This document shows, one piece after another, positions 1-64,000 of a stretch of DNA of 64,000 nucleotides. The stretch's first letter is position 1. Each line of letters opens with the position of its first letter. This stretch comes from Albidovulum aestuarii (GTDB lineage: Bacteria > Pseudomonadota > Alphaproteobacteria > Rhodobacterales > Rhodobacteraceae), in contig NZ_JASBQQ010000009.1 in NCBI RefSeq assembly GCF_029961185.1, positions 1 through 64,000 of the forward strand. Reading direction: 5' to 3'. A program made the translations under genes and the position numbers. The notes beneath the pieces are model-generated. The model had not been told where the DNA came from. It ran no database searches and worked only from the letters and a program-made list of their open reading frames with translations.

Positions 1-23
1 GTCGGTCTGTTTCCGTTTCCCAT
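1..23 (-). CDS. 5' end of a minus-strand gene (possible IS orfA), truncated by the window edge
   Basis: An ATG (minus strand, 23-21) follows a near-perfect AGGAGGTG ribosome binding site (minus strand 36-29) with a 5-base spacer. Only seven codons are visible, reading MGNGNRP. The seven codons are too few to identify a family. Its place just inside a putative IS3-like end suggests a transposase OrfA, but any other well-translated gene would fit the visible bases. Confidence 0.45.
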
Positions 24-77
24 AGAACACCTCCTGGTTCCTCAGTTGGTGCTCTCCACTTTTCTCGGGCAAGTCCA
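1..77 (-). mobile_element. possible terminal part of an IS3-like insertion sequence
   Basis: Read on the minus strand from position 77 leftward, the sequence begins TGGACTTGCCCGAGAAAAGT. It has the look of an IS3-family terminal inverted repeat: it starts with TG and has a CCC and an AAAAGTGGA block. It is followed 54 bases later by an ATG with an excellent Shine-Dalgarno, as expected for orfA of such an element. The rest lies outside the window, so neither the other end nor a target duplication can be checked. This is inference from end-sequence style only. Confidence 0.4.
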
Positions 78-404
78 ACTAGGCCAAGCGTAGCTGTGAA
101 ACTTAGCCTAGGTGTTCAGAGCGAAACCCAGCCGCATTTTTTATTCGTAGCGATTTTTGTGTCGTGGTGGTGGCAGGGGTCAGTTTTGTGTCCTGCACCA
201 GAATTTTAGCAATGCTGACAAATCGAACCCATACCTCAGTTGGGTTCAGGCATCGCCTTGTTTCTCGGCATCGGCGCTCTGCTCGCCAGATTTGGCATCG
301 GATCGGTCGTACAGGGTACCGCCCTGCCGCCCCGCCCAGAGCAAATCCAGTTTCCTTTTCGGGCGCTTCCCCCCTATAGAGAGCATGAGTAAAGACCGGG
401 ACGG
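78..404. other. intergenic stretch upstream of ptsP
   Basis: About 327 bases with no convincing gene. The left half (78-200) is more AT-rich and contains no recognised motif. A 46-codon open frame on the minus strand (386-246) lacks a ribosome binding site and overlaps the ptsP leader, so it is not called. The ptsP promoter should lie here; TATAGA at 375-380 is a possible -10 box but has no clear partner. In many Rhodobacterales lysC precedes ptsP; it is not present here. Confidence 0.5.
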
Positions 405-2654
405 GTGATGCCAGATCGCACGGAAAGCGAAAGCCGCAAGCTTCTTCGGCGTTTGCGCGACACCCTTGCCGAGGCCGGGGCCGGTCAGGAACGACTGGAC
501 CGCATCACCCATCTCATCGCCGATTCGATGCGGACCGAGGTCTGTTCGATCTATCTCTTTCGCGATGACGAGACGCTGGAACTCTGCGCAACAGAGGGTC
601 TTAATCCCGAATCCGTCCACCAGACCCGGATGCGGCTGGGCGAGGGCCTTGTAGGCCGCGTCGCCAAGGCGTCGTCCCCGATCAACACCGCCAATGCACC
701 TGCCGAAAAAGGCTTCCGCTACATGCCGGAAACCGGCGAGGAAATCTTTTCCTCCTTCCTCGGCGTGCCGATCCAGCGGCTGGGTGAAAAACTCGGCGTC
801 CTCGTCGTCCAGTCGAAAGAGGCCCGCGCCTTTTCCGATGATGAGGTCTACGCTTTGGAGGTTGTGGCCATGGTCGTCGCCGAGATGACCGAGCTTGGCG
901 CCTTCGTCGGCGAGGGCGAGGCGCTGGCGGCTTTGCACCAGCAACCGGTGATGTTCCGGGGCGGCACCGGGCAGGAGGGTGCGGCGGAGGGCCATGTCTG
1001 GCTGCACGAACCCCGCGTCGTCATCACCAACCTCGTGTCCGACGACCCGGCGGCGGAACTGGAGCGGCTGAAAGAGGCGGTCGACCGGCTGCGTATCTCG
1101 GTCGATGCGATGCTGACCATGACCGACGGGCAGGACAAGGAACAAAGCCAGGTTCTGGAAGCCTACCGGATGTTCGCCAATTCGCGCGGCTGGATGCGGC
1201 GGATGGAGGAAGACATCGCGGCGGGTCTTTCCGCCGAGGCGGCGGTGGAAAAGGAACAATCGGCCGCCCGCGCGCGGCTGGAAACGGTGCCCGACCCCTA
1301 CCTGCGCGACCGGCTGCATGACCTCGACGACCTGTCGAACCGGCTCCTGCGCATCCTGACCGGACAAGGCGCCGATACGGGTGCCGAGATGCCCGAGGAC
1401 CCGATCCTTGTCGCCCGGAATATCGGCCCGGCGGAACTCCTCGACTATGGCCGCCGCCTGAAGGGCATCGTGCTGGAGGAAGGGGCCGTCGGCTCGCATG
1501 CCGCCATCGTCGCCCGCGCGCTCGCCATTCCCCTTGTGATCCACGCCGAACGGATCATCACCGAGGCGCTGAACGGCGACCCGATCCTTGTCGACGGCGA
1601 TCAGGGCGTCGTACACCTGCGCCCCGAGGAAACCGTCGCCGCCGCCTTTCGCGACAAGATCGCGATGCAGGCCAAGGCGCAGACGCGCTACGCCTCGCTT
1701 CGCGACAAGCCTGCGACCGCGAAATGCGGCACCACGATTTCGCTCCATATGAATGCGGGGCTCATGGCCGATCTGCCCTCGCTTGCGGGGTCGGGGGCCG
1801 AAGGCGTCGGTCTTTTCCGCACCGAATTGCAGTTCCTCATCCGCAATCATGTGCCCAAGCGCGCGGAGCTTGCGCAGATCTATTCCGGCGTCATGGATGC
1901 CGCCCACGGCAAGCGCGTCGTCTTCCGCACGCTCGATATCGGCTCGGACAAGGTGCTGCCCTATATGAAGCGGGTGGAGGAGCCGAACCCCGCGATGGGC
2001 TGGCGCGCGATCCGCGTGGCACTCGACAAGCCCGGCATCATGCGGATGCAGTTGCAGGCGCTGTTGCGCGCCGCGAACGGCCGGCCGATGTCGATCATGT
2101 TCCCCTTTGTCGCCGAGTACGAGGAGTTCCGCACCGCCCGCCAGATGCTGAAGGACGAGGTGGAGCGCGAGCGTCGGCTGGGACACAAGCTGCCCGGCGC
2201 ACTGGAAATCGGCGCGATGCTGGAAACCCCGTCGCTCGCCTACGCGCCGAAAGAGTTTTTCGAGACGGCCGATTTCATCTCGGTCGGCGGCAATGACCTG
2301 AAACAGTTTTTCTTCGCCGCGGATCGCGAAAATGAAACCGTGCGGCGGCGCTATGACATGCTGAATGCAAGTTTCCTGCATTTCCTCTGCCATATCGTTG
2401 ATCGCTGCGCCGAAACCCGCACCGAGCTGTCCTTCTGCGGCGAGGATGCGGGCCGCCCGATCGAGGCTCTGACCCTTGCCGCCATCGGTTTCCGCACGCT
2501 GTCCATGCGCCCCGCCTCCATCGGCCCGGTGAAGCACCTGATCCGTCGCGTGGACCTCAAGGAACTGCGCGCGGTGATCGAGGCGGAATGCGAGGCGGGC
2601 GTGACCAATGTCCGTTCGGGCGTGATCAACTGGCTTGCGAAACAAGATATCTGA
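405..2654 (+). CDS. ptsP: phosphoenolpyruvate-protein phosphotransferase PtsP (EI-Ntr) with N-terminal GAF domain
   Basis: First enzyme of the nitrogen-type phosphotransferase system: it autophosphorylates from phosphoenolpyruvate and passes the phosphate to the HPr-like protein NPr, a regulatory relay rather than sugar import. The protein has about 749 residues, as usual for EI-Ntr. A GAF domain fills residues ~10-165. The swivelling domain carries the phospho-histidine in GSHAAIVAR (His365). The PEP-binding barrel shows GVGLFRTELQF and, near the C-terminus, the catalytic-cysteine motif FCGEDAGRP. The GAF domain is known to sense glutamine or 2-oxoglutarate in relatives. The start is GTG at 405 or ATG three bases later; neither has a strong ribosome site. 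The gene stands alone, convergent with the SPW protein. Confidence 0.95.
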   Translation: MMPDRTESESRKLLRRLRDTLAEAGAGQERLDRITHLIADSMRTEVCSIYLFRDDETLELCATEGLNPESVHQTRMRLGEGLVGRVAKASSPINTANAPAEKGFRYMPETGEEIFSSFLGVPIQRLGEKLGVLVVQSKEARAFSDDEVYALEVVAMVVAEMTELGAFVGEGEALAALHQQPVMFRGGTGQEGAAEGHVWLHEPRVVITNLVSDDPAAELERLKEAVDRLRISVDAMLTMTDGQDKEQSQVLEAYRMFANSRGWMRRMEEDIAAGLSAEAAVEKEQSAARARLETVPDPYLRDRLHDLDDLSNRLLRILTGQGADTGAEMPEDPILVARNIGPAELLDYGRRLKGIVLEEGAVGSHAAIVARALAIPLVIHAERIITEALNGDPILVDGDQGVVHLRPEETVAAAFRDKIAMQAKAQTRYASLRDKPATAKCGTTISLHMNAGLMADLPSLAGSGAEGVGLFRTELQFLIRNHVPKRAELAQIYSGVMDAAHGKRVVFRTLDIGSDKVLPYMKRVEEPNPAMGWRAIRVALDKPGIMRMQLQALLRAANGRPMSIMFPFVAEYEEFRTARQMLKDEVERERRLGHKLPGALEIGAMLETPSLAYAPKEFFETADFISVGGNDLKQFFFAADRENETVRRRYDMLNASFLHFLCHIVDRCAETRTELSFCGEDAGRPIEALTLAAIGFRTLSMRPASIGPVKHLIRRVDLKELRAVIEAECEAGVTNVRSGVINWLAKQDI

Positions 2655-2656
2655 TA

Positions 2657-2695
2657 CGCGTCCCGGACCGGCGGACGGACCCGGCCCGGGACGCG
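2657..2695. terminator. hairpin between convergent ptsP and SPW gene
   Basis: Perfect 10-bp inverted repeat: CGCGTCCCGG (2657-2666) and CCGGGACGCG (2686-2695) around a 19-base loop, starting two bases after the ptsP stop and ending 20 bases before the end of the opposing gene. There is no T tract, so it may act as a bidirectional, GC-rich terminator. Function is inferred from position. Confidence 0.5.
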
Positions 2696-2714
2696 CTACC
2701 GGGTCCTGAACGGA

Positions 2715-3083
2715 TCACGCCGCGCTGGGACCCGGTTCGGGCTTGTGCAGGCCGATCACTGCAACGACCGCCAGCCCGTTCAGCCAGTAAAACGCCGCGT
2801 CCAGCCCGGTGAAACCGAACAGGAACGGTGCGGCAAGGAAGGTCAGCCCGACCGCAAGGTCGACCGCCATATGCACCCGGTAGGGCAGCACCCGGATCAG
2901 TCCGGTCTGATGATCGGTGAAGATCGTCAGGATCAGCGCAGCGATGCCGGTCAAGATCGACAGCCAGAGTGCGGCGGGATTGCTCTCGCCGAGCCCCAGC
3001 ACGACGGGCAGGATCATGAGCGCGGCCGCGACCGGATAGTCGAGCCAGGAATGAATGGTTTTGGTGACGAAGCCGAATGGCAT
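2715..3083 (-). CDS. small integral membrane protein, SPW-repeat-like
   Basis: 122-residue protein with four hydrophobic segments, roughly residues 15-32, 38-56, 68-86 and 93-111. Tryptophan and proline sit at turns (HSWLDYPVA, YRVHMAVD), resembling the SPW-repeat membrane family. Its role is unknown. The ATG at 3083 was chosen because AGAAAGGACC lies just upstream; longer frames upstream look non-coding. It runs divergently from the TetR-regulated exporter operon and shares its 240-base upstream region, so regulator binding at 3275-3296 could in principle touch both. Confidence 0.7.
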   Translation of the reverse strand: MPFGFVTKTIHSWLDYPVAAALMILPVVLGLGESNPAALWLSILTGIAALILTIFTDHQTGLIRVLPYRVHMAVDLAVGLTFLAAPFLFGFTGLDAAFYWLNGLAVVAVIGLHKPEPGPSAA

Positions 3084-3274
3084 GGGATGGTCCTTTCTGT
3101 TGCTGTCGGGCCGGCTGGCCGACGGATGCCAGAAATCTAGGTCTGGCGGGCCGGCGCCAGAATTCCCCGCCATCCGGGACGGTTTGCAGATCGTCCGAAA
3201 TTTCACTGCTTGGCTGGTACAGAAAGGGCGATACCCGCCGCTCGGGAACCGCAATCACGCAGAGTCGCCTTGTA

Positions 3275-3296
3275 TTTAATCAAACGATTGATTAAA
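3275..3296. promoter_or_regulatory. 22-bp palindrome, probable operator of the adjacent TetR/CecR-like regulator
   Basis: TTTAATCAA (3275-3283), spacer ACGA, TTGATTAAA (3288-3296): a perfect 9-bp inverted repeat ending 29 bases before the regulator start codon. It is strikingly AT-rich in GC-rich DNA. TetR-family dimers typically bind such palindromes next to their own genes, so autoregulation of the regulator-exporter operon is the natural inference. Confidence 0.75.
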
Positions 3297-3325
3297 ATCA
3301 AAAACCGATCTAGCTTGGGAACCAC

Positions 3326-3970
3326 ATGACCAATCTGCCCAAAGCCCCCGAAGGCACTGCTGCGGACCTGATCGCCGCTGGACTGAAACTCTTCGGCCAA
3401 AAGGGTTTTGCCGCTACTTCAACCCGCGAGCTTGCGGCCGAGGCGCAGGCCAATATCGCCTCCATCGCCTATCATTTCGGCTCCAAGGACGGACTAAGAC
3501 AGGCTTGCGGGGCAGAGGTCGCGCGGCGTATCGGCGCGGTGCTGAATGCCAGTGCCCTGCCCCAGCCCGACACACCTGAAACCGCCGAACTGCAGATGGA
3601 AATGATCCTGCGCGCCATGGCCCGTTTCGTCATCGCCTCGCGCGAGGCGGAACCGCTGATCCCCTTCATGCTGCGCGAGGTGGGCGAAGGCGGCCCCGTC
3701 CTCGACACGGTCTATGCCGCGATGATCGAACCGATGCACCGTCGCTTCTGCGCGCTTTGGGCCATCGCGACCGGTCAGGAGGCGGAAAGCGAGATCACCA
3801 AACTCACCGTCTTTTCGCTGATCGGCCAGGTGCTTTATTTCCGCATCGGCCGCCCCATCGTCGCGCGCCGCCTCGGCTGGAACGATCCGGGCGTGGCAGA
3901 GGCGTCCCAGATTGCCGATCTCCTTGCCGCAAACCTCAAATCCATACTTGAACGGGAGCGTCTGACATGA
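3326..3970 (+). CDS. TetR/AcrR-family regulator, CecR-like
   Basis: 214 residues. The N-terminal helix-turn-helix spans ~10-60 (AADLIAAGLKLFGQKGFAAT, then ANIASIAYHFGSKDGL). The C-terminal part resembles the CecR/DUF1956 ligand domain. In Escherichia coli CecR (YbiH) controls the HlyD-type adaptor YbhG and the YbhFSR ABC exporter. Here the same set follows directly: the stop overlaps the adaptor start (ATGA at 3967-3970). The 22-bp palindrome upstream is the likely binding site, implying a self-repressed exporter operon induced by a toxic compound. The ligand is not deducible. Confidence 0.85.
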   Translation: MTNLPKAPEGTAADLIAAGLKLFGQKGFAATSTRELAAEAQANIASIAYHFGSKDGLRQACGAEVARRIGAVLNASALPQPDTPETAELQMEMILRAMARFVIASREAEPLIPFMLREVGEGGPVLDTVYAAMIEPMHRRFCALWAIATGQEAESEITKLTVFSLIGQVLYFRIGRPIVARRLGWNDPGVAEASQIADLLAANLKSILERERLT

Positions 3971-4920
3971 GCGCCGCCATCTGTGCCGTGCCGATCCTAT
4001 CGGCCCTCTTCTCGGCCTGCTCGCCGCCCCCGCCTTTCGCTACCGGCTATGTGGAAGGCGAATATGTACTGATCGCGCCAGTCGCCACCGCCCAGATCGA
4101 AACCCTTTCCGTGGCGCGCGGCGACCGGGTGGAGGCGGGCGGCGTTCTGGTCGACATGGAACGCCGGGATGCCGAGATTGCACTTTCCGAAGCGACGGCG
4201 GCGCTTGCACAGGCCGAAAGCCAGCTCGCCAATCTGCGCGAAGGCCGCCGCCCGGAGGAAATCCGGGTGATCGAGGCCACGCTTGCCTCGGCCAGGGCGC
4301 AGGCTGATGAGGCCGACCGCGCCGCCGAACGGTTACAGAGCCTTGCAGAACGCGGGGCGACGACGGCAACGCAGGCCGAAGATGCTGCAACCGCCGCGAT
4401 GGTTGCCCGTGCCAAGGTGGCCGAGGCAGAGGCGAACCTGACCGTCGCCCGCCTTCCCGCCCGCGCGCAGGAAATCGCCGCCGCCGAGGCCGGTGTCGAA
4501 GGCGCGCGGGCCGCGCGCGAACGCGCCGAATGGAATCTCGACAAACGCCGCCTGATCGCCCCCGCCCCCGGGCTGATCCACGATGTCATCCGCACACCGG
4601 GCGAACTGGCCGGGCCCTCTGCGCCGGTTCTGTCGCTTCTGCCCGATGGCGCGGTGAAACTCCGGCTCTACGTCCCCGAAACAGCCATTTCCGCCATTTC
4701 TCAGGGCACCGCCCTTTCCGTCCATTGCGATGGCTGCGGCGCGGGGCTGACCGCCACCGTCACCTATGTCGCCGACGCGCCGGAATACACGCCACCCGTC
4801 ATTTATTCGCTCGAAAACCGGCAGAAGCTCGTCTACCTGATCGAAGCCCGGCCCGACAGCGAAGGTGGGCTGAAACCGGGCCAGATCGTCGATGTCGACC
4901 TGCCGGGGGATGCGGGATGA
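3967..4920 (+). CDS. HlyD-family membrane fusion protein (YbhG-like), possibly a lipoprotein
   Basis: 317-residue periplasmic adaptor linking an ABC exporter to the cell envelope. After an N-terminal hydrophobic signal with a cysteine at residue 18 (ALFSACSPPP) comes a biotinyl-lipoyl half-motif, a long alanine/glutamate-rich coiled-coil hairpin (~70-185), the second lipoyl half (NLDKRRLIAPAPGLI), and a beta-barrel domain. The signal lacks early positive charges and has Phe at the -3 lipobox position, so lipoprotein processing is possible rather than certain. It overlaps the regulator upstream and the ABC ATPase downstream by ATGA, indicating translational coupling. Confidence 0.85.
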   Translation: MSAAICAVPILSALFSACSPPPPFATGYVEGEYVLIAPVATAQIETLSVARGDRVEAGGVLVDMERRDAEIALSEATAALAQAESQLANLREGRRPEEIRVIEATLASARAQADEADRAAERLQSLAERGATTATQAEDAATAAMVARAKVAEAEANLTVARLPARAQEIAAAEAGVEGARAARERAEWNLDKRRLIAPAPGLIHDVIRTPGELAGPSAPVLSLLPDGAVKLRLYVPETAISAISQGTALSVHCDGCGAGLTATVTYVADAPEYTPPVIYSLENRQKLVYLIEARPDSEGGLKPGQIVDVDLPGDAG

Positions 4921-5843
4921 GTGCCGCGCCCGCCATCGAGGTCCGGGGCCTGACCAAACGTTATGGCGGTCGCGCGGTGGTGGACGACGTGACGCTGACC
5001 GTCCGCAAGGGCGAGATTGCCGGGTTTCTCGGCCCCAACGGTTCGGGCAAGACCACGACGATCCGGCTGATGTGCGGGCTCCTGACCCCCGATGCGGGCG
5101 AGGGCCGTGTCCTTGGCCACGACATCCGCCGCGCGGGCCGGGCGATCAAGCGTGAGGTCGGCTACATGACCCAGCGCTTTTCGTTCTACGAAGATCTGAC
5201 GATCGAGGAGAACCTGAATTTCGTCGCCGGTCTCTATGGCCTTTCGCCCGCGCGAAAATACGTGGCCGACACGCTCGCCGATCTCGGCCTGACCGCGCGG
5301 CGGCATCAACTGGCCGGATCCCTGTCGGGCGGCTGGAAACAGCGCCTCGCGCTTGCCGCCTGCATCATGCATGCGCCGAAACTCCTGATGCTGGATGAAC
5401 CCACCGCCGGGGTCGACCCCAAGGCGCGGCGGGAGTTCTGGGACGAGATCCACCGCCTTGCGGCGGACGGGCTGACCGTCCTTGTTTCCACCCACTATAT
5501 GGACGAGGCCGAGCGCTGCCACCGGATCAACTACATTTCTTACGGCAAGCTCGTGGCAAAGGGCACCGTCGCCGAGGTGGTCCACAATGCCGGGCTGACG
5601 ACCGTGGTTCTGGAGGGCGATGACCTGACCGGGGCCGCGCGGCGGCTGAAGGGCGCGGCAGGCGTGGATCAGATCGCCCCCTTCGGCGCGACGTTGCATG
5701 TCGTCGGCCGCGACGGAGCGGCGCTTTTGCAATCGGTGGAGCGGGTGGCGGCGGAGACGGGCACGCGGCTGCACCCGGCCGAGACCAGCCTTGAGGACGT
5801 CTTCATCCAACTCATGGGCGACGCAAAGGACAATATGGGATGA
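4917..5843 (+). CDS. ABC exporter ATP-binding subunit (YbhF/CcmA-like)
   Basis: 308-residue nucleotide-binding subunit that powers the adjoining ABC-2 permease. Walker A is GPNGSGKT (39-46), the signature is LSGGW (136-140, tryptophan instead of the usual glutamine), Walker B is LLMLDE (156-161), and the switch histidine lies in VSTHYMDEAE. The ~75-residue C-terminal extension is typical of drug or polysaccharide exporters of the DrrA/CcmA type. E. coli YbhF is a double-length protein, so this is a half-size relative. The ATG at 4917 overlaps the adaptor stop, and the ATPase stop overlaps the permease start. Confidence 0.9.
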   Translation: MSAAPAIEVRGLTKRYGGRAVVDDVTLTVRKGEIAGFLGPNGSGKTTTIRLMCGLLTPDAGEGRVLGHDIRRAGRAIKREVGYMTQRFSFYEDLTIEENLNFVAGLYGLSPARKYVADTLADLGLTARRHQLAGSLSGGWKQRLALAACIMHAPKLLMLDEPTAGVDPKARREFWDEIHRLAADGLTVLVSTHYMDEAERCHRINYISYGKLVAKGTVAEVVHNAGLTTVVLEGDDLTGAARRLKGAAGVDQIAPFGATLHVVGRDGAALLQSVERVAAETGTRLHPAETSLEDVFIQLMGDAKDNMG

Positions 5844-6976
5844 ACCGCTTCTTCTCCATCCGCCGCCTCGCCGCGCTTCTCGCCAAGGAATTGATCCAGA
5901 TGCGGCGCGACCGGATCACCTTCGCAATGATGCTGGGCATTCCGCTGATCCAGCTCATCCTCTTCGGCTTCGCGATCAATTCCGATCCCAAGGGCCTGCC
6001 CGCAGCCCTCGTAGCGCCCACGCAGGATCGCTACAGCCGCGCCATCGTCTCGGCTTTGGAACTGACCGGCTATTACCGCTTCACCCATCCCGCCGCCTCC
6101 GCGGCCGAGGCCGAACAGCTGATAACAAAGGGCGACGTCGCCTTCGTCGTCACCGTTCCTTCCGATTTCGGCCGCCGGGTCGAACGCGGCGATTATCCGC
6201 AGATCCTGATCGAAGCCGACGCGACCGACCCCGCTGTCGCCTCCGGCGCCATCTCCACCCTTGGCACGGTCGCGGCCGAGGCGCTGTTGCGCGAACGCGG
6301 AACCGAGGCCGAGGCGGCATCGGACGCCGCCCGCCAGCTTCAGGTGACGGTCCACAAGCGCTACAACCCCGAAGGCATCACCCAGTACAATATCGTGCCG
6401 GGCCTGCTGGGCGTCATCCTGCAGATGACCATGGTGATGATGACCTCCATGGCGCTGACGCGCGAGGTCGAACGCGGAACGATGGAGAACCTACTCTCCA
6501 TGCCCGCGACACCCATCGAGATCATGCTGGGCAAGGTCCTGCCCTATCTCGGCGTCGGCGCGGTGCAGGTCGCGGTGGTTCTGATCGCCGCGAAACTGAT
6601 CTTCGACGTGCCCTTCGTCGGCGCCCTGCCGCTCTTGCTCGCGGGCGTCTTCATCTTCGTCGCCTCGCTTGTGATCCTCGGCTACCTCATCTCGACCGCC
6701 TCGCGGACACAGATGCAGGCGATGCAGCTCACGTTCTTCTTCTTCCTGCCCTCGCTCCTTCTGTCGGGCTTCATGTTCCCCTATCGCGGCATGCCGCAAT
6801 GGGCGCAGGTACTGGGTGAAATCTTCCCGCTGACGCATTTCCTGCGGCTGATCCGGGCGGTGATGCTGAAAGGTTCGGACCATGCGGGCGTCGCGCAGCC
6901 CATGGCGGCGTTGGTCGTTTTCGTAACGGTCTTTGCCACGCTCGCGCTCCTCCGGTTCCGCCGCACGCTGGACTGA
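5840..6976 (+). CDS. ABC-2 type transporter permease (YbhR/YbhS-like)
   Basis: 378 residues. One membrane segment near residues 25-47 is followed by a ~125-residue periplasmic loop, then five further segments from about 175 to 375. This is the standard ABC-2 topology. The motif VERGTMENLLSMPATPIE after the second segment is characteristic. E. coli has two such permeases (YbhS and YbhR), whereas only one is encoded here, so the transporter is probably a homodimer. It is the last gene of the regulator-adaptor-ATPase-permease operon. Confidence 0.88.
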   Translation: MNRFFSIRRLAALLAKELIQMRRDRITFAMMLGIPLIQLILFGFAINSDPKGLPAALVAPTQDRYSRAIVSALELTGYYRFTHPAASAAEAEQLITKGDVAFVVTVPSDFGRRVERGDYPQILIEADATDPAVASGAISTLGTVAAEALLRERGTEAEAASDAARQLQVTVHKRYNPEGITQYNIVPGLLGVILQMTMVMMTSMALTREVERGTMENLLSMPATPIEIMLGKVLPYLGVGAVQVAVVLIAAKLIFDVPFVGALPLLLAGVFIFVASLVILGYLISTASRTQMQAMQLTFFFFLPSLLLSGFMFPYRGMPQWAQVLGEIFPLTHFLRLIRAVMLKGSDHAGVAQPMAALVVFVTVFATLALLRFRRTLD

Positions 6977-7051
6977 CGTGGTCTGATCCAGTTGAGCGCG
7001 CGTCGCGCGCAAGCCTTCTGGCACTTCGTGCGGTTTGCCTCCGGCGGAGGA

Positions 7052-7192
7052 TCAGAGGCTGCCGCCGACGCCGACCTGAACCTGACCCGTGACCGTGACG
7101 CCGGTCTGGGCAGGCGGTGTGGGTTCGCCATCGGCCCCGCAGGCGGCAAGGGTGGCGGCGAGGATAAGGCTGAGGCTCAAACGGATCATCAT
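7052..7192 (-). CDS. 46-residue putative lipoprotein, LptM-like, end of argH operon
   Basis: Starts [20 protein letters not shown]: a hydrophobic signal with lipobox LAAC (Cys19), then ADGEPTPP and a short valine/threonine/glycine-rich tail. Its stop is TGA at 7054-7052. The start overlaps the stop of the preceding lipoprotein gene (ATGATGA arrangement). In many proteobacteria a tiny lipoprotein (YifL/LptM, with a CGxxGPLxxP start) lies between argH and lysA. The cysteine-glycine-proline start here is reminiscent of it, but lysA is absent. Function is inferred only from location. Confidence 0.65.
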   Translation of the reverse strand: MMIRLSLSLILAATLAACGADGEPTPPAQTGVTVTGQVQVGVGGSL

Positions 7193-7347
7193 GGGGTCAC
7201 TGTCAGGCCGATACCGGCGATGGAGGTTGAAATCGACGGCGTCACCTTCACGCCGTCGGGCGTTGCACGGGCGCCGATATTGGCGCGCGGTTGCGTGCAG
7301 GCTGTGAGAAAGCCCAAAGCAACCATAACGCCGACCAGTACCCTCAT
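7189..7347 (-). CDS. 52-residue putative lipoprotein overlapping argH
   Basis: Starts at the ATG 7347-7345, which overlaps the argH stop as ATGA. The signal is [20 protein letters not shown] with lipobox LTAC (Cys17). The mature part is only ~35 residues: [18 protein letters not shown] and a tail of alternating Ser/Thr/Ile/Val, likely a single beta-hairpin. It resembles the neighbouring 46-residue lipoprotein in design (signal, short linker, TV-rich end), which suggests an old duplication. Both are too short for most automatic gene finders. Confidence 0.65.
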
Positions 7348-8735
7348 GCCAGCCGCGACTTCCACTCGACGATGCGGGCACGGACCTGATCGGGGGCGGT
7401 GCCACCAAAGCTCTGGCGCGAGGCGACGGAGTTGTGGACGCCGAGGACAGAATAGACCTCGTCGGTGATCCCGGGATGGGCGGACTGCATCTCGGCAAGG
7501 CTCAGCTCGGGCAGGTCGCAGCCCTTCTTCTCGGCCATGGCGACAAGGCTGCCAGTGACGTGATGGGCGTCGCGGAACGGCAAGCCCAGCGCCCGCACCA
7601 GCCAGTCGGCAAGGTCGGTCGCGGTGGAAAAGCCCGACGACGCGGCGGCTTCCAGATTGGTGCGGTTGGCACTCATATCGCGCACCATGCCGTCCATCGC
7701 GGCGAGCGCCAGCATCAGATTGTCGGCGGCGTCGAAGACCTGTTCCTTGTCCTCCTGCATATCCTTGGAATAGGTCAGCGGCAGGCCCTTCATCACCATC
7801 ATCAACCCGACATTCGCTCCCATGATCCGCCCGACCTTGGCACGGATCAGTTCGGCGGCGTCGGGGTTCTTCTTCTGCGGCATGATCGAGGAGCCGGTCG
7901 AGAAGCGGTCGGACAAGGCCACGAAGCGGAACTGGGCCGAGGACCAGATCACCAGTTCCTCGGCAAAGCGCGACAGGTGCATCGCGCAGATCGACGCGGC
8001 GGCGAGGAATTCCAGCGCGAAGTCGCGGTCGGAGACCGCGTCGAGCGAATTGGCCGCGGGCCGGTCAAAGCCCAAAGCCGCCGCTGTTGCGTGCCGGTCG
8101 ATCGGGAAGGAGGTGCCGGCGAGCGCGGCGGCGCCGAGCGGGCATTCGTTCATCCGCTTCCGGGCATCAGTGAACCGGCCGATATCGCGCGAAAACATCT
8201 CGACATAGGCCAGCATGTGATGGCCCCAGGTCACCGGCTGGGCGGTCTGAAGATGGGTGAAGCCGGGCATGACCCAATCGGCCCCGGCCTCTGCCTGCCC
8301 GACAAGTGCCATACACAATGCCGACAGTTTGCCGACAGCCTCATCGCAGCGGTCCCGGACCCAGAGCCGGAAGTCGGTCGCGACCTGATCGTTGCGGCTC
8401 CGCGCGGTGTGAAGCCGCCCGGCCGGTTCGCCGATGATTTCTTTCAGCCGCGCCTCGACATTCATGTGGATGTCTTCAAGTGCGGTCGAAAAGGCGAAGT
8501 TTCCGGTCTCGATCTCTGACAAGACCGTGAGCAGGCCTTCCCGAATGGCTTCGGCATCTTTATCGCTTATGATGCCTTGTGCGGCCAGCATCGCCGCATG
8601 GGCACGGGACCCTGCGATGTCCTGGGCATAAAGCCGCTGGTCGAAGCTGATCGAGGCGTTGATCGCCTCCATGATCGCGTCGGGCCCATCGGCGAAACGC
8701 CCGCCCCACATCGCATTCTGGGTCTTGTCGGTCAT
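7344..8735 (-). CDS. argH: argininosuccinate lyase
   Basis: Last enzyme of arginine biosynthesis: cleaves argininosuccinate to arginine and fumarate in the cytosol. 463 residues, the usual size. The fumarase/aspartase-superfamily signature [12 protein letters not shown] is intact (catalytic serine loop), as are the N-terminal MWGGRF and the HTARSRNDQ motif. The ATG at 8735 was preferred to a GTG two codons upstream. It is divergent from the TlpA-like gene with only 22 bases between the two start codons, so their promoters must overlap the opposing genes. Two lipoprotein microgenes follow by overlap. Confidence 0.97.
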
Positions 8736-8757
8736 GGTCACGCCCCCGGAGGCTTAT

Positions 8758-9315
8758 ATGCGTTTCATCTCTGCCGCCGTCCTCTACACGGCCCTTGCCC
8801 TTGGTGCAAATGCCGCCTTGGCGGGCACGGCAGAACTGGAAGCATTGCGCGACGGATCAATGAAAAAGCTGGCCTTCGTGGCCGAACCGACAGAGGTCCC
8901 GTCCACAACTTTCACCGACGTAACGGGCGCTGAGCATTCTCTGGCGGATTGGCAGGGCAAATACGTGCTGGTGAATTTCTGGGCGACCTGGTGCGCGCCC
9001 TGCCGCAAGGAACTGCCCGCACTCGACGCGCTGAACCGCGATTTCGGCGGCGAGAGGTTCGAGGTCGTGACCATCGCCACCGGCCGCAACCCGGTGCCCG
9101 CGATCGAGCGGCTGTTTGCGGAAGTGGGCGTCGAAAGCCTTCCGATCCTGCTCGACCCGAAGCTGACGCTGTCGCGCGAGATGGGGGTTCTGGGCCTGCC
9201 GGTCAGCGTGATCCTCGACCCCGAGGGGCGCGAGATCGCGCGGATGTCGGGGGACGCCGAATGGAACAGCGACAGCGCACGTGCAATCATCGGGGCGCTC
9301 GTTGCATCCGAATAG
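8758..9315 (+). CDS. TlpA-like thiol:disulfide oxidoreductase (periplasmic thioredoxin)
   Basis: 185 residues: signal peptide ~1-22, then a thioredoxin fold with active-site WCAPC at residues 78-82 and a cis-proline in GLPVSVILD. TlpA/ResA-type proteins reduce periplasmic cysteines, for example in cytochrome c or cytochrome oxidase copper-site maturation. No cytochrome assembly gene adjoins it, so the substrate cannot be named. It lies back to back with argH, an arrangement that may simply be conserved synteny. The ATG at 8758 begins the signal peptide directly. Confidence 0.88.
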   Translation: MRFISAAVLYTALALGANAALAGTAELEALRDGSMKKLAFVAEPTEVPSTTFTDVTGAEHSLADWQGKYVLVNFWATWCAPCRKELPALDALNRDFGGERFEVVTIATGRNPVPAIERLFAEVGVESLPILLDPKLTLSREMGVLGLPVSVILDPEGREIARMSGDAEWNSDSARAIIGALVASE

Positions 9316-9330
9316 AATCGCCGCCGTAGT

Positions 9331-9900
9331 TCAGCCTAGGCGCGCCACCCGTTCATGCGCAGGACAGGTGACGAGGTGGTCGTTGACCATGCCGACGGCT
9401 TGCATGAACGCATAGGTGATGACCGGGCCGCAGAAGCGAAACCCCTGCTTCTTCAGGTCTTTCGATATCTGCTCGGACAGGGGCGTTCTGGCGGGCACAT
9501 CGGCGAGTGTCCGGAAACGGTTCTGTTGCGGCCTGCCGTCCATATAGCGCCATAGGAACTGATCGAACCCCTCGGCCTCGGCGATTTTCAGATAAGCACG
9601 CGCATTGCCGATCGTCGCCTCGATCTTCGCACGCGACCGGATGATGCCGGGATCGCCGAGAAGCCGGGTCACATCCGCCTCGTCCCACCGGGCGATGACC
9701 TCGGGCCGGAACCCGTCAAAGGCCGCGCGGAAATTGTCACGCTTCTTCAGGATCGTGATCCAGCTCAGCCCGGCCTGAAACCCGTCGAGGATGAGCTTTT
9801 CCCAAAGCGCCCGCGCATCGTATTCGGGTACGCCCCATTCGTGATCGTGGTAATCGGTGTAGATCGGGTCATCACCGCACCAGCCGCAACGTTCTTCCAT
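9331..9900 (-). CDS. tag: DNA-3-methyladenine glycosylase I
   Basis: Removes 3-methyladenine from alkylated DNA, starting base excision repair. 189 residues. The zinc-binding residues known from E. coli Tag have counterparts: Cys5 (RCGWC), a histidine near residue 18, His175 and Cys179 (NDHLVTCPAH). The helix-hairpin-helix core (SWITILKKRDNFRAAFDGF) is typical. The ATG at 9900 is preceded by GGGAGG at good spacing. The gene is convergent with the TlpA-like gene, only 15 bases apart, and divergent from the EAL gene. Confidence 0.95.
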   Translation of the reverse strand: MEERCGWCGDDPIYTDYHDHEWGVPEYDARALWEKLILDGFQAGLSWITILKKRDNFRAAFDGFRPEVIARWDEADVTRLLGDPGIIRSRAKIEATIGNARAYLKIAEAEGFDQFLWRYMDGRPQQNRFRTLADVPARTPLSEQISKDLKKQGFRFCGPVITYAFMQAVGMVNDHLVTCPAHERVARLG

Positions 9901-9997
9901 CGGCGCTTTTCCTCCCGGCAACACACAAGACCGCATCCGTTTACCGCTTCTTAGCGCGTTCGTTCCAATCTGTCCCGGGACCGAGAGGAGATTTCCG

Positions 9998-10837
9998 ATG
10001 CAGGAGAGGGGCAGACCGAAACACGATCCAAGAGACCCCGCGCAGGAAAGCCCGCTCAACGCCGCAATCGGGCTGCGCGACCGCGAGACGATGGCGATGG
10101 TCCGCCGCGCGGTTGACAAACGCGACGTGATGCTGGCGTTTCAGCCGGTGATTCAGGCCTCGCATCCCGACCGGCCCGCCTTTTACGAAGGTCTGATCCG
10201 GCTTCTCGACGAAACCGGGCGGATCATCCCGGCCAAGGACTTCATCGAGACCATCGAAACGCAGGAGCTTGGCCGCATCATCGATTGCCTGGCGCTTGAT
10301 ATGGGGCTGAATTCTCTGAAACGCGATCCGACGCTCAGGCTTGCCATCAACATGTCTGCGCGCTCCATCGCCTATCCCCGCTGGATGCGGACGCTGCGGA
10401 ACGGGATCAGGGGCGATGCGACCGTGGCGGAACGGCTGATCCTGGAGATCACCGAAAGCTCGGCCATGGTCATGCCCGATATCGTCTCGGTCTTCATGTC
10501 CGATCTTCAGGCTGAGGGGATCGCCTTCGCGCTCGACGATTTCGGGGCCGGTTTCACCTCGTTCCGGTATCTGAGGGAGTTCTATTTCGACATCCTGAAG
10601 ATCGACGGCCAGTTCATCCGGGGGGTCGCCGACAACCCCGACAATCAGGTGCTGACACAGGCGCTTCTCTCCATCGCGCATCATTTCGACATGTTCGCCG
10701 TCGCCGAATCGGTCGAGACAGCGCGCGACGCCGCCTGGCTGAGCGCCATCGGCATGGATTGTCTTCAGGGCTACTATTACGACGCGCCCACAGTCGTTCC
10801 ACCATGGAAGATGCCACAGGTCCAAAAGAGCGCTTGA
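9998..10837 (+). CDS. stand-alone EAL-domain protein (c-di-GMP phosphodiesterase-like)
   Basis: 279 residues, almost all EAL domain, with a short charged N-terminus and no membrane segment or receiver domain. Key motifs: YEGLIRL (Ala of EAL replaced by Gly), [33 protein letters not shown] and LQGYYYDAP. The metal- and substrate-binding acidic residues therefore look present, so c-di-GMP hydrolysis is plausible; similar stand-alone EAL proteins can also be sensors. Ribosome site GAGGAG is 8 bases before the ATG. Monocistronic. Confidence 0.85.
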
Positions 10838-10878
10838 TATCTGCCCTGAAGCATGCCGGACGCGTTCTGGTCCGAAAA

Positions 10879-10899
10879 GGCGGGCGGGGTCCGTCCGCC
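10879..10899 (+). terminator. hairpin after the EAL gene
   Basis: GGCGGGCGG (10879-10887), loop GGT, CCGTCCGCC (10891-10899): a 9-bp stem including one G-T pair, 41 bases after the EAL stop. No T run follows, so terminator function is tentative. Confidence 0.4.
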
Positions 10900-11030
10900 T
10901 GACGCGGTCGCGAAATAATCTTTCAAAACGCCTTGACCTTCGGGAAACAATCATGATGCTGCAGAGCAGCGTCCGAAGTGCTATTCAGGCCTTCATCAGG
11001 ATGAGAATCGCCCAGAATGAGGACCGAGGC

Positions 11031-12206
11031 ATGACCAATGTAGTAATCGTCTCTGCCGCACGCACCGCTGTCGGCAGCTTCAACGGCGCTTTTGCCAATA
11101 CGCCAGCCCATGATCTGGGCGCCGCCGTGCTGGAGGCCGTCGTCGCCCGCGCAGGCATCGACAAATCGGAAGTATCGGAGACGATCCTCGGTCAGGTCCT
11201 GACCGGCGGTCAGGGCCAGAACCCCGCCCGTCAGGCGCATATCAATGCCGGTCTGCCGATCGAAAGCTCGGCCTGGTCGATCAACCAGGTCTGCGGATCT
11301 GGCCTGCGCACCGTGGCGCTCGCCGCCCAGCATATCCAACTGGGTGACGCGGCCATCGTCGCCGCCGGCGGGCAGGAAAACATGTCTCTCTCCCCTCATG
11401 TCGCGCATCTGCGCGCGGGCCAGAAAATGGGCGACATGAAGTTCATCGACTCGATGATCAAGGACGGCCTCTGGGACGCCTTCAACGGCTACCACATGGG
11501 CACCACGGCCGAGAACGTCGCCGAGAAATGGCAGATCAGCCGCGAGATGCAGGACGAATTCGCGCTTGCCTCGCAAAACAAGGCCGAAGCAGCGCAAAAG
11601 GCAGGCAAGTTCGCCGATGAAATCGCGGCCTTCACCGTGAAGACCCGCAAGGGCGACATCATCGTCGATCAGGACGAATACATCCGTCACGGCGCCACGC
11701 TGGAGAGCATGCAGAAGCTGCGACCGGCCTTCTCCAAGGAGGGCAGCGTCACGGCGGGCAATGCGTCCGGCATCAACGACGGCGCCGCCGCCGTTCTGCT
11801 GATGTCGGCCGATGAGGCGGAAAAGCGCGGCCTGACCCCGCTTGCCCGTATCGCCTCTTACGCGACCGCCGGTCTTGACCCCTCGATCATGGGCGTCGGC
11901 CCGATCCATGCCAGCCGCAAGGCGCTGGAAAAGGCGGGCTGGAAGGCCAGCGACCTCGATCTGGTCGAGGCGAACGAGGCCTTCGCGGCACAGGCCTGCG
12001 CGGTGAACAAGGACATGGGCTGGGATCCGGCCAAGGTCAACGTCAACGGCGGCGCCATCGCAATCGGTCATCCGATCGGCGCTTCGGGCGCGCGTATCCT
12101 CAACACCCTTCTCTTCGAAATGAAACGTTCGGGTGCGAAGAAGGGCCTTGCCACGCTCTGCATCGGCGGCGGCATGGGCGTCGCCATGTGCCTGGAACGC
12201 CCCTGA
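11031..12206 (+). CDS. phaA: acetyl-CoA C-acetyltransferase (beta-ketothiolase)
   Basis: Condenses two acetyl-CoA to acetoacetyl-CoA, the first step of polyhydroxybutyrate synthesis. 391 residues. Nucleophile Cys88 lies in NQVCGSGLR, His347 in [10 protein letters not shown] and the second catalytic Cys377 in LCIGGGMG, all as in biosynthetic thiolases. The ATG at 11031 is chosen because the N-terminus [15 protein letters not shown] is typical; the frame extends further upstream without coding character. phaB follows 106 bases downstream. No synthase gene phaC is in the window. Confidence 0.96.
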
Positions 12207-12234
12207 GCCCAACTTTTTCTGCAAATGCGAAAAA

Positions 12235-12261
12235 CGCGGGCGCAATAATGTTGCGCCCGCG
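12235..12261 (+). terminator. strong hairpin between phaA and phaB
   Basis: Perfect 11-bp inverted repeat CGCGGGCGCAA (12235-12245), loop TAATG, TTGCGCCCGCG (12251-12261), 29 bases after phaA. There is no downstream T tract. It could be a partial terminator or an mRNA-stabilising stem that sets the phaA:phaB transcript ratio; which one is not decidable from sequence. Confidence 0.6.
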
Positions 12262-12312
12262 AGTTCGTTTCGGTAACAGACTTTCAATCACGCTCGCACC
12301 ATAGGAGGAATC

Positions 12313-13035
12313 ATGTCGAGAGTAGCTCTGGTCACCGGCGGGTCACGCGGCATTGGCGCCGCGATCTCTACCGCCCTGAAGAACGCGGGCTATAAGGTTG
12401 CGGCCAACTATGCCGGCAACGACGAGGCCGCTTCCGCTTTTACCAAGGAAACCGGCATCCCGACCTACAAATGGAACGTGGCCGACTATGAGGCTTCGAA
12501 GGCGGGCATCGCGAAGGTCGAAGCCGATCTCGGCCCGATCGACGTCGTCGTCGCCAATGCCGGTATCACCCGCGACGCGCCATTCCACAAGATGAGCCCC
12601 GAGCAGTGGCAGCAGGTCATCGACACCAACCTGACCGGCGTTTTCAACACCGTCCACCCCGTCTGGCCTGGCATGCGTGAGCGCAAGTTCGGCCGTGTCA
12701 TCGTCATTTCCTCGGTGAACGGTCAGAAGGGCCAGTTCGCGCAGGTCAACTATGCCGCCACCAAGGCTGGCGACATCGGCATCGTGCGCAGCCTCGCACA
12801 GGAAGGCGCCCGCGCCGGGATCACCGCGAATGCCGTCTGCCCCGGCTATATCGCCACCGAGATGGTGATGGCGGTGCCCGAGAAGGTACGTGAATCGATC
12901 ATCGCGCAGATCCCCGCCGGCCGTTTGGGCGAACCTGAAGAAATCGCGCGCTGCGTGGCCTTCCTTGCCTCGGACGACGCGCAGTTCATCAACGGCTCGA
13001 CCATCTCGGCCAACGGCGCGCAGTTCTTCAGCTGA
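12313..13035 (+). CDS. phaB: acetoacetyl-CoA reductase (NADPH)
   Basis: Short-chain dehydrogenase that reduces acetoacetyl-CoA to (R)-3-hydroxybutyryl-CoA, the polyhydroxybutyrate monomer. 240 residues. Cofactor motif TGGSRGIG (8-15), NAG at 82-84, catalytic serine in ISSVNG (133-134), Tyr147 and Lys151 in YAATK. The start has a textbook AGGAGG six bases upstream. It pairs with phaA; the strong terminator at 13055-13088 closes the unit. Confidence 0.96.
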   Translation: MSRVALVTGGSRGIGAAISTALKNAGYKVAANYAGNDEAASAFTKETGIPTYKWNVADYEASKAGIAKVEADLGPIDVVVANAGITRDAPFHKMSPEQWQQVIDTNLTGVFNTVHPVWPGMRERKFGRVIVISSVNGQKGQFAQVNYAATKAGDIGIVRSLAQEGARAGITANAVCPGYIATEMVMAVPEKVRESIIAQIPAGRLGEPEEIARCVAFLASDDAQFINGSTISANGAQFFS

Positions 13036-13054
13036 GGAACGCGATCATTGAAAA

Positions 13055-13088
13055 CAAGAAAGCCGACCTCTCGGGGTCGGCTTTCTTG
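13055..13088. terminator. rho-independent-type terminator after phaB
   Basis: Perfect 14-bp stem: CAAGAAAGCCGACC (13055-13068), loop TCTCGG, GGTCGGCTTTCTTG (13075-13088), 19 bases after the phaB stop. It has an A-rich left flank and a T-containing right arm, so it can work in both orientations. Confidence 0.85.
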
Positions 13089-13243
13089 CTGTCATGGACG
13101 TGAGAAACAGGATTTCACATCATCCGTGGCTCCCATCAAACTGAACATCAAGCCTCGACGTTACACCGCGTCCGACAATGTTCGACGCCGAACTCACGGG
13201 GGTCACGGCTTGGTCAGGTATTCTTGGATAGGTCGTAAGCGAT

Positions 13244-13411
13244 CTAGTGCTGGCTAAGCCGCGCGATTTCTTCCTTGAGACGCAGTTTCTGCTTTTTCAT
13301 GTCGGCGATGGCGAGGTCGTCGTAACCGGGATGGCGTTGCGCCTCTTCCACGGCTTCCGAAAGATGTTGGTGCTTTTTCTGAAGCTCCTGCAGGTGCGAA
13401 CCAAGCGACAT
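13244..13411 (-). CDS. DUF465/YdcH-family small coiled-coil protein
   Basis: 55 residues beginning MSLGSHLQELQKKHQHLSEA. It is almost entirely two charged amphipathic helices joined at HPGYDD, the hallmark of DUF465 (YdcH), which folds as a helical hairpin of unknown role. The ATG at 13411 is used because GGAGAGGAGA lies just upstream. It is on the same strand as the methyltransferase and DUF2007 genes but 122 bases after them, and it probably has its own promoter. Confidence 0.85.
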   Translation of the reverse strand: MSLGSHLQELQKKHQHLSEAVEEAQRHPGYDDLAIADMKKQKLRLKEEIARLSQH

Positions 13412-13533
13412 AGACGTCTCCTCTCCTGTGGACTCTGTCACAATCCCATCACAATCGGCGAGTCGTGTCACGCCCGAAGGGAAAAGAATTTGATGAAAAG
13501 GCCGGGTGGGCGGCGAAACTCTGCCGTCGGACG

Positions 13534-14295
13534 TCAGCGCGGCAACTCGAGCCCCGCACCATCCCGCAAAATCGCGCGTGCGGCCCCGGTCAGATCGTCA
13601 CCGTCGCGCAGATGCTCTGCCCCTTCATGCAGGATGAAGGGTGGCAGCAGCCGGAACGCGCCACGCACGCCCTTGCGCGCCCGCAGGATGACCCGCCCGG
13701 CAGGCCGGCCGATGCGCGGCGCGACAGGCAGCACTGACATCTCTCCGACCCGGTCATCCAGCGCTCGTATCAGGTCGGGCAGGCGTTCGGCCGCCTGAAT
13801 GACCGTCAGATGACCGCCGGGGCACAGGCGGCGGGTTGCTGCATCCATCCATGTGGCAAGCGGCGTCGCCTCACGCTGCGCACGCTCGCGTCCGGCATCG
13901 GCGGCGGGCGTCCCGTCCCGGGTCGCGAAATACGGAGGGTTCGCAATGACATGGTCGAAGCTGAGCGCGCGCAGACCAGGTGGCGGCGCGTCAAGATCGC
14001 CCTCAAACACAGTGACGTTCTGTCCGTTGGCTTCGGCATTGCGCCGCGCCAGCGCGGCATAGCCCGGCTGGAGTTCCAGACCGGTCAGTTTCAACGCGGC
14101 AACGCGCGCGCCGAGGCAAAGGCTCGCCACGCCCGCTCCGCAACCCAGTTCCAGAATGCTTTGCCCGGCACGCGCCGGAACCGCCGCTGCCAGAAGGACC
14201 GGGTCCATCGCGGCGCGATATCCCGCGACCGGCTGCCAGATCCGCAACCGCCCCCCCAGGAATCCGTCGCAAGTCAGCTCGTTTTCGGCGAACAT
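13534..14295 (-). CDS. TrmN6-like tRNA(adenine-N6)-methyltransferase
   Basis: 253-residue SAM-dependent methyltransferase. The SAM loop is LELGCGAG (~48-55) and the adenine-binding catalytic motif IV is NPPYF (119-123), characteristic of N6-adenine methyltransferases. It aligns in layout with E. coli TrmN (YfiC), which methylates A37 of tRNA-Val; that exact substrate is an inference. It begins one base after the stop of the DUF2007 gene, so the two are co-transcribed. Confidence 0.85.
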   Translation of the reverse strand: MFAENELTCDGFLGGRLRIWQPVAGYRAAMDPVLLAAAVPARAGQSILELGCGAGVASLCLGARVAALKLTGLELQPGYAALARRNAEANGQNVTVFEGDLDAPPPGLRALSFDHVIANPPYFATRDGTPAADAGRERAQREATPLATWMDAATRRLCPGGHLTVIQAAERLPDLIRALDDRVGEMSVLPVAPRIGRPAGRVILRARKGVRGAFRLLPPFILHEGAEHLRDGDDLTGAARAILRDGAGLELPR

Positions 14296-14296
14296 C

Positions 14297-14512
14297 TCAG
14301 TCGCCCGCCTCGATCCCGTTTTCCTTCAGGATCGACTTGGCCAGAAACAGATCGCGATCTACAACCATCAACCGGCGCGGCAAAATGCCTATGGAACCTT
14401 CCAGCACGCTCATGTGGACGTCCATCTGAAAGCTCGTTATACCCTCATCGTCGAGAAGAGCGGTCACGAATGCGATCAGTGTCGGGTCATTGGTTCTGAG
14501 AAGCTCTTTCAT
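14297..14512 (-). CDS. DUF2007-family small protein
   Basis: 71 residues from ATG 14512 (MKELLRTNDPTLIAFVTALL). The family (putative signal-transducing protein, DUF2007) is short and has no established activity; the visible sequence is one beta-alpha-beta unit ending in SILKENGIE. An ATG seven codons upstream is possible, but the shorter start matches the usual family beginning. It lies head-to-head with the polyprenyl synthase gene, 55 bases between starts, and next to the TrmN6-like gene. Confidence 0.82.
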   Translation of the reverse strand: MKELLRTNDPTLIAFVTALLDDEGITSFQMDVHMSVLEGSIGILPRRLMVVDRDLFLAKSILKENGIEAGD

Positions 14513-14567
14513 ATTCCAAGACTTAAACGACATGGCCTAGGCTTTGTCGAGAGAACAAGAGACAAGG

Positions 14568-15569
14568 ATGAGTCTGGACCGGGCTGTGCAAAAACCGATC
14601 GACGCTCTCGCCGCCTATCTGGCTGGCGACATGGATGCCGTGAATACGTTGATCCGTCAGCGCATGGCATCGGAACATGCCCCCCGTATCCCCGAGGTAA
14701 CCGCCCATCTGGTCGAGGCCGGCGGCAAGCGGTTGCGCCCGATGCTGACGCTCGCGGCGGCGCGGATGCTGGGTTATCAGGGCGACCACCATGTCCGGCT
14801 GGCCGCGACGGTGGAGTTCATCCATACCGCGACGCTTCTGCATGACGACGTGGTCGATGAAAGCGCACAACGGCGCGGGCGACCGACGGCGAATCTCCTG
14901 TGGGACAACAAGTCCTCGGTTCTGGTTGGCGACTACCTCTTTTCCCGGTCCTTCCAGCTGATGGTCGAAACCGGGTCGCTCCGCGTCCTCGACATCCTGT
15001 CGAACGCCTCGGCCACGATCGCCGAAGGCGAAGTGTTGCAGCTTTCCGCCGCACAGGACCTGCGCACCGACGAGGCCATCTACATGAAGGTGGTCCGCGG
15101 CAAGACGGCGGCGCTGTTCTCGGCCGCGACCGAGGTCGGCGGCGTCATCGCGGGCGCGCCCGAAGAACAGGTGAAAGCGTTCTTCACCTATGGCGACGCG
15201 CTTGGCATCGCCTTCCAGATCGTCGACGACCTTCTCGATTACGGCGGCACGAGCAGCGTCATCGGCAAGAATACCGGCGACGACTTTCGCGAACGCAAGC
15301 TGACCATGCCCGTGATCAAGGCCGTGGCGCAGGCCTCGGCCGAGGAACGCGACTTCTGGCGCAGGGTGATCGAAAAGGGCGACCAGCGCGAGGGCGATCT
15401 GGAACACGCCATGTCGCTGATGGCGCGCCACGGCACGATGGAGGCGACGCGGGAAGAGGCGTTGCGCTGGGCTGCCGAGGCCAAAGCCGCGCTTGATGCC
15501 TTACCCGCACACAACCTGCGCGACATGCTGCGCGACCTTGCGGACTACGTCGTCGCACGCGTCAGGTGA
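14568..15569 (+). CDS. polyprenyl diphosphate synthase (quinone side chain)
   Basis: 333 residues. Elongates farnesyl diphosphate with isopentenyl diphosphate to a long all-trans chain, probably decaprenyl for ubiquinone-10 as usual in alphaproteobacteria; chain length cannot be read with certainty. First Asp-rich motif DDVVD (93-97) in LLHDDVVDESAQRRG, second DDLLD (220-224), plus GGKRLRPML near residue 52. The ATG at 14568 follows ACAAGG. Its 3' end overlaps the 3' end of ispE by 8 bases, so two isoprenoid genes converge; ubiA lies 32 kb away. Confidence 0.92.
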   Translation: MSLDRAVQKPIDALAAYLAGDMDAVNTLIRQRMASEHAPRIPEVTAHLVEAGGKRLRPMLTLAAARMLGYQGDHHVRLAATVEFIHTATLLHDDVVDESAQRRGRPTANLLWDNKSSVLVGDYLFSRSFQLMVETGSLRVLDILSNASATIAEGEVLQLSAAQDLRTDEAIYMKVVRGKTAALFSAATEVGGVIAGAPEEQVKAFFTYGDALGIAFQIVDDLLDYGGTSSVIGKNTGDDFRERKLTMPVIKAVAQASAEERDFWRRVIEKGDQREGDLEHAMSLMARHGTMEATREEALRWAAEAKAALDALPAHNLRDMLRDLADYVVARVR

Positions 15570-16404
15570 TCGCGACAGTTTCGCGGATCCACCAGCCCGG
15601 ATAGGTTTGGCGCAAGCGCCGGGCCGCGCCCAGTGCCGCATCCTGACTGTCATAAAGCCCGAAACAGGTGGCGCCGGAGCCTGACATCCGCGCTATCAGG
15701 CATCCATCCTCCGACAGCGCCCGAAGGACCTCGCCGATCACCGGCACCTTCGCAATGGCGGGGGCTTCCAGATCGTTGCGCTGACGCTTCAGCCACGTGA
15801 CGAAACCGGCAATCGTGCCGAACCCGTCATTCACCTCTTCCAGCGGCGGATTATCCTTGCGGGACAGCGCCTTGAAAACTTCGGGCGTCGACACGGCTTC
15901 ACGCGGATTGACCAGCACCATTGCCAGAGGCCCCGGCAGGCCGCGGAAGGGGTCAAGCTGTTCGCCGATGCCGCGCATCCGCTGTGGCGTGGGACCGTTC
16001 AGGCACACCGGCACATCGGCCCCCAAAGCGATGGCCGCGTCCATCGACGGCAGGGGCATGTCCCAAAGCCGCGCCAGCGCCTGCAGCGTCGCCGCGGCAT
16101 CAGCCGAACCGCCGCCAATGCCCGACGCCACCGGCAGGTTCTTGGCCAGCATGATCGCCGCACCCCGATCGGACGAAAATACCCGTGCGGCCCGCAGCAC
16201 CAGATTATCCTCTCCGGCACTCAGCCCCGCCGCTTCCGATCCCACAATATGAAGCCGGAGTGTCTCGTCCTGCGCCGCCCGGACTTCATCCCCGACACGC
16301 GCAAACACGACGAGACTGTCGAGCAGATGGTAGCCATCAGCCCGCTGCCCGGTAACATGCAGCGCAAGGTTCACCTTGGCCGGCGCAAAAACCCTAGTTT
16401 CCAT
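15562..16404 (-). CDS. ispE: 4-diphosphocytidyl-2-C-methyl-D-erythritol kinase
   Basis: Phosphorylates CDP-methylerythritol in the non-mevalonate isoprenoid pathway. 280 residues, GHMP-kinase fold: substrate lysine in FAPAKVNLAL (Lys10), ATP loop PVASGIGGGSADAA (91-104), catalytic aspartate in GADVPVC (Asp130) and a C-terminal MSGSGATCFG. The start overlaps the last 11 bases of the TPR gene in another frame, so expression is coupled to it. The gene converges with the polyprenyl synthase that consumes pathway product. Confidence 0.95.
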   Translation of the reverse strand: METRVFAPAKVNLALHVTGQRADGYHLLDSLVVFARVGDEVRAAQDETLRLHIVGSEAAGLSAGEDNLVLRAARVFSSDRGAAIMLAKNLPVASGIGGGSADAAATLQALARLWDMPLPSMDAAIALGADVPVCLNGPTPQRMRGIGEQLDPFRGLPGPLAMVLVNPREAVSTPEVFKALSRKDNPPLEEVNDGFGTIAGFVTWLKRQRNDLEAPAIAKVPVIGEVLRALSEDGCLIARMSGSGATCFGLYDSQDAALGAARRLRQTYPGWWIRETVAIT

Positions 16405-18103
16405 TCTTGGTGACGGCGAGCGGTTCGGAACCTTCTTCCTGCAGGACAGCATCCAGCCCGATTTCCAGCTTGCGACGGATGCGCGCGGCCTCTTCCTCGG
16501 TATCGGGTTCGAACGACAGCGCGCGTTTCCACTGGAACTCGGCTTCGCGCTTGCGGTCGACGGCCCAATAGACATCGCCCAGATGGTCGTTGACGACCGG
16601 ATCGACCGGCATCAGTTCGACCGCCTTTTCCATATGCCCAACCGCCTCGTCATAGCGGCCAAGGCGATAGAGCGCCCAGCCGAGACTGTCGACGATGGCA
16701 CCGTCATCAGGGCGTGCGGCAACAGCGCGCTCGATCATCGACAACGCCTCGTCGTAGTTCTCCTTCCGCTCCAGATAGGAGTAGCCGAGGTAGTTCAGCA
16801 CCGAAGGCTGGTCGGGATTCAATTCGAGCGCCTTGCGGAAATCGGCCTCCGCCTTGTCCCAGTTCTTCTGGCGCTCATTGGCGATGGCGCGGGTATAGTA
16901 GACGATCCACTGCCCGCGCTCCTCGCCTGTCAGGGCACCGATGGCCTTGTCATAGGCGTCGGCGGCCTCGCCATAGCGTTCCTGACGCCGATAGGTATCG
17001 CCCAGAGCCGACCAAATATCGGGCCGGTCGGCACGATCCTTGGCAAGCTGCTTCAGCACCTCGATCGCGGCATCGACGCGGTCACCGGCGATCAGCGCAT
17101 CCGCCCGGCCAAGTTCGGCCGACAGGAAGGCCGGGTTTTCGCGCGGGATGCGGTCAAAGGCTTCGGTCGCGAGTTCATATTGCCCCTGCGCCTCAAGAAT
17201 CTCGGCGCAGAGGAGGACCGCATCGGCATCATCGGGCGCAATGTATTCGGCCATGCGGGCATAGGCGAGCGTGATGTGGTCGGTCGATTCGACCTGAAGC
17301 GCAGAGGCCACGGTGTAAAACACCTCGGCCACGCCACCGGTCGCGCCGTCGACAAGCGCGAAGGGCAGTGTTTCGCCAGCGGCAAGCCGCGCCCTGAGAT
17401 CGGCGATGGTCGCCTCGCCACCCTCGCCAAAGGTCGCGTCGATCAGTTCGATCGCATCGGCGTTGCGCTCCAGCTGGCTGAGGACCTGCGAATGGGCGAT
17501 GACACCGCGCTTGGTAGCGCGCAACGGGCCGCCTTCCTCGCCGGAAAAGATGTGATCGGCGCCCTCGAAATCACCAACCGAAGCCAGGGCCAGTGCCTTG
17601 TGATAAAGCCCGAATATCCGTGTGCCCTGACCGTTGGCCACCTCGTCGAAAGCGACCGTCGCCTCTGACATCCGGCCCATTCCGACAAGCGCCCAGGCGC
17701 GGTAAAGACCATCGACCAGCGGGCCAGAGCTGCGACCCGCTTCGAGTGCGGCCACGGCCGCCTCGAACTCGCCCTTGCGGGCAAAGTCGGCCAGAACCAC
17801 CAGATCCGCAAACTGGCTTTCGGCCCCAAGTTTGCCCATCGCCTCGACGCTCGGCAGCGCCTTTTCGACCGTGCCCCGGCCGATCTGGGCGACCACCGCG
17901 TTTTCCAGCAACGCCGGGTTGGTCGGATCGGAGACCAGCGCCCTGATGAAGAAGTCGGCAGCCGTCCGGTAATCCGATTCCCGGCTCGCAAGCCGCCCGG
18001 CCAGATAAGGCCCCGCCAACCCGTCACGCGCAAGAACGGGCGCCGTTGTGCCAAGGCCGAGACCGAGGGCAAGGATCAGGGAAAGCGGGCGCAGTTTGGT
18101 CAC
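16394..18103 (-). CDS. exported TPR-repeat protein upstream of ispE
   Basis: 569 residues from a GTG at 18103 with AGGAG nine bases before it. A signal peptide (~1-25, LILALGLGLGTTAPVLA) is followed by about ten tetratricopeptide-type repeats to residue ~540; the clearest are WSALGDTYRRQERYGEAADAY, SVLNYLGYSYLERKENYDEA and AIVDSLGWALYRLGRYDEAV. These scaffold protein complexes in the periplasm. TPR proteins of this kind commonly precede ispE in Rhodobacterales; the partner is unknown. An 11-base overlap couples it to ispE. Confidence 0.88.
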   Translation of the reverse strand: MTKLRPLSLILALGLGLGTTAPVLARDGLAGPYLAGRLASRESDYRTAADFFIRALVSDPTNPALLENAVVAQIGRGTVEKALPSVEAMGKLGAESQFADLVVLADFARKGEFEAAVAALEAGRSSGPLVDGLYRAWALVGMGRMSEATVAFDEVANGQGTRIFGLYHKALALASVGDFEGADHIFSGEEGGPLRATKRGVIAHSQVLSQLERNADAIELIDATFGEGGEATIADLRARLAAGETLPFALVDGATGGVAEVFYTVASALQVESTDHITLAYARMAEYIAPDDADAVLLCAEILEAQGQYELATEAFDRIPRENPAFLSAELGRADALIAGDRVDAAIEVLKQLAKDRADRPDIWSALGDTYRRQERYGEAADAYDKAIGALTGEERGQWIVYYTRAIANERQKNWDKAEADFRKALELNPDQPSVLNYLGYSYLERKENYDEALSMIERAVAARPDDGAIVDSLGWALYRLGRYDEAVGHMEKAVELMPVDPVVNDHLGDVYWAVDRKREAEFQWKRALSFEPDTEEEAARIRRKLEIGLDAVLQEEGSEPLAVTKNGN

Positions 18104-18161
18104 GAAAGGCTCCTGAGCGGGGGCATCGCCTGAACCTAGTGCGGCCAACCGCCCAAAGCAA

Positions 18162-18189
18162 TGCGGGGCGCCGCTGCCGACGCCCCGCA
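18162..18189. terminator. hairpin downstream of the ETF-QO gene
   Basis: TGCGGGGCG (18162-18170) and CGCCCCGCA (18181-18189), perfect 9-bp arms with a 10-base loop, 21 bases after the minus-strand ETF-QO stop. On that strand the stem is followed by TTGCTTTGG. Probable terminator separating ETF-QO from the TPR-ispE unit. Confidence 0.55.
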
Positions 18190-18210
18190 GGATATTTTAT
18201 GCCGGGATTG

Positions 18211-19860
18211 TTACATATTCGGATAGTTCGGCCCGTCACCGCCCTGCGGCGTCGTCCAGTTGATGTTCTGGCTCGGGTCCTTGATGTCGCAGGTCTTGCA
18301 GTGGACGCAGTTCTGGAAGTTGATCTGGAACCGCGGGCCGCCCTCGCCGTCCAGCACCTCATAGACGCCCGCCGGGCAGTAGCGCTGCGCCGGTTCGTCG
18401 AACTTCGGCAGGTTGACCGAGATCGGAACAGATTCGTCCTTCAGCCGCAGGTGGCAGGGCTGGCTTTCCTCATGGTTCGTCGCCGCGAAGGACACGTTGG
18501 TCAGCCGGTCGAACGACAGGACCCCATCGGGCTTCGGATAGTCGATCTTGGGGAATTTCGACGCTTCGCCGGTCGCGGCAGCATCGGTCTTGCCGTGCTT
18601 CAGCGTGCCGAAGAGCGAAAGACCGAAGAGGTTGTTGGTCCACATATCCAAGCCACCGAGAACCAGCGACGGAATCATCCCCCAGCGCGACCACATCGGC
18701 TTGACGTTGCGGACCTTCTTCAGGTCCTTGGCGATAGGGCCGGAACGCAGGTCGGTCTCATATGCCGCCAGCTCATCGCCCTGCCGGCCAGCCGCGATGG
18801 CCGCATGGGCAGCCTCCGCCGCAGCCTTACCCGAAAGCATCGCATTGTGATTGCCCTTGATGCGCGGCACGTTCACCAGACCGGCGGAGCACCCCAGAAG
18901 CGCAACGCCCGGCGCTACGACCTTCGGAATCGACTGCCAGCCGCCCTCGCTGATCGCGCGGGCGCCATAGGCCACGCGCTTACCGCCCTTCAGAAGCTCG
19001 GCCACCATCGGGTGATGCTTGAAACGCTGGAATTCCATGTAGGGATAGAGGTGCGGGTTCTGGTAGTTCAGGTGCACCACGAAGCCGACATAGACCTGAT
19101 TGTTCTCCAGGTGGTAGATGAAGGACCCGCCACCCGCATTGCCGCCAAGCGGCCAGCCCATCGTATGGGTAACGGTGCCTTCCTTGTGCTTGGCCGGGTC
19201 AATCTCCCAGATTTCCTTCATGCCAAGGCCGAATTTCTGCGGGCAGTGACCTTTCGACAGGTCGTATTTCGCGATAATTTCCTTGGCAAGCGAACCGCGC
19301 ACGCCTTCGCAGATGAAGACGTATTTGCCGTGCAACTCCATGCCCGGCTCATAGTTCGGGCCCGGGGTGCCGTCCGCGTTCAGGCCCATGACGCCCGCGA
19401 CGACGCCCTTAACCTCACCGTTCTCGCCGTAGACGAGTTCAGAGGCTGCGAAGCCGGGGAAAATCTCCACGCCAAGGCCTTCGGCCTGTTCGGCCATCCA
19501 GCGGCAGACATTGGCCATGGAGACGATGTATTTGCCATGGTTGTTCATCAGGGGCGGCATCGGCCAGTTCGGGATGCGGACCTGACCCGCGGGACCGAGG
19601 ATGTAGAAATTGTCCTGCTTGACCTCTGTCTTGATCGGCGCGCCCTTGTCTTTCCAGTCAGGGATCAGCGCGTCGAGACCGGCAGTGTCCAGAACCGCGC
19701 CCGACAGGATATGGGCGCCAACCTCGGACCCTTTTTCCAGAACGACGACATTCAGGTCGGCATCAAGCTGCTTCAGCCGGATCGCGGCCGAAAGGCCTGC
19801 GGGGCCCGCACCGACGATCACAACGTCATATTCCATCGATTCCCGTTCGATCTCGGCCAT
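18211..19860 (-). CDS. electron transfer flavoprotein-ubiquinone oxidoreductase
   Basis: 549-residue inner-membrane enzyme passing electrons from reduced ETF (fatty acid and amino acid acyl-CoA dehydrogenases) to ubiquinone. FAD motif VGAGPAGLSAA near residue 16, ubiquinone/membrane region in the middle, and a C-terminal 4Fe-4S cluster: CPAGVYE plus CVHCKTCDIKDP. Start ATG 19860 has AGGGAGAG upstream. Its partners etfA/etfB are not in the window, but it would serve the acyl-CoA dehydrogenase at 26-27.6 kb. Confidence 0.96.
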   Translation of the reverse strand: MAEIERESMEYDVVIVGAGPAGLSAAIRLKQLDADLNVVVLEKGSEVGAHILSGAVLDTAGLDALIPDWKDKGAPIKTEVKQDNFYILGPAGQVRIPNWPMPPLMNNHGKYIVSMANVCRWMAEQAEGLGVEIFPGFAASELVYGENGEVKGVVAGVMGLNADGTPGPNYEPGMELHGKYVFICEGVRGSLAKEIIAKYDLSKGHCPQKFGLGMKEIWEIDPAKHKEGTVTHTMGWPLGGNAGGGSFIYHLENNQVYVGFVVHLNYQNPHLYPYMEFQRFKHHPMVAELLKGGKRVAYGARAISEGGWQSIPKVVAPGVALLGCSAGLVNVPRIKGNHNAMLSGKAAAEAAHAAIAAGRQGDELAAYETDLRSGPIAKDLKKVRNVKPMWSRWGMIPSLVLGGLDMWTNNLFGLSLFGTLKHGKTDAAATGEASKFPKIDYPKPDGVLSFDRLTNVSFAATNHEESQPCHLRLKDESVPISVNLPKFDEPAQRYCPAGVYEVLDGEGGPRFQINFQNCVHCKTCDIKDPSQNINWTTPQGGDGPNYPNM

Positions 19861-20073
19861 CGTCTCTCCCTTTCGCCGCACCTGCTCGCGCCCGCTTTCA
19901 ACGCGCAAGATCGTTAGCCTACCGGGCGGCCGGACGCAATAATGACGCCACGCGCCATAACGGCGCGGCAGCCTGCCCTGTTTTCGGGGCGGACAATAGG
20001 TGGTGCCCGGCGGAAATGAGGCGTCAGAAGCGGCAAAAACTGGAACATTGCCGCCACGTGCGGCAGTAGGCTT

Positions 20074-21075
20074 CTATCGCGATGCAACCGGCATCCGGTT
20101 CCGCGCGACGCGCAGTCCTGGCCAGTCCAGTTCCGTAATCGTCACGCGACGCAGCGCATACCACAGCCCATACATGAACAGCATCGAGAAGTATCCGTCC
20201 ACGGCGTAGTGGTAGCCCGTGTAGACCGAAAGGAAGAACGTGAGGGCAACGAAAACAAGGCCGGGCAGGACCAGCCAGCGGCTGCGTTCGGCCATGTAGA
20301 GCGCCGCCAGCGTCGCGACGCCGACATGAACGCTTGGGAAGGCTGAAATCCCGAGACCCAGCGCCATGTTCTGTTCGGCATAGGAAGACCAGAGCTTCTC
20401 CTGCACCATCCCGACCAGGCTGGACGATATGCCAGAACTCTCCAGCGCATCCCGCAGATGCCCGAACCTGTCGCCGCCGATGAGTGCGTCATAGTAGACC
20501 GGTCCGACCGAAGACGCAGCCAGAGCAAGCAAATTGCCAAGGACGAGCCAGCAGGCAATGTACAGTATTGTGAAACGCGCTGCCCGTTCCCAATGCGTTT
20601 CAGTCACCGCGACGATCACTGGAAACGCGACCGCCGGAATCGCCCAGACCCACAGGTAAACGGGCACAAGCTGGTCGACCGGCAATCCCGCCGTCCATTG
20701 ATGCGCAAGCACCCAGGGATCGTATCCGCCATGTATCCAGCGATCAAAATCCGCAAGCAGACGATCGGCATAGAACGGTACAATCAGTGGAATCGAAGAT
20801 TTCAGAAACGAGAATGCGACCTGCAACAGGATGCTACCGAACACGGCATAGAGGACTGAACCGAGGCTGGGCATCGCCCGGCGCCAGCCGATCACGAGCA
20901 AGGCGAGCAGCAAAAACGGAACCACTCTTAGCATGGCCGATGCAAGTTTTTGGCCGAACGCGGCAGTCGCGGCAAAGGCCTGAACTGCAAGATCCGCCCC
21001 GATCGGCCGGATCAGGGCCGTCACCCCGACCGCGAACAGCAAGTAACAGAGGACAAATCGGAAATAGAGCTTCAA
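20074..21075 (-). CDS. PAP2-superfamily integral membrane phosphatase/phosphotransferase
   Basis: 333 residues with about six hydrophobic segments. The acid-phosphatase motifs appear as SAFPSVHVG (motif 2) and YTGYHYAVDGY (motif 3), as in PAP2 and inositol-phosphorylceramide-synthase-like (Aur1-type) proteins. Motif 1 is not obvious. Substrate, probably a lipid phosphate or headgroup, is unknown. The start is a TTG with GGTGAG five bases upstream; no ATG fits. It is divergent from greA across ~150 bases. Confidence 0.78.
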   Translation of the reverse strand: MKLYFRFVLCYLLFAVGVTALIRPIGADLAVQAFAATAAFGQKLASAMLRVVPFLLLALLVIGWRRAMPSLGSVLYAVFGSILLQVAFSFLKSSIPLIVPFYADRLLADFDRWIHGGYDPWVLAHQWTAGLPVDQLVPVYLWVWAIPAVAFPVIVAVTETHWERAARFTILYIACWLVLGNLLALAASSVGPVYYDALIGGDRFGHLRDALESSGISSSLVGMVQEKLWSSYAEQNMALGLGISAFPSVHVGVATLAALYMAERSRWLVLPGLVFVALTFFLSVYTGYHYAVDGYFSMLFMYGLWYALRRVTITELDWPGLRVARNRMPVASR

Positions 21076-21227
21076 CGTCTCACCATGAAGGTTTATTCCG
21101 CAATCTTCGCAACCCGTCGCGCACCGAGGTAAGCGGCTATTGACTCCGCAGCCGCATACCGGGTTTACAAGCCTGTGTCGCGAATAAACGAGGCAATTTT
21201 GGGGCCATTGTTGGCGTACGGGCAGAA

Positions 21228-21698
21228 ATGGAAAAGATACCGATGACCCGCGCGGGGCACACCGCGCTCGATCTCGAACTGAAAAACCTCAAATCGGTGG
21301 AACGTCCCGCCGTGATCAAGGCCATTGCCGAGGCACGCGAACATGGCGATCTGTCGGAAAACGCCGAATATCACGCCGCCCGCGAAAAACAGAGTTTTGT
21401 CGAAGGCCGCATCAAGGAAATCGAGGCGATGCTGTCGCGGGCCGACGTGATCGACACCGCGAGACTTTCCGGTGCGATCAAGTTCGGCGCGACCGTGACG
21501 CTTGTCGACGAGGATAGCGACGAGGAAAAGACCTATCAGATCGTCGGCGAGGCCGAGGCCGATATCGAACGCGGCCTTCTCAACATCAAGTCGCCACTCG
21601 CCCGGGCGCTTATCGGCAAGGACGAAGGCGACAGTGTCGAGGTGCGCACCCCCGGCGGCGACAAGAGTTACGAAGTTCTGACCATCCGATACGTCTGA
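21228..21698 (+). CDS. greA: transcription elongation factor GreA
   Basis: 156 residues. GreA enters the RNA polymerase secondary channel and stimulates cleavage of backtracked RNA. The N-terminal coiled coil carries the acidic tip [14 protein letters not shown] (the Asp and Glu that position magnesium) and the C-terminal FKBP-like domain has FGATVTLVD and [10 protein letters not shown]. Followed 22 bases later by a membrane protein gene, probably one transcript. Confidence 0.97.
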
Positions 21699-21720
21699 AT
21701 CCGGCGCGGAGGACAGCAGC

Positions 21721-22743
21721 ATGACGGAAGAAAAACAGCCCGATACGGGCGGTAGCGCGATGGGCGTTGGCCTGTTCGTGCGTCCCGAAAGCGAAGACGG
21801 GATGTCATCGGGCGACATTATCGCGATTGTCGTGAGCTGTCTTTGGCTCGCCATGGCCGGTGCGTTCTGGTTTTTTGTCGGACGCGGGACGGGCACGGAC
21901 GGACCGCTCGGATCGCTCATGGTCCTCGTCGCGATCGCGCTTCCGGTTGCACTGATCTGGGTCGCAGCGATCACGCTCAGGACCGCGCGCCAGATGCGTT
22001 CGGAATCGCGGAGGCTGCAGGCCGCAATCGACTCCATGCGCCACGCCTATATCAATCAGGCGCAGGCCAGCGTCGCCCGGCCTTCGATGGAAAAGCGACT
22101 GGACGAGATCGCCATGGCGACCCGTCAGACCGAATCTGCGGTCGTGACCTTCACCTCAAGCCGCGACGCCGGGATGAAACCGGCCACGCTCCTCCCCGCA
22201 GCCACACAAACCGCCCCTGAGGAGGAACAACCTGCGCTTGCCTTCGGTCCCGAGGCCGGGTTGACCGCCGCACCGGTCCCGTCCGCCGACTTCATCAAGG
22301 CCCTGAACTTCCCAGACAGCCCAACCGACAAGGACGGCTTTCGCGCCCTGCGTGCGGCACTCGAAGATCATGCCATGGCCAAGCTGATCCGCGCCGCTCA
22401 GGACACGCTGACGCTGCTCAGCCAGGACGGGATCTACATGGACGACCTGAAACCCGACCGCGCCCGTCCCGAACTGTGGCGCCGTTTCGCACAAGGCGAA
22501 CGCGGCCGCCCCATTGCGGCACTGGGCGGCGTCCGCGACCGGTCGAGCCTTGCCCTGACTGCGGGACGGATGCGTCAGGACACGATCTTCCGCGACGCGG
22601 CGCATCACTTCCTGCGCCAGTTCGACAAGACCTTCGCCGGGTTCGAGAAAACCGCCACCGATCAGGAGATTGCAGCGCTTGCCGAAACCCGCACCGCGCG
22701 CGCCTTCATGCTGCTCGGCCGGGTCGCGGGAATTTTCGACTGA
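21721..22743 (+). CDS. conserved hypothetical membrane protein downstream of greA
   Basis: 340 residues, not matched to a named family by eye. Two adjacent membrane segments at ~31-54 and ~63-86 are followed by a helical stretch with coiled-coil character (QMRSESRRLQAAIDSMRHA), a low-complexity Pro/Ala linker (~150-180) and a helical C-terminal domain ending in ARAFMLLGRVAGIFD. The layout (two N-terminal membrane helices, large cytoplasmic helical domain) suggests a membrane-tethered scaffold. Codon use is like its neighbours. It converges with the lipoprotein gene at 22759. Confidence 0.75.
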   Translation: MTEEKQPDTGGSAMGVGLFVRPESEDGMSSGDIIAIVVSCLWLAMAGAFWFFVGRGTGTDGPLGSLMVLVAIALPVALIWVAAITLRTARQMRSESRRLQAAIDSMRHAYINQAQASVARPSMEKRLDEIAMATRQTESAVVTFTSSRDAGMKPATLLPAATQTAPEEEQPALAFGPEAGLTAAPVPSADFIKALNFPDSPTDKDGFRALRAALEDHAMAKLIRAAQDTLTLLSQDGIYMDDLKPDRARPELWRRFAQGERGRPIAALGGVRDRSSLALTAGRMRQDTIFRDAAHHFLRQFDKTFAGFEKTATDQEIAALAETRTARAFMLLGRVAGIFD

Positions 22744-22758
22744 ATAGAGGGTGCCCAA

Positions 22759-23376
22759 TCAGGTTTCGGGCAACTGTCCCTTCTGAACCAGAAGCACGCC
22801 GGAATTGTTATCCGGATCGCCGTCTTCGTGCAGCTTCTCGGTTACGCCCGGAATCTCCGAAAACGCCCGGCGGATCCGGTTGGGGAAGAACGTGCGCGGC
22901 ACGCCTTCGAAACCGGGCAGGCCACGCACGATATCGCTGACCGAATTGCCGCAGAATGCCTTGTTGACCGCGCCATAGCTCTCGGCCCGCCGCAGCGCCG
23001 CCTCGGCCACTTCCGGGCTGACATAGATCTTCTGTTCGATCACGTCATAGGTTTCGCGGGCATGGTAGTCGATGTAGAACTTCCGCATCTTCTCGGTCAT
23101 GCCGTAATGCAGATCGTTCCGTTCGGGCGCCCAGGGGTGATGCCACGTGCCGGCCGGGTCGAATATCACCCGCTGGCTGGCATTGATCAGAAGACCGGAA
23201 TGCGCGCCCTCGCCGCCCTTCTTGCGAACGACGGTATAGAGCGTGATTGAGGTCGGCTCTTCCCAGACGAACCGGGCACGCTGAACCGCCTCATCCGGCG
23301 CCCATACAGGCTCGGCGCCGCAGGCGGCTAACGCCAGCGGAAGGATGAGACAGAGTGCGAGATTGCGCAGTATCAC
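22759..23376 (-). CDS. putative lipoprotein of unknown function
   Basis: 205 residues from GTG 23376 (a TTG ten codons earlier is the alternative). Lipoprotein signal LALCLILPLALAACGAEP, with the cysteine near residue 18. The mature domain has a histidine/tryptophan patch (DPAGTWHHPWAPERNDLHYG) and CGNSVSD, conserved-looking but not assigned to a family by eye. It starts 16 bases after the cytochrome oxidase subunit IV microprotein gene and is probably co-transcribed with it, which hints at a respiratory or envelope role without proving it. Confidence 0.72.
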   Translation of the reverse strand: MILRNLALCLILPLALAACGAEPVWAPDEAVQRARFVWEEPTSITLYTVVRKKGGEGAHSGLLINASQRVIFDPAGTWHHPWAPERNDLHYGMTEKMRKFYIDYHARETYDVIEQKIYVSPEVAEAALRRAESYGAVNKAFCGNSVSDIVRGLPGFEGVPRTFFPNRIRRAFSEIPGVTEKLHEDGDPDNNSGVLLVQKGQLPET

Positions 23377-23392
23377 AGTCCGAACCGGCCGA

Positions 23393-23527
23393 TCAGGCGT
23401 TCGCAAGCGCGAGGAAGATCAGCACGCCGATGGAAATGGCCGCGCCCCATGTCGCGAAACGGATGAACCCGTCGAAGGTCTTTTCATGAACCTTGCTGTC
23501 CATGCTGCCATGCTTGTGTTCGGCCAT
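23393..23527 (-). CDS. aa3-type cytochrome c oxidase subunit IV (44-residue membrane microprotein)
   Basis: Reads MAEHKHGSMDSKVHEKTFDG, then FIRFATWGAAISIGVLIFLAL and a stop. A charged, histidine-rich N-terminus (MDxxxHEKTFDGFIR) and one C-terminal transmembrane helix are the signature of bacterial aa3 oxidase subunit IV, a single-helix accessory subunit. At 44 residues it is easily missed. Start ATG 23527, preceded by GGAGCG. The catalytic oxidase genes are not in the window. Confidence 0.85.
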   Translation of the reverse strand: MAEHKHGSMDSKVHEKTFDGFIRFATWGAAISIGVLIFLALANA

Positions 23528-23887
23528 CTTTGCGCTCCTGATCTGGCGTTTGGGACCGCATAGCCGATTCAGCGCCGTCTGTCACGACCCTGCGGCGCGT
23601 TCGCGCCGCGCCGGACCGGGGCATTTCGGCGATGCCTCTCACGGCGGGGATCGGGAGGTTCAAACTGTCCCTGAAAATTCCTTCGGGAACAATGGGCACG
23701 TCGGCAAATCCTGTTGATCTGCGGCGAGCCCTGCGAGGACATGGCCCGCCCGGTATGATCGAGAGATCGGCGTCCGCATCATCCGGAAGAACTAAAAAAC
23801 CATCAAGTTGCCAATTCATGCTAGGATTCACCCTCGTCGTGAGGGCTTGCGCAATGCCGGCTCCGCGCATGGGGGGAGTGCATCACT
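23528..23887. other. intergenic region with one strong hairpin
   Basis: 360 bases between divergent genes. The only clear structure is GCGGCGCG (23592-23599), TT, CGCGCCGC (23602-23609), a perfect 8-bp inverted repeat. Base composition falls toward the GFA gene on the right, with runs such as AACTAAAAAACCATC near 23790. Promoters for both flanking genes must lie here but none could be fixed. Open frames present have no ribosome site or family resemblance. Confidence 0.5.
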
Positions 23888-24316
23888 ATGACAAAAACAC
23901 AAACAGGGTCATGCTTTTGTGGCGCGGTCGAAATCGAGGTCACGGGCGATCCCGAAGCCATGGGATACTGCCACTGCGAGTCGTGCCGTTCTTGGTCCGC
24001 CGGACCAGTCAACGCATTCACGCTTTTCAAGAACGAGAACGTAAAAGTAAAAAAGGGACAAGGCAGCGTCGGCCACTACAAGAAAACCGAGCGGAGCGAT
24101 CGTCAGTACTGCACCGAATGCGGCGGACACCTGATGACCTATCATCCGCACTGGGGACTGATGGACGTATACGCGGCGACAATCCCCAGTCAGAAATTCA
24201 CACCCGGTGTGCACGTCAACTACGCCGAAACTGTTTTGCCTATGAAAGATGGCCTGCCGAAGTTGAAGGACTTTCCTTCTGAAATGGGGGGCAGTGGCGA
24301 AAGCGTTTCAGAGTAA
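23888..24316 (+). CDS. GFA/CENP-V-family zinc-binding protein
   Basis: 142 residues. The cysteine pattern Cys9/Cys11 (GSCFCGAV), Cys28/Cys30/Cys33 (YCHCESC) and Cys75/Cys78 (YCTECGG) is the diagnostic zinc-binding set of the glutathione-dependent formaldehyde-activating (GFA) family. Many members are annotated for formaldehyde detoxification, but true activity is seldom shown. The gene is lower in GC than its surroundings (26 of 60 bases at 24001-24060), a sign of recent acquisition. Alone, convergent with the DUF6173 gene. Confidence 0.88.
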   Translation: MTKTQTGSCFCGAVEIEVTGDPEAMGYCHCESCRSWSAGPVNAFTLFKNENVKVKKGQGSVGHYKKTERSDRQYCTECGGHLMTYHPHWGLMDVYAATIPSQKFTPGVHVNYAETVLPMKDGLPKLKDFPSEMGGSGESVSE

Positions 24317-24341
24317 ACGGCGGAGATCCAAATTTGCAGAG

Positions 24342-24369
24342 CTGGCCCGTCACGCAATCGGCGGGCCAG
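24342..24369. terminator. bidirectional hairpin between convergent genes
   Basis: CTGGCCCG (24342-24349) and CGGGCCAG (24362-24369), perfect 8-bp arms with a 12-base loop, between the GFA gene and the opposing DUF6173 gene. TCCATTTTG follows on the plus strand. Probable shared terminator. Confidence 0.55.
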
Positions 24370-24440
24370 ATCCATTTTGAAATCTTGTTTCCAAAACGAT
24401 CTATGGCGTTGCCAGATATCCCTAAACTCGGCCGCGCCGG

Positions 24441-24893
24441 TCACTTCTTGCCCAGATCGGCGGCCAGACGAAACCCGATCCGGCGCGGTTCCTCGACCTC
24501 GGGGGCCTTTGGCAAGGCGCGCAGCATCACCGACAACTGGGTCACATGCTGGATCAGCTGGTTGCGCGACCCGTCCTCGTCGCTGCCGTAGAAGGTCACG
24601 ATATCGGGGTCGAAATAGCCGATCCCCTCGATCCGCAGCACCCCGGCATCGCCGCCGGTAAAGCCCATCGCCACCTCGTGTTCGTTGTCAAGCTGGCTTT
24701 CGAAGTTCTGGATATAAAGGATCAGGCGCTCATAGGCCCATTGCGCCGGGCTTTTCGACTCGATCGGCTCGGCGGCGACGCCTTCAGGCAGCGGCTCCAT
24801 CTCGGCGGTGCGGGGGGCATTCGGCCCGGTATGAACGACCCGCGCACACGGCAGTGCGCTGGCCTCATGCACCTCGGCCGAGGTCTGGATCAT
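24441..24893 (-). CDS. DUF6173-like conserved protein
   Basis: 150 residues from ATG 24893 (a GTG eight codons earlier overlaps the upstream gene). The N-terminal ~45 residues are disordered and the rest is a compact domain: WAYERLILYIQNFESQLDNE, EVAMGFTGGDAGVLRIEGIG, DPDIVTFYG, ending LPKAPEVEEPRRIGFRLA. This resembles a small Rhodobacterales family annotated DUF6173; no activity is known. It lies five bases after the metallo-hydrolase stop and is the last gene of the acyl-CoA dehydrogenase operon. Confidence 0.7.
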   Translation of the reverse strand: MIQTSAEVHEASALPCARVVHTGPNAPRTAEMEPLPEGVAAEPIESKSPAQWAYERLILYIQNFESQLDNEHEVAMGFTGGDAGVLRIEGIGYFDPDIVTFYGSDEDGSRNQLIQHVTQLSVMLRALPKAPEVEEPRRIGFRLAADLGKK

Positions 24894-24898
24894 GTCAG

Positions 24899-25948
24899 TT
24901 ACGTCTTCATTCGCCACAGCCAGGCTCCATCTTCGCGTTTCTCGCGCACCAGACGGCCCGCAATCAGAAGATGGTTCAAATGCGCGACAGCTTCAACCAG
25001 CGCGAGGCCATACTCTCCCTCGCCTATCGGTCTTTTGAAAAGCGGCGGGAAGCATTCGGCCGCGGTCCGGGGCTGAGCCAGATGCGCCTCAAGCCGTGCC
25101 AGCGCGCCGGTATGGTTCTCGATCATCTGGGTCAGCCGCAGGGGCAGACCCGTGAAGGGCAGCTTGTGGCCGGGTAACACCAGTTGTCCCGCCCGCGCAT
25201 GGGGCCGGACGGCTTCGCAGCTTGCCATCCAGTCGGCGACCGGATCGGCCATCGGTTCGGTCGCATAGACGCCGAGATTGGCCGAGATCGAGGGCAGAAG
25301 CTGATCGCCGCCAAGGATCAGGTCGCCCCCCTCCTCCCATAGGGTCGCATGTTCCGGCGCATGACCATGGCCCACGCGCACCCGCCAGTCGCGCCCGCCA
25401 AGGCGCAGGGTCTGGCCGTCCTGAATGCGGGTATAGCCAAGCGGCAGGGGCGCCACGGTGTCGGCGAAGTTGAAGGGCCGCTCGGCGGCGCGTTTTGCGT
25501 AAAGATCCGCATCCATCCCGGCCGCGCGCCAGAAGGCAAGTGTTTCCTCCGCCGGGCGTTCCTGTTCATCCAGCGTCAGCATCCGCGCGAATAGCCAGGA
25601 TGTGCGGGTGGTCAGCAATTCCGCCCCCCGCGCCTGAAACCAGCCCGCAAGCCCGATATGATCGGGGTGATAATGCGTCACGACCACCCGGGTGACGGGC
25701 TTGCCCTTCAGCGGCCCGGCCAGCGCCGCCTCCATCGCCGCGCGGGTGCGGCGCGTGTTCAGCCCGGTATCGACCAGCGTCCAGCCATCGCCCTCGTCCA
25801 GCGCGTAGACATTGACGTGATCAAGCGCCATCGGCAGCGGCAGGCGCAGCCAGAGGACGCCCTCGGCCACCTCGACCGCCGCGCCGGGTTCCGGCGGCGT
25901 GGGATAGGGATAGCGTATCCCCTCCCCGGCTGTGGCGGGGCCATCCAT
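24899..25948 (-). CDS. metallo-beta-lactamase-fold hydrolase
   Basis: 349 residues. Metal-binding motif THYHPDHIG at 91-99, with further ligands in GHGHAPEHATL, GGDQLLP and LPGHKLPF. This is a complete two-metal site of the glyoxalase II-like group, with a ~100-residue helical C-terminal extension. The reaction is probably hydrolysis of a thioester or lactone. It overlaps the acyl-CoA dehydrogenase gene by ATGA, so a role in the same catabolic route, for example acyl-CoA thioester cleavage, is a reasonable inference. Confidence 0.87.
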   Translation of the reverse strand: MDGPATAGEGIRYPYPTPPEPGAAVEVAEGVLWLRLPLPMALDHVNVYALDEGDGWTLVDTGLNTRRTRAAMEAALAGPLKGKPVTRVVVTHYHPDHIGLAGWFQARGAELLTTRTSWLFARMLTLDEQERPAEETLAFWRAAGMDADLYAKRAAERPFNFADTVAPLPLGYTRIQDGQTLRLGGRDWRVRVGHGHAPEHATLWEEGGDLILGGDQLLPSISANLGVYATEPMADPVADWMASCEAVRPHARAGQLVLPGHKLPFTGLPLRLTQMIENHTGALARLEAHLAQPRTAAECFPPLFKRPIGEGEYGLALVEAVAHLNHLLIAGRLVREKREDGAWLWRMKT

Positions 25949-27630
25949 CAGAGGCCCAATGCTTCGGGCGAGAGGGCAAAGACCGTATCCGCCCCGTCCC
26001 GCGCCTCGGCCAGATCAGAGGCATGCTGCGGCAGGGTACGGCGGATGTAGTAGGCCGCAAGCGCCTGCCGACCCGCATCGGCCATCGCGGCACGCAGATG
26101 GAAATGCGCGCCCAGAACCCGGGCAAAGGCGCGCAGATAGGGGGCCCCGCCCGCCTGCCGGTCCTGCGGCGCCTGCGAAACCATCCATTCGGTCGCCTCG
26201 CGCAGGGTCTCGGCGGCGGCCCAGACCTCTTCGGCGAGGTCGGGCAAAGCCCCCCGCGCCGCCTCGGCCCCCGCCTCGATCTCTTCCAGAATCCGGTAGG
26301 CCGCCTCGCCGCCATCGGCCAGCTTGCGGCCGACAAGGTCCATCGCCTGAATGCCGTTCGTGCCCTCGTAGATCGCCGTCACCCGCACATCGCGGTAGAA
26401 CTGCGCAACGCCGGTTTCCTCGATAAAGCCCATGCCGCCATGGACCTGCATCGCGGTTTCGCTGACACGCATTCCAGTCTCGGTGCCAAAGGCTTTGGCG
26501 ATCGGCGTCAGGAAGGCCGCCCGCGCCACCCAGTCGGCGTCTTCGGTGGCCGACCCCATGTCGATCGCCTGCGCGCAGGCCAAGGCAATAGAACGGGCGG
26601 CGAACACATCGGCCCGCATTCCCACCAGCATCCGCCGCACATCGGCATGGCCGATGATCGCACCGAATTGCTGGCGCTCGGCGGCATATTCGGTTGCGGC
26701 CTGACAGGCCGCCTCTGCCACGCCGATGCCCTGCATTGCAACTCCAAGGCGGGCGTTGTTCATCATTGTGAACATTGCGGCCATGCCCTTGCCCGCTTCG
26801 CCGACCATCCAGCCCGTCGCGCCTTCATAGGCCATCACGCAAGTGGGTGAGCCGTGCAGGCCCATCTTGTGCTCAAGGCTGACGACCTTGATCGCATTCG
26901 CCTCCCCGGGATTGCCATCCGCATCGGGAATGAACTTGGGCGCCATGAACAGGCTGATCCCCTTCGTCCCCGCCGCCGCGCCCGGCAGGCGGGCCAGAAC
27001 CAGATGACAAATATTGCCGGTCAGATCACTGTCACCCCAGGAGATGAAGATCTTCTGCCCGGTGATCGCATAGGTGCCGTCGCCGTTGGGCTCGGCCTTC
27101 GTCCTCAGCGCACCGACATCGCTCCCGGCCTGCGCTTCGGTCAGGTTCATCGTGCCCGCCCATTCACCGGAGATCAGTTTCGGCAGGTAAAGCGCCTTCA
27201 ACTCGTCCGACGCATGATGGTCCAGCGCCTCGATCTGGCCCTGCGTCATCAGGGGTGAGAGTTGCAGCGACAGGCAGGCCCCCGACATCATGTCGTGGAT
27301 CGCCATGTTAAGACATTGCGGCAGGCCCATACCGCCATACTCCGCAGGGGCGCAGACCGACACCCAGCCGCCATCGCGAATCGCGTCGAACGCCTCGGCA
27401 AACCCGGGCGAGGTGCGGACCACCCCGTTTTCCAGCCGCGCCGGTGTCAGGTCGCCATTGCGCTGAACCGGCGCCAGCACCGTATCGCAGAGCTTGGCCG
27501 CTTCGGTCAGGATCGCCTCAGCCAGATCGGGCGTCGCCTCGGAAAAGCGCGCCGTCCCGGAAACCGGCGCCAGCGGGACGACATGATCGAGGATGAATTG
27601 GATATCGCCCGCAGGTGCGCGATAGGGCAT
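25948..27630 (-). CDS. long acyl-CoA dehydrogenase, DmdC-like
   Basis: 560 residues, FAD enzyme. The dehydrogenase core has MNLTEAQAGSDVGALRTKA (FAD/substrate loop), WGDSD, and YEGTNGIQAMDLVGRKL carrying the usual catalytic-base region. The extra ~150-residue C-terminal helical domain and overall length match the DmdC type (3-methylmercaptopropionyl-CoA dehydrogenase of the DMSP pathway) rather than ~380-residue fatty-acid enzymes. Many DmdC paralogues have other substrates, and dmdB/dmdD are not adjacent, so substrate is open. Start ATG 27630 has GGAGGAG upstream. Confidence 0.88.
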   Translation of the reverse strand: MPYRAPAGDIQFILDHVVPLAPVSGTARFSEATPDLAEAILTEAAKLCDTVLAPVQRNGDLTPARLENGVVRTSPGFAEAFDAIRDGGWVSVCAPAEYGGMGLPQCLNMAIHDMMSGACLSLQLSPLMTQGQIEALDHHASDELKALYLPKLISGEWAGTMNLTEAQAGSDVGALRTKAEPNGDGTYAITGQKIFISWGDSDLTGNICHLVLARLPGAAAGTKGISLFMAPKFIPDADGNPGEANAIKVVSLEHKMGLHGSPTCVMAYEGATGWMVGEAGKGMAAMFTMMNNARLGVAMQGIGVAEAACQAATEYAAERQQFGAIIGHADVRRMLVGMRADVFAARSIALACAQAIDMGSATEDADWVARAAFLTPIAKAFGTETGMRVSETAMQVHGGMGFIEETGVAQFYRDVRVTAIYEGTNGIQAMDLVGRKLADGGEAAYRILEEIEAGAEAARGALPDLAEEVWAAAETLREATEWMVSQAPQDRQAGGAPYLRAFARVLGAHFHLRAAMADAGRQALAAYYIRRTLPQHASDLAEARDGADTVFALSPEALGL

Positions 27631-27762
27631 GAAGGTCTCCTCCGTGCGCACCTTGGCAAGCAGCACCCCGGCGCGTATGTCAATTTCGTCAGAGGCATAA
27701 TTGCCGCTGCGTCAGATACCGCAACCCAAACGCTGCGTCACGCAGGAAGTCCGGAAGATAGA

Positions 27763-28707
27763 GTGACCGAAACCCTCGCCCCGACCGATGCGGGCCTCGC
27801 CCGCGCCGCGGCCCTTCTGGCCGAGGGAGAGCTTGTCGCCTTTCCGACCGAAACGGTCTACGGGCTCGGCGGCGATGCACGGTCCGATATGGCGGTCGCG
27901 CGGATCTTCGAGGCCAAGGGAAGGCCCCGTTTCAATCCGCTGATCGTGCATTTGCCCGATCTTGAGGCCGCGCGCAGCGTGGGGGTTTTCGATGATCTCG
28001 CCGAGCGCGTCGCCTCCGCCTTCTGGCCGGGGCCGCTGACGCTGGTCGTGCCGCTCCGCCCCTCTGCCCGGCTTTCTCCTCTTGTCACCGCAGATCTTCC
28101 CTCGGTCGCAATCCGGGTGCCGGAACATCCCGTCGCGCAGCGGCTGCTCAGAGCCTTTGGCGGCCCCGTCGCCGCGCCCTCGGCCAACCCGTCGGGCAAG
28201 GTCAGCCCGACCCGCGCCGATCATGTCCTGGCGGGGCTGAACGGCAGAATCGCCGCCGTGGTCGATGGCGGCGCCTGCGCGGTGGGCCTCGAATCGACGA
28301 TTCTCGGTCTGGTAGGCGCACCCGCGATCCTGCGGCCCGGCGGCATTCCGGCCGAGGCTCTGGAGGCCTGCCTTGGCCGCCCGCTTGCCAGCGGCGGCGA
28401 CAGCGCCAAACCCACGGCCCCCGGGCAACTCCTGTCGCACTACGCCCCTACCGCGCCGGTGCGGCTGAACGCCTCCCAGCCCGAACCCGGTGAGTTCTGG
28501 CTGGGATTCGGGCCGGAGGCGGAAGGGGCCGATCTCAACCTCTCGGAAACCGGCGATCTGGTCGAGGCGGCAGCCAATCTCTTTCACTTCCTGCGCCAGG
28601 CCGATGCAAGTGCGACGGGCCCCATCGCCGTGTCGCCAATTCCGGAAAAGGGGCTCGGGCGCGCGATCAATGACCGCCTCAGACGCGCCGCCGCCCCGCG
28701 CGGCTGA
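27763..28707 (+). CDS. sua5: L-threonylcarbamoyladenylate synthase, Sua5 type
   Basis: Makes threonylcarbamoyl-AMP from threonine, bicarbonate and ATP for the universal t6A37 tRNA modification. 314 residues: the YrdC domain (GELVAFPTETVYGLGGDA, KGRPRFNPLIVHL, APSANPSGKVSPT, STILG) then a Sua5 C-terminal domain after the SHYAPTAPV linker, which distinguishes it from short TsaC. The start is GTG 27763 with GGAAG nearby. It is divergent from the acyl-CoA dehydrogenase and 70 bases ahead of a FAD oxidoreductase on the same strand. Confidence 0.93.
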   Translation: MTETLAPTDAGLARAAALLAEGELVAFPTETVYGLGGDARSDMAVARIFEAKGRPRFNPLIVHLPDLEAARSVGVFDDLAERVASAFWPGPLTLVVPLRPSARLSPLVTADLPSVAIRVPEHPVAQRLLRAFGGPVAAPSANPSGKVSPTRADHVLAGLNGRIAAVVDGGACAVGLESTILGLVGAPAILRPGGIPAEALEACLGRPLASGGDSAKPTAPGQLLSHYAPTAPVRLNASQPEPGEFWLGFGPEAEGADLNLSETGDLVEAAANLFHFLRQADASATGPIAVSPIPEKGLGRAINDRLRRAAAPRG

Positions 28708-28777
28708 CAGCCCTTGCGCGGCCCTCGATCTTCGGACAGGGATAGGGCCACCGCAACCAGCGCAATCGGAACATTCC

Positions 28778-30055
28778 ATGCCGACATCCGGCTCCTCCAA
28801 TCTCTGGCGCACCACCGCGGCCGAGGTGTTTGACGCCCCGCCGCTATCATCCGACATCACCGTCGATCTCGTCATTGTCGGCGGCGGGTTCACCGGCGCA
28901 TCGGCGGCACTTGAAGCGGCACGAAGCGGAGCCAGCGTCGCGCTTCTGGAGGCCGGAACCATTGGCCATGGCGGGTCGGGCCGCAATGTCGGCCTGGTCA
29001 ATGCCGGGCTCTGGCTACCGCCGAAAGACGTGCTCGGCATCCTCGGCGAAACAGACGGAAAACGCCTGATCAAGGCGCTGTCGAACGGCCCGGACATCGT
29101 CTTCGGCCTGATCGAACGCGAGGGGATCGACTGCGAACCGGTCCGGCAGGGCACGATGCATCTGGCCCATTCCGCCGCCGGGCTGAAGAACCTTAGGGCG
29201 CGGTTCGAACAGGGCGCGCTGGCCGAGCGCAGCTACGAACTTCTCGACGCGGCGGAAACCGCAAGCCGCACTGGAACGGACAGGTTCGCAGGCGCGCTTC
29301 TCGACCCCGGTGCCGGCACGATCCAACCCCTGGCTTATTGCCGGGGACTGGCGCGCGCTGCGAAAACGGCAGGCGCGTATCTGCATGAAAACAGCCCGGT
29401 CACGGCGATTGCGCATGACGGCAAGGACTGGCGCATCACTTCGGGGGCGCACCGGGTGCGGGCAAGGGCGCTCCTGATCGCGACGAACGCCTATCAGGCC
29501 CATTTCGGCGCGCCCTTCGCGCAGAAATTCATTCCCGTCCATTACAGCCAGTTCGCAACCGCGCCGATGCCCGACGCCATGCGTGCGCGTATCCTGCCAA
29601 ACGGCGAAGGCTGCTGGGACACCGCGCTGATCATGTCCTCCTTCCGCACCGACCGCGCCGGGCGGCTCATTGTCGGCGGCATCGGCGATGCCGAGGGCAT
29701 GGGCGCGCCCATCCATGCCGGATGGGCAAGACGCAAACTGCGCCAGATCTATCCCGACCTCGCCCATCTGCCGTTCGAACACCATTGGAGCGGCCGCATC
29801 GCCATGACCTCGGACCATGTGCCGAAAATCGTGGCACCCGGCCCCTCGGCGCTGGCCGTCTTCGGCTATTCCGGGCGCGGCATCTGCCCCGGCACGGTGT
29901 TCGGCAAGGCAGCCGCCCGGTCCCTGCTGGACGGCGATGACAGCATCCTGCCGCTGCCGGTCCTGTCGGGCCATGACGAAACTCTCACCGGCGCCAAGGC
30001 CGCCTGGTACGAGTTTGGTGCGACAGCGACCCACGCGCTGTTCCCGCGTCCCTGA
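28778..30055 (+). CDS. FAD-dependent amine/amino-acid oxidoreductase (DadA/PuuB-type)
   Basis: 425 residues, D-amino-acid-oxidase fold. The FAD motif VDLVIVGGGFTGASAALE starts near residue 29 (GGGFTG 35-40), followed by GGSGRNVGLVNAGLW, typical of gamma-glutamylputrescine and related secondary-amine oxidases. The C-terminal FAD contact is GYSGRGICPGTVFGKAAA. Substrate is unknown; polyamine or sarcosine-like amines are likely. It follows sua5 by 70 bases and may share its transcript; downstream lie the twin hairpins. Confidence 0.85.
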   Translation: MPTSGSSNLWRTTAAEVFDAPPLSSDITVDLVIVGGGFTGASAALEAARSGASVALLEAGTIGHGGSGRNVGLVNAGLWLPPKDVLGILGETDGKRLIKALSNGPDIVFGLIEREGIDCEPVRQGTMHLAHSAAGLKNLRARFEQGALAERSYELLDAAETASRTGTDRFAGALLDPGAGTIQPLAYCRGLARAAKTAGAYLHENSPVTAIAHDGKDWRITSGAHRVRARALLIATNAYQAHFGAPFAQKFIPVHYSQFATAPMPDAMRARILPNGEGCWDTALIMSSFRTDRAGRLIVGGIGDAEGMGAPIHAGWARRKLRQIYPDLAHLPFEHHWSGRIAMTSDHVPKIVAPGPSALAVFGYSGRGICPGTVFGKAAARSLLDGDDSILPLPVLSGHDETLTGAKAAWYEFGATATHALFPRP

Positions 30056-30149
30056 TCGGAACGGCTGCAGAACCAGTCGCAGTGGTGATCCCATCGACCA
30101 GGACGAAATCCGCCCTGAGCTATGGGGAACATTGCTCTTCGCCAGAGAA

Positions 30150-30196
30150 TCGATTTCTTGCAAAGAAATCGAGCCGGAAACTTTGCAAGTTTCCGG
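30150..30196. repeat. two adjacent near-identical-geometry hairpins between convergent genes
   Basis: Hairpin 1: TCGATTTCTT (30150-30159), loop GCA, AAGAAATCGA (30163-30172). Hairpin 2 follows after a single G: CCGGAAACTT (30174-30183), loop TGC, AAGTTTCCGG (30187-30196). Each has a perfect 10-bp stem and a 3-base loop. Their centres share the core CTTGCAAAG, read on the plus strand in the first and the minus strand in the second. They sit between the 3' ends of the FAD oxidoreductase and yqgE, so shared termination or a REP-like repeated element are the main options. Confidence 0.8.
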
Positions 30197-30232
30197 TGCG
30201 ACTGGTCAGAGGTCGCTGGCAACCCACTGATA

Positions 30233-30787
30233 TCACGCCCGTCCTGCCGCCGATGACAAACTGATCGGATCGACCCCCAGCGTTTTCAGCGCGTCGCTCC
30301 ACTTGCTGTCGTTCCGGTCGGAAAAGACCAGATCGGGTGCTGCATCGCAGGTAAGCCAGCCATTGCGCAGGATCTCGTCCTCAAGCTGCCCCGGCCCCCA
30401 GCCCGCATAGCCAAGCGCAAGCATTGAGGAACTCGGCCCATCTCCCGCGGCAATCGCCTGAAGGATGTCCAGCGTCGCCGTCATGCCGAAATGCTCGTCG
30501 ACTTTCAGCGTGGCCCCCTCGCCACCGTAATCAGCCGAATGGAGGACAAAGCCGCGGGAATGCTCGACCGGCCCGCCGAAATGCACGCGAATCTCCTGTG
30601 ACCGGTCGGTCCGCGCGATGCCAAGCTGCTCCTGCAGTTCGTCGAATGAAAGGTCGCTTGCCGGCTTGTTGACGATCAGCCCCATTGCGCCATCCTCGGA
30701 ATGGGCGCAGAGAAAGACCACCGAATGCTCAAAGCGCGGATCGCCCATGCCCGGCATCGCGATCAAGAGTTTACCCGAGAGGTTCAT
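30233..30787 (-). CDS. YqgE/AlgH family protein
   Basis: 184 residues starting MNLSGKLLIAMPGMGDPRF, the highly conserved beginning of the YqgE/AlgH family. Other family blocks are HSEDGAMGLIVNKP, FGGPVEHSRGFVLHS and ALGYAGWGPGQLEDEI. It is a widespread cytosolic protein without a proven activity; AlgH affects alginate production in Pseudomonas. Ribosome site GGAGGA precedes the ATG at 30787. Divergent from the DsbD-alpha-like gene. Confidence 0.93.
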   Translation of the reverse strand: MNLSGKLLIAMPGMGDPRFEHSVVFLCAHSEDGAMGLIVNKPASDLSFDELQEQLGIARTDRSQEIRVHFGGPVEHSRGFVLHSADYGGEGATLKVDEHFGMTATLDILQAIAAGDGPSSSMLALGYAGWGPGQLEDEILRNGWLTCDAAPDLVFSDRNDSKWSDALKTLGVDPISLSSAAGRA

Positions 30788-30913
30788 ATCCGTTCCTCCT
30801 TCCCCCAAGATCGCGCCTTGGCCGCGCGGATACAAGGGCACAGAGCGGCAAAACTCTTCGTGAGTTGCGCTCTTGTGACTTCCATTCGGCGGCGACCCGC
30901 TTACGTTCGAGCC

Positions 30914-31732
30914 ATGAACATCAAAACGATCATAAGCGCCGCATTTGCGGGTAGCATGACCCTGCTGGCGGCCGGCCCCGCAATTTCGCAGGCGGTGCCC
31001 GACAATCTTCTGAATGCCGAACTGCGCAAGGGCTGGCGTATGTCCGACGGTGACCAGATGGCCGCCCTGCGGCTGACGCTGGCCCCGGGATGGAAGACCT
31101 ACTGGCGCGCACCGGGCGAAGGCGGCATCCCGCCCAGCTTCAACTGGACCGGCTCGCGCAATATTGCAGGCGTCAGCTTTCACTGGCCGAAACCGCAGGT
31201 CTACGATGTGAACGGGGTGCGCGTGATCGGTTACCGCGACGAACTGGTGCTGCCGATCGAGTTCACCCCCGTCGACCCGACGCAGCCGGTATCGGTTTCA
31301 GCGGCGATTGACCTCGGGGTCTGCGATGAGATTTGCGTGCCGATGTCGATCACGGTTTCGGCCGAACTTGACAGCACCGCAAAGCCCGACCCGATGATCG
31401 AGGCGGCCCTGACCGCGCGCCCCGAAGACGCCGCCAAGGCCGGGCTGTCCGCCGCGCGGTGTTCCGCCGAACCGATCCGTGACGGATTGCGGATGACCGC
31501 GAACATGACGATCCCGCAGGTCGGACCCGACGAATTCGCGGTTGTCGAACTTGCGGATACCAGCGTCTGGATCTCACCCGCCGACACAAGGCGCAGCGGC
31601 GGGGACCTGACGGCGACCGCCGACATGGTCCCGCCAAACGCCCAACCCTTCGCGCTCGACCGGTCCTCGATCCGGATCACGATCTTCGGCGGCTCAGGAC
31701 GGGTCGTCGATCTTCAGGGCTGCACCGGCTGA
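30914..31732 (+). CDS. periplasmic DsbD-alpha-like protein
   Basis: 272 residues: signal peptide ~1-26 (ending PAISQA) and a soluble domain resembling the N-terminal domain of DsbD/ScsB. It has the family's aromatic start (GWRMSDGDQMAALRLTLAPG, YWRAPGE) and a cysteine pair Cys137/Cys141 in GVCDEIC. In DsbD this domain passes electrons from the membrane to periplasmic thiol proteins, but here the transmembrane part is missing, so a partner must be encoded elsewhere. Its 3' end overlaps the convergent RND pump gene by 19 bases. Confidence 0.8.
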   Translation: MNIKTIISAAFAGSMTLLAAGPAISQAVPDNLLNAELRKGWRMSDGDQMAALRLTLAPGWKTYWRAPGEGGIPPSFNWTGSRNIAGVSFHWPKPQVYDVNGVRVIGYRDELVLPIEFTPVDPTQPVSVSAAIDLGVCDEICVPMSITVSAELDSTAKPDPMIEAALTARPEDAAKAGLSAARCSAEPIRDGLRMTANMTIPQVGPDEFAVVELADTSVWISPADTRRSGGDLTATADMVPPNAQPFALDRSSIRITIFGGSGRVVDLQGCTG

Positions 31733-34700
31733 CCGCGTCGCCGGAGGATCACCGCCCCGGCAATCCCTGAAAGAAGCGTGACCAGCGCGGCGCCCAGAAC
31801 GAATTGCCCCAAAGCCGGGGCGAGCGGCCCTCCTGCGATCAGGGCGGGCAGCAGGATCATCCCGAAGACAAGCGCAAGCATCACGGCATCCGCCATCACC
31901 AGCGCCCTGAGCGGCCTGCCACGCACCGCGCGGCGCAAGGATACGGTCAGCCGCCCGATATCGCGCTGCGCCGCAAGCAGGGCCGGAACGACCAGAAGCA
32001 CCAGCACCATGCCAAAGCCGAGCCCATAGCAGAGCGTCACCACCGTCGGACGCAGGAATTGCGCCTGCCGCGATGTCTCGTAAAGAAGCGGCGCCAGACC
32101 CAGAACCGTTGTCGCCGTGGTCAGCATCACCGGCCTCAGACGGTCGGCCACCGCATCGATGATCGCCGGTTCGCGCGCGCGGGTTTCGGAATAATCGTCG
32201 ACCGTGCTTATCAGCACGATCGCATCGTTGATGATGATGCCCGACATACCGATCAACCCGACAACCGAAAACATCGACATCGGGATATCCCATGCCGCAT
32301 GACCATGGATCGCGCCGATCAGCCCGAAGGGAATGACCGACATGACCACCATCGGCCGGGTCCAGCTTGAGAAGATCCACGCGAGAACCGCATAGATGCC
32401 GACCAGCGCGGCCGCGAGCCCGACCAGAGCGTCGCTGAGAAACGTGTCTTCCTGCTCGGCAAGCCCCGCGAGATGGTAGCCAACGCCGTATTCCTCGGCG
32501 AGGCGCGGCAGGATGTCGGCGTCCAGCGCCGCGACGATGGCGGCGGCGCGGTCGGGATCGTCCTCGGCGATATCGCCGGTGACGGAAATCACGCGCTGTC
32601 CGTTCTCGCGCCGGATCGTGGAAAAGCCGCCCTGCCGCTGGACAGTGACGATATCCGACAGCGCGACATAGCTTCCGGCCGCCGTCGGCAACATCATCCG
32701 CTCCAGGAAATCTGCGGTCAACTCGTCCTTCGGCAGTTCCACCATGATCTTCGTGGTGCGCATCCCGGTCGGGAAGGTGGCAGCCTCGATTCCGGTCAGC
32801 CGGTCGCGCAGTTCCTGCCCCAGCGCCTCGATGGTGAAGCCCAGCGCCTGCCCCTGCGGCGTCAGTTCGAGGATCAGCTCATCCTTGTCATAGGGCATGG
32901 TGTCGTCCAGCCCCGACACTTCGGGAAAGGGCGCCATCGCCCGCTTCAACGCCTCGGCGGCGGCCTTCAGCGTCGCCGCCCCGGCCCCGAAAAACTGCAC
33001 ATCCAGCGCCTCACCTGCCGGTCCGTGCCGCCAGCCCCGGAACGACAATTCCTCAAGGAAAGGATGCGACGGCGCGGCCTCCTGCAGGTCAGCGACGAAA
33101 TCGAAAGCGGACCAGGGCCGAAGGTCGGGATCGACCAGTTCGATGGCAATGGAGCCCAAGAGATCGCGGTCCTTCGCCTCGGCGCTGGCCAGCGCCGGCC
33201 AGCCATTCGCGCCGATCTCCGAGATGACATAGGACAGCGGTTCCACGCCGTATTCCGTGCGGTACTTCGCGGCCACCTCCTCGGTCGCATCCTGAAGCTG
33301 ATGCATCACCTCGACGCTGTCGGCGCGCCGGGCGCCGGCAAGCATCGTGAAATTGCCCGTGATCGTGGCACGTTCGGGCGAGTTGAAGAACCGCCACTGG
33401 ACATCGCCCTTCAGGAACTGCCCGCCCTCATAGGCCAGAAGCGCCAGCGCGGCGGCCAGAACCGGATACCGGGCGACGATCACCCAATGCGTCAGCGGCC
33501 GGACCAGCCGGTCGCGCACCCAGCCCAGCCCCCGGTTCATCACCCGGCTTGGCGCATCATACCAGCGTCCGCGCCCGGCCTTGGACAGCGCATGGCCCAT
33601 ATGGTTCGGCAGGATCAGGAAACATTCCAGAAGCGAGGCCAGAAGAACGACGCAGACGGTAAAGGGAATGTCCTGAATGAGGTCGCCGAACCGACCGGTG
33701 ATCGTCATCAACCCAAGGAACGCAATGATCGTGGTCACGGTCGACGAAAACACCGGCGCCGCCATGCGCCGGACGGCGTTCTCGGCAGCAGCGACCGGCG
33801 GCTCGTTCAATTGCCGGTACCGGAAATCGGCATGTTCGCCCACCACGATGGCGTCGTCGACCACGATCCCCAATGTCAGGATCAGCGCGAAAAGCGAGAT
33901 CATGTTGATCGTCAGCCCGGCGAAATGCATCAGCGCGATGGCGCCCAGCATCGCCACCGGAATGCCCGCCGCCACCCAGAAGGCGGTCCGCGCGTTGAGG
34001 AAGAGAAAGAGCAGCGTCACCACCAGACCGAGCCCCAGAAGCCCGTTGTCGAGCAGGATGTTCAGCCGCGCCAGGATGTCCTCGGACCGGGTGCGGATCA
34101 GGTCGATGGTCACGCCTTCGGGCAGGGTCGGGCGGATTTCGTCGATCGCCGCCTCCACCTGACGCTGAAGCGCGATGGCATCGCCATCGGCAGACCGGTC
34201 GACGCGCAGCTTCACCGCCGGGTTTTTCCCGACGTAATAGGCGTGAACCTCCTGCCCGCCCACCGCGCGGATGCGGGCAACCTCGCCCAACGTCAGCGCG
34301 GACCCGTCGGCATTCGTCCTCAGAACAATCCCGGCCAGCGCGTCGGGGTCACGCTTTTCGCGCCCTGTCCGCAGCCGCGCCGATCCGTCGCCCACCTCGC
34401 CCGCCGGGTCAGCGGCCGCCTCGGCCCTGATCCGCGCGGCGATCTCCGACAAAGTGACGCGGTGCCGCATGAGGTCGATCATCGACACTTCGACGGTGAT
34501 TTCCGGCTCGGCAATCCCGTCGATCCGCGCCCGGGTCACACCCTCGCGGAAAAGCCGGGCCAAAAGCTCGTCCGCCAGCCCTGCCAGTTGCTCGGGCGCC
34601 ACGGGACCGGTGATGACGAGGTCAGTGACCCGGTCGCCCCAGATGACCCGGCGCACATCCGGTCGTTCCGAATCCGCGGGAAGGTTGCGGACCGCATCAA

Positions 34701-35067
34701 CGGCCGCCTGAACCTCATCCACCGCCTGACCCATGTCCCAGCCCGGCTCGAATTCCAGTGTGAAATTGGCCCGGTCCTCCCGCGCCACGGCCTCAACTTT
34801 CTCGACGCCATCGACGCCGATCAGGCCGGGTTCCACCAGATCGACGATGCCGCGGTCGATATCCTCGGCCCCCGCACCGTCCCAGCGGATATTGACCGCG
34901 ATTTCCGGCGTCACGACATCGGGAAAATACTGCGCCCGCATCCGGGGAATGGCGAAGAGCCCGGCCACGATGAACAGCGCTAGGACGAGATTCGCCGCCG
35001 TCGCATGCCGTGTGAAATAGGAGAGTATCCCTCCGGCGGCCGCCATCCGGTCGCGTCGGGTCGCCAT
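31714..35067 (-). CDS. RND-family efflux transporter, inner-membrane pump (AcrB-like)
   Basis: 1117 residues. Proton-driven exporter trimer subunit: first membrane helix ~24-44, a large periplasmic loop, helices 2-6 (~340-500), helix 7 at ~540, second periplasmic loop, helices 8-12 near 890-1095. The proton-relay aspartates are in LTLGIVVDDAIVVGE. The motif GTRIN/FDVVTPE-like YFPDVVTPEIAVNI after helix 1 fits the group of RND pumps with broad or unknown substrates. It begins four bases after its adaptor gene. No outer-membrane channel or regulator gene is adjacent. Confidence 0.93.
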   Translation of the reverse strand: MATRRDRMAAAGGILSYFTRHATAANLVLALFIVAGLFAIPRMRAQYFPDVVTPEIAVNIRWDGAGAEDIDRGIVDLVEPGLIGVDGVEKVEAVAREDRANFTLEFEPGWDMGQAVDEVQAAVDAVRNLPADSERPDVRRVIWGDRVTDLVITGPVAPEQLAGLADELLARLFREGVTRARIDGIAEPEITVEVSMIDLMRHRVTLSEIAARIRAEAAADPAGEVGDGSARLRTGREKRDPDALAGIVLRTNADGSALTLGEVARIRAVGGQEVHAYYVGKNPAVKLRVDRSADGDAIALQRQVEAAIDEIRPTLPEGVTIDLIRTRSEDILARLNILLDNGLLGLGLVVTLLFLFLNARTAFWVAAGIPVAMLGAIALMHFAGLTINMISLFALILTLGIVVDDAIVVGEHADFRYRQLNEPPVAAAENAVRRMAAPVFSSTVTTIIAFLGLMTITGRFGDLIQDIPFTVCVVLLASLLECFLILPNHMGHALSKAGRGRWYDAPSRVMNRGLGWVRDRLVRPLTHWVIVARYPVLAAALALLAYEGGQFLKGDVQWRFFNSPERATITGNFTMLAGARRADSVEVMHQLQDATEEVAAKYRTEYGVEPLSYVISEIGANGWPALASAEAKDRDLLGSIAIELVDPDLRPWSAFDFVADLQEAAPSHPFLEELSFRGWRHGPAGEALDVQFFGAGAATLKAAAEALKRAMAPFPEVSGLDDTMPYDKDELILELTPQGQALGFTIEALGQELRDRLTGIEAATFPTGMRTTKIMVELPKDELTADFLERMMLPTAAGSYVALSDIVTVQRQGGFSTIRRENGQRVISVTGDIAEDDPDRAAAIVAALDADILPRLAEEYGVGYHLAGLAEQEDTFLSDALVGLAAALVGIYAVLAWIFSSWTRPMVVMSVIPFGLIGAIHGHAAWDIPMSMFSVVGLIGMSGIIINDAIVLISTVDDYSETRAREPAIIDAVADRLRPVMLTTATTVLGLAPLLYETSRQAQFLRPTVVTLCYGLGFGMVLVLLVVPALLAAQRDIGRLTVSLRRAVRGRPLRALVMADAVMLALVFGMILLPALIAGGPLAPALGQFVLGAALVTLLSGIAGAVILRRRGQPVQP

Positions 35068-35070
35068 CGG

Positions 35071-36537
35071 TCAGCCCCCCATCCGCGCTTCGATCCGCGC
35101 GACCATATCGGCCGGGACCCGGTCGTCCCTCAGCCGGGCAATGACGCTGGCCTTGGCCTCATCGCCCATCGCACCGCTTTCCTCGACAAAGGCGATCAAC
35201 GCCGCGCGGCGTTCCGGCGTCAGATCTACCAGATCTTCCTCTCCCGCGCCGTCCCCAACCGCCGCCTGATCGCCGCGTATCGGCCGGACGCGGATGCCCG
35301 CACCAAGAAGCGTCGTGCGTTCGACCACGATCTCGCGCCCCGCCAATGCACCGACCCGCACGATGACCTCGTCGCCCTGACGGCGGAGGACCGCGACGGG
35401 CACCGCCTCCAGCCGCTCATCCGGGCCAAGCGCCAGAAGCGTGCCATCGGCCCCGACTGCCTGCGACGGCAAGAGCGCCACGCCATCCAGCGCCGGTTCG
35501 GCGATCCTGAGCGTCACGAAATCCCCCGGCCGGAATCCGCGTGCCTGACCGAGGCTCGCAAAGATCAGCCGCCCGCTCAGCCCCTCGCCCACCGCGGCAT
35601 CAACGCGCGCCAGATGACCCTCGGCCACAAGCTCGTCACCAAACACGTCGAGCGCCGCCGTGACCGGCTGCGGCAAGAGCGCGCCATCACCATCGATCAG
35701 CCGCGCAAATTGCGCGTTCGACAGGCGGAAACTCACTTCCAGCGCCTCCGGGTCGATCAGATCGCCCAGCTTCTCGTTCATGGCGACAAGACCGCCCGCC
35801 ACCGCCGTCACCCCCGACAGCACGCCGGAAAACCCGGCCCTGAGCTCGGTCTCAGCCAGCCGCCGCTCGGCATCGGCAAGGTTGAGCGTCACGCGTTCGC
35901 GCGCGGTCGCAGCCCGGTCCACCCGCGCCTCGGCCTCGGCCAGCGCCTGACGGCGCGACAGGGTCGCCTGAACCGCATTCGACATCGCCAGTTCCGCAGT
36001 CTCCAGATCGGCGGCGACCCCCAGACCGCGCCCGGCAATCCCGCGCTGCCGTTCCAGCGCCTGCGCCCGCAAAGCCTCCTGCGCCTCGGCCGCCGCCAGA
36101 TCGTCGCGCGCCAGATCAAGCGCACGCGCGGCATCGCGTGCCTCGGCCTCGGCCTCACGTATGTCTGTCCGCGCCAGATCGAGTGCCGATTGCGCATCGG
36201 CCGGATCGATCCGGACCAGAACTTGGCCCGCCTCAACCGCGGTTCCGTCTGCGAATTCAGGCGCAAGCTCGACGATCCGCCCCTGGGCAGCCGCCCGCAG
36301 TTCCAGTTGGCGGCGGCTCCGCACCTCGCCAAAGGCCGTCATTTCGGGCGCGATGCGCACCGGCTGAAGCGTCACCACGCGGGCGGTGAACACACGCTCC
36401 TCGGCCGGGCGGGATGACCCGCCCTCCGCATTGCGGATATCGATCGCCGATTTCAGCGTGACCCCGGCCACCGCCAGAAGCGCGATCGTCACCGCCATAA
36501 GAAGCAGCCCCAGAAGGCTGCGTGTCAGAAATCGCAT
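35071..36537 (-). CDS. RND efflux periplasmic adaptor (membrane fusion protein)
   Basis: 488 residues, linking the RND pump to an outer-membrane channel. One N-terminal membrane anchor (~8-30), lipoyl half-domain (RIVELAPEFADGTAVEAGQVLVRID), a long alanine-rich coiled-coil hairpin (~115-225), the second lipoyl half (ELRAGFSGVLSGVTAVAGG) and a beta-barrel. An unusual ~60-residue charged C-terminal tail (DLTPERRAALIAFVEESGAM to the end) looks helical and is not part of the usual adaptor. It is the first gene of the adaptor-pump pair. Confidence 0.9.
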   Translation of the reverse strand: MRFLTRSLLGLLLMAVTIALLAVAGVTLKSAIDIRNAEGGSSRPAEERVFTARVVTLQPVRIAPEMTAFGEVRSRRQLELRAAAQGRIVELAPEFADGTAVEAGQVLVRIDPADAQSALDLARTDIREAEAEARDAARALDLARDDLAAAEAQEALRAQALERQRGIAGRGLGVAADLETAELAMSNAVQATLSRRQALAEAEARVDRAATARERVTLNLADAERRLAETELRAGFSGVLSGVTAVAGGLVAMNEKLGDLIDPEALEVSFRLSNAQFARLIDGDGALLPQPVTAALDVFGDELVAEGHLARVDAAVGEGLSGRLIFASLGQARGFRPGDFVTLRIAEPALDGVALLPSQAVGADGTLLALGPDERLEAVPVAVLRRQGDEVIVRVGALAGREIVVERTTLLGAGIRVRPIRGDQAAVGDGAGEEDLVDLTPERRAALIAFVEESGAMGDEAKASVIARLRDDRVPADMVARIEARMGG

Positions 36538-36621
36538 GCGTTACCGTTACATTGACCTGCCGCAAATCCTAGCCCTGCAAGGCCAAACCTCCAAGCATTA
36601 AGGATAAAACGCACCAAGGCG

Positions 36622-37164
36622 TTACTTCCGTCGCAGATGCTCGTCGAGGCGCGGCATGATCTCCACGAAGTTGCAGGGCCTGTGGCGGTAGTCGAGTTGC
36701 CATTTCAGGATCTCGTCCCAGGCATCCTTGCAGGCGCCGGGACTGCCGGGCAGCGCGAACAGATAGGTGCCCATGGCCACGCCGCCGGTCGCGCGGGACT
36801 GCACCGCGCTGGTACCGATCTTCTGCATGGAGACGATGGTGAAAACCGTGGCGAAGGCCTCGATCTCCTTTTCATAGACATCGCGATGCGCCTCGACCGT
36901 CACGTCGCGACCCGTCAGCCCCGTGCCCCCCGTGGAAATCACCACGTCGATCCCGGGATCGGCGCACCACGCGCGCAACTTCGCCGCAATCTCCGCCCGC
37001 TCGTCCCGCACGATATCGCGGGCGGCCAGCACATGGCCTGCATCCGTGATCCGCGCGACCAGCGTGTCGCCAGACCGGTCCTCTGCCATCGACCTTGTAT
37101 CTGACACGGTCAGGACGGCGATGCGGACCGGGATGAAATCCTTGCTCTCGTCGATACGGCTCAT
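36622..37164 (-). CDS. moaB: molybdenum cofactor biosynthesis protein MoaB
   Basis: 180 residues. MogA/MoaB fold that adenylylates molybdopterin or otherwise aids molybdenum insertion; the motif STGGTGLTGRDVTVEA binds the pterin, and AVQSRATGGVAMGTYLFALPGSPGA is equally typical. The ATG at 37164 overlaps the stop of the LysE-type gene (ATGA), making moaB the last gene of a udg-lysE-moaB unit. No other molybdenum-cofactor gene is in the window. Confidence 0.94.
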   Translation of the reverse strand: MSRIDESKDFIPVRIAVLTVSDTRSMAEDRSGDTLVARITDAGHVLAARDIVRDERAEIAAKLRAWCADPGIDVVISTGGTGLTGRDVTVEAHRDVYEKEIEAFATVFTIVSMQKIGTSAVQSRATGGVAMGTYLFALPGSPGACKDAWDEILKWQLDYRHRPCNFVEIMPRLDEHLRRK

Positions 37165-37784
37165 GTTCGATTGTCCCATGCAAGTTTCGCGGCCATCAGG
37201 CCGAAGACAGAGGCCGAGGCCCAGCGCAAGACCCGCTCGATCCGGGCATTGCGGGCCAGAACGCGGCCCATGCCCCCCGCGCCCCAGCCGACCGCCCCGT
37301 TTATGATCAGCCCGCCAAACCCGATCACCGATCCGAAGATCAGGAACTGCGCCAGAACCGCTCCGCGCGCGGGGTCCACGAATTGCGGGATGAAGGCGAG
37401 GATGAAGAGGATGACCTTCGGGTTCGACACATTGACCAGAAAGCCGTCCCGGAAGGCGCGTGAGGGGCGCACCGAAGGGGTTTCAGCCCGCATCACGGGT
37501 GTCCTAAGGGTCCGCCAGGCGAGGTACAGAAGATAGGCCACACCAACCCAGCGGATCGCGTGAAAAAGCCCGGGCATGGAGGCGACAAGCGCGCCGAGCC
37601 CGATCCCCGCCAGCGTCACATTGACCATGGACCCAACCGTGATCCCCGCACTCGCCGCCACCGCCGCCCGCGGCCCGCCGCGCAGGCCTTGAGCAAAGCA
37701 GAACATCATGTCCGCCCCCGGCGTCAGGTTCAGCGCCAAAGCGGCGGGGATGAAAGCGGCGAGCGTAAGGGGATCGACGATCAA
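37161..37784 (-). CDS. LysE/RhtB-family amino-acid exporter
   Basis: 207 residues with six hydrophobic segments. The N-terminal NLTPGADMMFCFAQGLRGGPRAA and the internal NVSNPKVILFILAFIPQFVDP are hallmarks of the LysE/RhtB translocators, which expel amino acids such as homoserine, threonine or lysine. Substrate is not predictable. The start is TTG at 37784, overlapping the udg stop as TTGA with a G-rich ribosome site. Between udg and moaB in one operon. Confidence 0.9.
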   Translation of the reverse strand: MIVDPLTLAAFIPAALALNLTPGADMMFCFAQGLRGGPRAAVAASAGITVGSMVNVTLAGIGLGALVASMPGLFHAIRWVGVAYLLYLAWRTLRTPVMRAETPSVRPSRAFRDGFLVNVSNPKVILFILAFIPQFVDPARGAVLAQFLIFGSVIGFGGLIINGAVGWGAGGMGRVLARNARIERVLRWASASVFGLMAAKLAWDNRT

Positions 37785-38563
37785 GACCGCCCCCCGAGCC
37801 GCGCCTTGATCTCCAGAAGATCGGCCCAGGCCTCGCGCTTCGCCGCCGGGTTGCGCAGCAAGTACGCCGGATGCGTCATCGGCATCGCAGGCCGCCCGAA
37901 GGCTTCGGTCCAGTTCCCGCGCAGCCGCAGGATGCCGCGTTTGCCAAGCGCGGCGGCGCAGGGCGTATTGCCCATCAGGACGAGGATATCGGGGTTCACG
38001 AACTCCACATGACGCTTCACGAAAGGCAGCATCATCGCGATCTCGGCCGGGTCCGGGTCGCGGTTCTGCGGCGGGCGCCAGGGCATGACATTGGTGATGT
38101 AAAGCGCCTCGCCGGCATGATGGGCCGTCCGCGCCAGACCGATCGCCGCGAACATCCGGTCCAGAAGCTGCCCGGCCCGGCCGACAAAGGGCCGCCCCTC
38201 AAGGTCCTCATCCCGCCCCGGCGCTTCGCCGAGAATCATCACGCGCGCTTCCGGGTTGCCATCGGCAAAGACGAAATTCCGTGCGCCCTTCCTGATCTCG
38301 CAATGCTCGTAAGCTGACTGGATCGCGGCGAGGCTTTCCAGACCGCTTGCCGAGGCTGCCGCCTGCCGGGCGACTTCGACCGGATCGGCCTCCGCGACTT
38401 CCGCTACAGGTTCGGCCACCGCCGCCAGTTTCGGCGTCTCAGCCGCCACCTCATAGCGGTTGACAGGCAGATCGCCGATGGGCTCGTCGGCCCCCAGCTC
38501 CATCTGCCATTCCAGCGCCGCCCGCGCGGCGTGGTACTCCATATCTCGGGCCAGCGACTCCAT
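37781..38563 (-). CDS. uracil-DNA glycosylase, family-4-like, lacking most Fe-S cysteines
   Basis: 260 residues from ATG 38563. Family motifs: GEAPGRDED (112-120, water-activating loop), GRPFVGRAGQLLDRM, and THPAYLLRNP near the end. A ~70-residue Ala/Glu-rich N-terminal extension precedes the domain. Canonical family-4 enzymes bind 4Fe-4S through four cysteines; here only Cys88 is retained (YEHCEIRKG), the positions of VKCRPP and AACGHF reading VMPWRPP and IAMMLPF. Uracil excision is plausible, but the cluster is doubtful. First gene of udg-lysE-moaB. Confidence 0.85.
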   Translation of the reverse strand: MESLARDMEYHAARAALEWQMELGADEPIGDLPVNRYEVAAETPKLAAVAEPVAEVAEADPVEVARQAAASASGLESLAAIQSAYEHCEIRKGARNFVFADGNPEARVMILGEAPGRDEDLEGRPFVGRAGQLLDRMFAAIGLARTAHHAGEALYITNVMPWRPPQNRDPDPAEIAMMLPFVKRHVEFVNPDILVLMGNTPCAAALGKRGILRLRGNWTEAFGRPAMPMTHPAYLLRNPAAKREAWADLLEIKARLGGRS

Positions 38564-38739
38564 GGCGGCCAAGCTAGGCTCCCATGGGGTCGGTCGCAAG
38601 CGCCCGCATCCACTTGTCGCATCCCGGTGAGAATTTTCGCTTCAAGCGCTCAGCGGCTTGGATTGATCGCAGTCGCAAGGTCTTTATTGCAGCGTCGCTA
38701 CGACGGTCGCGACCAACCTCGAAACGACCGGTCACTACA

Positions 38740-39123
38740 TTATTGGTGCCGCCAATAGGTCCTGCTGCATTTCACGGAAAGCGCGTTGATTGCCGCAATT
38801 GTGCTCCGGCGTCCTGCCTCGACTTGCGCAGCGGCTGCGGCTTTCCCCAAGGACGTCTTGGCGAACATTTGGTATGTCTGAAAACGCCAGGCGTCTTCGA
38901 CAACCTGCATCTCGTTTGGTGAACAGTTTCTTGCCAGTACTGGCCGGTAATCCCTTGTGATCGCAGCATGCATTTGCAGCATAACCGGCGTCAGTTCGAC
39001 CTGAGGAACTTCGGGCCTGGCCTGAGGGCTATCGGGCGTAGGTGTACAGCCAATCATTACGGCCAAGCCCGCAATAACAAGCGTCTTGAAGTTCAGAATA
39101 TTTGGAAGAATTGCACGACACAC
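38740..39123 (-). CDS. putative lipoprotein of unknown function
   Basis: 127 residues from GTG 39123, chosen because GCAGGAGGA lies seven bases upstream. A signal with [16 protein letters not shown] (lipidated cysteine near residue 26) is followed by a proline-rich linker and a helical domain with three cysteines in the mature part. No family recognised. Divergent from pyrB; local GC is lower than the core genes (32 of 60 bases at 38641-38700), consistent with accessory DNA. Confidence 0.6.
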
Positions 39124-39304
39124 TGGGCTTCCTCCTGCGAGGACGGTAGTAGCCGCCCCCGTTTCGTTCATTGACCCAAGTCAAGTTGCCTGCAAATGGC
39201 GGCTTCGTCCCGCCGGAAGCCATATCCCGAACCGGACCCCCCATTCACCGTTGCCCCGCCCGCGTCCATTTGCCATAAGCAGCCGAAACGGGACCGGAGA
39301 GACC

Positions 39305-40267
39305 ATGACATTCCGCGCGCGTCACCTTCTGGGGATCGAACATCTGGCCCCGGAAGAGATTCGCACCGTCCTCGACCTTGCCGAGACCTATGTCGAACTG
39401 AACCAGCGCACGGTGAAACATGCCAACGCGCTGGAAGGCATGACCCAGATCAACATGTTCTTCGAGGCCTCGACCCGGACACAGGCATCGTTCGAACTCG
39501 CAGGCAAGCGCTTGGGTGCCGACGTCATGAACATGGCGATGCAGCATTCCTCGGTGAAGAAGGGCGAGACGCTCATTGACACCGCGCTGACGCTGAACGC
39601 GATGCATCCCGACCTGCTGGTGGTGCGCCACCCGGCCTCCGGCGCGGTCGACCTCTTGGCCCAGAAGGTCAACTGTGCGGTGCTGAACGCGGGCGACGGG
39701 CGGCACGAACACCCGACACAGGCGCTTCTCGACGCGCTTACGATCCGCCGCGCCAAGGGCCGTGTGCAGCGCCTGACCGTGGCGATCTGCGGCGACATCG
39801 CCCATAGCCGCGTGGCGCGGTCGAACCTGATCCTGCTTGGCAAGATGGAAAACCGCATCCGCCTGATCGGCCCGCCGACACTGATGCCCTCGGGCGTCGC
39901 CGACCTCGGCTGCGAAGTCTATCAGGACATGCGCGAGGGGCTGAAGGACGCCGACGTGGTGATGATGCTGCGCCTGCAGAAGGAACGCATGGATGGTGGC
40001 TTCATCCCGTCCGAGCGGGAATATTACCACCGCTACGGGCTTGATGCCGAAAAGCTCGCACATGCGAAAGAGGACGCAATCGTCATGCATCCGGGGCCGA
40101 TGAACCGGGGGGTGGAGATCGACGGAGAACTCGCCGACGACATCAACCGGTCCGTCATTCAGGATCAGGTCGAAATGGGCGTGGCCGTCCGCATGGCCTG
40201 CATGGACCTCTTGGCCCGGAACCTGAGGGCCGAGCGTGGGCGGCAGGCGGTGGGGGTGATGGTGTGA
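39305..40267 (+). CDS. pyrB: aspartate carbamoyltransferase catalytic subunit
   Basis: Joins carbamoyl phosphate and aspartate, the committed step of pyrimidine synthesis. 320 residues. Carbamoyl-phosphate motif [20 protein letters not shown], the substrate loop [26 protein letters not shown], and the aspartate-binding [10 protein letters not shown]. No regulatory chain pyrI is present, as usual outside enterobacteria; the partner is normally an inactive dihydroorotase homologue, which lies two genes downstream. The stop overlaps the start of the inserted DUF4268 gene (GTGA). Confidence 0.96.
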
Positions 40268-41259
40268 GCGGATTGGGAAGGCTGGAAAGGGTTGAGCTTA
40301 GGGACGAGTGGCCAAGTGAGGCACAACACTTCACGCCCTGGCTCGCGCAGGAGGATAACCTGCGCCTTCTCGGAGAAGCCTTGAGTATTGATCTTGAACT
40401 TGAAGCGCAAGAACGAAGTGTCGGCCCCTTTCGCGCCGATATATTGTGTAAAGATACTGCAAACGGGAATTGGGTTCTGGTCGAAAACCAACTCGAACGC
40501 ACCGATCACACCCACCTCGGTCAACTGATAACATATGCTGCCGGACTACAGGCAGTGACGATCGTGTGGGTTGCGTCGAGGTTCGCAGAGGAACATCGCG
40601 CCGCATGTGATTGGCTAAACGAAGTGACTGACGAGAAAATCCGTGTGTTCGGACTGGAAGTTGAGCTTTGGCGTATCGGGGCTAGCCCCGCAGCACCGAA
40701 ATTCAATGTCGTTTGCAAGCCAAACAACTGGAGCAAGTCCGTAGCATCGGCGAAGCGCGGCCTTGAGGGGGGGAGTGCAGGTTCGATTCTTGAAATGCAG
40801 CGCAATTACTGGACTGCGTTCGAGGAACTTTTGGCCAGCAGTTCAACGCCGATCAACCCAGTTTCACCTCCAGCGCAATCCTGGGTCGCGCACGGTATCG
40901 GTCGAACTGGCGTTGGGCTAAATCTGGCAATGAACACAAAAGAGAATTATGCGCGTGTAGAGATTTACTTCTCAGGGAGTCACGCCAAGTCGAACTATGC
41001 TCAAATCGAGCAGCGCAAGGCGGAAGTGGAGGCATCACTTGGCGAGCCACTTCACTGGCAACCGCTACCACAGAAGAAAGACTGCCGGATCTCACTTGCC
41101 CTCACAAACATCGACCTGACGGACGAGGATGATTGGCCACGCCAGCACCAGTGGCTGGTTGAAAAGATGACAAGCTTTTATCATGTCTTCCGTCCACTAG
41201 TCCTCAGTCTGAAGCGCGACATTGCTGCGCCAGTTGGCAATGATGAGTCCCGCACATGA
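40264..41259 (+). CDS. DUF4268 protein with PD-(D/E)xK-nuclease-like N-terminal domain, inserted in the pyr operon
   Basis: 331 residues. The N-terminal half carries [20 protein letters not shown] followed by [19 protein letters not shown], the layout of PD-(D/E)xK-fold nucleases (RADIL aspartate, then the E-x-Q in VENQ). The C-terminal half ([20 protein letters not shown] onward) matches the DUF4268 style found in restriction and defence loci. GC is clearly lower than in flanking genes (26 and 24 of 60 at 40441 and 40921; 40 of 60 in pyrB at 39661). GTGA and ATGA overlaps tie it to pyrB and pyrC. Whether it cuts DNA is unknown. Confidence 0.8.
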
Positions 41260-42545
41260 CCACACTCCTCACCAATGCCCGCCTGATCGACCCCGAGGCC
41301 GGAACCGATACGCTCGGCGCTCTCTTGATCGAGGATGGCGTCATCGCCCGCATCTTCGACACGCCCGACGGTGTGCCCGACAAAAGTCCGACACTTCGCC
41401 GACGGGATGCAGACGGCAGATGCCTCGCCCCCGGCATCGTCGATCTCGGCGTCAAGATCGGTGAACCGGGCGAGCGGCATAAGGAGAGCTTCCGCTCCGC
41501 TGGCCTCGCTGCGGCGGCGGGCGGCGTGACCACGATCATCGCCCGGCCCGACACGAACCCCGCCATCGACACTCCCGAAACGCTCGAATTCGTCACCCGC
41601 CGCGCGGCGGAGGCCTGCCCCGTCCGCATCCGCCACATGGCTGCGCTCACCAAGGGGCGCGAGGGGCGGGAGATGACCGAGATCGGCTTCCTCCTCGATG
41701 CCGGGGCCATCGCCTTCACCGACTGCGACCATGTGGTTACGAATACCAAGGTCCTGTCCCGCGCCCTGACCTACGCCAAGTCGCTTGGCGCTCTCGTGAT
41801 GGGCCATCCGCAGGAACCGGGCCTGTCAGGTGGGGCCGCCACGACTTCCGGCAAGTTCGCATCCCTGCGGGGCCTGCCCGGCGTTTCTCCTATGGCCGAG
41901 CGCATCGGGTTCGACCGCGACATGGGAATGGTCGAGATGACCGGGGTGAAATACCACTTCGACCAGATCACCACCGCCCGCGCCCTGCCCCCCCTTGAAC
42001 GCGCCAAAAACAACGGGTTCGACGTGACCGCTGGCACCTCGATCCACCACCTGACGCTCAACGAATTCGACGTCGGCGATTACCGCACCTTCTTCAAGGT
42101 GAAACCCCCCTTGCGGTCGGAAGACGACCGGCTCGCGGTTGTCGAAGCCGTCGCCTCCGGTCTCATCGACATCATCTCCTCCATGCACACGCCGCAGGAT
42201 GAGGAAAGCAAACGCCTGCCCTTCGAGGATGCGGCCTCGGGTGCGGTCGCGCTGGAAACCTTCCTGCCCGCCGCGATGCGGCTCTATCACGCTGGCCACC
42301 TCTCCCTGCCCCAGCTTTTCCGGGCCATGGCGCTCAACCCCGCCAGACGGCTCGACCTGCCGCAGGGGCGTCTGGCCGAGGGCGCACCTGCCGATCTGGT
42401 CCTGTTCGACCCCGACGCGCCCTTCGTGCTCGACCGGTTCACCCTCAACTCCAAGTCCAAGAACACCCCGTTTGACGGGCAGCGGATGGAGGGTAAGGTG
42501 CTGGCGACCTGGGTCGCGGGCGTTCAGGTCTTCGGGGCGGAGTAG
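41256..42545 (+). CDS. pyrC: dihydroorotase homologue, probably non-catalytic (PyrC'/PyrX type)
   Basis: 429-residue amidohydrolase-fold protein. The metal site is degenerate: the usual DLHVHLREPG reads DLGVKIGEPG (Gly65, Lys67), the HVST motif reads FDQITTA, and the catalytic TDHAPH is replaced by SMHTPQ. In Pseudomonas and some alphaproteobacteria such an inactive homologue is a structural partner required by aspartate carbamoyltransferase. That role fits the pairing with pyrB, although DUF4268 separates them here. A true dihydroorotase must lie elsewhere in the genome. Overlaps the DUF4268 stop; plsY follows after 4 bases. Confidence 0.88.
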   Translation: MTTLLTNARLIDPEAGTDTLGALLIEDGVIARIFDTPDGVPDKSPTLRRRDADGRCLAPGIVDLGVKIGEPGERHKESFRSAGLAAAAGGVTTIIARPDTNPAIDTPETLEFVTRRAAEACPVRIRHMAALTKGREGREMTEIGFLLDAGAIAFTDCDHVVTNTKVLSRALTYAKSLGALVMGHPQEPGLSGGAATTSGKFASLRGLPGVSPMAERIGFDRDMGMVEMTGVKYHFDQITTARALPPLERAKNNGFDVTAGTSIHHLTLNEFDVGDYRTFFKVKPPLRSEDDRLAVVEAVASGLIDIISSMHTPQDEESKRLPFEDAASGAVALETFLPAAMRLYHAGHLSLPQLFRAMALNPARRLDLPQGRLAEGAPADLVLFDPDAPFVLDRFTLNSKSKNTPFDGQRMEGKVLATWVAGVQVFGAE

Positions 42546-42549
42546 CGAA

Positions 42550-43158
42550 ATGCCGGAACTGACAAGCGGGGCGATGGTCCTGATCGTGACGGGTGTTCTG
42601 GCCTATCTGCTGGGCTCAATCCCCTTTGGCGTTCTGGTCACACGGCTGATGGGGCTCGGCGATCTTAGAAAGATCGGCTCAGGCAATATTGGCGCCACGA
42701 ACGTCTTACGCACCGGCAACAAGGCGGCAGCCTTTGCCACGCTGATCCTCGACGGCGGCAAGGGTGCCGTCGCCGTACTGATCGCGCGCGCCATGGCGGG
42801 CGAGGACGCCGCGCAGATCGCGGGCCTCGCGGCCTTTGTCGGACATATCTTCCCGGTCTGGCTGAAATTCAACGGCGGCAAGGGGGTCGCCACCTTTCTC
42901 GGCACGCTTCTGGCGCTGGCCTTCCCGGTCGGCCTTGCCGCCTGCGCGACATGGCTGGTCACCGCGCTTATCTTCCGGTTCTCCTCGCTCTCCGCACTCG
43001 TCGCCGCCCTCCTGTCGCTGCCCTGGGCATGGGCACTTGGCCATGGTGATCTGGTGACCCTGATCTTCATCCTCGCGACACTGGTTTTCGTGCGTCACAA
43101 GCCAAATATCGAACGCCTGAAAGCCGGGACAGAACCGAAAATCGGCGCGAAAAAGTGA
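42550..43158 (+). CDS. plsY: glycerol-3-phosphate acyltransferase PlsY
   Basis: 202-residue inner-membrane enzyme transferring acyl from acyl-phosphate to glycerol-3-phosphate, the first step of phospholipid synthesis. Five membrane helices and the three conserved loops: GSIPFG, GSGNIGATNVLRTGNK and FNGGKGVATFLG, the last two lining the active site. Co-transcribed with pyrC (4-base gap) and overlapping the next small gene as GTGA. Confidence 0.95.
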   Translation: MPELTSGAMVLIVTGVLAYLLGSIPFGVLVTRLMGLGDLRKIGSGNIGATNVLRTGNKAAAFATLILDGGKGAVAVLIARAMAGEDAAQIAGLAAFVGHIFPVWLKFNGGKGVATFLGTLLALAFPVGLAACATWLVTALIFRFSSLSALVAALLSLPWAWALGHGDLVTLIFILATLVFVRHKPNIERLKAGTEPKIGAKK

Positions 43159-43412
43159 GCGATCCGTTCCGCGGGGCGCTGGAACGAATCCCGGAAGGCT
43201 ACAGCGAAGGCCGATATGACGGGCGGCGTTACCGCATCGAAAAGACCCTGCTGGCGGGCGGGCGCAGCGTGAAGCTGGTCGCATGGGAACTTGGCGGGCC
43301 GGACTATATCAGCCTGAACCTTTACCAGCTCGCCTCAGGCGACCTGTTGAAGCCCTGCGAGATGGAAGAGGCGAAGGTCCGCACCTTCGTCACCGGCCTT
43401 ACACTGGACTAA
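43155..43412 (+). CDS. small conserved hypothetical protein downstream of plsY
   Basis: 85 residues starting at a GTG that overlaps the plsY stop. MSDPFRGALERIPEGYSEGR, then RRYRIEKTLLAGGRSVKLVAWE and SLNLYQLASGDLLKPCEM: a compact alpha+beta protein without signal or membrane segment. No family recognised. Coupled expression with plsY suggests a conserved small accessory gene. Confidence 0.72.
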   Translation: MSDPFRGALERIPEGYSEGRYDGRRYRIEKTLLAGGRSVKLVAWELGGPDYISLNLYQLASGDLLKPCEMEEAKVRTFVTGLTLD

Positions 43413-43471
43413 CATCTTTACAACCGACGCCCTGGAGAGGAGTCTGTGGCAAGACGAACCGGAGACTTGCC

Positions 43472-43900
43472 ATGCAGATCATGACCGCCGTCCGCACCTG
43501 CTTTTCGAAATACGCGACCTTCGCGGGCCGCGCCCGACGCGCCGAATATTGGTGGTTCGTCGCCTTCAACATCATGGTCAATATTGGCCTCGGTATCATC
43601 GACGGGATTGCCTTTGGCCTGCAGCACGGGATGATGGGCGGCACGCCCGGCAGCCCGCTCTCGTCGCTCTACTCGCTCGCGGTCTTCCTGCCCTCGCTCG
43701 CCGCAGGCGTCCGGCGGCTGCACGATACCGGCAAATCGGGCTGGTGGGTGCTGATCTGGCTGATCCCGATCATCGGCTGGATCCTCCTGATCTGGTGGCT
43801 GGCCACGCCGGGCGACGAGGGGCCGAACGAGTACGGCCCCGACCCCCTTTCCGGGGAAGGCTACGGCCCGTCGTCAATCCCCCGCGTGCCGCGTCAGTAG
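43472..43900 (+). CDS. DUF805 membrane protein
   Basis: 142 residues. The N-terminus CFSKYATFAGRARRAEYWWF, four hydrophobic helices (starting at ~residue 27), RRLHDTGKSGWW and the C-terminal PGDEGPNEYGPDP are all diagnostic of the DUF805 (YhaH-type) inner-membrane family, of unknown function. Preceded by GGAGA at good distance. Its last 7 bases overlap the opposing gshA 3' end. Confidence 0.9.
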   Translation: MQIMTAVRTCFSKYATFAGRARRAEYWWFVAFNIMVNIGLGIIDGIAFGLQHGMMGGTPGSPLSSLYSLAVFLPSLAAGVRRLHDTGKSGWWVLIWLIPIIGWILLIWWLATPGDEGPNEYGPDPLSGEGYGPSSIPRVPRQ

Positions 43901-45264
43901 CTGTACTCGGCATAGATACGGGACAGATCGCCGCCCCATTCGCCGTGATACTTCTCCAGAAGCTCATCGGCCGGCACCTTGCCGCTTTCGATGCTTTCCT
44001 GCAGCGCGTTGAGGAAATGCGTCTCATCGGGGATCATGCCGTTCGCACCGGGCCGCGCACGCGACTTGAGGCCCTGTTCCGCGATGGCCACGACCTCGCG
44101 GGCTAGGTCATGCATCTTCACCCCGCCCACCTCGGCCTGAAGCCCGTCGACCGAGGCCGCCACCCGCAGGGCCTCACGCGTCTCGGCGTCCCAACTCTTG
44201 GCAAGATCCCAGGCGGCGTCGAGCGCGGACTGATCGTACATCAGCCCGACCCAGAGCGCGGGAAGCGCGCAGAGCCTGCGCCACGGGCCACCATCGGCAC
44301 CGCGCATCTCGATGAATTTCTTCAGCCGCGCCTCGGGGAAGATTGTCGTCAGGTGATCGGCCCAGTCGGAAAGCGTCGGCTTTTCTCCGGGCAGCGCGGG
44401 CAGATCGCCCTTCAGGAAGTCGCGGAAAGACTGGCCCAAGGCGTTGATATACTTGCCGTCGCGATAGACGAAATACATCGGCACATCGAGCGCGTAATCG
44501 ACATAGCGCTGGAACCCCATGCCGTCTTCGAAAACGAAGGGCAGCGTCCCGGTGCGGGCGGGGTCAAGGTCGCGCCAGATGCGGCTGCGCCACGACTTGT
44601 GACCGTTGGGCTTGCCTTCGAAGAACGGTGAATTGGCAAAGAGGGCGGTCGCGACGGGTTGCAGCGCCAGCGCCACCCGCAGCTTCTGGACCATGTCGGC
44701 TTCGGATCCGAAATCGAGATTCACCTGCACAGTGCAGGTCCGGTACATCATCTGCGTCCCGTGCGTGCCGACCCGGCCCATGTAATCGGTCATCAGCCGA
44801 TAGCGCCCTTTCGGCATCATCGGCATCTGCTCATGTGTCCATTGCGGCGCTGCGCCGAGGCCGATGAACCGCGCACCAATGTCGTCGGCAACACTCTGGA
44901 CATCCCGCAGATGCGCGTTCACCTCGTCACAGGTCTGGTGGATCGTCTCCAGCGGCGCGCCCGACAGTTCGAACTGCCCGCCGGGTTCGAGGCTGATATT
45001 CGCCCCGTCCTTCACCAGCCCGATGATATTGCCCTGTTCCTCGATCGGGTCCCAGCCAAAGCGGTCGCGGATGCCCTCCAGCATCGCCTTGATCGAACGC
45101 GGTCCGTCATAGGGCAAGGGCTTCAGCGTGTCCTTGCAGTAGCCGAACTTCTCATGCTCCGTGCCGATGCGCCAATCGTCCGTCGGCTTGCAACCGGCTT
45201 CAAGGTATTCGGCAAGCTGTTCGAAGCGTTCGACCGGGCCTCCGCCGGATTGTGGAATGGACAT
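43894..45264 (-). CDS. gshA: glutamate-cysteine ligase (plant/alphaproteobacterial type)
   Basis: Makes gamma-glutamylcysteine, the rate-setting step of glutathione synthesis. 456 residues, the size of the plant-like GshA class. Recognisable blocks: DDWRIGTEHEKFGY (glutamate/ATP binding), GANISLEPGGQFELSGAPL, CTVQVNLDF, and KKFIEMRGADGGPWRRLCALPALWVG. Cytosolic. Preceded on the same strand by rsmE and two unknown genes, with a 114-base gap containing a 13-bp palindrome. Confidence 0.95.
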   Translation of the reverse strand: MSIPQSGGGPVERFEQLAEYLEAGCKPTDDWRIGTEHEKFGYCKDTLKPLPYDGPRSIKAMLEGIRDRFGWDPIEEQGNIIGLVKDGANISLEPGGQFELSGAPLETIHQTCDEVNAHLRDVQSVADDIGARFIGLGAAPQWTHEQMPMMPKGRYRLMTDYMGRVGTHGTQMMYRTCTVQVNLDFGSEADMVQKLRVALALQPVATALFANSPFFEGKPNGHKSWRSRIWRDLDPARTGTLPFVFEDGMGFQRYVDYALDVPMYFVYRDGKYINALGQSFRDFLKGDLPALPGEKPTLSDWADHLTTIFPEARLKKFIEMRGADGGPWRRLCALPALWVGLMYDQSALDAAWDLAKSWDAETREALRVAASVDGLQAEVGGVKMHDLAREVVAIAEQGLKSRARPGANGMIPDETHFLNALQESIESGKVPADELLEKYHGEWGGDLSRIYAEYSY

Positions 45265-45357
45265 GGGGGCCTCGATCTTGTGGCTGACAGGGACGCAATT
45301 ACGTGAAGCGCCGCAATGCCCAAGTCAACCCCGCCCCGCGCGGATTGTCTGTGCGAA

Positions 45358-45370
45358 AACATGACATGTT
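45358..45370. promoter_or_regulatory. 13-bp palindrome upstream of gshA
   Basis: AACATG-A-CATGTT, a perfect odd-length inverted repeat 94 bases before the gshA start, in the gap after the DUF-type membrane gene. The position suits a regulator site for gshA; no protein can be named. Confidence 0.3.
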
Positions 45371-45378
45371 GTGATCGT

Positions 45379-45894
45379 CTAGCGACGCGGCAGTGATGGG
45401 TCGGCACGTTTCCACAGCGGAAGCGTGCCGACACCGCGGTCGAGCGCGGCAGTCAGCGCGGCCATGTCTATGCCCGGAAGCGTCGCGAAAGCATCGTAGA
45501 GTCGCTCTGCCCCGGCGGCATCGACCGGAACCGTCAGCACTTCGCCGCCATGAGTGCGCATCCGCCAGTGCCGGGTGCCGCCGACCTCGGCCAGCCGCAG
45601 TTCGGCGATATCGGCCAGCGCGATGAAGCCGCCGAAATTCGGGCCGAAATAGCCCACCTGCCCCTCATCGACCTCGACCACACCCGGCGCGGCGACACCC
45701 CGCAGAAACCGCAGCCGCCGCCAGGCGATCACGCTCCAGCCGAGTGCAAGCGCCACGAGGATCAGGCCGATGCCCTGCAGGAGCCACCCCCCGAGCGAGG
45801 CCAGCCAGAGCCCGGCAAGCCCCAGCGCCACCGCCGCGATCACCTCGCGCCAGCGGCGCAGGCCCCGGACGATTTCGGGCCGGATGAGGCTCAT
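45379..45894 (-). CDS. conserved hypothetical membrane protein (bitopic, two adjacent helices)
   Basis: 171 residues. Two membrane helices (~18-35 and ~38-57), then a soluble domain: VVEVDEGQVGYFGPNFGGFIALADIAELRLAE and a repetitive DAAGAERLYDAFATLPGIDM segment. This looks like a PH-like or bPH-type fold on a membrane hairpin, but no family was recognised with certainty. Overlaps the preceding gene by ATGA; second to last in the rsmE cluster before gshA. Confidence 0.72.
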   Translation of the reverse strand: MSLIRPEIVRGLRRWREVIAAVALGLAGLWLASLGGWLLQGIGLILVALALGWSVIAWRRLRFLRGVAAPGVVEVDEGQVGYFGPNFGGFIALADIAELRLAEVGGTRHWRMRTHGGEVLTVPVDAAGAERLYDAFATLPGIDMAALTAALDRGVGTLPLWKRADPSLPRR

Positions 45895-46598
45895 CCCCGC
45901 TCTCCATCAAGGGGATGCCAGGGTTCTGCCGCCCCCTCCGCGTGCGGCTCCCGCCAGTCATAAGGCGCACGGATAGGCTCGAACGCCATATCTGTGAAAT
46001 CGCGGATCAGTTCCAGTTCCGCGCCGCGCCGCCGGTAAAGCCGGCCGCCGAGCGTGTCGTAGAGCGACAGGGCCGGATCGGGCGGCAATTCGCGCAGGAC
46101 GGCGCGTTCGGCCTTGGCCTTGCCGATCTTCGCCGGACGCCCGTCCACCATACGAAGCCCGGTCGGGCAGTCCTTGTCCGCTGTGCGCTGGTAGAGCCGC
46201 ACGAGCCCCTCGTCGCACCCGATCACGTCGGTACCCCCGACGGCGACATAGTGCACATTGTCAAGAAACCGCCCGCCGCCGCCCCAGGTGCTTCCCTCCG
46301 GAAAAAGCGCCAGCGCGGTGAAGTAAGGCGGACGCGACAGCGCCGAATAGGCGCCCTCGGACTCGCCCGACCAGTCGCCGTTCAGCGCGAAATAGAGGAA
46401 ATGCCGCCCGTCCGGCGACAGGTCGCAGCGTTCAGGATAGACCTTGTGCTTCAGCCACTGGCCATCCTCGAACCTGTCGGTGTCACGGTGCCAGAGGATC
46501 AGCCGGAACTGCTTCGACGGGCCCTGCCGGAGGATCACCGCGCGGTCGTTGTCGCGCGCGAAATAGAGATGCAGGCGCACCAACGGTTCCTGTGTCAC
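45891..46598 (-). CDS. conserved hypothetical soluble protein
   Basis: 235 residues starting with GTG overlapping the rsmE stop. VRLHLYFARDNDRAVILRQG and LILWHRDTDRFEDGQWLK, then DLSPDGRHFLYFALNGDW: beta-rich with WD-like or beta-propeller-blade features (SPDG repeats). No enzymatic motif. It is embedded in an rsmE-X-Y-gshA gene order on the minus strand, with translational coupling on both sides. Confidence 0.72.
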   Translation of the reverse strand: MTQEPLVRLHLYFARDNDRAVILRQGPSKQFRLILWHRDTDRFEDGQWLKHKVYPERCDLSPDGRHFLYFALNGDWSGESEGAYSALSRPPYFTALALFPEGSTWGGGGRFLDNVHYVAVGGTDVIGCDEGLVRLYQRTADKDCPTGLRMVDGRPAKIGKAKAERAVLRELPPDPALSLYDTLGGRLYRRRGAELELIRDFTDMAFEPIRAPYDWREPHAEGAAEPWHPLDGERG

Positions 46599-47332
46599 CG
46601 CCAGTCCCCCAGATGGGCCTGCCAGAGCGTGAGGGCCGCCAGCGCCGCCGTCTCGGCACGCAGGATGCGGGGGCCGAGAGCGACGGGATGGACGAAGTCG
46701 AGCGCGCGAAGGCGGTCGCGCTCAACGTCTGAAAACCCGCCTTCTGGGCCGATCAGCACCGCCCATGGTCCGGGCGACGCACCAGCGAGGAGCGCCGCAG
46801 GCGACGACGAGCGGCCCGCCCCCGCCTCGTCGGCCCAGAGGATCTGCCGGGCCGGGTCCCAGCCGGAGAGAAGGCGGGGCAGCGGGGCCGTCTCCTCCAC
46901 GTCGGGCAGGCTCAGCGCACCGCATTGTTCGGCGGCCTCGCGCACATGGGCCTCGGCCTTGTCACAGCGGAAGCGTTCGGAATTGGTGTAGTCGGTCAGG
47001 ACCGGCATCAGGCGCGAAACCCCCAGTTCCACTGCCTTTTCCACGATGAAATCGGTCCGCGCCTTCTTCACCGGCGCGAACAACAGCCAAAGATCAGGCG
47101 GCGCGGATTGCGGCCGGGTTTCCTCCAGACAGGTCAAAGCCCCCTTGCGCTTTCCCGCCTCCGTCACCTCGGCAAGCCATTCGCCATCCCGGCCATTAAA
47201 GACCAGAACCTGCGTCCCCACGCCCTCGCGCATCACCCCGAACAGGTAATGCGCCTGCGCCTCGGCCAGTGGAACCGATTGCCCCTGCCCAAGAGGCTGG
47301 TCTACACAGAGTCTGATCTTCGCTTGTCCCAT
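46595..47332 (-). CDS. rsmE: 16S rRNA (uracil(1498)-N3)-methyltransferase
   Basis: Methylates U1498 in the ribosomal decoding region. 245 residues, SPOUT-class: N-terminal PUA-like domain, then the knot with VLIGPEGGFSDVE and LGPRILRAETA, the conserved SAM-binding trefoil loops. The ATG at 47332 is 12 bases from the divergent ubiA start, so both promoters must lie inside the neighbouring gene's 5' end. First gene of a coupled series toward gshA. Confidence 0.94.
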   Translation of the reverse strand: MGQAKIRLCVDQPLGQGQSVPLAEAQAHYLFGVMREGVGTQVLVFNGRDGEWLAEVTEAGKRKGALTCLEETRPQSAPPDLWLLFAPVKKARTDFIVEKAVELGVSRLMPVLTDYTNSERFRCDKAEAHVREAAEQCGALSLPDVEETAPLPRLLSGWDPARQILWADEAGAGRSSSPAALLAGASPGPWAVLIGPEGGFSDVERDRLRALDFVHPVALGPRILRAETAALAALTLWQAHLGDWR

Positions 47333-47344
47333 GAGGCCGAACTT

Positions 47345-48310
47345 ATGAGTGCGCCCGACGAAACGCCAGAGCCCGCCGGACCCGTCGCCGATGCGGTGCG
47401 CGGCAACTGGGTCGATCGCTGGGCGCCAGAGCCCACGCGCCCCTATCTGCGCCTGTCGCGCGCCGACCGACCGATCGGGACTTGGCTCTTGCTCATCCCC
47501 TGCCTCTGGGGCGTGGCGCTGGCCGCCGCGATGGACGGCTGGCGGCAATGGGATATCTGGATCATCCTCGGCTGCGCGTTGGGCGCCTGGCTGATGCGCG
47601 GGGCGGGCTGCACCTGGAACGACATCACTGACCGCGACTTCGATGCGGCCGTCGCGCGCACACGGTCGCGGCCAATCCCCTCGGGGCAGGTCACGGTGAA
47701 ACAGGCGCTGATCTGGATGCTCGCGCAGATGGGGGCCGCCGGTCTGATCCTCTTTTCCTACAGCTGGCTGACGATCCTGCTTGGCGTCTCCTCACTTGGC
47801 CTCGTCGCGATCTATCCCTATGCCAAGCGCTTCACCTGGTGGCCGCAGGTCTTCCTGGGTCTCGCCTTCAACTGGGGCGCCATCCTCGCCTTCGCGGCCC
47901 ATTCGGGCACCGTCGCCCTTCCGGCCGTGCTGCTTTACGCGGCGGGCATCGCCTGGACCCTCTTCTACGACACGATCTATGCCCATCAGGACAAGGAAGA
48001 CGATGTGCTGATCGGCGTCAAATCCACCGCCCGCCTCTTCGGCGCAGCGACGGGCAAATGGCTCGGCCTATTCCTGATCCTGACCGTCACACTGATGAGC
48101 ACGGCGATCCTCGTGGCACTCTTGCCCACAGCGGGCCCCGTCAAGCTCGGCCTCGCCCTCATCGCCCCATGGGCTATGGGCTGGCACCTTTTGTGGCAGA
48201 TGCGCCGGCTCGACATCGACGATCCGGAAGGCTGCCTTAAGCTCTTCCGCCGGAACCGGGATACCGGCCTCATCGCTGCGCTGTTTCTTGCCATCGGCGG
48301 CCTCGTCTAG
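47345..48310 (+). CDS. ubiA: 4-hydroxybenzoate polyprenyltransferase
   Basis: Attaches the polyprenyl chain to 4-hydroxybenzoate in ubiquinone synthesis. 321-residue membrane protein with about eight helices and both Asp-rich magnesium sites: NDITDRDFD after helix 2 and DTIYAHQDKEDD in a later loop. The long hydrophilic N-terminus (~1-30) is normal for alphaproteobacteria. Divergent from rsmE by 12 bases. Uses the product of the polyprenyl synthase at 14.6 kb. Confidence 0.94.
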   Translation: MSAPDETPEPAGPVADAVRGNWVDRWAPEPTRPYLRLSRADRPIGTWLLLIPCLWGVALAAAMDGWRQWDIWIILGCALGAWLMRGAGCTWNDITDRDFDAAVARTRSRPIPSGQVTVKQALIWMLAQMGAAGLILFSYSWLTILLGVSSLGLVAIYPYAKRFTWWPQVFLGLAFNWGAILAFAAHSGTVALPAVLLYAAGIAWTLFYDTIYAHQDKEDDVLIGVKSTARLFGAATGKWLGLFLILTVTLMSTAILVALLPTAGPVKLGLALIAPWAMGWHLLWQMRRLDIDDPEGCLKLFRRNRDTGLIAALFLAIGGLV

Positions 48311-48317
48311 ATTGATC

Positions 48318-48332
48318 CCCGCGCCGCGCGGG
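48318..48332 (+). terminator. short GC hairpin after ubiA
   Basis: CCCGCG (48318-48323), loop CCG, CGCGGG (48327-48332), eight bases after the ubiA stop and 42 before the next start. No T tract, so only a weak terminator candidate. Confidence 0.35.
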
Positions 48333-48373
48333 CTTAAGGAAGGGCGTCCTCGTACCGGGAACTTTCGCCGCCC

Positions 48374-50344
48374 ATGCGCCTGCAACTGCCAAAGACCCTC
48401 TCCCTGCCATCGCAGCTGCCCGTGCGCGCCATCGGCCCCGCAGCCTTCGGCCTGGCAGCGGTTCTCAGCATCGCTGCCGCGTCATGGACGGCGGGCGTTG
48501 TCGAACGCCGCTCGGCCGAAGGCGTTGAACAGGCGCTGGTGACCGCCGGGCACAACTGGACCGAAGTCGCAACCGACGGGCTGCAGGTTACCCTGTCGGG
48601 CACAGCGCCCACCGAAGCCGCGCGGTTCCGCGCGCTTTCGGTCGCGGGCACGATCGTCGATGCCGACCGTCTGGTCGATGCGATGGAAGTGGCCGCCGCC
48701 GACGCCCTCAAGGCCCCTGACTTCACCATCGAGATCCTGCGGAACGGCGATGGCATCTCGCTCATCGGACTGGTGCCGCAAGGGCCTGAACATGAACAGA
48801 TCGTCGAAAGCCTGACCGAACTGGCGGGCGAAGGCGCCGTCACCGACATGCTCGAATCGGCCGACCACCCGGTCCCGTCCGGCTGGCAGGCCGCCGTCAG
48901 GTTCGGGATCGACGCGCTTGAGGACCTGCCGCGGTCGAAGATCTCGATTTCGGCAACCGAGGTCGCAGTCACAGCGATCAGCGACAGTGCGGCCGAAAAG
49001 GCGCGGCTCGAAAGCGACCTCAGGCGCAAGGCGCCGCGCGGGCTGCAGCTCACGCTCGATATCTCGGCCCCCCGGCCGGTGATCACGCCCTTCACGCTGC
49101 GCTTCCTGATCGACGGGGACGGTGCCCGCTTTGACGCCTGTTCGGCCGACAATGACCGCGCCCGCGAACGTATCCTCGCCGCCGCAACGGATGCCGGGGC
49201 CACGGGTAAAATCGCCTGCACGATCGGGCTTGGCGTCCCGACACCGGCCTGGGCCGAGGCGGTGACGATGGGGCTTGCCGCGATGAAAGAGATCGGGGCC
49301 GGTTCGATCACCTATTCCGATGCCGACATCTCGCTGATCGCCGCCGAAACCGTCGATCCGGCGGTCTTCGATAAGGTGGTCGGCGAACTGGAATCGAACC
49401 TGCCGGAAGTTTTCTCGCTTCATGCCGTTCTGACACCAAAGGCGGAGACAACGGAAGGCACCACAGGCCCGAAGGAATTCGTCGCGAAACTCGACGCTGA
49501 GGGGCGGCTGGAAATGCGCGGTCGGCTCGGCGACGATCTTTCACGCGAGGCCGTGGAAAGCTTCGCGCGGGCGCGATTCGGTACCGCTTCGGTTCATGCC
49601 GCGACCCGGCTCGATCCCGAAATGCCCGCCGGCTGGCCGCTACGTGTCCTGACCGCGATCGAAGCTCTCGGCGAACTCGAAAGCGGCGAGGTCACGGTGC
49701 AGCCCGGCATCATCCGTCTGAGCGGCGTTACCGGATCGACCACGGCCAGCGACACGGTCGCAAGGATTTTGTCCGACAAGCTCGGCGAGACCCAGCAATA
49801 CGACCTCGACATCCGCTATGACGAGAAACTCGACCCCCTGTTGGGCCTTCCGACGGCAGAGGAATGCGTTGCTGACATCAACGGGTTCCTGACCGCCCAC
49901 AAGATCAATTTCGAACCGGGCGCGGCCCAGATCACCCGCGACGCCGCCGACACGCTCGATAAGATCGCCGAGCGGATGAAGGACTGTGCCGATTTCGAAA
50001 TGGAGATCGGCGGCCATACCGACAGCCAGGGCCGCGAAGAAATGAACCTCGACCTCAGCCAGAAACGGGCCGAGGCGGTGATCGCCGCGCTGATGTCACG
50101 CCGGGTCCTGACCGGCAACCTGACGGCGGTCGGTTACGGTGAAACTGTTCCGATCGCTGACAACGGAACTGACGCAGGCCGCGAGGCGAACCGGCGGATT
50201 GAGGTGCGCCTGATCGAGCCTGAGGCGACGGCCGAAACCGCGAACGGCGAAACGGACAACGCGGCAGCGGAAGAACCATCTGAAGTCGCGGTTCAGACTC
50301 CGGGTCCGGACACTGTGCGGCCCAAACCGCGCCCGTCGGAATAA
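48374..50344 (+). CDS. OmpA-family protein with tripled periplasmic repeat unit
   Basis: 656 residues: N-terminal membrane anchor (~20-42), three homologous ~125-residue units (roughly 126-235, 250-355, 377-483), then an OmpA/MotB peptidoglycan-binding domain (~495-615: INFEPGAAQI, GGHTDSQGREEMNLDLSQKR, VGYGE, NRRIEVRLI) and an acidic tail. Each unit has a conserved tryptophan (Trp171, Trp293, Trp421) in P(S/A)GW or PAW followed by an AV..GI.AL..L pattern, reminiscent of BON-like domains. An anchoring or envelope-bridging protein is inferred. Short linked gene downstream at 50391. Confidence 0.85.
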   Translation: MRLQLPKTLSLPSQLPVRAIGPAAFGLAAVLSIAAASWTAGVVERRSAEGVEQALVTAGHNWTEVATDGLQVTLSGTAPTEAARFRALSVAGTIVDADRLVDAMEVAAADALKAPDFTIEILRNGDGISLIGLVPQGPEHEQIVESLTELAGEGAVTDMLESADHPVPSGWQAAVRFGIDALEDLPRSKISISATEVAVTAISDSAAEKARLESDLRRKAPRGLQLTLDISAPRPVITPFTLRFLIDGDGARFDACSADNDRARERILAAATDAGATGKIACTIGLGVPTPAWAEAVTMGLAAMKEIGAGSITYSDADISLIAAETVDPAVFDKVVGELESNLPEVFSLHAVLTPKAETTEGTTGPKEFVAKLDAEGRLEMRGRLGDDLSREAVESFARARFGTASVHAATRLDPEMPAGWPLRVLTAIEALGELESGEVTVQPGIIRLSGVTGSTTASDTVARILSDKLGETQQYDLDIRYDEKLDPLLGLPTAEECVADINGFLTAHKINFEPGAAQITRDAADTLDKIAERMKDCADFEMEIGGHTDSQGREEMNLDLSQKRAEAVIAALMSRRVLTGNLTAVGYGETVPIADNGTDAGREANRRIEVRLIEPEATAETANGETDNAAAEEPSEVAVQTPGPDTVRPKPRPSE

Positions 50345-50390
50345 CGGCGCGCAACATGACCGGACATAGAGCAGAGGGAAAAGGGCAGGC

Positions 50391-50717
50391 ATGAACAGAA
50401 CCGAATTCATCTTCGCCACCGCGATCATCCTCTTCGTTGCCTTCGCGCTCGGCTGGTTCGCCTGCTGGCTCCTGCACCGGCTGACCCGCGTGACGCAGGC
50501 CGAAATGGGCGATCTGGAAAAAATGGCGCGCGAACTTCACGACGCCGAAGAAACCCGCGACAAGGCCATCGACTTTCTGGAAACGCGCGAGGCGGAACTG
50601 TCGAACCTGCTGCACCAAAGCCAGGCCGAACTGCGCGCGGCGATGGACGGATTGCGCGACGCCCGGCACGAGGCCGAGGAACTGCGCGCCTATATTGAAC
50701 GGATGAATGCGGGTTGA
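50391..50717 (+). CDS. small membrane-anchored coiled-coil protein
   Basis: 108 residues: one N-terminal membrane helix (~7-28, ATAIILFVAFALGWFACWLL) followed by an almost continuous coiled coil (~35-105, Glu/Ala/Arg-rich). No family recognised; the style resembles LapA-like or FtsB-like accessory proteins. It follows the OmpA-like gene by 46 bases and may be its partner. Confidence 0.72.
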   Translation: MNRTEFIFATAIILFVAFALGWFACWLLHRLTRVTQAEMGDLEKMARELHDAEETRDKAIDFLETREAELSNLLHQSQAELRAAMDGLRDARHEAEELRAYIERMNAG

Positions 50718-50786
50718 CGGTCGGGTGGTAACCGGCTCGGCCACCGCTTTGCAAACCGCCCGCAGCTCAACCGACCGATCAGAAAT

Positions 50787-51485
50787 TCAATTGACCAGCC
50801 CACCAGCTTTTTGGAGTTGGTGATTTGCCGCAATCAGCTTCGACAGCATGTTGGTGTGAAAACACGCCTGGATAGATTGATTGATCTCTTCGTTTGAAGT
50901 CACCAGTTTTCTCAATTCATCGCCGGCAATTGCCCAATAAAGCGTTCGACGTTTGATGATCGCTGTTCCTGTTGCCGGATCCCCCGAAAGGACAGTCAGT
51001 TCGCCGATGAAATCGCCATTTGCACAGCGGCCGACAACATTGCCGTTCACGAAAATCTCCACCTCACCATCGGCAATGTACACGAGATGCTTGGCCGGTT
51101 CTCCCGCCCTTGTTAATTCGGCGCCTTCGTCCGCTTCCACCCAGAAACCGTGACGGAGAATCCTACGCTTCAGGGTATTGCTCAAACCCGGAAACACCTT
51201 GTGAACAAAAGAAGCTTCAACAGCGTTGAATCTTTCGAGTCTGTTTTGGGCATAGGTGACCGACAATTGAACAATATTCACCAGCACCAAAAGACTCTCC
51301 CAAAAAACACCGACCGGGTCTTTCAGCCATATCAGGTCGTACGCGATCGCGACTAATGCAGATGCGATGACCAGTACGCGCAATATCCACATGACCCGCA
51401 TCATCATGGATAGGACCAGTAAGAGATATGACAGATGACCGACCAGACCGCCCGTCGAAAAGGCTGACTCCAACGTTAGTTCCAT
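50787..51485 (-). CDS. Popeye-like membrane protein with cyclic-nucleotide-binding domain
   Basis: 232 residues from ATG 51485 (AAAGGTG upstream). Three hydrophobic helices in residues ~12-75 are followed by a cNMP-binding fold: EGAELTRAGEPAKHLVYIADGEVEIFVNG (strand pair) and NGDFIGELTVLSGDPATGTAI in place of the usual phosphate-binding cassette. Order and topology match Popeye-domain proteins; ligand binding is inferred only. The coding region is lower in GC (27 of 60 at 51241-51300). Flanked by 399 non-coding bases, a likely acquired gene. Confidence 0.82.
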   Translation of the reverse strand: MELTLESAFSTGGLVGHLSYLLLVLSMMMRVMWILRVLVIASALVAIAYDLIWLKDPVGVFWESLLVLVNIVQLSVTYAQNRLERFNAVEASFVHKVFPGLSNTLKRRILRHGFWVEADEGAELTRAGEPAKHLVYIADGEVEIFVNGNVVGRCANGDFIGELTVLSGDPATGTAIIKRRTLYWAIAGDELRKLVTSNEEINQSIQACFHTNMLSKLIAANHQLQKAGGLVN

Positions 51486-51884
51486 TAAAGACACCTTTAT
51501 CCGCATGATCACGGGTCGGACGAGCGCACCGCAATCCTATCGCCGAAAAAGAAGCTCGAAGGATCTGTCAGATCAAAGCGCAAAGTCGTTCCAAGAAAAG
51601 ACAGTAGCAGACAGTGGCGGTTCGCCAAGCTCAAAGAACCGCCGAAGTGCGGATCTGAAATAGCAGTGATCTGCTCTGCTGGTACTCGGGTTCGAGATTG
51701 GCAGAACGCACTTCGACAATATCCTGTGCCCGCCGTTTGAACTGTCGTGCGATATGTCTTCAGGACAATCGAAGCGAAACGTTTTCTGGATCAGCGCAAT
51801 CGCCGAAGGAAAGACATCGGCGTTGGGACCGAAGCGAAGAAATCGGGACTACCGCCCATCAGTAATCGCCCCGGACCCTGAGGA
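51486..51884. other. non-coding stretch between the Popeye-like gene and the CoA-ligase cluster
   Basis: About 399 bases, lower in GC than core genes. No convincing open frame, tRNA, repeat array or terminator is visible. Direct repeat-like fragments (GATCTG at 51570, 51652 and 51670) are too short to interpret. It looks like degraded accessory DNA or long regulatory sequence for the Popeye-like gene. Confidence 0.5.
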
Positions 51885-53081
51885 TCAGTCATAAACCCGC
51901 TGGTCGTCGATGACCTTGCCGTCATTGGGCAGGCTGCCGGGCGGCACGATCTCCACCCGTCCCTTCATCTTCAGGACCGAGGCGACCGAGCCTTCATAGC
52001 GCGCAGGCTCCCCGCCCGGCGCTTCGATACGCACGGTCATCACGTCCATCTCGCCTTCGCGGGTGGCGATCACTCTTGCGCGGGCGACCTCGGCATGGCG
52101 GGCGACAAGGTCGGCGACCTGTTCGGGGCGCACGAACATACCCTTGATCTTGGTCGTCTGGTCGGCGCGACCCATCCAGCCCTTGATGCGTTTGTTGGTA
52201 CGCCCGCAGGGGGACGGCCCCGACATGACCGCCGAAAGGTCCCCGGTCGCGAAGCGGATCAGCGGATAATCGGGGTTGAGCGTTGTGACCACGACCTCAC
52301 CCACCTCGCCCTCTGGCACCGGGTCACCGGTGCCGGGGCGGACGATTTCGACGATGACGCCCTCATCGACGATCATCCCCTCCATCGCGGGGCTTTCGTA
52401 GGCGATATTGCCAAGATCAGCGGTGGCATAACATTGCAGGCAGGCGATACCGCGGTCGGCATATTCCGCGCGAAGCGACGGGAAGAGCGCCCCGCCCCCT
52501 ACAGCGGCCTTTGTGATCTTCAGCGCCTCGCCCATCTCTTCGGCCCGGTCGAGGATGACCTTCAGGTAGTCCGGCGTTCCGGCAAAGGCGGTCGTGCCGA
52601 TATCGGCGGCGGCACGAACCTGAAGGTCGGTCTGGCCGGTCCCGGCTGGCAGGACTTTCGCTCCAACCGCCCGGGCGCCGTTTTCAAAGATCATGCCGGC
52701 GGGTGTCAGGTGATAGCCAAAGCAGTTCTGGACGATATCCTCGGCGCCGATCCCGCAGGCATGAAGGAAGCGCCCCATCCGCCACCAGTCATGGCTGACG
52801 CCGCCCGGTTCATAGATCGGCCCCGGTGACTGGAAGATATGGGCGATGTTCGATGTCAGAATGCCGCCGAAGGGTGGGTTGTCCTTCTGCCACGCGACCA
52901 GGTCGGACTTGCGCAGCACCGGCAGAGTGGCCAGACCAGCCAGATCGGCTAGGGCTGTACCGTCGATCCGGCAGGCGCCCGGAACCGCCGCCACGCGCGC
53001 AAGCTGCCCCTTCAGCGCCCGAAGCTGGGCACCGGCGCGCTCATCGGCAGAGCGGGTTTCAAGGGCGTCGAAAAAATTCAT
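51885..53081 (-). CDS. PaaK-like CoA ligase family protein
   Basis: 398 residues from ATG 53081 (MNFFDALETRSADERAGAQL); another ATG at 53096 touches the livF stop. Resembles phenylacetate-CoA ligase: GYHLTPAGMIFENGARAVGAKVLPAGTGQTD, GTPDYLKVIL, CYATADLGNIAYE and the adenylation motif LIRFATGDLS. The usual SSGTTGKPT ATP loop is altered to IFQSPGPIYEPGG, as in a divergent subgroup, so activity is less certain. Last gene of the importer cluster; with the ligase at 59.4-61.4 kb it frames the transporter. Confidence 0.82.
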   Translation of the reverse strand: MNFFDALETRSADERAGAQLRALKGQLARVAAVPGACRIDGTALADLAGLATLPVLRKSDLVAWQKDNPPFGGILTSNIAHIFQSPGPIYEPGGVSHDWWRMGRFLHACGIGAEDIVQNCFGYHLTPAGMIFENGARAVGAKVLPAGTGQTDLQVRAAADIGTTAFAGTPDYLKVILDRAEEMGEALKITKAAVGGGALFPSLRAEYADRGIACLQCYATADLGNIAYESPAMEGMIVDEGVIVEIVRPGTGDPVPEGEVGEVVVTTLNPDYPLIRFATGDLSAVMSGPSPCGRTNKRIKGWMGRADQTTKIKGMFVRPEQVADLVARHAEVARARVIATREGEMDVMTVRIEAPGGEPARYEGSVASVLKMKGRVEIVPPGSLPNDGKVIDDQRVYD

Positions 53082-53095
53082 CGTCTGATCCCTCA

Positions 53096-53914
53096 TCACG
53101 CCAGCCACCGCTTGCGGCGGCGATAGGAGCGGACATCGCGGAAGGATTTGCGGCCCTCGTCCGACATGCCGAGGTAAAACTCCTTCACGTCCGGGTTTTC
53201 CCGCAGTTCCTTCGCGGGGCCATCCATCACCACGCGGCCGCTTTCAAGGATGTAGCCATAATGGGCGTAGCGAAGGGCCACGTTGGTGTTCTGCTCGGCC
53301 AGAAGGAAGGTCACGCCTTCCTTTTCATTCACCGCCTTCACGATCTCGAAGATCTGTTCGACAAGCTGGGGCGCGAGGCCCATCGACGGCTCATCGAGAA
53401 GGATCGTCTCGGGCTTCGACATCAGCGCGCGGCCGATCGCGCACATCTGCTGCTCGCCGCCCGACGTATAGCCCGCCTGCGACTTCCGGCGTTCCTTCAG
53501 GCGCGGAAAATAGGCGTAGACCATGTCGAGATCGGCCGCGACCTGCCCCTTGTCGGTGCGGGTATAGGCCCCGGTCAGAAGGTTCTCCTCGACCGTCAGA
53601 TGCTCGAAACAGTGCCGTCCCTCCATCACCTGAATGACACCCTTCTTCACCAAGGCCGAGGGGTCGAGGTTTTGCACCTTCTCGCCGCGATAGTGGATAG
53701 AGCCCTTGGTCACCTCGCCGCGTTCCGAATGCAGCAGGTTGGATATGGCCTTCAGCGTCGTGGTCTTGCCCGCGCCATTGCCGCCCAATAATGCGGTGAT
53801 GCCGCCCTTGGGGACATTGAGGCTCACGCCCTTCAGGACGAGGATCACGTGATTGTAGATCACCTCGATATTGTTGACCTCGAGAAGCGTCTCGGTCTTA
53901 CCGGCGTCGAGCAT
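53096..53914 (-). CDS. livF: branched-chain-amino-acid-type ABC importer ATPase LivF
   Basis: 272 residues, one of two nucleotide-binding subunits of a Liv-type importer. Walker A GGNGAGKT (44-51), signature TSGGEQQM, Walker B TILLDEPSMGLAP, H-loop AEQNTNVAL. The C-terminal ~35 residues extend beyond the usual LivF (SDEGRKSFRDVRSYRRRK). Downstream of the binding-protein gene after a hairpin; the stop touches a possible start of the ligase gene. Confidence 0.93.
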   Translation of the reverse strand: MLDAGKTETLLEVNNIEVIYNHVILVLKGVSLNVPKGGITALLGGNGAGKTTTLKAISNLLHSERGEVTKGSIHYRGEKVQNLDPSALVKKGVIQVMEGRHCFEHLTVEENLLTGAYTRTDKGQVAADLDMVYAYFPRLKERRKSQAGYTSGGEQQMCAIGRALMSKPETILLDEPSMGLAPQLVEQIFEIVKAVNEKEGVTFLLAEQNTNVALRYAHYGYILESGRVVMDGPAKELRENPDVKEFYLGMSDEGRKSFRDVRSYRRRKRWLA

Positions 53915-53948
53915 CGGGTATCCCCCGGGCTAGAATTGATCCAAAGGA

Positions 53949-53971
53949 CCCCGGCCCTGAACGGGCCGGGG
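53949..53971 (-). terminator. intercistronic hairpin between binding protein and livF
   Basis: CCCCGGCCC (53949-53957), loop TGAAC, GGGCCGGGG (53963-53971): perfect 9-bp GC stem 18 bases after the binding-protein stop. No T run. Such stems commonly protect the 3' end of the abundant binding-protein message while allowing read-through; that role is inferred. Confidence 0.65.
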
Positions 53972-53988
53972 AAGTCGTGCATTGGCGC

Positions 53989-55275
53989 TTAGTTGCAGCG
54001 CTCGGCGATGTTGTTTTCCGCAGCGAAGGCGGCAGAGTCTTCCATCACCAGAGGCGTCAGCACCTCATCATCCGGCGCGATGAAACCGGTGATCAGGTTC
54101 CATTTCTTGGCCGTGGCATCCCATTGCTGGATCATCGCGGCACCCGGGCCGCCATGGTCTTCGCAGGAGACCGCGAAGGGCTGGCCGAAATTCGGCAGGC
54201 CAAGCTCGGCCATCCGCGCCTCGGTGACTTCGAGCGCCTCGAACCCGTCGCGCATCTGGGCGGCATTGATCGCCGAGGTGCCCGCCAGTTCCTGCGCCTT
54301 GCGCGCGGCCTCCGCGATCATCGCGGCGGCATACATGCCGCGCGAATAGAGCACCGAACCTACCTGATCGCCCGCGCCTGCGGACTTGCCCGCGTCGTAG
54401 ACATACTGTTTCAGGTCGGCATAGACCGGGTAGTCCATACCCGTGCCGTGCATGGCCAAGGACTTGTATCCATTGGCGCCGTCACCGGCCGGCAGCACGT
54501 CGTTTTCCGACCCCGACCACCAGACGCCAATGAAGTTCTCCATCGGGAAGCGGATGTTGGCGGCTTCCTGAATGGCGACGGCGTTCATCACGCCCCAGCC
54601 CCACATCAGCACGTAATCCGGCTTGTCACGGCGGATCTGCAGCCACTGCGACTTCTGCTCCTGCCCCGGATGGTCCACGGGCACTTCCATCAGTTCATAG
54701 CCGTGCTTGGCCGACAGTTCCTGAAGCGTGCGGATCGGCTCCTTGCCGTAGGCGGAATTGTGGTAGACCAGCGCGATCTTCTTGCCCTCAAGGCTGCCGC
54801 CGTTCTCGTCCAGCAGGTACTTGATGGCCACCGACGCGCCGTCCCAGTAGTTGGCCGGGAAGTTGAAGACGTTGGAGAAGATCTTGCCGTTCGCGGCCGA
54901 GGTGCGGCCATAACCCGGCGTGTAAAGCGGGATGCCGTCCTGGGTCACCTTCGGGATCAGCTGATAGGTGATGCCGGTCGAAAGCGGGTTGTAGACGAGT
55001 GCGCCCGAGCCCTTGGTGGCCTCATAGCATTCGACGCCCTTTTCGGTGTTATACGCGGTTTCGCATTCCGTCACGACGATCTTCTCGCCGCCGATGCCGC
55101 CGTCACGCTCGTTCAGAAGCGTGAAATAGTCGGCAAAGCCGTCGGCATAGGGTATGCCACCCGGTGCATAGGGGCCGGTGCGGTACGAAAGCGAGGGGAT
55201 ATTGAGATCCGCCATCGCCGGGGTCGCCGCTGCCACGATGGCCGCTGCGGCAAGGGTTGCAAAGCTCTTCTTCAT
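53989..55275 (-). CDS. periplasmic substrate-binding protein of Liv-type ABC importer
   Basis: 428 residues with a classic signal peptide (MKKSFATLAAAAIVAAATPAMA). The mature protein is a two-lobe Leu/Ile/Val-binding-type fold: NERDGGIGGEKIVVTECET, KIALVYHNSAYGKE, DYVLMWGWGVMNAVAI. Longer than LivJ/LivK (~370) and closer to the amide/urea/aromatic acid binders, so the ligand may be a carboxylic acid rather than an amino acid. Ribosome site GGGAGGA. Between livM and livF. Confidence 0.9.
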   Translation of the reverse strand: MKKSFATLAAAAIVAAATPAMADLNIPSLSYRTGPYAPGGIPYADGFADYFTLLNERDGGIGGEKIVVTECETAYNTEKGVECYEATKGSGALVYNPLSTGITYQLIPKVTQDGIPLYTPGYGRTSAANGKIFSNVFNFPANYWDGASVAIKYLLDENGGSLEGKKIALVYHNSAYGKEPIRTLQELSAKHGYELMEVPVDHPGQEQKSQWLQIRRDKPDYVLMWGWGVMNAVAIQEAANIRFPMENFIGVWWSGSENDVLPAGDGANGYKSLAMHGTGMDYPVYADLKQYVYDAGKSAGAGDQVGSVLYSRGMYAAAMIAEAARKAQELAGTSAINAAQMRDGFEALEVTEARMAELGLPNFGQPFAVSCEDHGGPGAAMIQQWDATAKKWNLITGFIAPDDEVLTPLVMEDSAAFAAENNIAERCN

Positions 55276-55346
55276 CGGGTTCCTCCCAAGGGTTCTGGTT
55301 TCGTGTTCGCCGGCCTTCCCGCCGGTCTTTTGATTGGGCGGCCCCC

Positions 55347-56423
55347 CTAGTGCGGGAAGGGCCAAAGCCGGAGTTTTTCTTTCGCCAGCCGCCAGAGCTG
55401 GTTCAGGCCATGCGGCTCCACGATCAGGAAGCCCATGATCAGCGCACCGACGATGATCAGTTCGACATGCGCGGCAAGATCGGTGGCCCAGCCGAGCTGG
55501 CCGACCAGCACGTTCTTAAGAAGAACGGGCATGAGCACCATGAAGGCCGCGCCTGCGAAGCTGCCGAAGATCGACCCGAGCCCCCCGATGATGATCATGA
55601 AGAGGATCAGGAACGATTTCTGGATGCCGAAAGCCTCGCCCACCTCGGCCGCACCGAGATAAACCGCGAAGAACAAGGCCCCCGCCACGCCGATATAGAA
55701 GGACGAGATGGCGAAGGCCGAAAGCTTCGTCGTCAGCGGGTTCACCCCGATGATCTCGGCCGCGATATCCATGTCGCGGATCGCCATCCACTTACGACCC
55801 ATCATGCCGCGCGTCAGGTTCCGCGCGAGCCAAGCCAGCGCGAAGAGGATGACAAGGCAGAAGAGGTACTTGGCAGAAGCGGTCGTCGCAGCACCGGTCA
55901 CGGCATGGCCAAGAACGGTGCGTTCGGGCGCCGAGATCTGCCCCGAGGCCGAGTAGTTGTAGAACCACGGCACCTTGTTGAAGAGCCAGACAAGGAAGAA
56001 CTGCGCTGCAAGCGTGGCCACGGCAAGATAGAAGCCCTTGATCCGCAAGGACGGCAGGCCGAAGAGAACGCCGACCCCCGCCGTGATGCCGCCCGCAAGC
56101 AGCACATGGATCAGGATCGAGACCTCGGGGAAGGCGGTCATCAGCTTGTAGCAGGCATAGGCCCCCACGGCCATGAACCCCCCGGTCCCGAGCGAGACCT
56201 GCCCGCAATAGCCCGTCAGGATATTCAGCCCGATCGCCGCGATCGCGTAGATCAGGAACGGCACGAAGACCGCATTGGCCCAGTAATCGTTGATCAGGAA
56301 CGGAATGACCCCGAAGGCGACGGCCAGCACCGCATAATAGCGCCAGCGGTCGAACTTGATCGGAAAGGTCTGGCTGTCGTCCACATAGGACGTCTTGAAG
56401 TCGCCTGCCTCGCGGTAGAACAT
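55347..56423 (-). CDS. livM: Liv-type ABC importer permease LivM
   Basis: 358 residues, about ten membrane helices. The LivM motifs ALGLNILTGYCGQVSLGTGGFMAVGAY-like (AIGLNILTGYCGQVSLGTGG) and RDMDIAAEIIGVNPLTTKLSAFAISSFYIG are clear. It pairs with LivH. A 100-base gap and an opposite-strand gene (56523-56903) separate it from the upstream cluster genes, so it may have its own promoter. Confidence 0.92.
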   Translation of the reverse strand: MFYREAGDFKTSYVDDSQTFPIKFDRWRYYAVLAVAFGVIPFLINDYWANAVFVPFLIYAIAAIGLNILTGYCGQVSLGTGGFMAVGAYACYKLMTAFPEVSILIHVLLAGGITAGVGVLFGLPSLRIKGFYLAVATLAAQFFLVWLFNKVPWFYNYSASGQISAPERTVLGHAVTGAATTASAKYLFCLVILFALAWLARNLTRGMMGRKWMAIRDMDIAAEIIGVNPLTTKLSAFAISSFYIGVAGALFFAVYLGAAEVGEAFGIQKSFLILFMIIIGGLGSIFGSFAGAAFMVLMPVLLKNVLVGQLGWATDLAAHVELIIVGALIMGFLIVEPHGLNQLWRLAKEKLRLWPFPH

Positions 56424-56522
56424 CAGCTTCTTCCTTTCAGGGCTAGCAGGACCGTCGCGCAGCCCGCGTCAAACTCTCGCCGGATTTGTGGCTTAGGCAG
56501 TTCCCGGACTTCGGAGGACGCC

Positions 56523-56903
56523 ATGACCAACCAAGATCCCGAACGCCGCCGCTGGTGGTTCCGTGAATTCCTCACCAGTTTGCTGGGTGAGTTGCTCGTC
56601 ATCCTGCTTCCGTTCCTGATCGCCGGTGCCATCGTCGTGTTTTTCGTGGCCCAGCAATTCGGCATCTCATATCGCGATGCGCTGGGGCTCTCCGCCTGCC
56701 TGTTCCTGCTTGTCTTCGGGGTCGCCGGCGGGCTGTCCGAGGATTGCAGCTTCATCGGGCCGGGGCTTGGCATCTTCCTTGCCGTCGCGGCCATGGCCAT
56801 CGCGGGCATGGTGCTGTTCCTGTCGGTCTCGATCGTGTTTGCATTGCCGATCATTCTGATCGCGCTGCCCGTGATGTGGGTGATGTCCTTCTTCAACGGC
56901 TGA
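56523..56903 (+). CDS. small membrane protein on the opposite strand inside the importer cluster
   Basis: 126 residues: charged N-terminus (MTNQDPERRRWWFREFLTSL) then three or four hydrophobic helices, including LLVILLPFLIAGAIVVFFVA and IAGMVLFLSVSIVFALPIIL. No family recognised. It runs against the surrounding liv genes, which makes it an oddity: an insertion, or a gene with a separate regulatory role. Convergent with the VOC gene and divergent from livM. Confidence 0.7.
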   Translation: MTNQDPERRRWWFREFLTSLLGELLVILLPFLIAGAIVVFFVAQQFGISYRDALGLSACLFLLVFGVAGGLSEDCSFIGPGLGIFLAVAAMAIAGMVLFLSVSIVFALPIILIALPVMWVMSFFNG

Positions 56904-56925
56904 GCGCCGCAGGCGTTCACAACCA

Positions 56926-57300
56926 TCATCCGAACTCCTTCGCATCGCCCGGGAAGTCGTCACCCTGCGGGCGCACCAGACAGAAACGGTGTCCGGTGGG
57001 CGCCTCCATCACGATCCATGTCCTGATCCGCGCCACCTCCGTCGCGCCCAGCGCCTTCAGCCTTTCGCATTCCGCGTCCACGTCATCGGTTTCGAAATCC
57101 AGATGCACGCGCGGCTCGTGGTCGACCGCCTGCAACAGCACGCGTGGATAGCCCTTGTGCCCGTCGAACGCCGCGTATTTGCCGCGCTCGTCGATCTCGC
57201 CCTTCATGCCGAGCATGCCGGACCAGAAACCGACCGCCTCAGTCAAATCATCGGTCTTGCAGTCGATGCAAAGAACGCCAATGCGGGATCTGTGGCTCAT
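56926..57300 (-). CDS. VOC-family (glyoxalase/dioxygenase-like) protein
   Basis: 124 residues with the paired beta-alpha-beta-beta-beta modules: IGVLCIDCKTDDLTEAVGFW, GHKGYPRVLLQAVDHEPRVHLDFETDD and GHRFCLVRP. Typical of the vicinal-oxygen-chelate superfamily; His and Glu metal-ligand positions seem present (VHLDFE, HRFCLV). Reaction not deducible. Its start overlaps the small membrane gene by ATGA, so it is part of the livH-linked transcript. Confidence 0.82.
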   Translation of the reverse strand: MSHRSRIGVLCIDCKTDDLTEAVGFWSGMLGMKGEIDERGKYAAFDGHKGYPRVLLQAVDHEPRVHLDFETDDVDAECERLKALGATEVARIRTWIVMEAPTGHRFCLVRPQGDDFPGDAKEFG

Positions 57301-57545
57301 GCCGCCCCCCCGTTCTCGCGGTGATGCTCGCGCGGGACCTGATTGGCGCGCTTGGCATAGCCCGTGGCCTCGGAATGGCGCACCAGCCAGAACCAGGCAA
57401 CGATGCCCACGGCCGCGCCGATGGCGGCAAGTACCATTGCCACGACGGTGCTCCCGCCGCCCTCTCCGCTGGTCAGGGCAAGGTAGCCGAAGGCCCAGAA
57501 GCCGGCCCAGGCAATGACGTTCAGGATGGCGATCAGTTTGGCCAT
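57297..57545 (-). CDS. small membrane protein of the importer cluster
   Basis: 82 residues, two hydrophobic helices (~5-24 and ~33-55) and a basic tail (RHSEATGYAKRANQVPREHH). No family recognised. It lies three bases after livH and overlaps the VOC gene by ATGA, so it is translated from the importer message. Confidence 0.72.
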   Translation of the reverse strand: MAKLIAILNVIAWAGFWAFGYLALTSGEGGGSTVVAMVLAAIGAAVGIVAWFWLVRHSEATGYAKRANQVPREHHRENGGAA

Positions 57546-57548
57546 ATC

Positions 57549-58535
57549 TCAAACCCTCTCGATGATCTTTTCACCGAAGAGACCTTGCGGCCGGAAGACG
57601 AGGAAGAGAAGCGCCAGCACATAGGCGAACCAGTTCTCGGTCGCGCCGCCGATCAGCGGGCCGATCCAGAACTCGAAAAGCTTCTCGCCCATGCCGATGA
57701 TGAGCCCGCCGACGATGGCACCGGGGATGGAGGTGAAACCGCCGAGCATCAGGACCGGCAGCGCCTTCAGCGCGATAAGCGACAGCGAGAACTGAACGCC
57801 CGATTTCGCCCCCCACATGATCCCCGCGACAAGCGCCACGATCCCGGCGATGGACCAGACCATGACCCAGATGAAGCGCAAGGAGATGCCGACCGAGAGC
57901 GCCGCCTGATGGTCGTCCGCCACCGCACGCAGCGCGCGGCCATATTTGGTGTATTGCGAGAAAAGCGTCAGCGAGAGGACCAGAAGGGCCGCCACCACGG
58001 TCGCCACGATATCGAGATTGTCGATGAAGAACCCGTAGCCGAAGGCGTTGAAGGTCACATTGTCGATGGTCTCATTGATCCCCTGCGGCAGGCCGACATC
58101 CAGCTTCTTGATGTCCGACCCCCACATCAGGTCGCCCATGCCTTCAAGGAAATAGGCCAGGCCGATCGTGGCCATGAAAAGGATGATCGGTTCCTGATTG
58201 ACGAGGTGCTTAAGCACATAGCGCTCGATGATCACCGCAAGGCCGATCATCACGAGGCCGGTGAGCAGGATCGCCACGATGGCGGGCAGCTGCCAACCGA
58301 AATCGTGGATATTGGTGCCGAAAATCGCGTTGATCAGGTGCGAGAACGGCACCTGACCGGTCTGAAACCCGACGAGCGTCAGTGCCGCGAAAAGTGCGAG
58401 CACACCTTGCGCGTAGTTGAAGATGCCGGACGCCTTGAAGATGAGGACGAAGCCCAAAGCGACGAGAGAATACATCACCCCCGCCATGAGGCCATTCAGC
58501 GCCGCCTCGGTCGCGTAGAGAAGCTGGTCAGACAT
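57549..58535 (-). CDS. livH: Liv-type ABC importer permease LivH
   Basis: 328 residues, eight or so membrane helices. Family features: GLMAGVMYSLVALGFVLIFKASGIFNYAQG, RYGRALRAVADD-like (YGRALRAVADDHQAALSVGI) and GGFTSIPGAIVGGLIIGMGE. ATG 58535 chosen over an upstream frame. Preceded by livG with a 68-base gap. Confidence 0.92.
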   Translation of the reverse strand: MSDQLLYATEAALNGLMAGVMYSLVALGFVLIFKASGIFNYAQGVLALFAALTLVGFQTGQVPFSHLINAIFGTNIHDFGWQLPAIVAILLTGLVMIGLAVIIERYVLKHLVNQEPIILFMATIGLAYFLEGMGDLMWGSDIKKLDVGLPQGINETIDNVTFNAFGYGFFIDNLDIVATVVAALLVLSLTLFSQYTKYGRALRAVADDHQAALSVGISLRFIWVMVWSIAGIVALVAGIMWGAKSGVQFSLSLIALKALPVLMLGGFTSIPGAIVGGLIIGMGEKLFEFWIGPLIGGATENWFAYVLALLFLVFRPQGLFGEKIIERV

Positions 58536-58603
58536 GGCGGGCCTCCGGGTTGGTGTCGGCACGGGTGCCATACGTTTTGCCGACGTTTTGCAGACGCTTT
58601 GCC

Positions 58604-59425
58604 TCAGTCATGGCTGACCCCCAGATAAGCGTCGATGACGGCCTGATTGGAACGCACCTCATCGGGCGTGCCGTCGCCGATCTTCTTGCCGTAATCCATC
58701 ACCACGACGCGGTCGGAGAGGTCCATCACGACGCCCATGTCATGCTCGATCAGCGCGATCGTGGTGCCAAACTCGTCATTCACGTCGAGGATGAAGCGGG
58801 ACATGTCCTCCTTCTCCTCGACGTTCATCCCGGCCATTGGTTCGTCCAAGAGCAGCAGCCGCGGCTCTGCGGCCAAGGCGCGGGCCAGTTCGACCCGCTT
58901 CTTGAGGCCGTAGGGAAGTCGGCCCACTGGTGTCTTGCGGATGTCCTGAATCTCAAGAAAGTCGATGATTTTCTCGACTTTTTCGCGGTGTTCGGTTTCC
59001 TCACGTTGGGCCGATCCCCACCAGATCGCCTGAGACAGAAGGCCCGATTTCATCATCGTCAGCCGCCCGGTCATGATGTTGTCGAGCACCGACATCCCGT
59101 CAAAAAGCGCGATGTTCTGGAAGGTGCGGGCGATGCCCAGGCGGGCCACCTGATAGGGCTTCATCGGCCCCCTCTTGTAGCCCTTGAACCAGACCTCGCC
59201 CTCCTGCGGCACATAAAAGCCCGAGATGACATTGAGCATGGAGGACTTGCCCGCCCCGTTCGGCCCGATGATTGCCCGGATCTCGCCCTGGCGGATGTCG
59301 AAGGAAATATCGGTGATCGCCGCCACCCCGCCGAAACGCAGGGTGATGTTCTTCATCTCCATCAACACGCCGCCGATCTTGCGGCCGTCGGCGGTGGTGT
59401 AACCTTCTGTATTCATTTGGTTCAT
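58604..59425 (-). CDS. livG: Liv-type ABC importer ATPase LivG
   Basis: 273 residues. Walker A GPNGAGKS (54-61), a degenerate signature LPYGLKKRVELARAL where most ABC proteins have LSGGQ (usual for LivG-type subunits), Walker B LLLLDEPMAGM, H-loop IEHDMGVVM. The start overlaps the stop of the upstream ligase (ATGA), showing that the two are co-translated. Confidence 0.93.
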   Translation of the reverse strand: MNQMNTEGYTTADGRKIGGVLMEMKNITLRFGGVAAITDISFDIRQGEIRAIIGPNGAGKSSMLNVISGFYVPQEGEVWFKGYKRGPMKPYQVARLGIARTFQNIALFDGMSVLDNIMTGRLTMMKSGLLSQAIWWGSAQREETEHREKVEKIIDFLEIQDIRKTPVGRLPYGLKKRVELARALAAEPRLLLLDEPMAGMNVEEKEDMSRFILDVNDEFGTTIALIEHDMGVVMDLSDRVVVMDYGKKIGDGTPDEVRSNQAVIDAYLGVSHD

Positions 59426-61398
59426 TCCGCCGCAATCCTTTCCTGCCCGGCCGCGACCTTGGCGTCGCGGATGGTCAGCGTGGCCTTGATCGCGCCCTTG
59501 CGGCCGTCTTCATAGGTCACTTCGGTCTCGGTATAGATGCTGTTCTTGCCGCCATAGAGTGCCGCGATCAGGTCGGCGAATTTCTCTTCGATGACCTTGC
59601 GGCGGACCTTTCGGGTACGGGTCATCTCGCCGTCATCGGCATCCAGTTCCTTGTGCAGGATCAGGAAGCGGTGGATCTGGCAGCCGGCCAGCATCGGGTC
59701 GGCGGCGACGGATTTGTTCACTTCTTCGACATGGCCCGCGATGGTCTCCAGCACCTGCGGGTGCTGGCTCAGTTCCTGGTAGCTGGCATAGGCGATGTTG
59801 TTGCGCTCGGCCCAGTTGCCGACCGCCGTCAGGTCGATATTGATGAAGGCAGTGCAGTAGTCGCGCCCGGCGCCGAGGACCACGGCCTCAAGGATGTTCG
59901 AGTAGAATTTCAGCTTGTTTTCAACGTATTTCGGCGCGAAGAGGCGGCCATCGGCCATCTTGCCCACGTCCTTGGCGCGGTCGATGATCCGCAAGTGCCC
60001 GGTGCCTTCCTCAAAGAACCCGGCATCGCCGGTGGCCACCCAGCCTTCGGCATCCTTGGTCGAGGCGGTGCTTTCGGGGTTGTTGTAATATTCCACGAAC
60101 GTCCCGGGCGAACGGTAGTAGACCTCGCCATTCTCGCCGATCTTCACCTCGACCCCGGGCGAGGGCACGCCGACCGTATCGGAGCGGACCTCGCCATCGG
60201 GTTGCTGGGTGATGAAGACGGAGGCCTCGGTCTGGCCGTAGAGTTGCTTCAGGTTGATGCCCAGAGAACGGTAAAAATCGAAGATTTCGGGCCCGATTGC
60301 CTCCCCGGCGGTATAGGCCACGCGCAACCGGCCGAGGCCGAGCGAATCCTTCAGCGGACCATAGACGAAGACCCCGCCCAGCCAGTAGGCGAGCCGGTCA
60401 CCAAACCCCACTGCCTTGCCGTCCAGCAGTGCCGGGCCAACCCGCCGCGCGACGCCCATGAAGTGCCGGTACAGCCATTGCTTGAAGCGGCCCGCATCTT
60501 CCATCCGGATCGTGACATCGGTCAGAAGCCCCTCGAACACGCGGGGCGGGGCGAAGTAATAGCTCGGCCCGATCTCGCGCAGGCAGGTCCGGACGGTGCT
60601 GTCGCTTTCCGGGCAGTTGACGGTGAAGCCGGTCCAGTAGGCCTGCCCGACCGAAAAGATGAAATCGCCGACCCAGGCCATCGGCAGATAGGCCAGCACA
60701 TCATCCGAATGGCGCAGGTGATCGAATTCGGAGGAGTTCTTGGCCGTCTCGATGATATTGCGGTTGGAGAGGACCACGCCCTTCGGCTTGCCCGTCGTGC
60801 CCGAGGTGTAGAGCATCACGCAGGTGCTGTCATAGGTCAGCTCGGCGATGCGTTTGTCTAGTTCGGCCCCAAGGCGCTGTTCGGCGGCGCGCCCCTCGGC
60901 CGCGATATCGGCCAGCGCGTTCATATGGGAATGGTCGTATTTCCGCATGCCGCGCTTATCGAGATAGGCGATGTGGTGCAGCCTCAAGTCCTTGCCCTCA
61001 AGGCCCTCCTGCACCTCCAGAACCTTGTCGACCTGCTCCTGATCGCCACAGACGACAAAGCGCGCGCCGCAATGCTCCAGCACATATGCCATCTCTTCGG
61101 CGACCGCGTCCTGATAGAGGGGCACCGGCACCGCGCCGCACATCTGGGCCGCGACCATCGACCAGTAAAGCGCAGGACGGTTGCGGCCGATGATCGCGAC
61201 GTGATCGCCACGCTCCAGCCCGAGCGCGAGGAAACCAAGCGCCATCGCCCTGATCTCGGCCTGTGCCTCGGCCCAGGTCCAGCTTTGCCAGATGCCGAAT
61301 TCCTTTTCGCGGAAGGCGGGCAACGCACCCCATTTTACCGCGTTCCGGGCCAGCAGGGCCGGGATCGACTGCAATTCGGCCGGTCTGTCTTTCGCCAC
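59422..61398 (-). CDS. AMP-forming acyl-CoA synthetase (long-chain/FadD15-like)
   Basis: 658 residues from GTG 61398 with GGGGAGG five bases upstream. The ATP/AMP loop YTSGTTGKPKG (197-207), the adenylation motif GQTEASVFI-like (LYGQTEASVFITQQP), and GWVATGDAGFF followed by a lysine-rich C-terminal domain are all present. Members of this subfamily activate long-chain or aromatic acids. Translational overlap with livG links activation to import. First gene of the cluster; a 200-base gap to the kinase may hold its promoter. Confidence 0.92.
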   Translation of the reverse strand: MAKDRPAELQSIPALLARNAVKWGALPAFREKEFGIWQSWTWAEAQAEIRAMALGFLALGLERGDHVAIIGRNRPALYWSMVAAQMCGAVPVPLYQDAVAEEMAYVLEHCGARFVVCGDQEQVDKVLEVQEGLEGKDLRLHHIAYLDKRGMRKYDHSHMNALADIAAEGRAAEQRLGAELDKRIAELTYDSTCVMLYTSGTTGKPKGVVLSNRNIIETAKNSSEFDHLRHSDDVLAYLPMAWVGDFIFSVGQAYWTGFTVNCPESDSTVRTCLREIGPSYYFAPPRVFEGLLTDVTIRMEDAGRFKQWLYRHFMGVARRVGPALLDGKAVGFGDRLAYWLGGVFVYGPLKDSLGLGRLRVAYTAGEAIGPEIFDFYRSLGINLKQLYGQTEASVFITQQPDGEVRSDTVGVPSPGVEVKIGENGEVYYRSPGTFVEYYNNPESTASTKDAEGWVATGDAGFFEEGTGHLRIIDRAKDVGKMADGRLFAPKYVENKLKFYSNILEAVVLGAGRDYCTAFINIDLTAVGNWAERNNIAYASYQELSQHPQVLETIAGHVEEVNKSVAADPMLAGCQIHRFLILHKELDADDGEMTRTRKVRRKVIEEKFADLIAALYGGKNSIYTETEVTYEDGRKGAIKATLTIRDAKVAAGQERIAAE

Positions 61399-61599
61399 CT
61401 TGTCCTCCCCTGCGCCGGCGTTGCGGCACCTTATCACCTTTAAGGCGAGTGTTCCTCACCATGGCGGTTCCGGCAAGAGGCTCGTCGGCAAAGGTTTCGG
61501 GACTTTTTCCCAATCCTTACGAATTGTAACAGGGCCCGTTTGCCCCTTTCCGGCCCCGCCCCAAGGGTGCTAGCGATAAGCGGAAAGGAGCCTTGGTCG

Positions 61600-63528
61600 A
61601 TGGAAAGAACCGACAGCCGCGCCAAGATGACGCAGGCCGGGCTGAACCTCATTCAGCAAGCGCTGTCGATCTACGACCGGGACCTGCGGCTGGCCGTCTG
61701 CAACCGCCGTTTTCAGGAGATGTTCGACCTGCCGGAAGCGCTGGTGACGCCCGGCGCGCCCTTCGAGGCGACGATTCGCTTTCTGGTGGAGCGCGGCGAA
61801 TATGGCGAGGTGGACGACCCCGACGCGGCGGTACAGGTGCGCGTCGAACAGGCCCGCGCCTTTCAAGCGCACTACATGGAGCGGACGCGGGCCAACGGCC
61901 GCACGATCTCGGTCGAGGGCTCGCCTTTGCAGCAGGGCGGCTGGGTGACGGTCTATACCGACATCACCGACATCAAGGCGCAGGAGGCCCTGCTGCGCGG
62001 CCGGTCCGAGGAATTGTCTGAAGAGGTTCTGGCTCATGCCGAGCGGCTGGCCCAGACCAACCGGCAACTGGCCGCGACCAACACTGCGCTGGAAGAGGCC
62101 AAGCGCGAACTGACCGAGATGGAGGCGCGCACAAGGCTCGTGACCGAGATGATGCCCGCCCATATCGCCCATGTCGGGCCGGACCTGATCTATACCTATT
62201 CCAACCGGCGCCTCTCGTCGGTCATGCCCGGCAGCCTTTCCGACATTGTCGGCCGCCCGGTATCTGAGGCACTGGGGGCGGAGACCTTCGCCCGGATCGA
62301 GCCGGGATTGCTGAAGGCGCTGGCGGGTGAAGCGAGTGTTTTCGAGTTTACCCACGACACCTCGGGCCGCCGCATCAGGCTCGCGCTGACCCCGGATCGG
62401 GGCGGGGAAGGTGTGGCGCAGGGCGTCTATGTCCTGTCGATGGACGTAACCGAAGAGGCGCAGGCGCGGGCCGCGCTCAGCCAGAGTGCCAAGCGCGAAC
62501 TGGCGGCGCAGCTGACCTCGGGTCTGGCCCATGATTTCGCCAATCTCCTGACGATCATCCTCGGCCTGCAGGGCCGGATGGAACGTATGGAGGACCTGCC
62601 GGAAGAAGCCATTGACCTTGCCCGCGCGACGCTGGCTGCCGCACGGCGGGGCGGAACGCTTCTCGACCGGATCGCCGCAATCTCAGGACCCCGTGAAATC
62701 CGGCCCGCGCCCACGGATATTCCGACTTTGCTGGAGGAATTGCGGGTAATGGCTGGGCCGTCTCTGCACGAAGGCGTGGGCCTTGACCTGCTGACCGGCG
62801 ATCTCAAGCGACCAATCCTGCTTGATGCCGGATCGCTGCTGGATGCGCTATTGAACCTCATCCTCAACGCCCGCGACGCGCTGGCGCCGGGATCGGGGCG
62901 GATCACCCTGACCGCGCGCCCCGTGCGCGATACCTGGCTGGAAATCAGCGTCGCCGATACCGGTCCCGGCTTTTCCGAAAAGGCTTTGGACCACGGGCTT
63001 GATCCGTTCTTCACCACCAAGGGGGGGGAGGGGTCGGGCCTCGGCCTCTCCATGGTCTATGACCATATCAAACTGATGGGCGGCACGGTGAAACTCGCCA
63101 ACCGGCCCGAGGGCGGGGCGAAGGTGACGCTTCGCCTGCCGCTCCGCGCCGCTGACGCCGCGCCTGCGCAACCGACGCTGGTGCTGCTGGTGGAGGATAC
63201 CGAAGAGATCCGCACCGATGTGCGCGAGATGCTGCGCGGCCTTGGCCACAACGTGATCGAGGCGGCGAGCGCGGAGGAAGCGGCGGAACTGGCCGACCTG
63301 CCGGGGATTGGGCTGATCCTGTCGGATATCGGCCTGCCGGGGGAACAAAGCGGCGTCGACTTTCTGCGGGGGCTTTCTGACGCGGGGCATGAGGCCCGTC
63401 TGATGCTGATGACCTCGCTGCCGCCGGGCAATCCGGAACGGGTACGGGCGGGCGCGATCCCGGTCCTGACGAAACCCTTCACCGGGGCCGAGCTGGCGGC
63501 CTTCCTCTCCGCGAAAGAAGCCGCATGA
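61600..63528 (+). CDS. PAS hybrid histidine kinase with C-terminal receiver
   Basis: 642-residue soluble sensor kinase. Two PAS-like regions (~10-125 and ~178-290) separated by a coiled coil (~128-175), a histidine box LTSGLAHDFANLLT (His311), ATPase motifs NARDAL, DTGPGFS and GEGSGLGLSMVYDHI, then a receiver domain with phospho-acceptor Asp576 (LSDIGLPG). The HDFxN histidine box is typical of NtrB-type hybrid kinases. No membrane segment, so it senses a cytosolic signal. The stop overlaps the response regulator start (ATGA). Confidence 0.92.
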   Translation: MERTDSRAKMTQAGLNLIQQALSIYDRDLRLAVCNRRFQEMFDLPEALVTPGAPFEATIRFLVERGEYGEVDDPDAAVQVRVEQARAFQAHYMERTRANGRTISVEGSPLQQGGWVTVYTDITDIKAQEALLRGRSEELSEEVLAHAERLAQTNRQLAATNTALEEAKRELTEMEARTRLVTEMMPAHIAHVGPDLIYTYSNRRLSSVMPGSLSDIVGRPVSEALGAETFARIEPGLLKALAGEASVFEFTHDTSGRRIRLALTPDRGGEGVAQGVYVLSMDVTEEAQARAALSQSAKRELAAQLTSGLAHDFANLLTIILGLQGRMERMEDLPEEAIDLARATLAAARRGGTLLDRIAAISGPREIRPAPTDIPTLLEELRVMAGPSLHEGVGLDLLTGDLKRPILLDAGSLLDALLNLILNARDALAPGSGRITLTARPVRDTWLEISVADTGPGFSEKALDHGLDPFFTTKGGEGSGLGLSMVYDHIKLMGGTVKLANRPEGGAKVTLRLPLRAADAAPAQPTLVLLVEDTEEIRTDVREMLRGLGHNVIEAASAEEAAELADLPGIGLILSDIGLPGEQSGVDFLRGLSDAGHEARLMLMTSLPPGNPERVRAGAIPVLTKPFTGAELAAFLSAKEAA

Positions 63529-64000
63529 CCGATCCCCGCCCCCATGTCGCCATCTTGGATGACGAGCCCGAGATTCGCCGGATGCTGGCAGCCGCGTTGG
63601 AAGAGGCGGGGTTCCGCACCTCCTGCTATGCCCGCGCCACGGAATTTGAGGCTGCGCTGAAACGGCTGACGCCCGATGTCTGCCTTGTCGATCTCGGCCT
63701 TCCCGACCGCGACGGGCTGGCGCTGGTCCATCGCCTCGCGCTCGAATCCGGCGCGGCGATCATTATTATCTCAGGGAGGGCGCAGGTGCAGGACCGGGTG
63801 ACGGGGCTGGAACTCGGGGCCGACGACTACATCATCAAGCCCTTCGACCCGGCCGAGGTCGTCGCCCGCATCCGCGCCCGGCTGCGCAAGGGCCGGACCG
63901 ATCCGGAGCGCGCCGCGACCATCGCCCGTTTCGCCGACTGGACGGCGTATTTCGACCGCTATCTGCTGGTGAACAAGGACGGAGAAGAGGTGCCCTTTTC
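63525..64000 (+). CDS. OmpR/TorR-type response regulator (3' end outside window)
   Basis: 158 residues visible. Receiver domain with acidic pair Asp12/Asp13 (ILDDEPE), phospho-acceptor Asp56 (CLVDLGLPDRDG), Ser83 and Lys105 (DYIIKPFDPAEVVARI). From residue ~130 the start of a winged-helix DNA-binding domain is visible (ADWTAYFDRYLLVNKDGEEV). Overlap with the hybrid kinase makes it the obvious phosphotransfer partner; regulated genes are not visible. Confidence 0.9.
   Translation, partial: MTDPRPHVAILDDEPEIRRMLAAALEEAGFRTSCYARATEFEAALKRLTPDVCLVDLGLPDRDGLALVHRLALESGAAIIIISGRAQVQDRVTGLELGADDYIIKPFDPAEVVARIRARLRKGRTDPERAATIARFADWTAYFDRYLLVNKDGEEVPF

Follow-up and report, generated by a model that had tools for sequence, protein, structure and literature searches.

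What does a DUF4268 gene do, and how did it come to lie, between pyrB and pyrC in Albidovulum aestuarii? The question is raised by a 64,000-nucleotide stretch of this genome, referred to here as the window (contig NZ_JASBQQ010000009.1, positions 1 to 64,000, forward strand), for which a first-pass annotation had proposed a horizontally acquired, possibly defence-related nuclease, wedged into the pyr operon, translated in step with pyrimidine synthesis and perhaps sensing nucleotide pools.

A low-GC gene interlocked with pyrB and pyrC

The locus comprises the following features:

39305..40267, + strand: pyrB, aspartate carbamoyltransferase, upstream neighbour (Pfam OTCace_N and OTCace)
40244..40260, + strand: strong Shine-Dalgarno-like stretch within the pyrB 3' end, before the cargo gene (duplex energy -9.7 kcal/mol)
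40264..40267, + strand: GTGA overlap of the DUF4268-gene start with the pyrB stop (read directly)
40264..41259, + strand: candidate PDC-S11 / DUF4268 nuclease gene, 331 aa, GTG start (PADLOC and Pfam)
41256..41259, + strand: ATGA overlap of the DUF4268-gene stop with the pyrC start (read directly)
41256..42545, + strand: pyrC, dihydroorotase, downstream neighbour (Amidohydro_1), with a weak Shine-Dalgarno of its own

Both overlaps are as first described, and Pfam assigns residues 178-311 to DUF4268 (E 1.2e-30), in agreement with the family name given then. The GC content, counted by hand at that stage as well below both neighbours, is 0.540 (GC3 0.560), against 0.639 (0.835) in pyrB and 0.665 (0.837) in pyrC, and values of 0.540 or less occur in 13 of 1261 segments of 996 bp taken at 50-bp steps over the 64 kb, one at 40251 and twelve with starts from 50501 to 51051. 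Since all 14 copies of the gene found in pyr operons (see below) have a GC below that of their flanks, low GC alone cannot date its arrival, and was rejected as proof of a recent one. There are no tRNA genes between positions 34 and 48 kb of the window, and no scar at its pyrB-pyrC slot.

Positions 50501-52050 are the sole other stretch of the window equally low in GC and contain a 241-aa open reading frame on the minus strand (50787-51512) whose C-terminus appears, by eye, cyclic-nucleotide-binding-like. A lower-GC segment directly upstream of pyrB (38700-39240), enclosing a 143-aa minus-strand open reading frame with a lipoprotein-like start, also judged by eye (38740-39171), has no counterpart in the regions retrieved from four congeners (G004, G019, G006 and G021), in which matching to 38701-39300 is limited to the last ~63 bases.

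A predicted EndoMS/NucS-like nuclease domain joined to DUF4268

The protein is predicted to consist of two domains:

40303..40695, + strand: EndoMS/NucS-like PD-(D/E)XK nuclease domain, residues 14-144
40438..40440, + strand: D59, candidate metal ligand, invariant (106/106 homologues)
40483..40491, + strand: E74-N75-Q76, candidate ExK/ExQ motif (E and N in 106/106; Q in 105/106, K in 1/106)
40795..41196, + strand: DUF4268 domain, residues 178-311, with a modelled fold resembling YbjN and type III secretion chaperones

Along nearly its entire length (residues 3-313 of 331, against positions 4-312 of 318) the protein matches the PADLOC profile of PDC-S11, a phage defence candidate family (E 2.6e-121), which amounts to a full-length match. 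For the N-terminal domain, model secondary structure and PDB matches predict an alpha-beta-beta-beta-alpha-beta core, and D59, E74 and Q76 supply the D and E-x-K/E-x-Q of a PD-(D/E)XK active site, ExQ being an accepted variant of ExK in these nucleases. The PD-(D/E)xK-like layout recognised at first pass around RADIL and VENQ is therefore upheld by invariant residues, and structure prediction does return a nuclease fold.

The closest fold in the comparison of the predicted model is EndoMS/NucS, to whose C-terminal domain the nuclease domain is related; NucS has K at the position of Q76, and the window protein ends in a C-terminal DUF4268 instead of carrying the NucS N-terminal domain. The NCBIfam NucS model matches residues 43-95 only (E 0.022) and the whole-protein score is 13.8 bits against a curated cut-off of 216, so the protein is not filed as NucS; among 30 homologues the same model gives weak matches in six (best 9.1e-5). 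Single-homologue Pfam matches to NucS_C, MmcB-like and PDDEXK_4 (one of 30 each, E 0.039-0.066) were discarded as too weak. These structural relatives came up by fold comparison only: neither a sequence-profile search of solved structures (query A1, best E 0.097) nor phmmer with two homologues returned anything credible. In the window protein itself Pfam finds DUF4268 and neither DUF262 nor DUF1524, and no nucleotide-binding domain is detected by Pfam or NCBIfam.

Sequence identity of the DUF4268 domain to the ExsC/Spa15/CesT chaperones and to YbjN is ~4-14%, and the window protein differs from these in being fused to a nuclease, with no secretion context seen. A remote PDC-S11 homologue in the congener G005 (L003:922-2058) reads ENK instead of ENQ and has an HsdR match in its flank. 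DUF4268 is described as an extra domain in homologues of GmrSD, a type IV restriction system (PMC4619093), from which the window protein differs in lacking DUF262 and DUF1524 and in being encoded by a single gene.

The pyrB-pyrC junction is a recurrent site with variable content

Far from being present in all relatives, the gene is patchily distributed. While pyrB is matched in all 22 genomes of the genus, homologues occur in three: in the window, again at this junction in G019, and in G005, where the homologue is remote and lies elsewhere. In the family, 28 of 394 genomes carry the gene (E 1e-30), and pyrB and pyrC are each present in 380. In the genus of G128, a homologue is found in one of four genomes, too few to inform. 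The comparison of pyr operons suggested at first pass thus places the gene at the site in two of 22 genus genomes.

The junction could be parsed in 19 of the 22 genomes (in G011, G015 and G016 pyrC is cut by a contig end or lies on another contig). In three (G003, G004 and G005) the site is empty and pyrB and pyrC overlap by 4 nt, and the RTGA that they share is also the one at the borders of the insert. Six junctions are each occupied by one gene with 4-nt overlaps on both neighbours, namely the DUF4268 gene (window and G019), a 157-aa gene (G020) and three genes of 154-192 aa without an assigned family; the other ten have short gaps or different arrangements. A reading of the G019 copy as a pseudogene was rejected, because its open reading frame of 331 aa has a start and a stop of its own. 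The 157-aa gene matches the C-terminal part of PDC-S11 only (PADLOC 1.1e-4; hhalign probability 82%); its product (L078:1402-1875) resembles the DUF4268 part alone, the nuclease domain being absent, and it keeps the same 4-nt overlaps.

Across 94 family genomes, among the matches listed for both genes, the spacing of pyrB and pyrC on the same contig and strand ranges from 2 to 9887 nt, counted from the last pyrB codon. PADLOC, applied to nine other slot proteins (none a full-length DUF4268 protein), returned the G020 match, one weak LmuB match (0.0026) and nothing for seven, and Pfam gave nothing above cut-off for ten slot proteins. Common slot cargo is tentatively labelled 'bPH-like'; a cluster of slot cargo (cluster 0) was rejected as a single family, single linkage having mixed unrelated proteins. 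An insert of 9.9 kb in G260 (L080:1921-8563) encodes three large proteins of 553, 773 and 874 aa, for none of which PADLOC has a match, the first being also without a Pfam match. In the congeners at L069, L070, L073 and L075, pyrB-pyrC gaps of 70-124 nt with similar ends look, by eye, like decayed cargo, and the insert of G002 (L063) begins in a similar way, again by eye.

Of the 28 family genomes with the DUF4268 gene, nine, representing nine genus codes, have it at the pyrB-pyrC site; at one of these loci (L043) no pyrB is found within the 2.1 kb that the contig holds upstream. Among the best 80 of at least 559 public relatives, six are at pyrB-pyrC, two of them repeating G019 and G084; the public copies include those of Paracoccus lichenicola, P. 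shandongensis, Paracoccus sp. WLY502 and Roseovarius marisflavi. Altogether there are 14 non-redundant pyr-resident loci. In 13 the stop of the gene touches or overlaps the pyrC start (0-14 nt; 11 computed, L036 and L043 by eye), the exception being L052, with 449 nt between them, and some loci (e.g., L081 and L133) have extra genes between pyrB and the DUF4268 gene. This recurrence across family and public loci led us to reject a single random insertion. Of the original picture of a wedged-in gene, the interlocking with the operon stands; the gene is better seen as a recurrent resident of the site than as a lone, recent wedge.

The gene has diverged out of step with its flanks

A quick tree built from 105 homologues groups 12 of the 14 pyr-resident proteins together (SH-aLRT 96) and leaves the remaining two to pair elsewhere, one of them on a long branch. 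A more careful sub-tree separates the pyr-resident group from the outgroup rows with a split of only 70/94, L052 falling on the outgroup side. The proteins nearest to that of the window are those of Paracoccus and G128 (60-62% identity, the public ones drawn from the best 80 of at least 559), and the congeneric G019 protein is 48% identical.

The gene and its flanks give very different distances. On the path between the window and G019, pyrB and pyrC together have accumulated 0.035 changes per site and the gene 2.16; between P. lichenicola and WLY502, dN is 0.018 for pyrB and 0.38 for the gene, with dS saturated. The gene is nonetheless constrained: between P. lichenicola and P. shandongensis it is under purifying selection (dN 0.034, dS 0.594, dN/dS 0.056), at a ratio resembling that of pyrB. 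In the pyrB+pyrC tree the sister of the window is G004 (bootstrap 97, SH-aLRT 93), whose slot is empty.

A gene so much more divergent than its flanks is difficult to explain by plain descent, and we infer at least two replacements of alleles at this one pyrB-pyrC address. Branch lengths, and not topology, carry the argument, because a tree with the window and G019 as sister alleles is not rejected by the AU test (p 0.19). Identity profiles of the window against G004, in 300-bp and 60-bp steps, show no foreign tract beside the slot and thus no sign of a simple transfer with long foreign flanks; of the profiles against Paracoccus, those of pyrC, which allow no gaps and have lost register, and the final pyrB bin, which spans 3 bases, were set aside. 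Horizontal acquisition, as proposed at first pass, accordingly gains from the patchy presence and the non-vertical-looking history of the gene and draws no proof of recency from its low GC.

Relatives elsewhere are associated with type I restriction genes

The family is large and taxonomically broad. The genome collection yielded at least 559 stretches that contain it, out of 590 candidates, and among the best 80 of these, which were taken further, record names include Alphaproteobacteria, Planctomycetes, Verrucomicrobia, Chloroflexi and others; 74 of the 80 have neither pyrB nor pyrC in their fetched flanks (up to 6 kb per side). Relatives are found in 309 of 72,556 plasmid records (all below 60% identity), in four of 50,697 phage records and on 68 IMG/VR contigs. 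In the fetched flanks of these 68, type I restriction-modification sequence is present in eight and pyrB or pyrC in none.

Type I restriction-modification sequence lies in the fetched flanks of 26 of the 76 non-redundant loci (in 21 of them HsdR or HsdS, in five a methylase match alone), compared with none of 40 control segments of 10 kb from 20 family genomes, whose taxa differ from those of the test loci; in the other 50 loci the fetched flanks, some of which end at contig ends, hold no such match. Several relatives (e.g., L157, L165, L213 and L216) show the order hsdM-hsdS-gene-hsdR, and 93 hand-chosen same-strand neighbours include 14 HsdR by Pfam and 11 HsdS by Pfam or 12 by PADLOC. One of three plasmid neighbourhoods (Agrobacterium larrymoorei) has restriction and methyltransferase genes nearby and two do not.

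The link to defence genes suspected at first pass is thus supported by the full-length PDC-S11 match and by these neighbourhoods. Embedding in defence systems characterises part of the family and not the locus of the window, where the gene sits outside any hsdMSR operon, its host operon being biosynthetic. Two HSDR_N matches occur elsewhere in the genome to which the window belongs (G000; C28:220042-220548 and C12:292855-293004). The position of relatives in or beside type I loci is consistent with the guilt-by-embedding by which PDCs were discovered, as outlined in PMC12988326; TgvAB, as presented in PMC11411939, is a tested type IV-like restriction system embedded in a type I operon. For P. 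aeruginosa, PMC10855318 places 90% of 10 PDC-S11 strains in the resistant group, which is a correlation only.

Translation signals at the slot

The Shine-Dalgarno-like stretch at the pyrB end (GGTGGGGGTGATGG in the window) has a duplex energy well below background (1000 random positions: mean -2.5, 5th percentile -6.5). In the three empty sites the pyrB-end stretch precedes pyrC directly, at -6.5, -7.4 and -9.9. In the window, the own Shine-Dalgarno of pyrC reaches -2.3, the level of random positions, and in other single-gene slots -2.8 to -4.0 (L062, L078 and L079; energies are quoted for loci with a true pyrC start codon only). Together with the ATGA overlap, this weak signal points to translation of pyrC in the window by re-initiation after the cargo gene. 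Such a dependence on the cargo is not general, because pyrC of G019 keeps a fair signal of -6.9. The earlier claim that translation of the gene is tied to the operon agrees with this anatomy of overlaps and Shine-Dalgarno energies, coupling itself being its probable consequence.

Function and alternative explanations

Taken together, the gene is probably a PDC-S11-type anti-phage restriction nuclease carried as exchangeable cargo between pyrB and pyrC and co-expressed with the pyr operon. Its product would be an EndoMS/NucS-like PD-(D/E)XK domain joined to a DUF4268 that, as a YbjN/secretion-chaperone-like binding domain, most likely recognises or gates the target: DUF4268 may detect some property of incoming DNA, or else a partner, upon which the nuclease domain would cut. 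The slot would be the start-stop junction of the two genes, where the cargo gene may draw on the Shine-Dalgarno at the end of pyrB, with pyrC re-initiated at the ATGA overlap; horizontal transfer and recombination would empty it or refill it with other alleles of the pyr-resident lineage. As to the mode of defence, DNA restriction ranks first, as a possibility held tentatively, and a protein-triggered suicidal nuclease second, as a rather doubtful one.

With the same gene and slot, the protein could instead act in abortive infection, DUF4268 binding a phage protein and freeing a DNase to attack the DNA of its own cell, in place of restricting DNA that enters. The likeness of DUF4268 to peptide- or partner-binding chaperones and YbjN, and flanking genes that are pyrB and pyrC with no methylase, speak for this version, which we consider unlikely. 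A nuclease of DNA repair or housekeeping, cutting mismatches like EndoMS/NucS and lying beside pyrimidine genes for metabolic reasons, would account for the closest fold and for purifying selection, but is improbable given a presence in only 28 of 394 family genomes, three congeners with empty sites, divergence out of step with the flanks, plasmid-borne relatives and the lack of a full NucS match.

The recurrence of one lineage at one address across genera, the RTGA shared by pyrB and pyrC in empty sites and bounding the insert, and the similarity across genera of the DNA on both sides of the junction could also reflect a free-standing homing nuclease that cuts the uninterrupted junction and copies itself in, its insertion splitting its own target. 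However, congeners hold other genes in the slot with the same overlaps, relatives outside it often lie near restriction genes and not at one target, the flanks show no co-conversion tract, and allele replacement in filled slots is unlike what homing predicts; we regard this as very improbable. Sensing of nucleotide pools, the function suggested at first pass, is unsupported and the least probable of all: only the position of the gene in the pyr operon speaks for it, and pyr expression can change on infection, but no nucleotide-binding domain is detected by Pfam or NCBIfam and nearly all of the best 80 public relatives, as noted above, lack pyrB and pyrC nearby. The infection data come from another organism with another regulator, Lactococcus cremoris, in which PMC10986495 reports strong repression of pyr genes by phage, pyrB falling 36-fold by 15 minutes; a repression of this type, if valid here, would lower and not raise expression of the cargo gene.

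The preferred reading, a restriction nuclease in an exchangeable slot, also has a more specialised and quite improbable form, in which a single nuclease lineage has become dedicated to the pyrB-pyrC exchange site of Rhodobacteraceae, recognising or cutting the uninterrupted junction, which would let it enter empty slots, and capturing the ribosome-binding signal of pyrC. Loss of the cargo would then be costly, because a frameshift in the gene would lower PyrC, and translational coupling would bind a defence nuclease to an essential pathway.

Discussion

The analysis confirms that the finding is real: a defence candidate already known, whose two domains can each be given a predicted fold, lies at an unusual and recurrent address, its start and stop codons interlocked with those of its neighbours. 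Like defence hotspots and islands, the site keeps a single place in the chromosome while its content varies and includes cargo of defence type; it differs from them in that single genes with 4-nt start-stop overlaps are held inside one operon, the slot of the window holding one gene. Among the titles and abstract openings listed in searches of the literature, mostly outside subscription journals, none describes such a pyrB-pyrC slot.

Searches for defence genes usually turn to islands, prophages and restriction loci. The present candidate is kept between two core biosynthetic genes in at least nine genera and, in the window, has apparently taken over the translation signal of its neighbour. 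The active site predicted here, and the fold proposed for the hitherto unexplained DUF4268, open PDC-S11, so far an unproven entry in a catalogue of candidates, to testing. If confirmed, core operons would serve as exchange slots for immunity genes, possibly missed by defence scans, and would offer a simple way of keeping such genes expressed and hard to lose.
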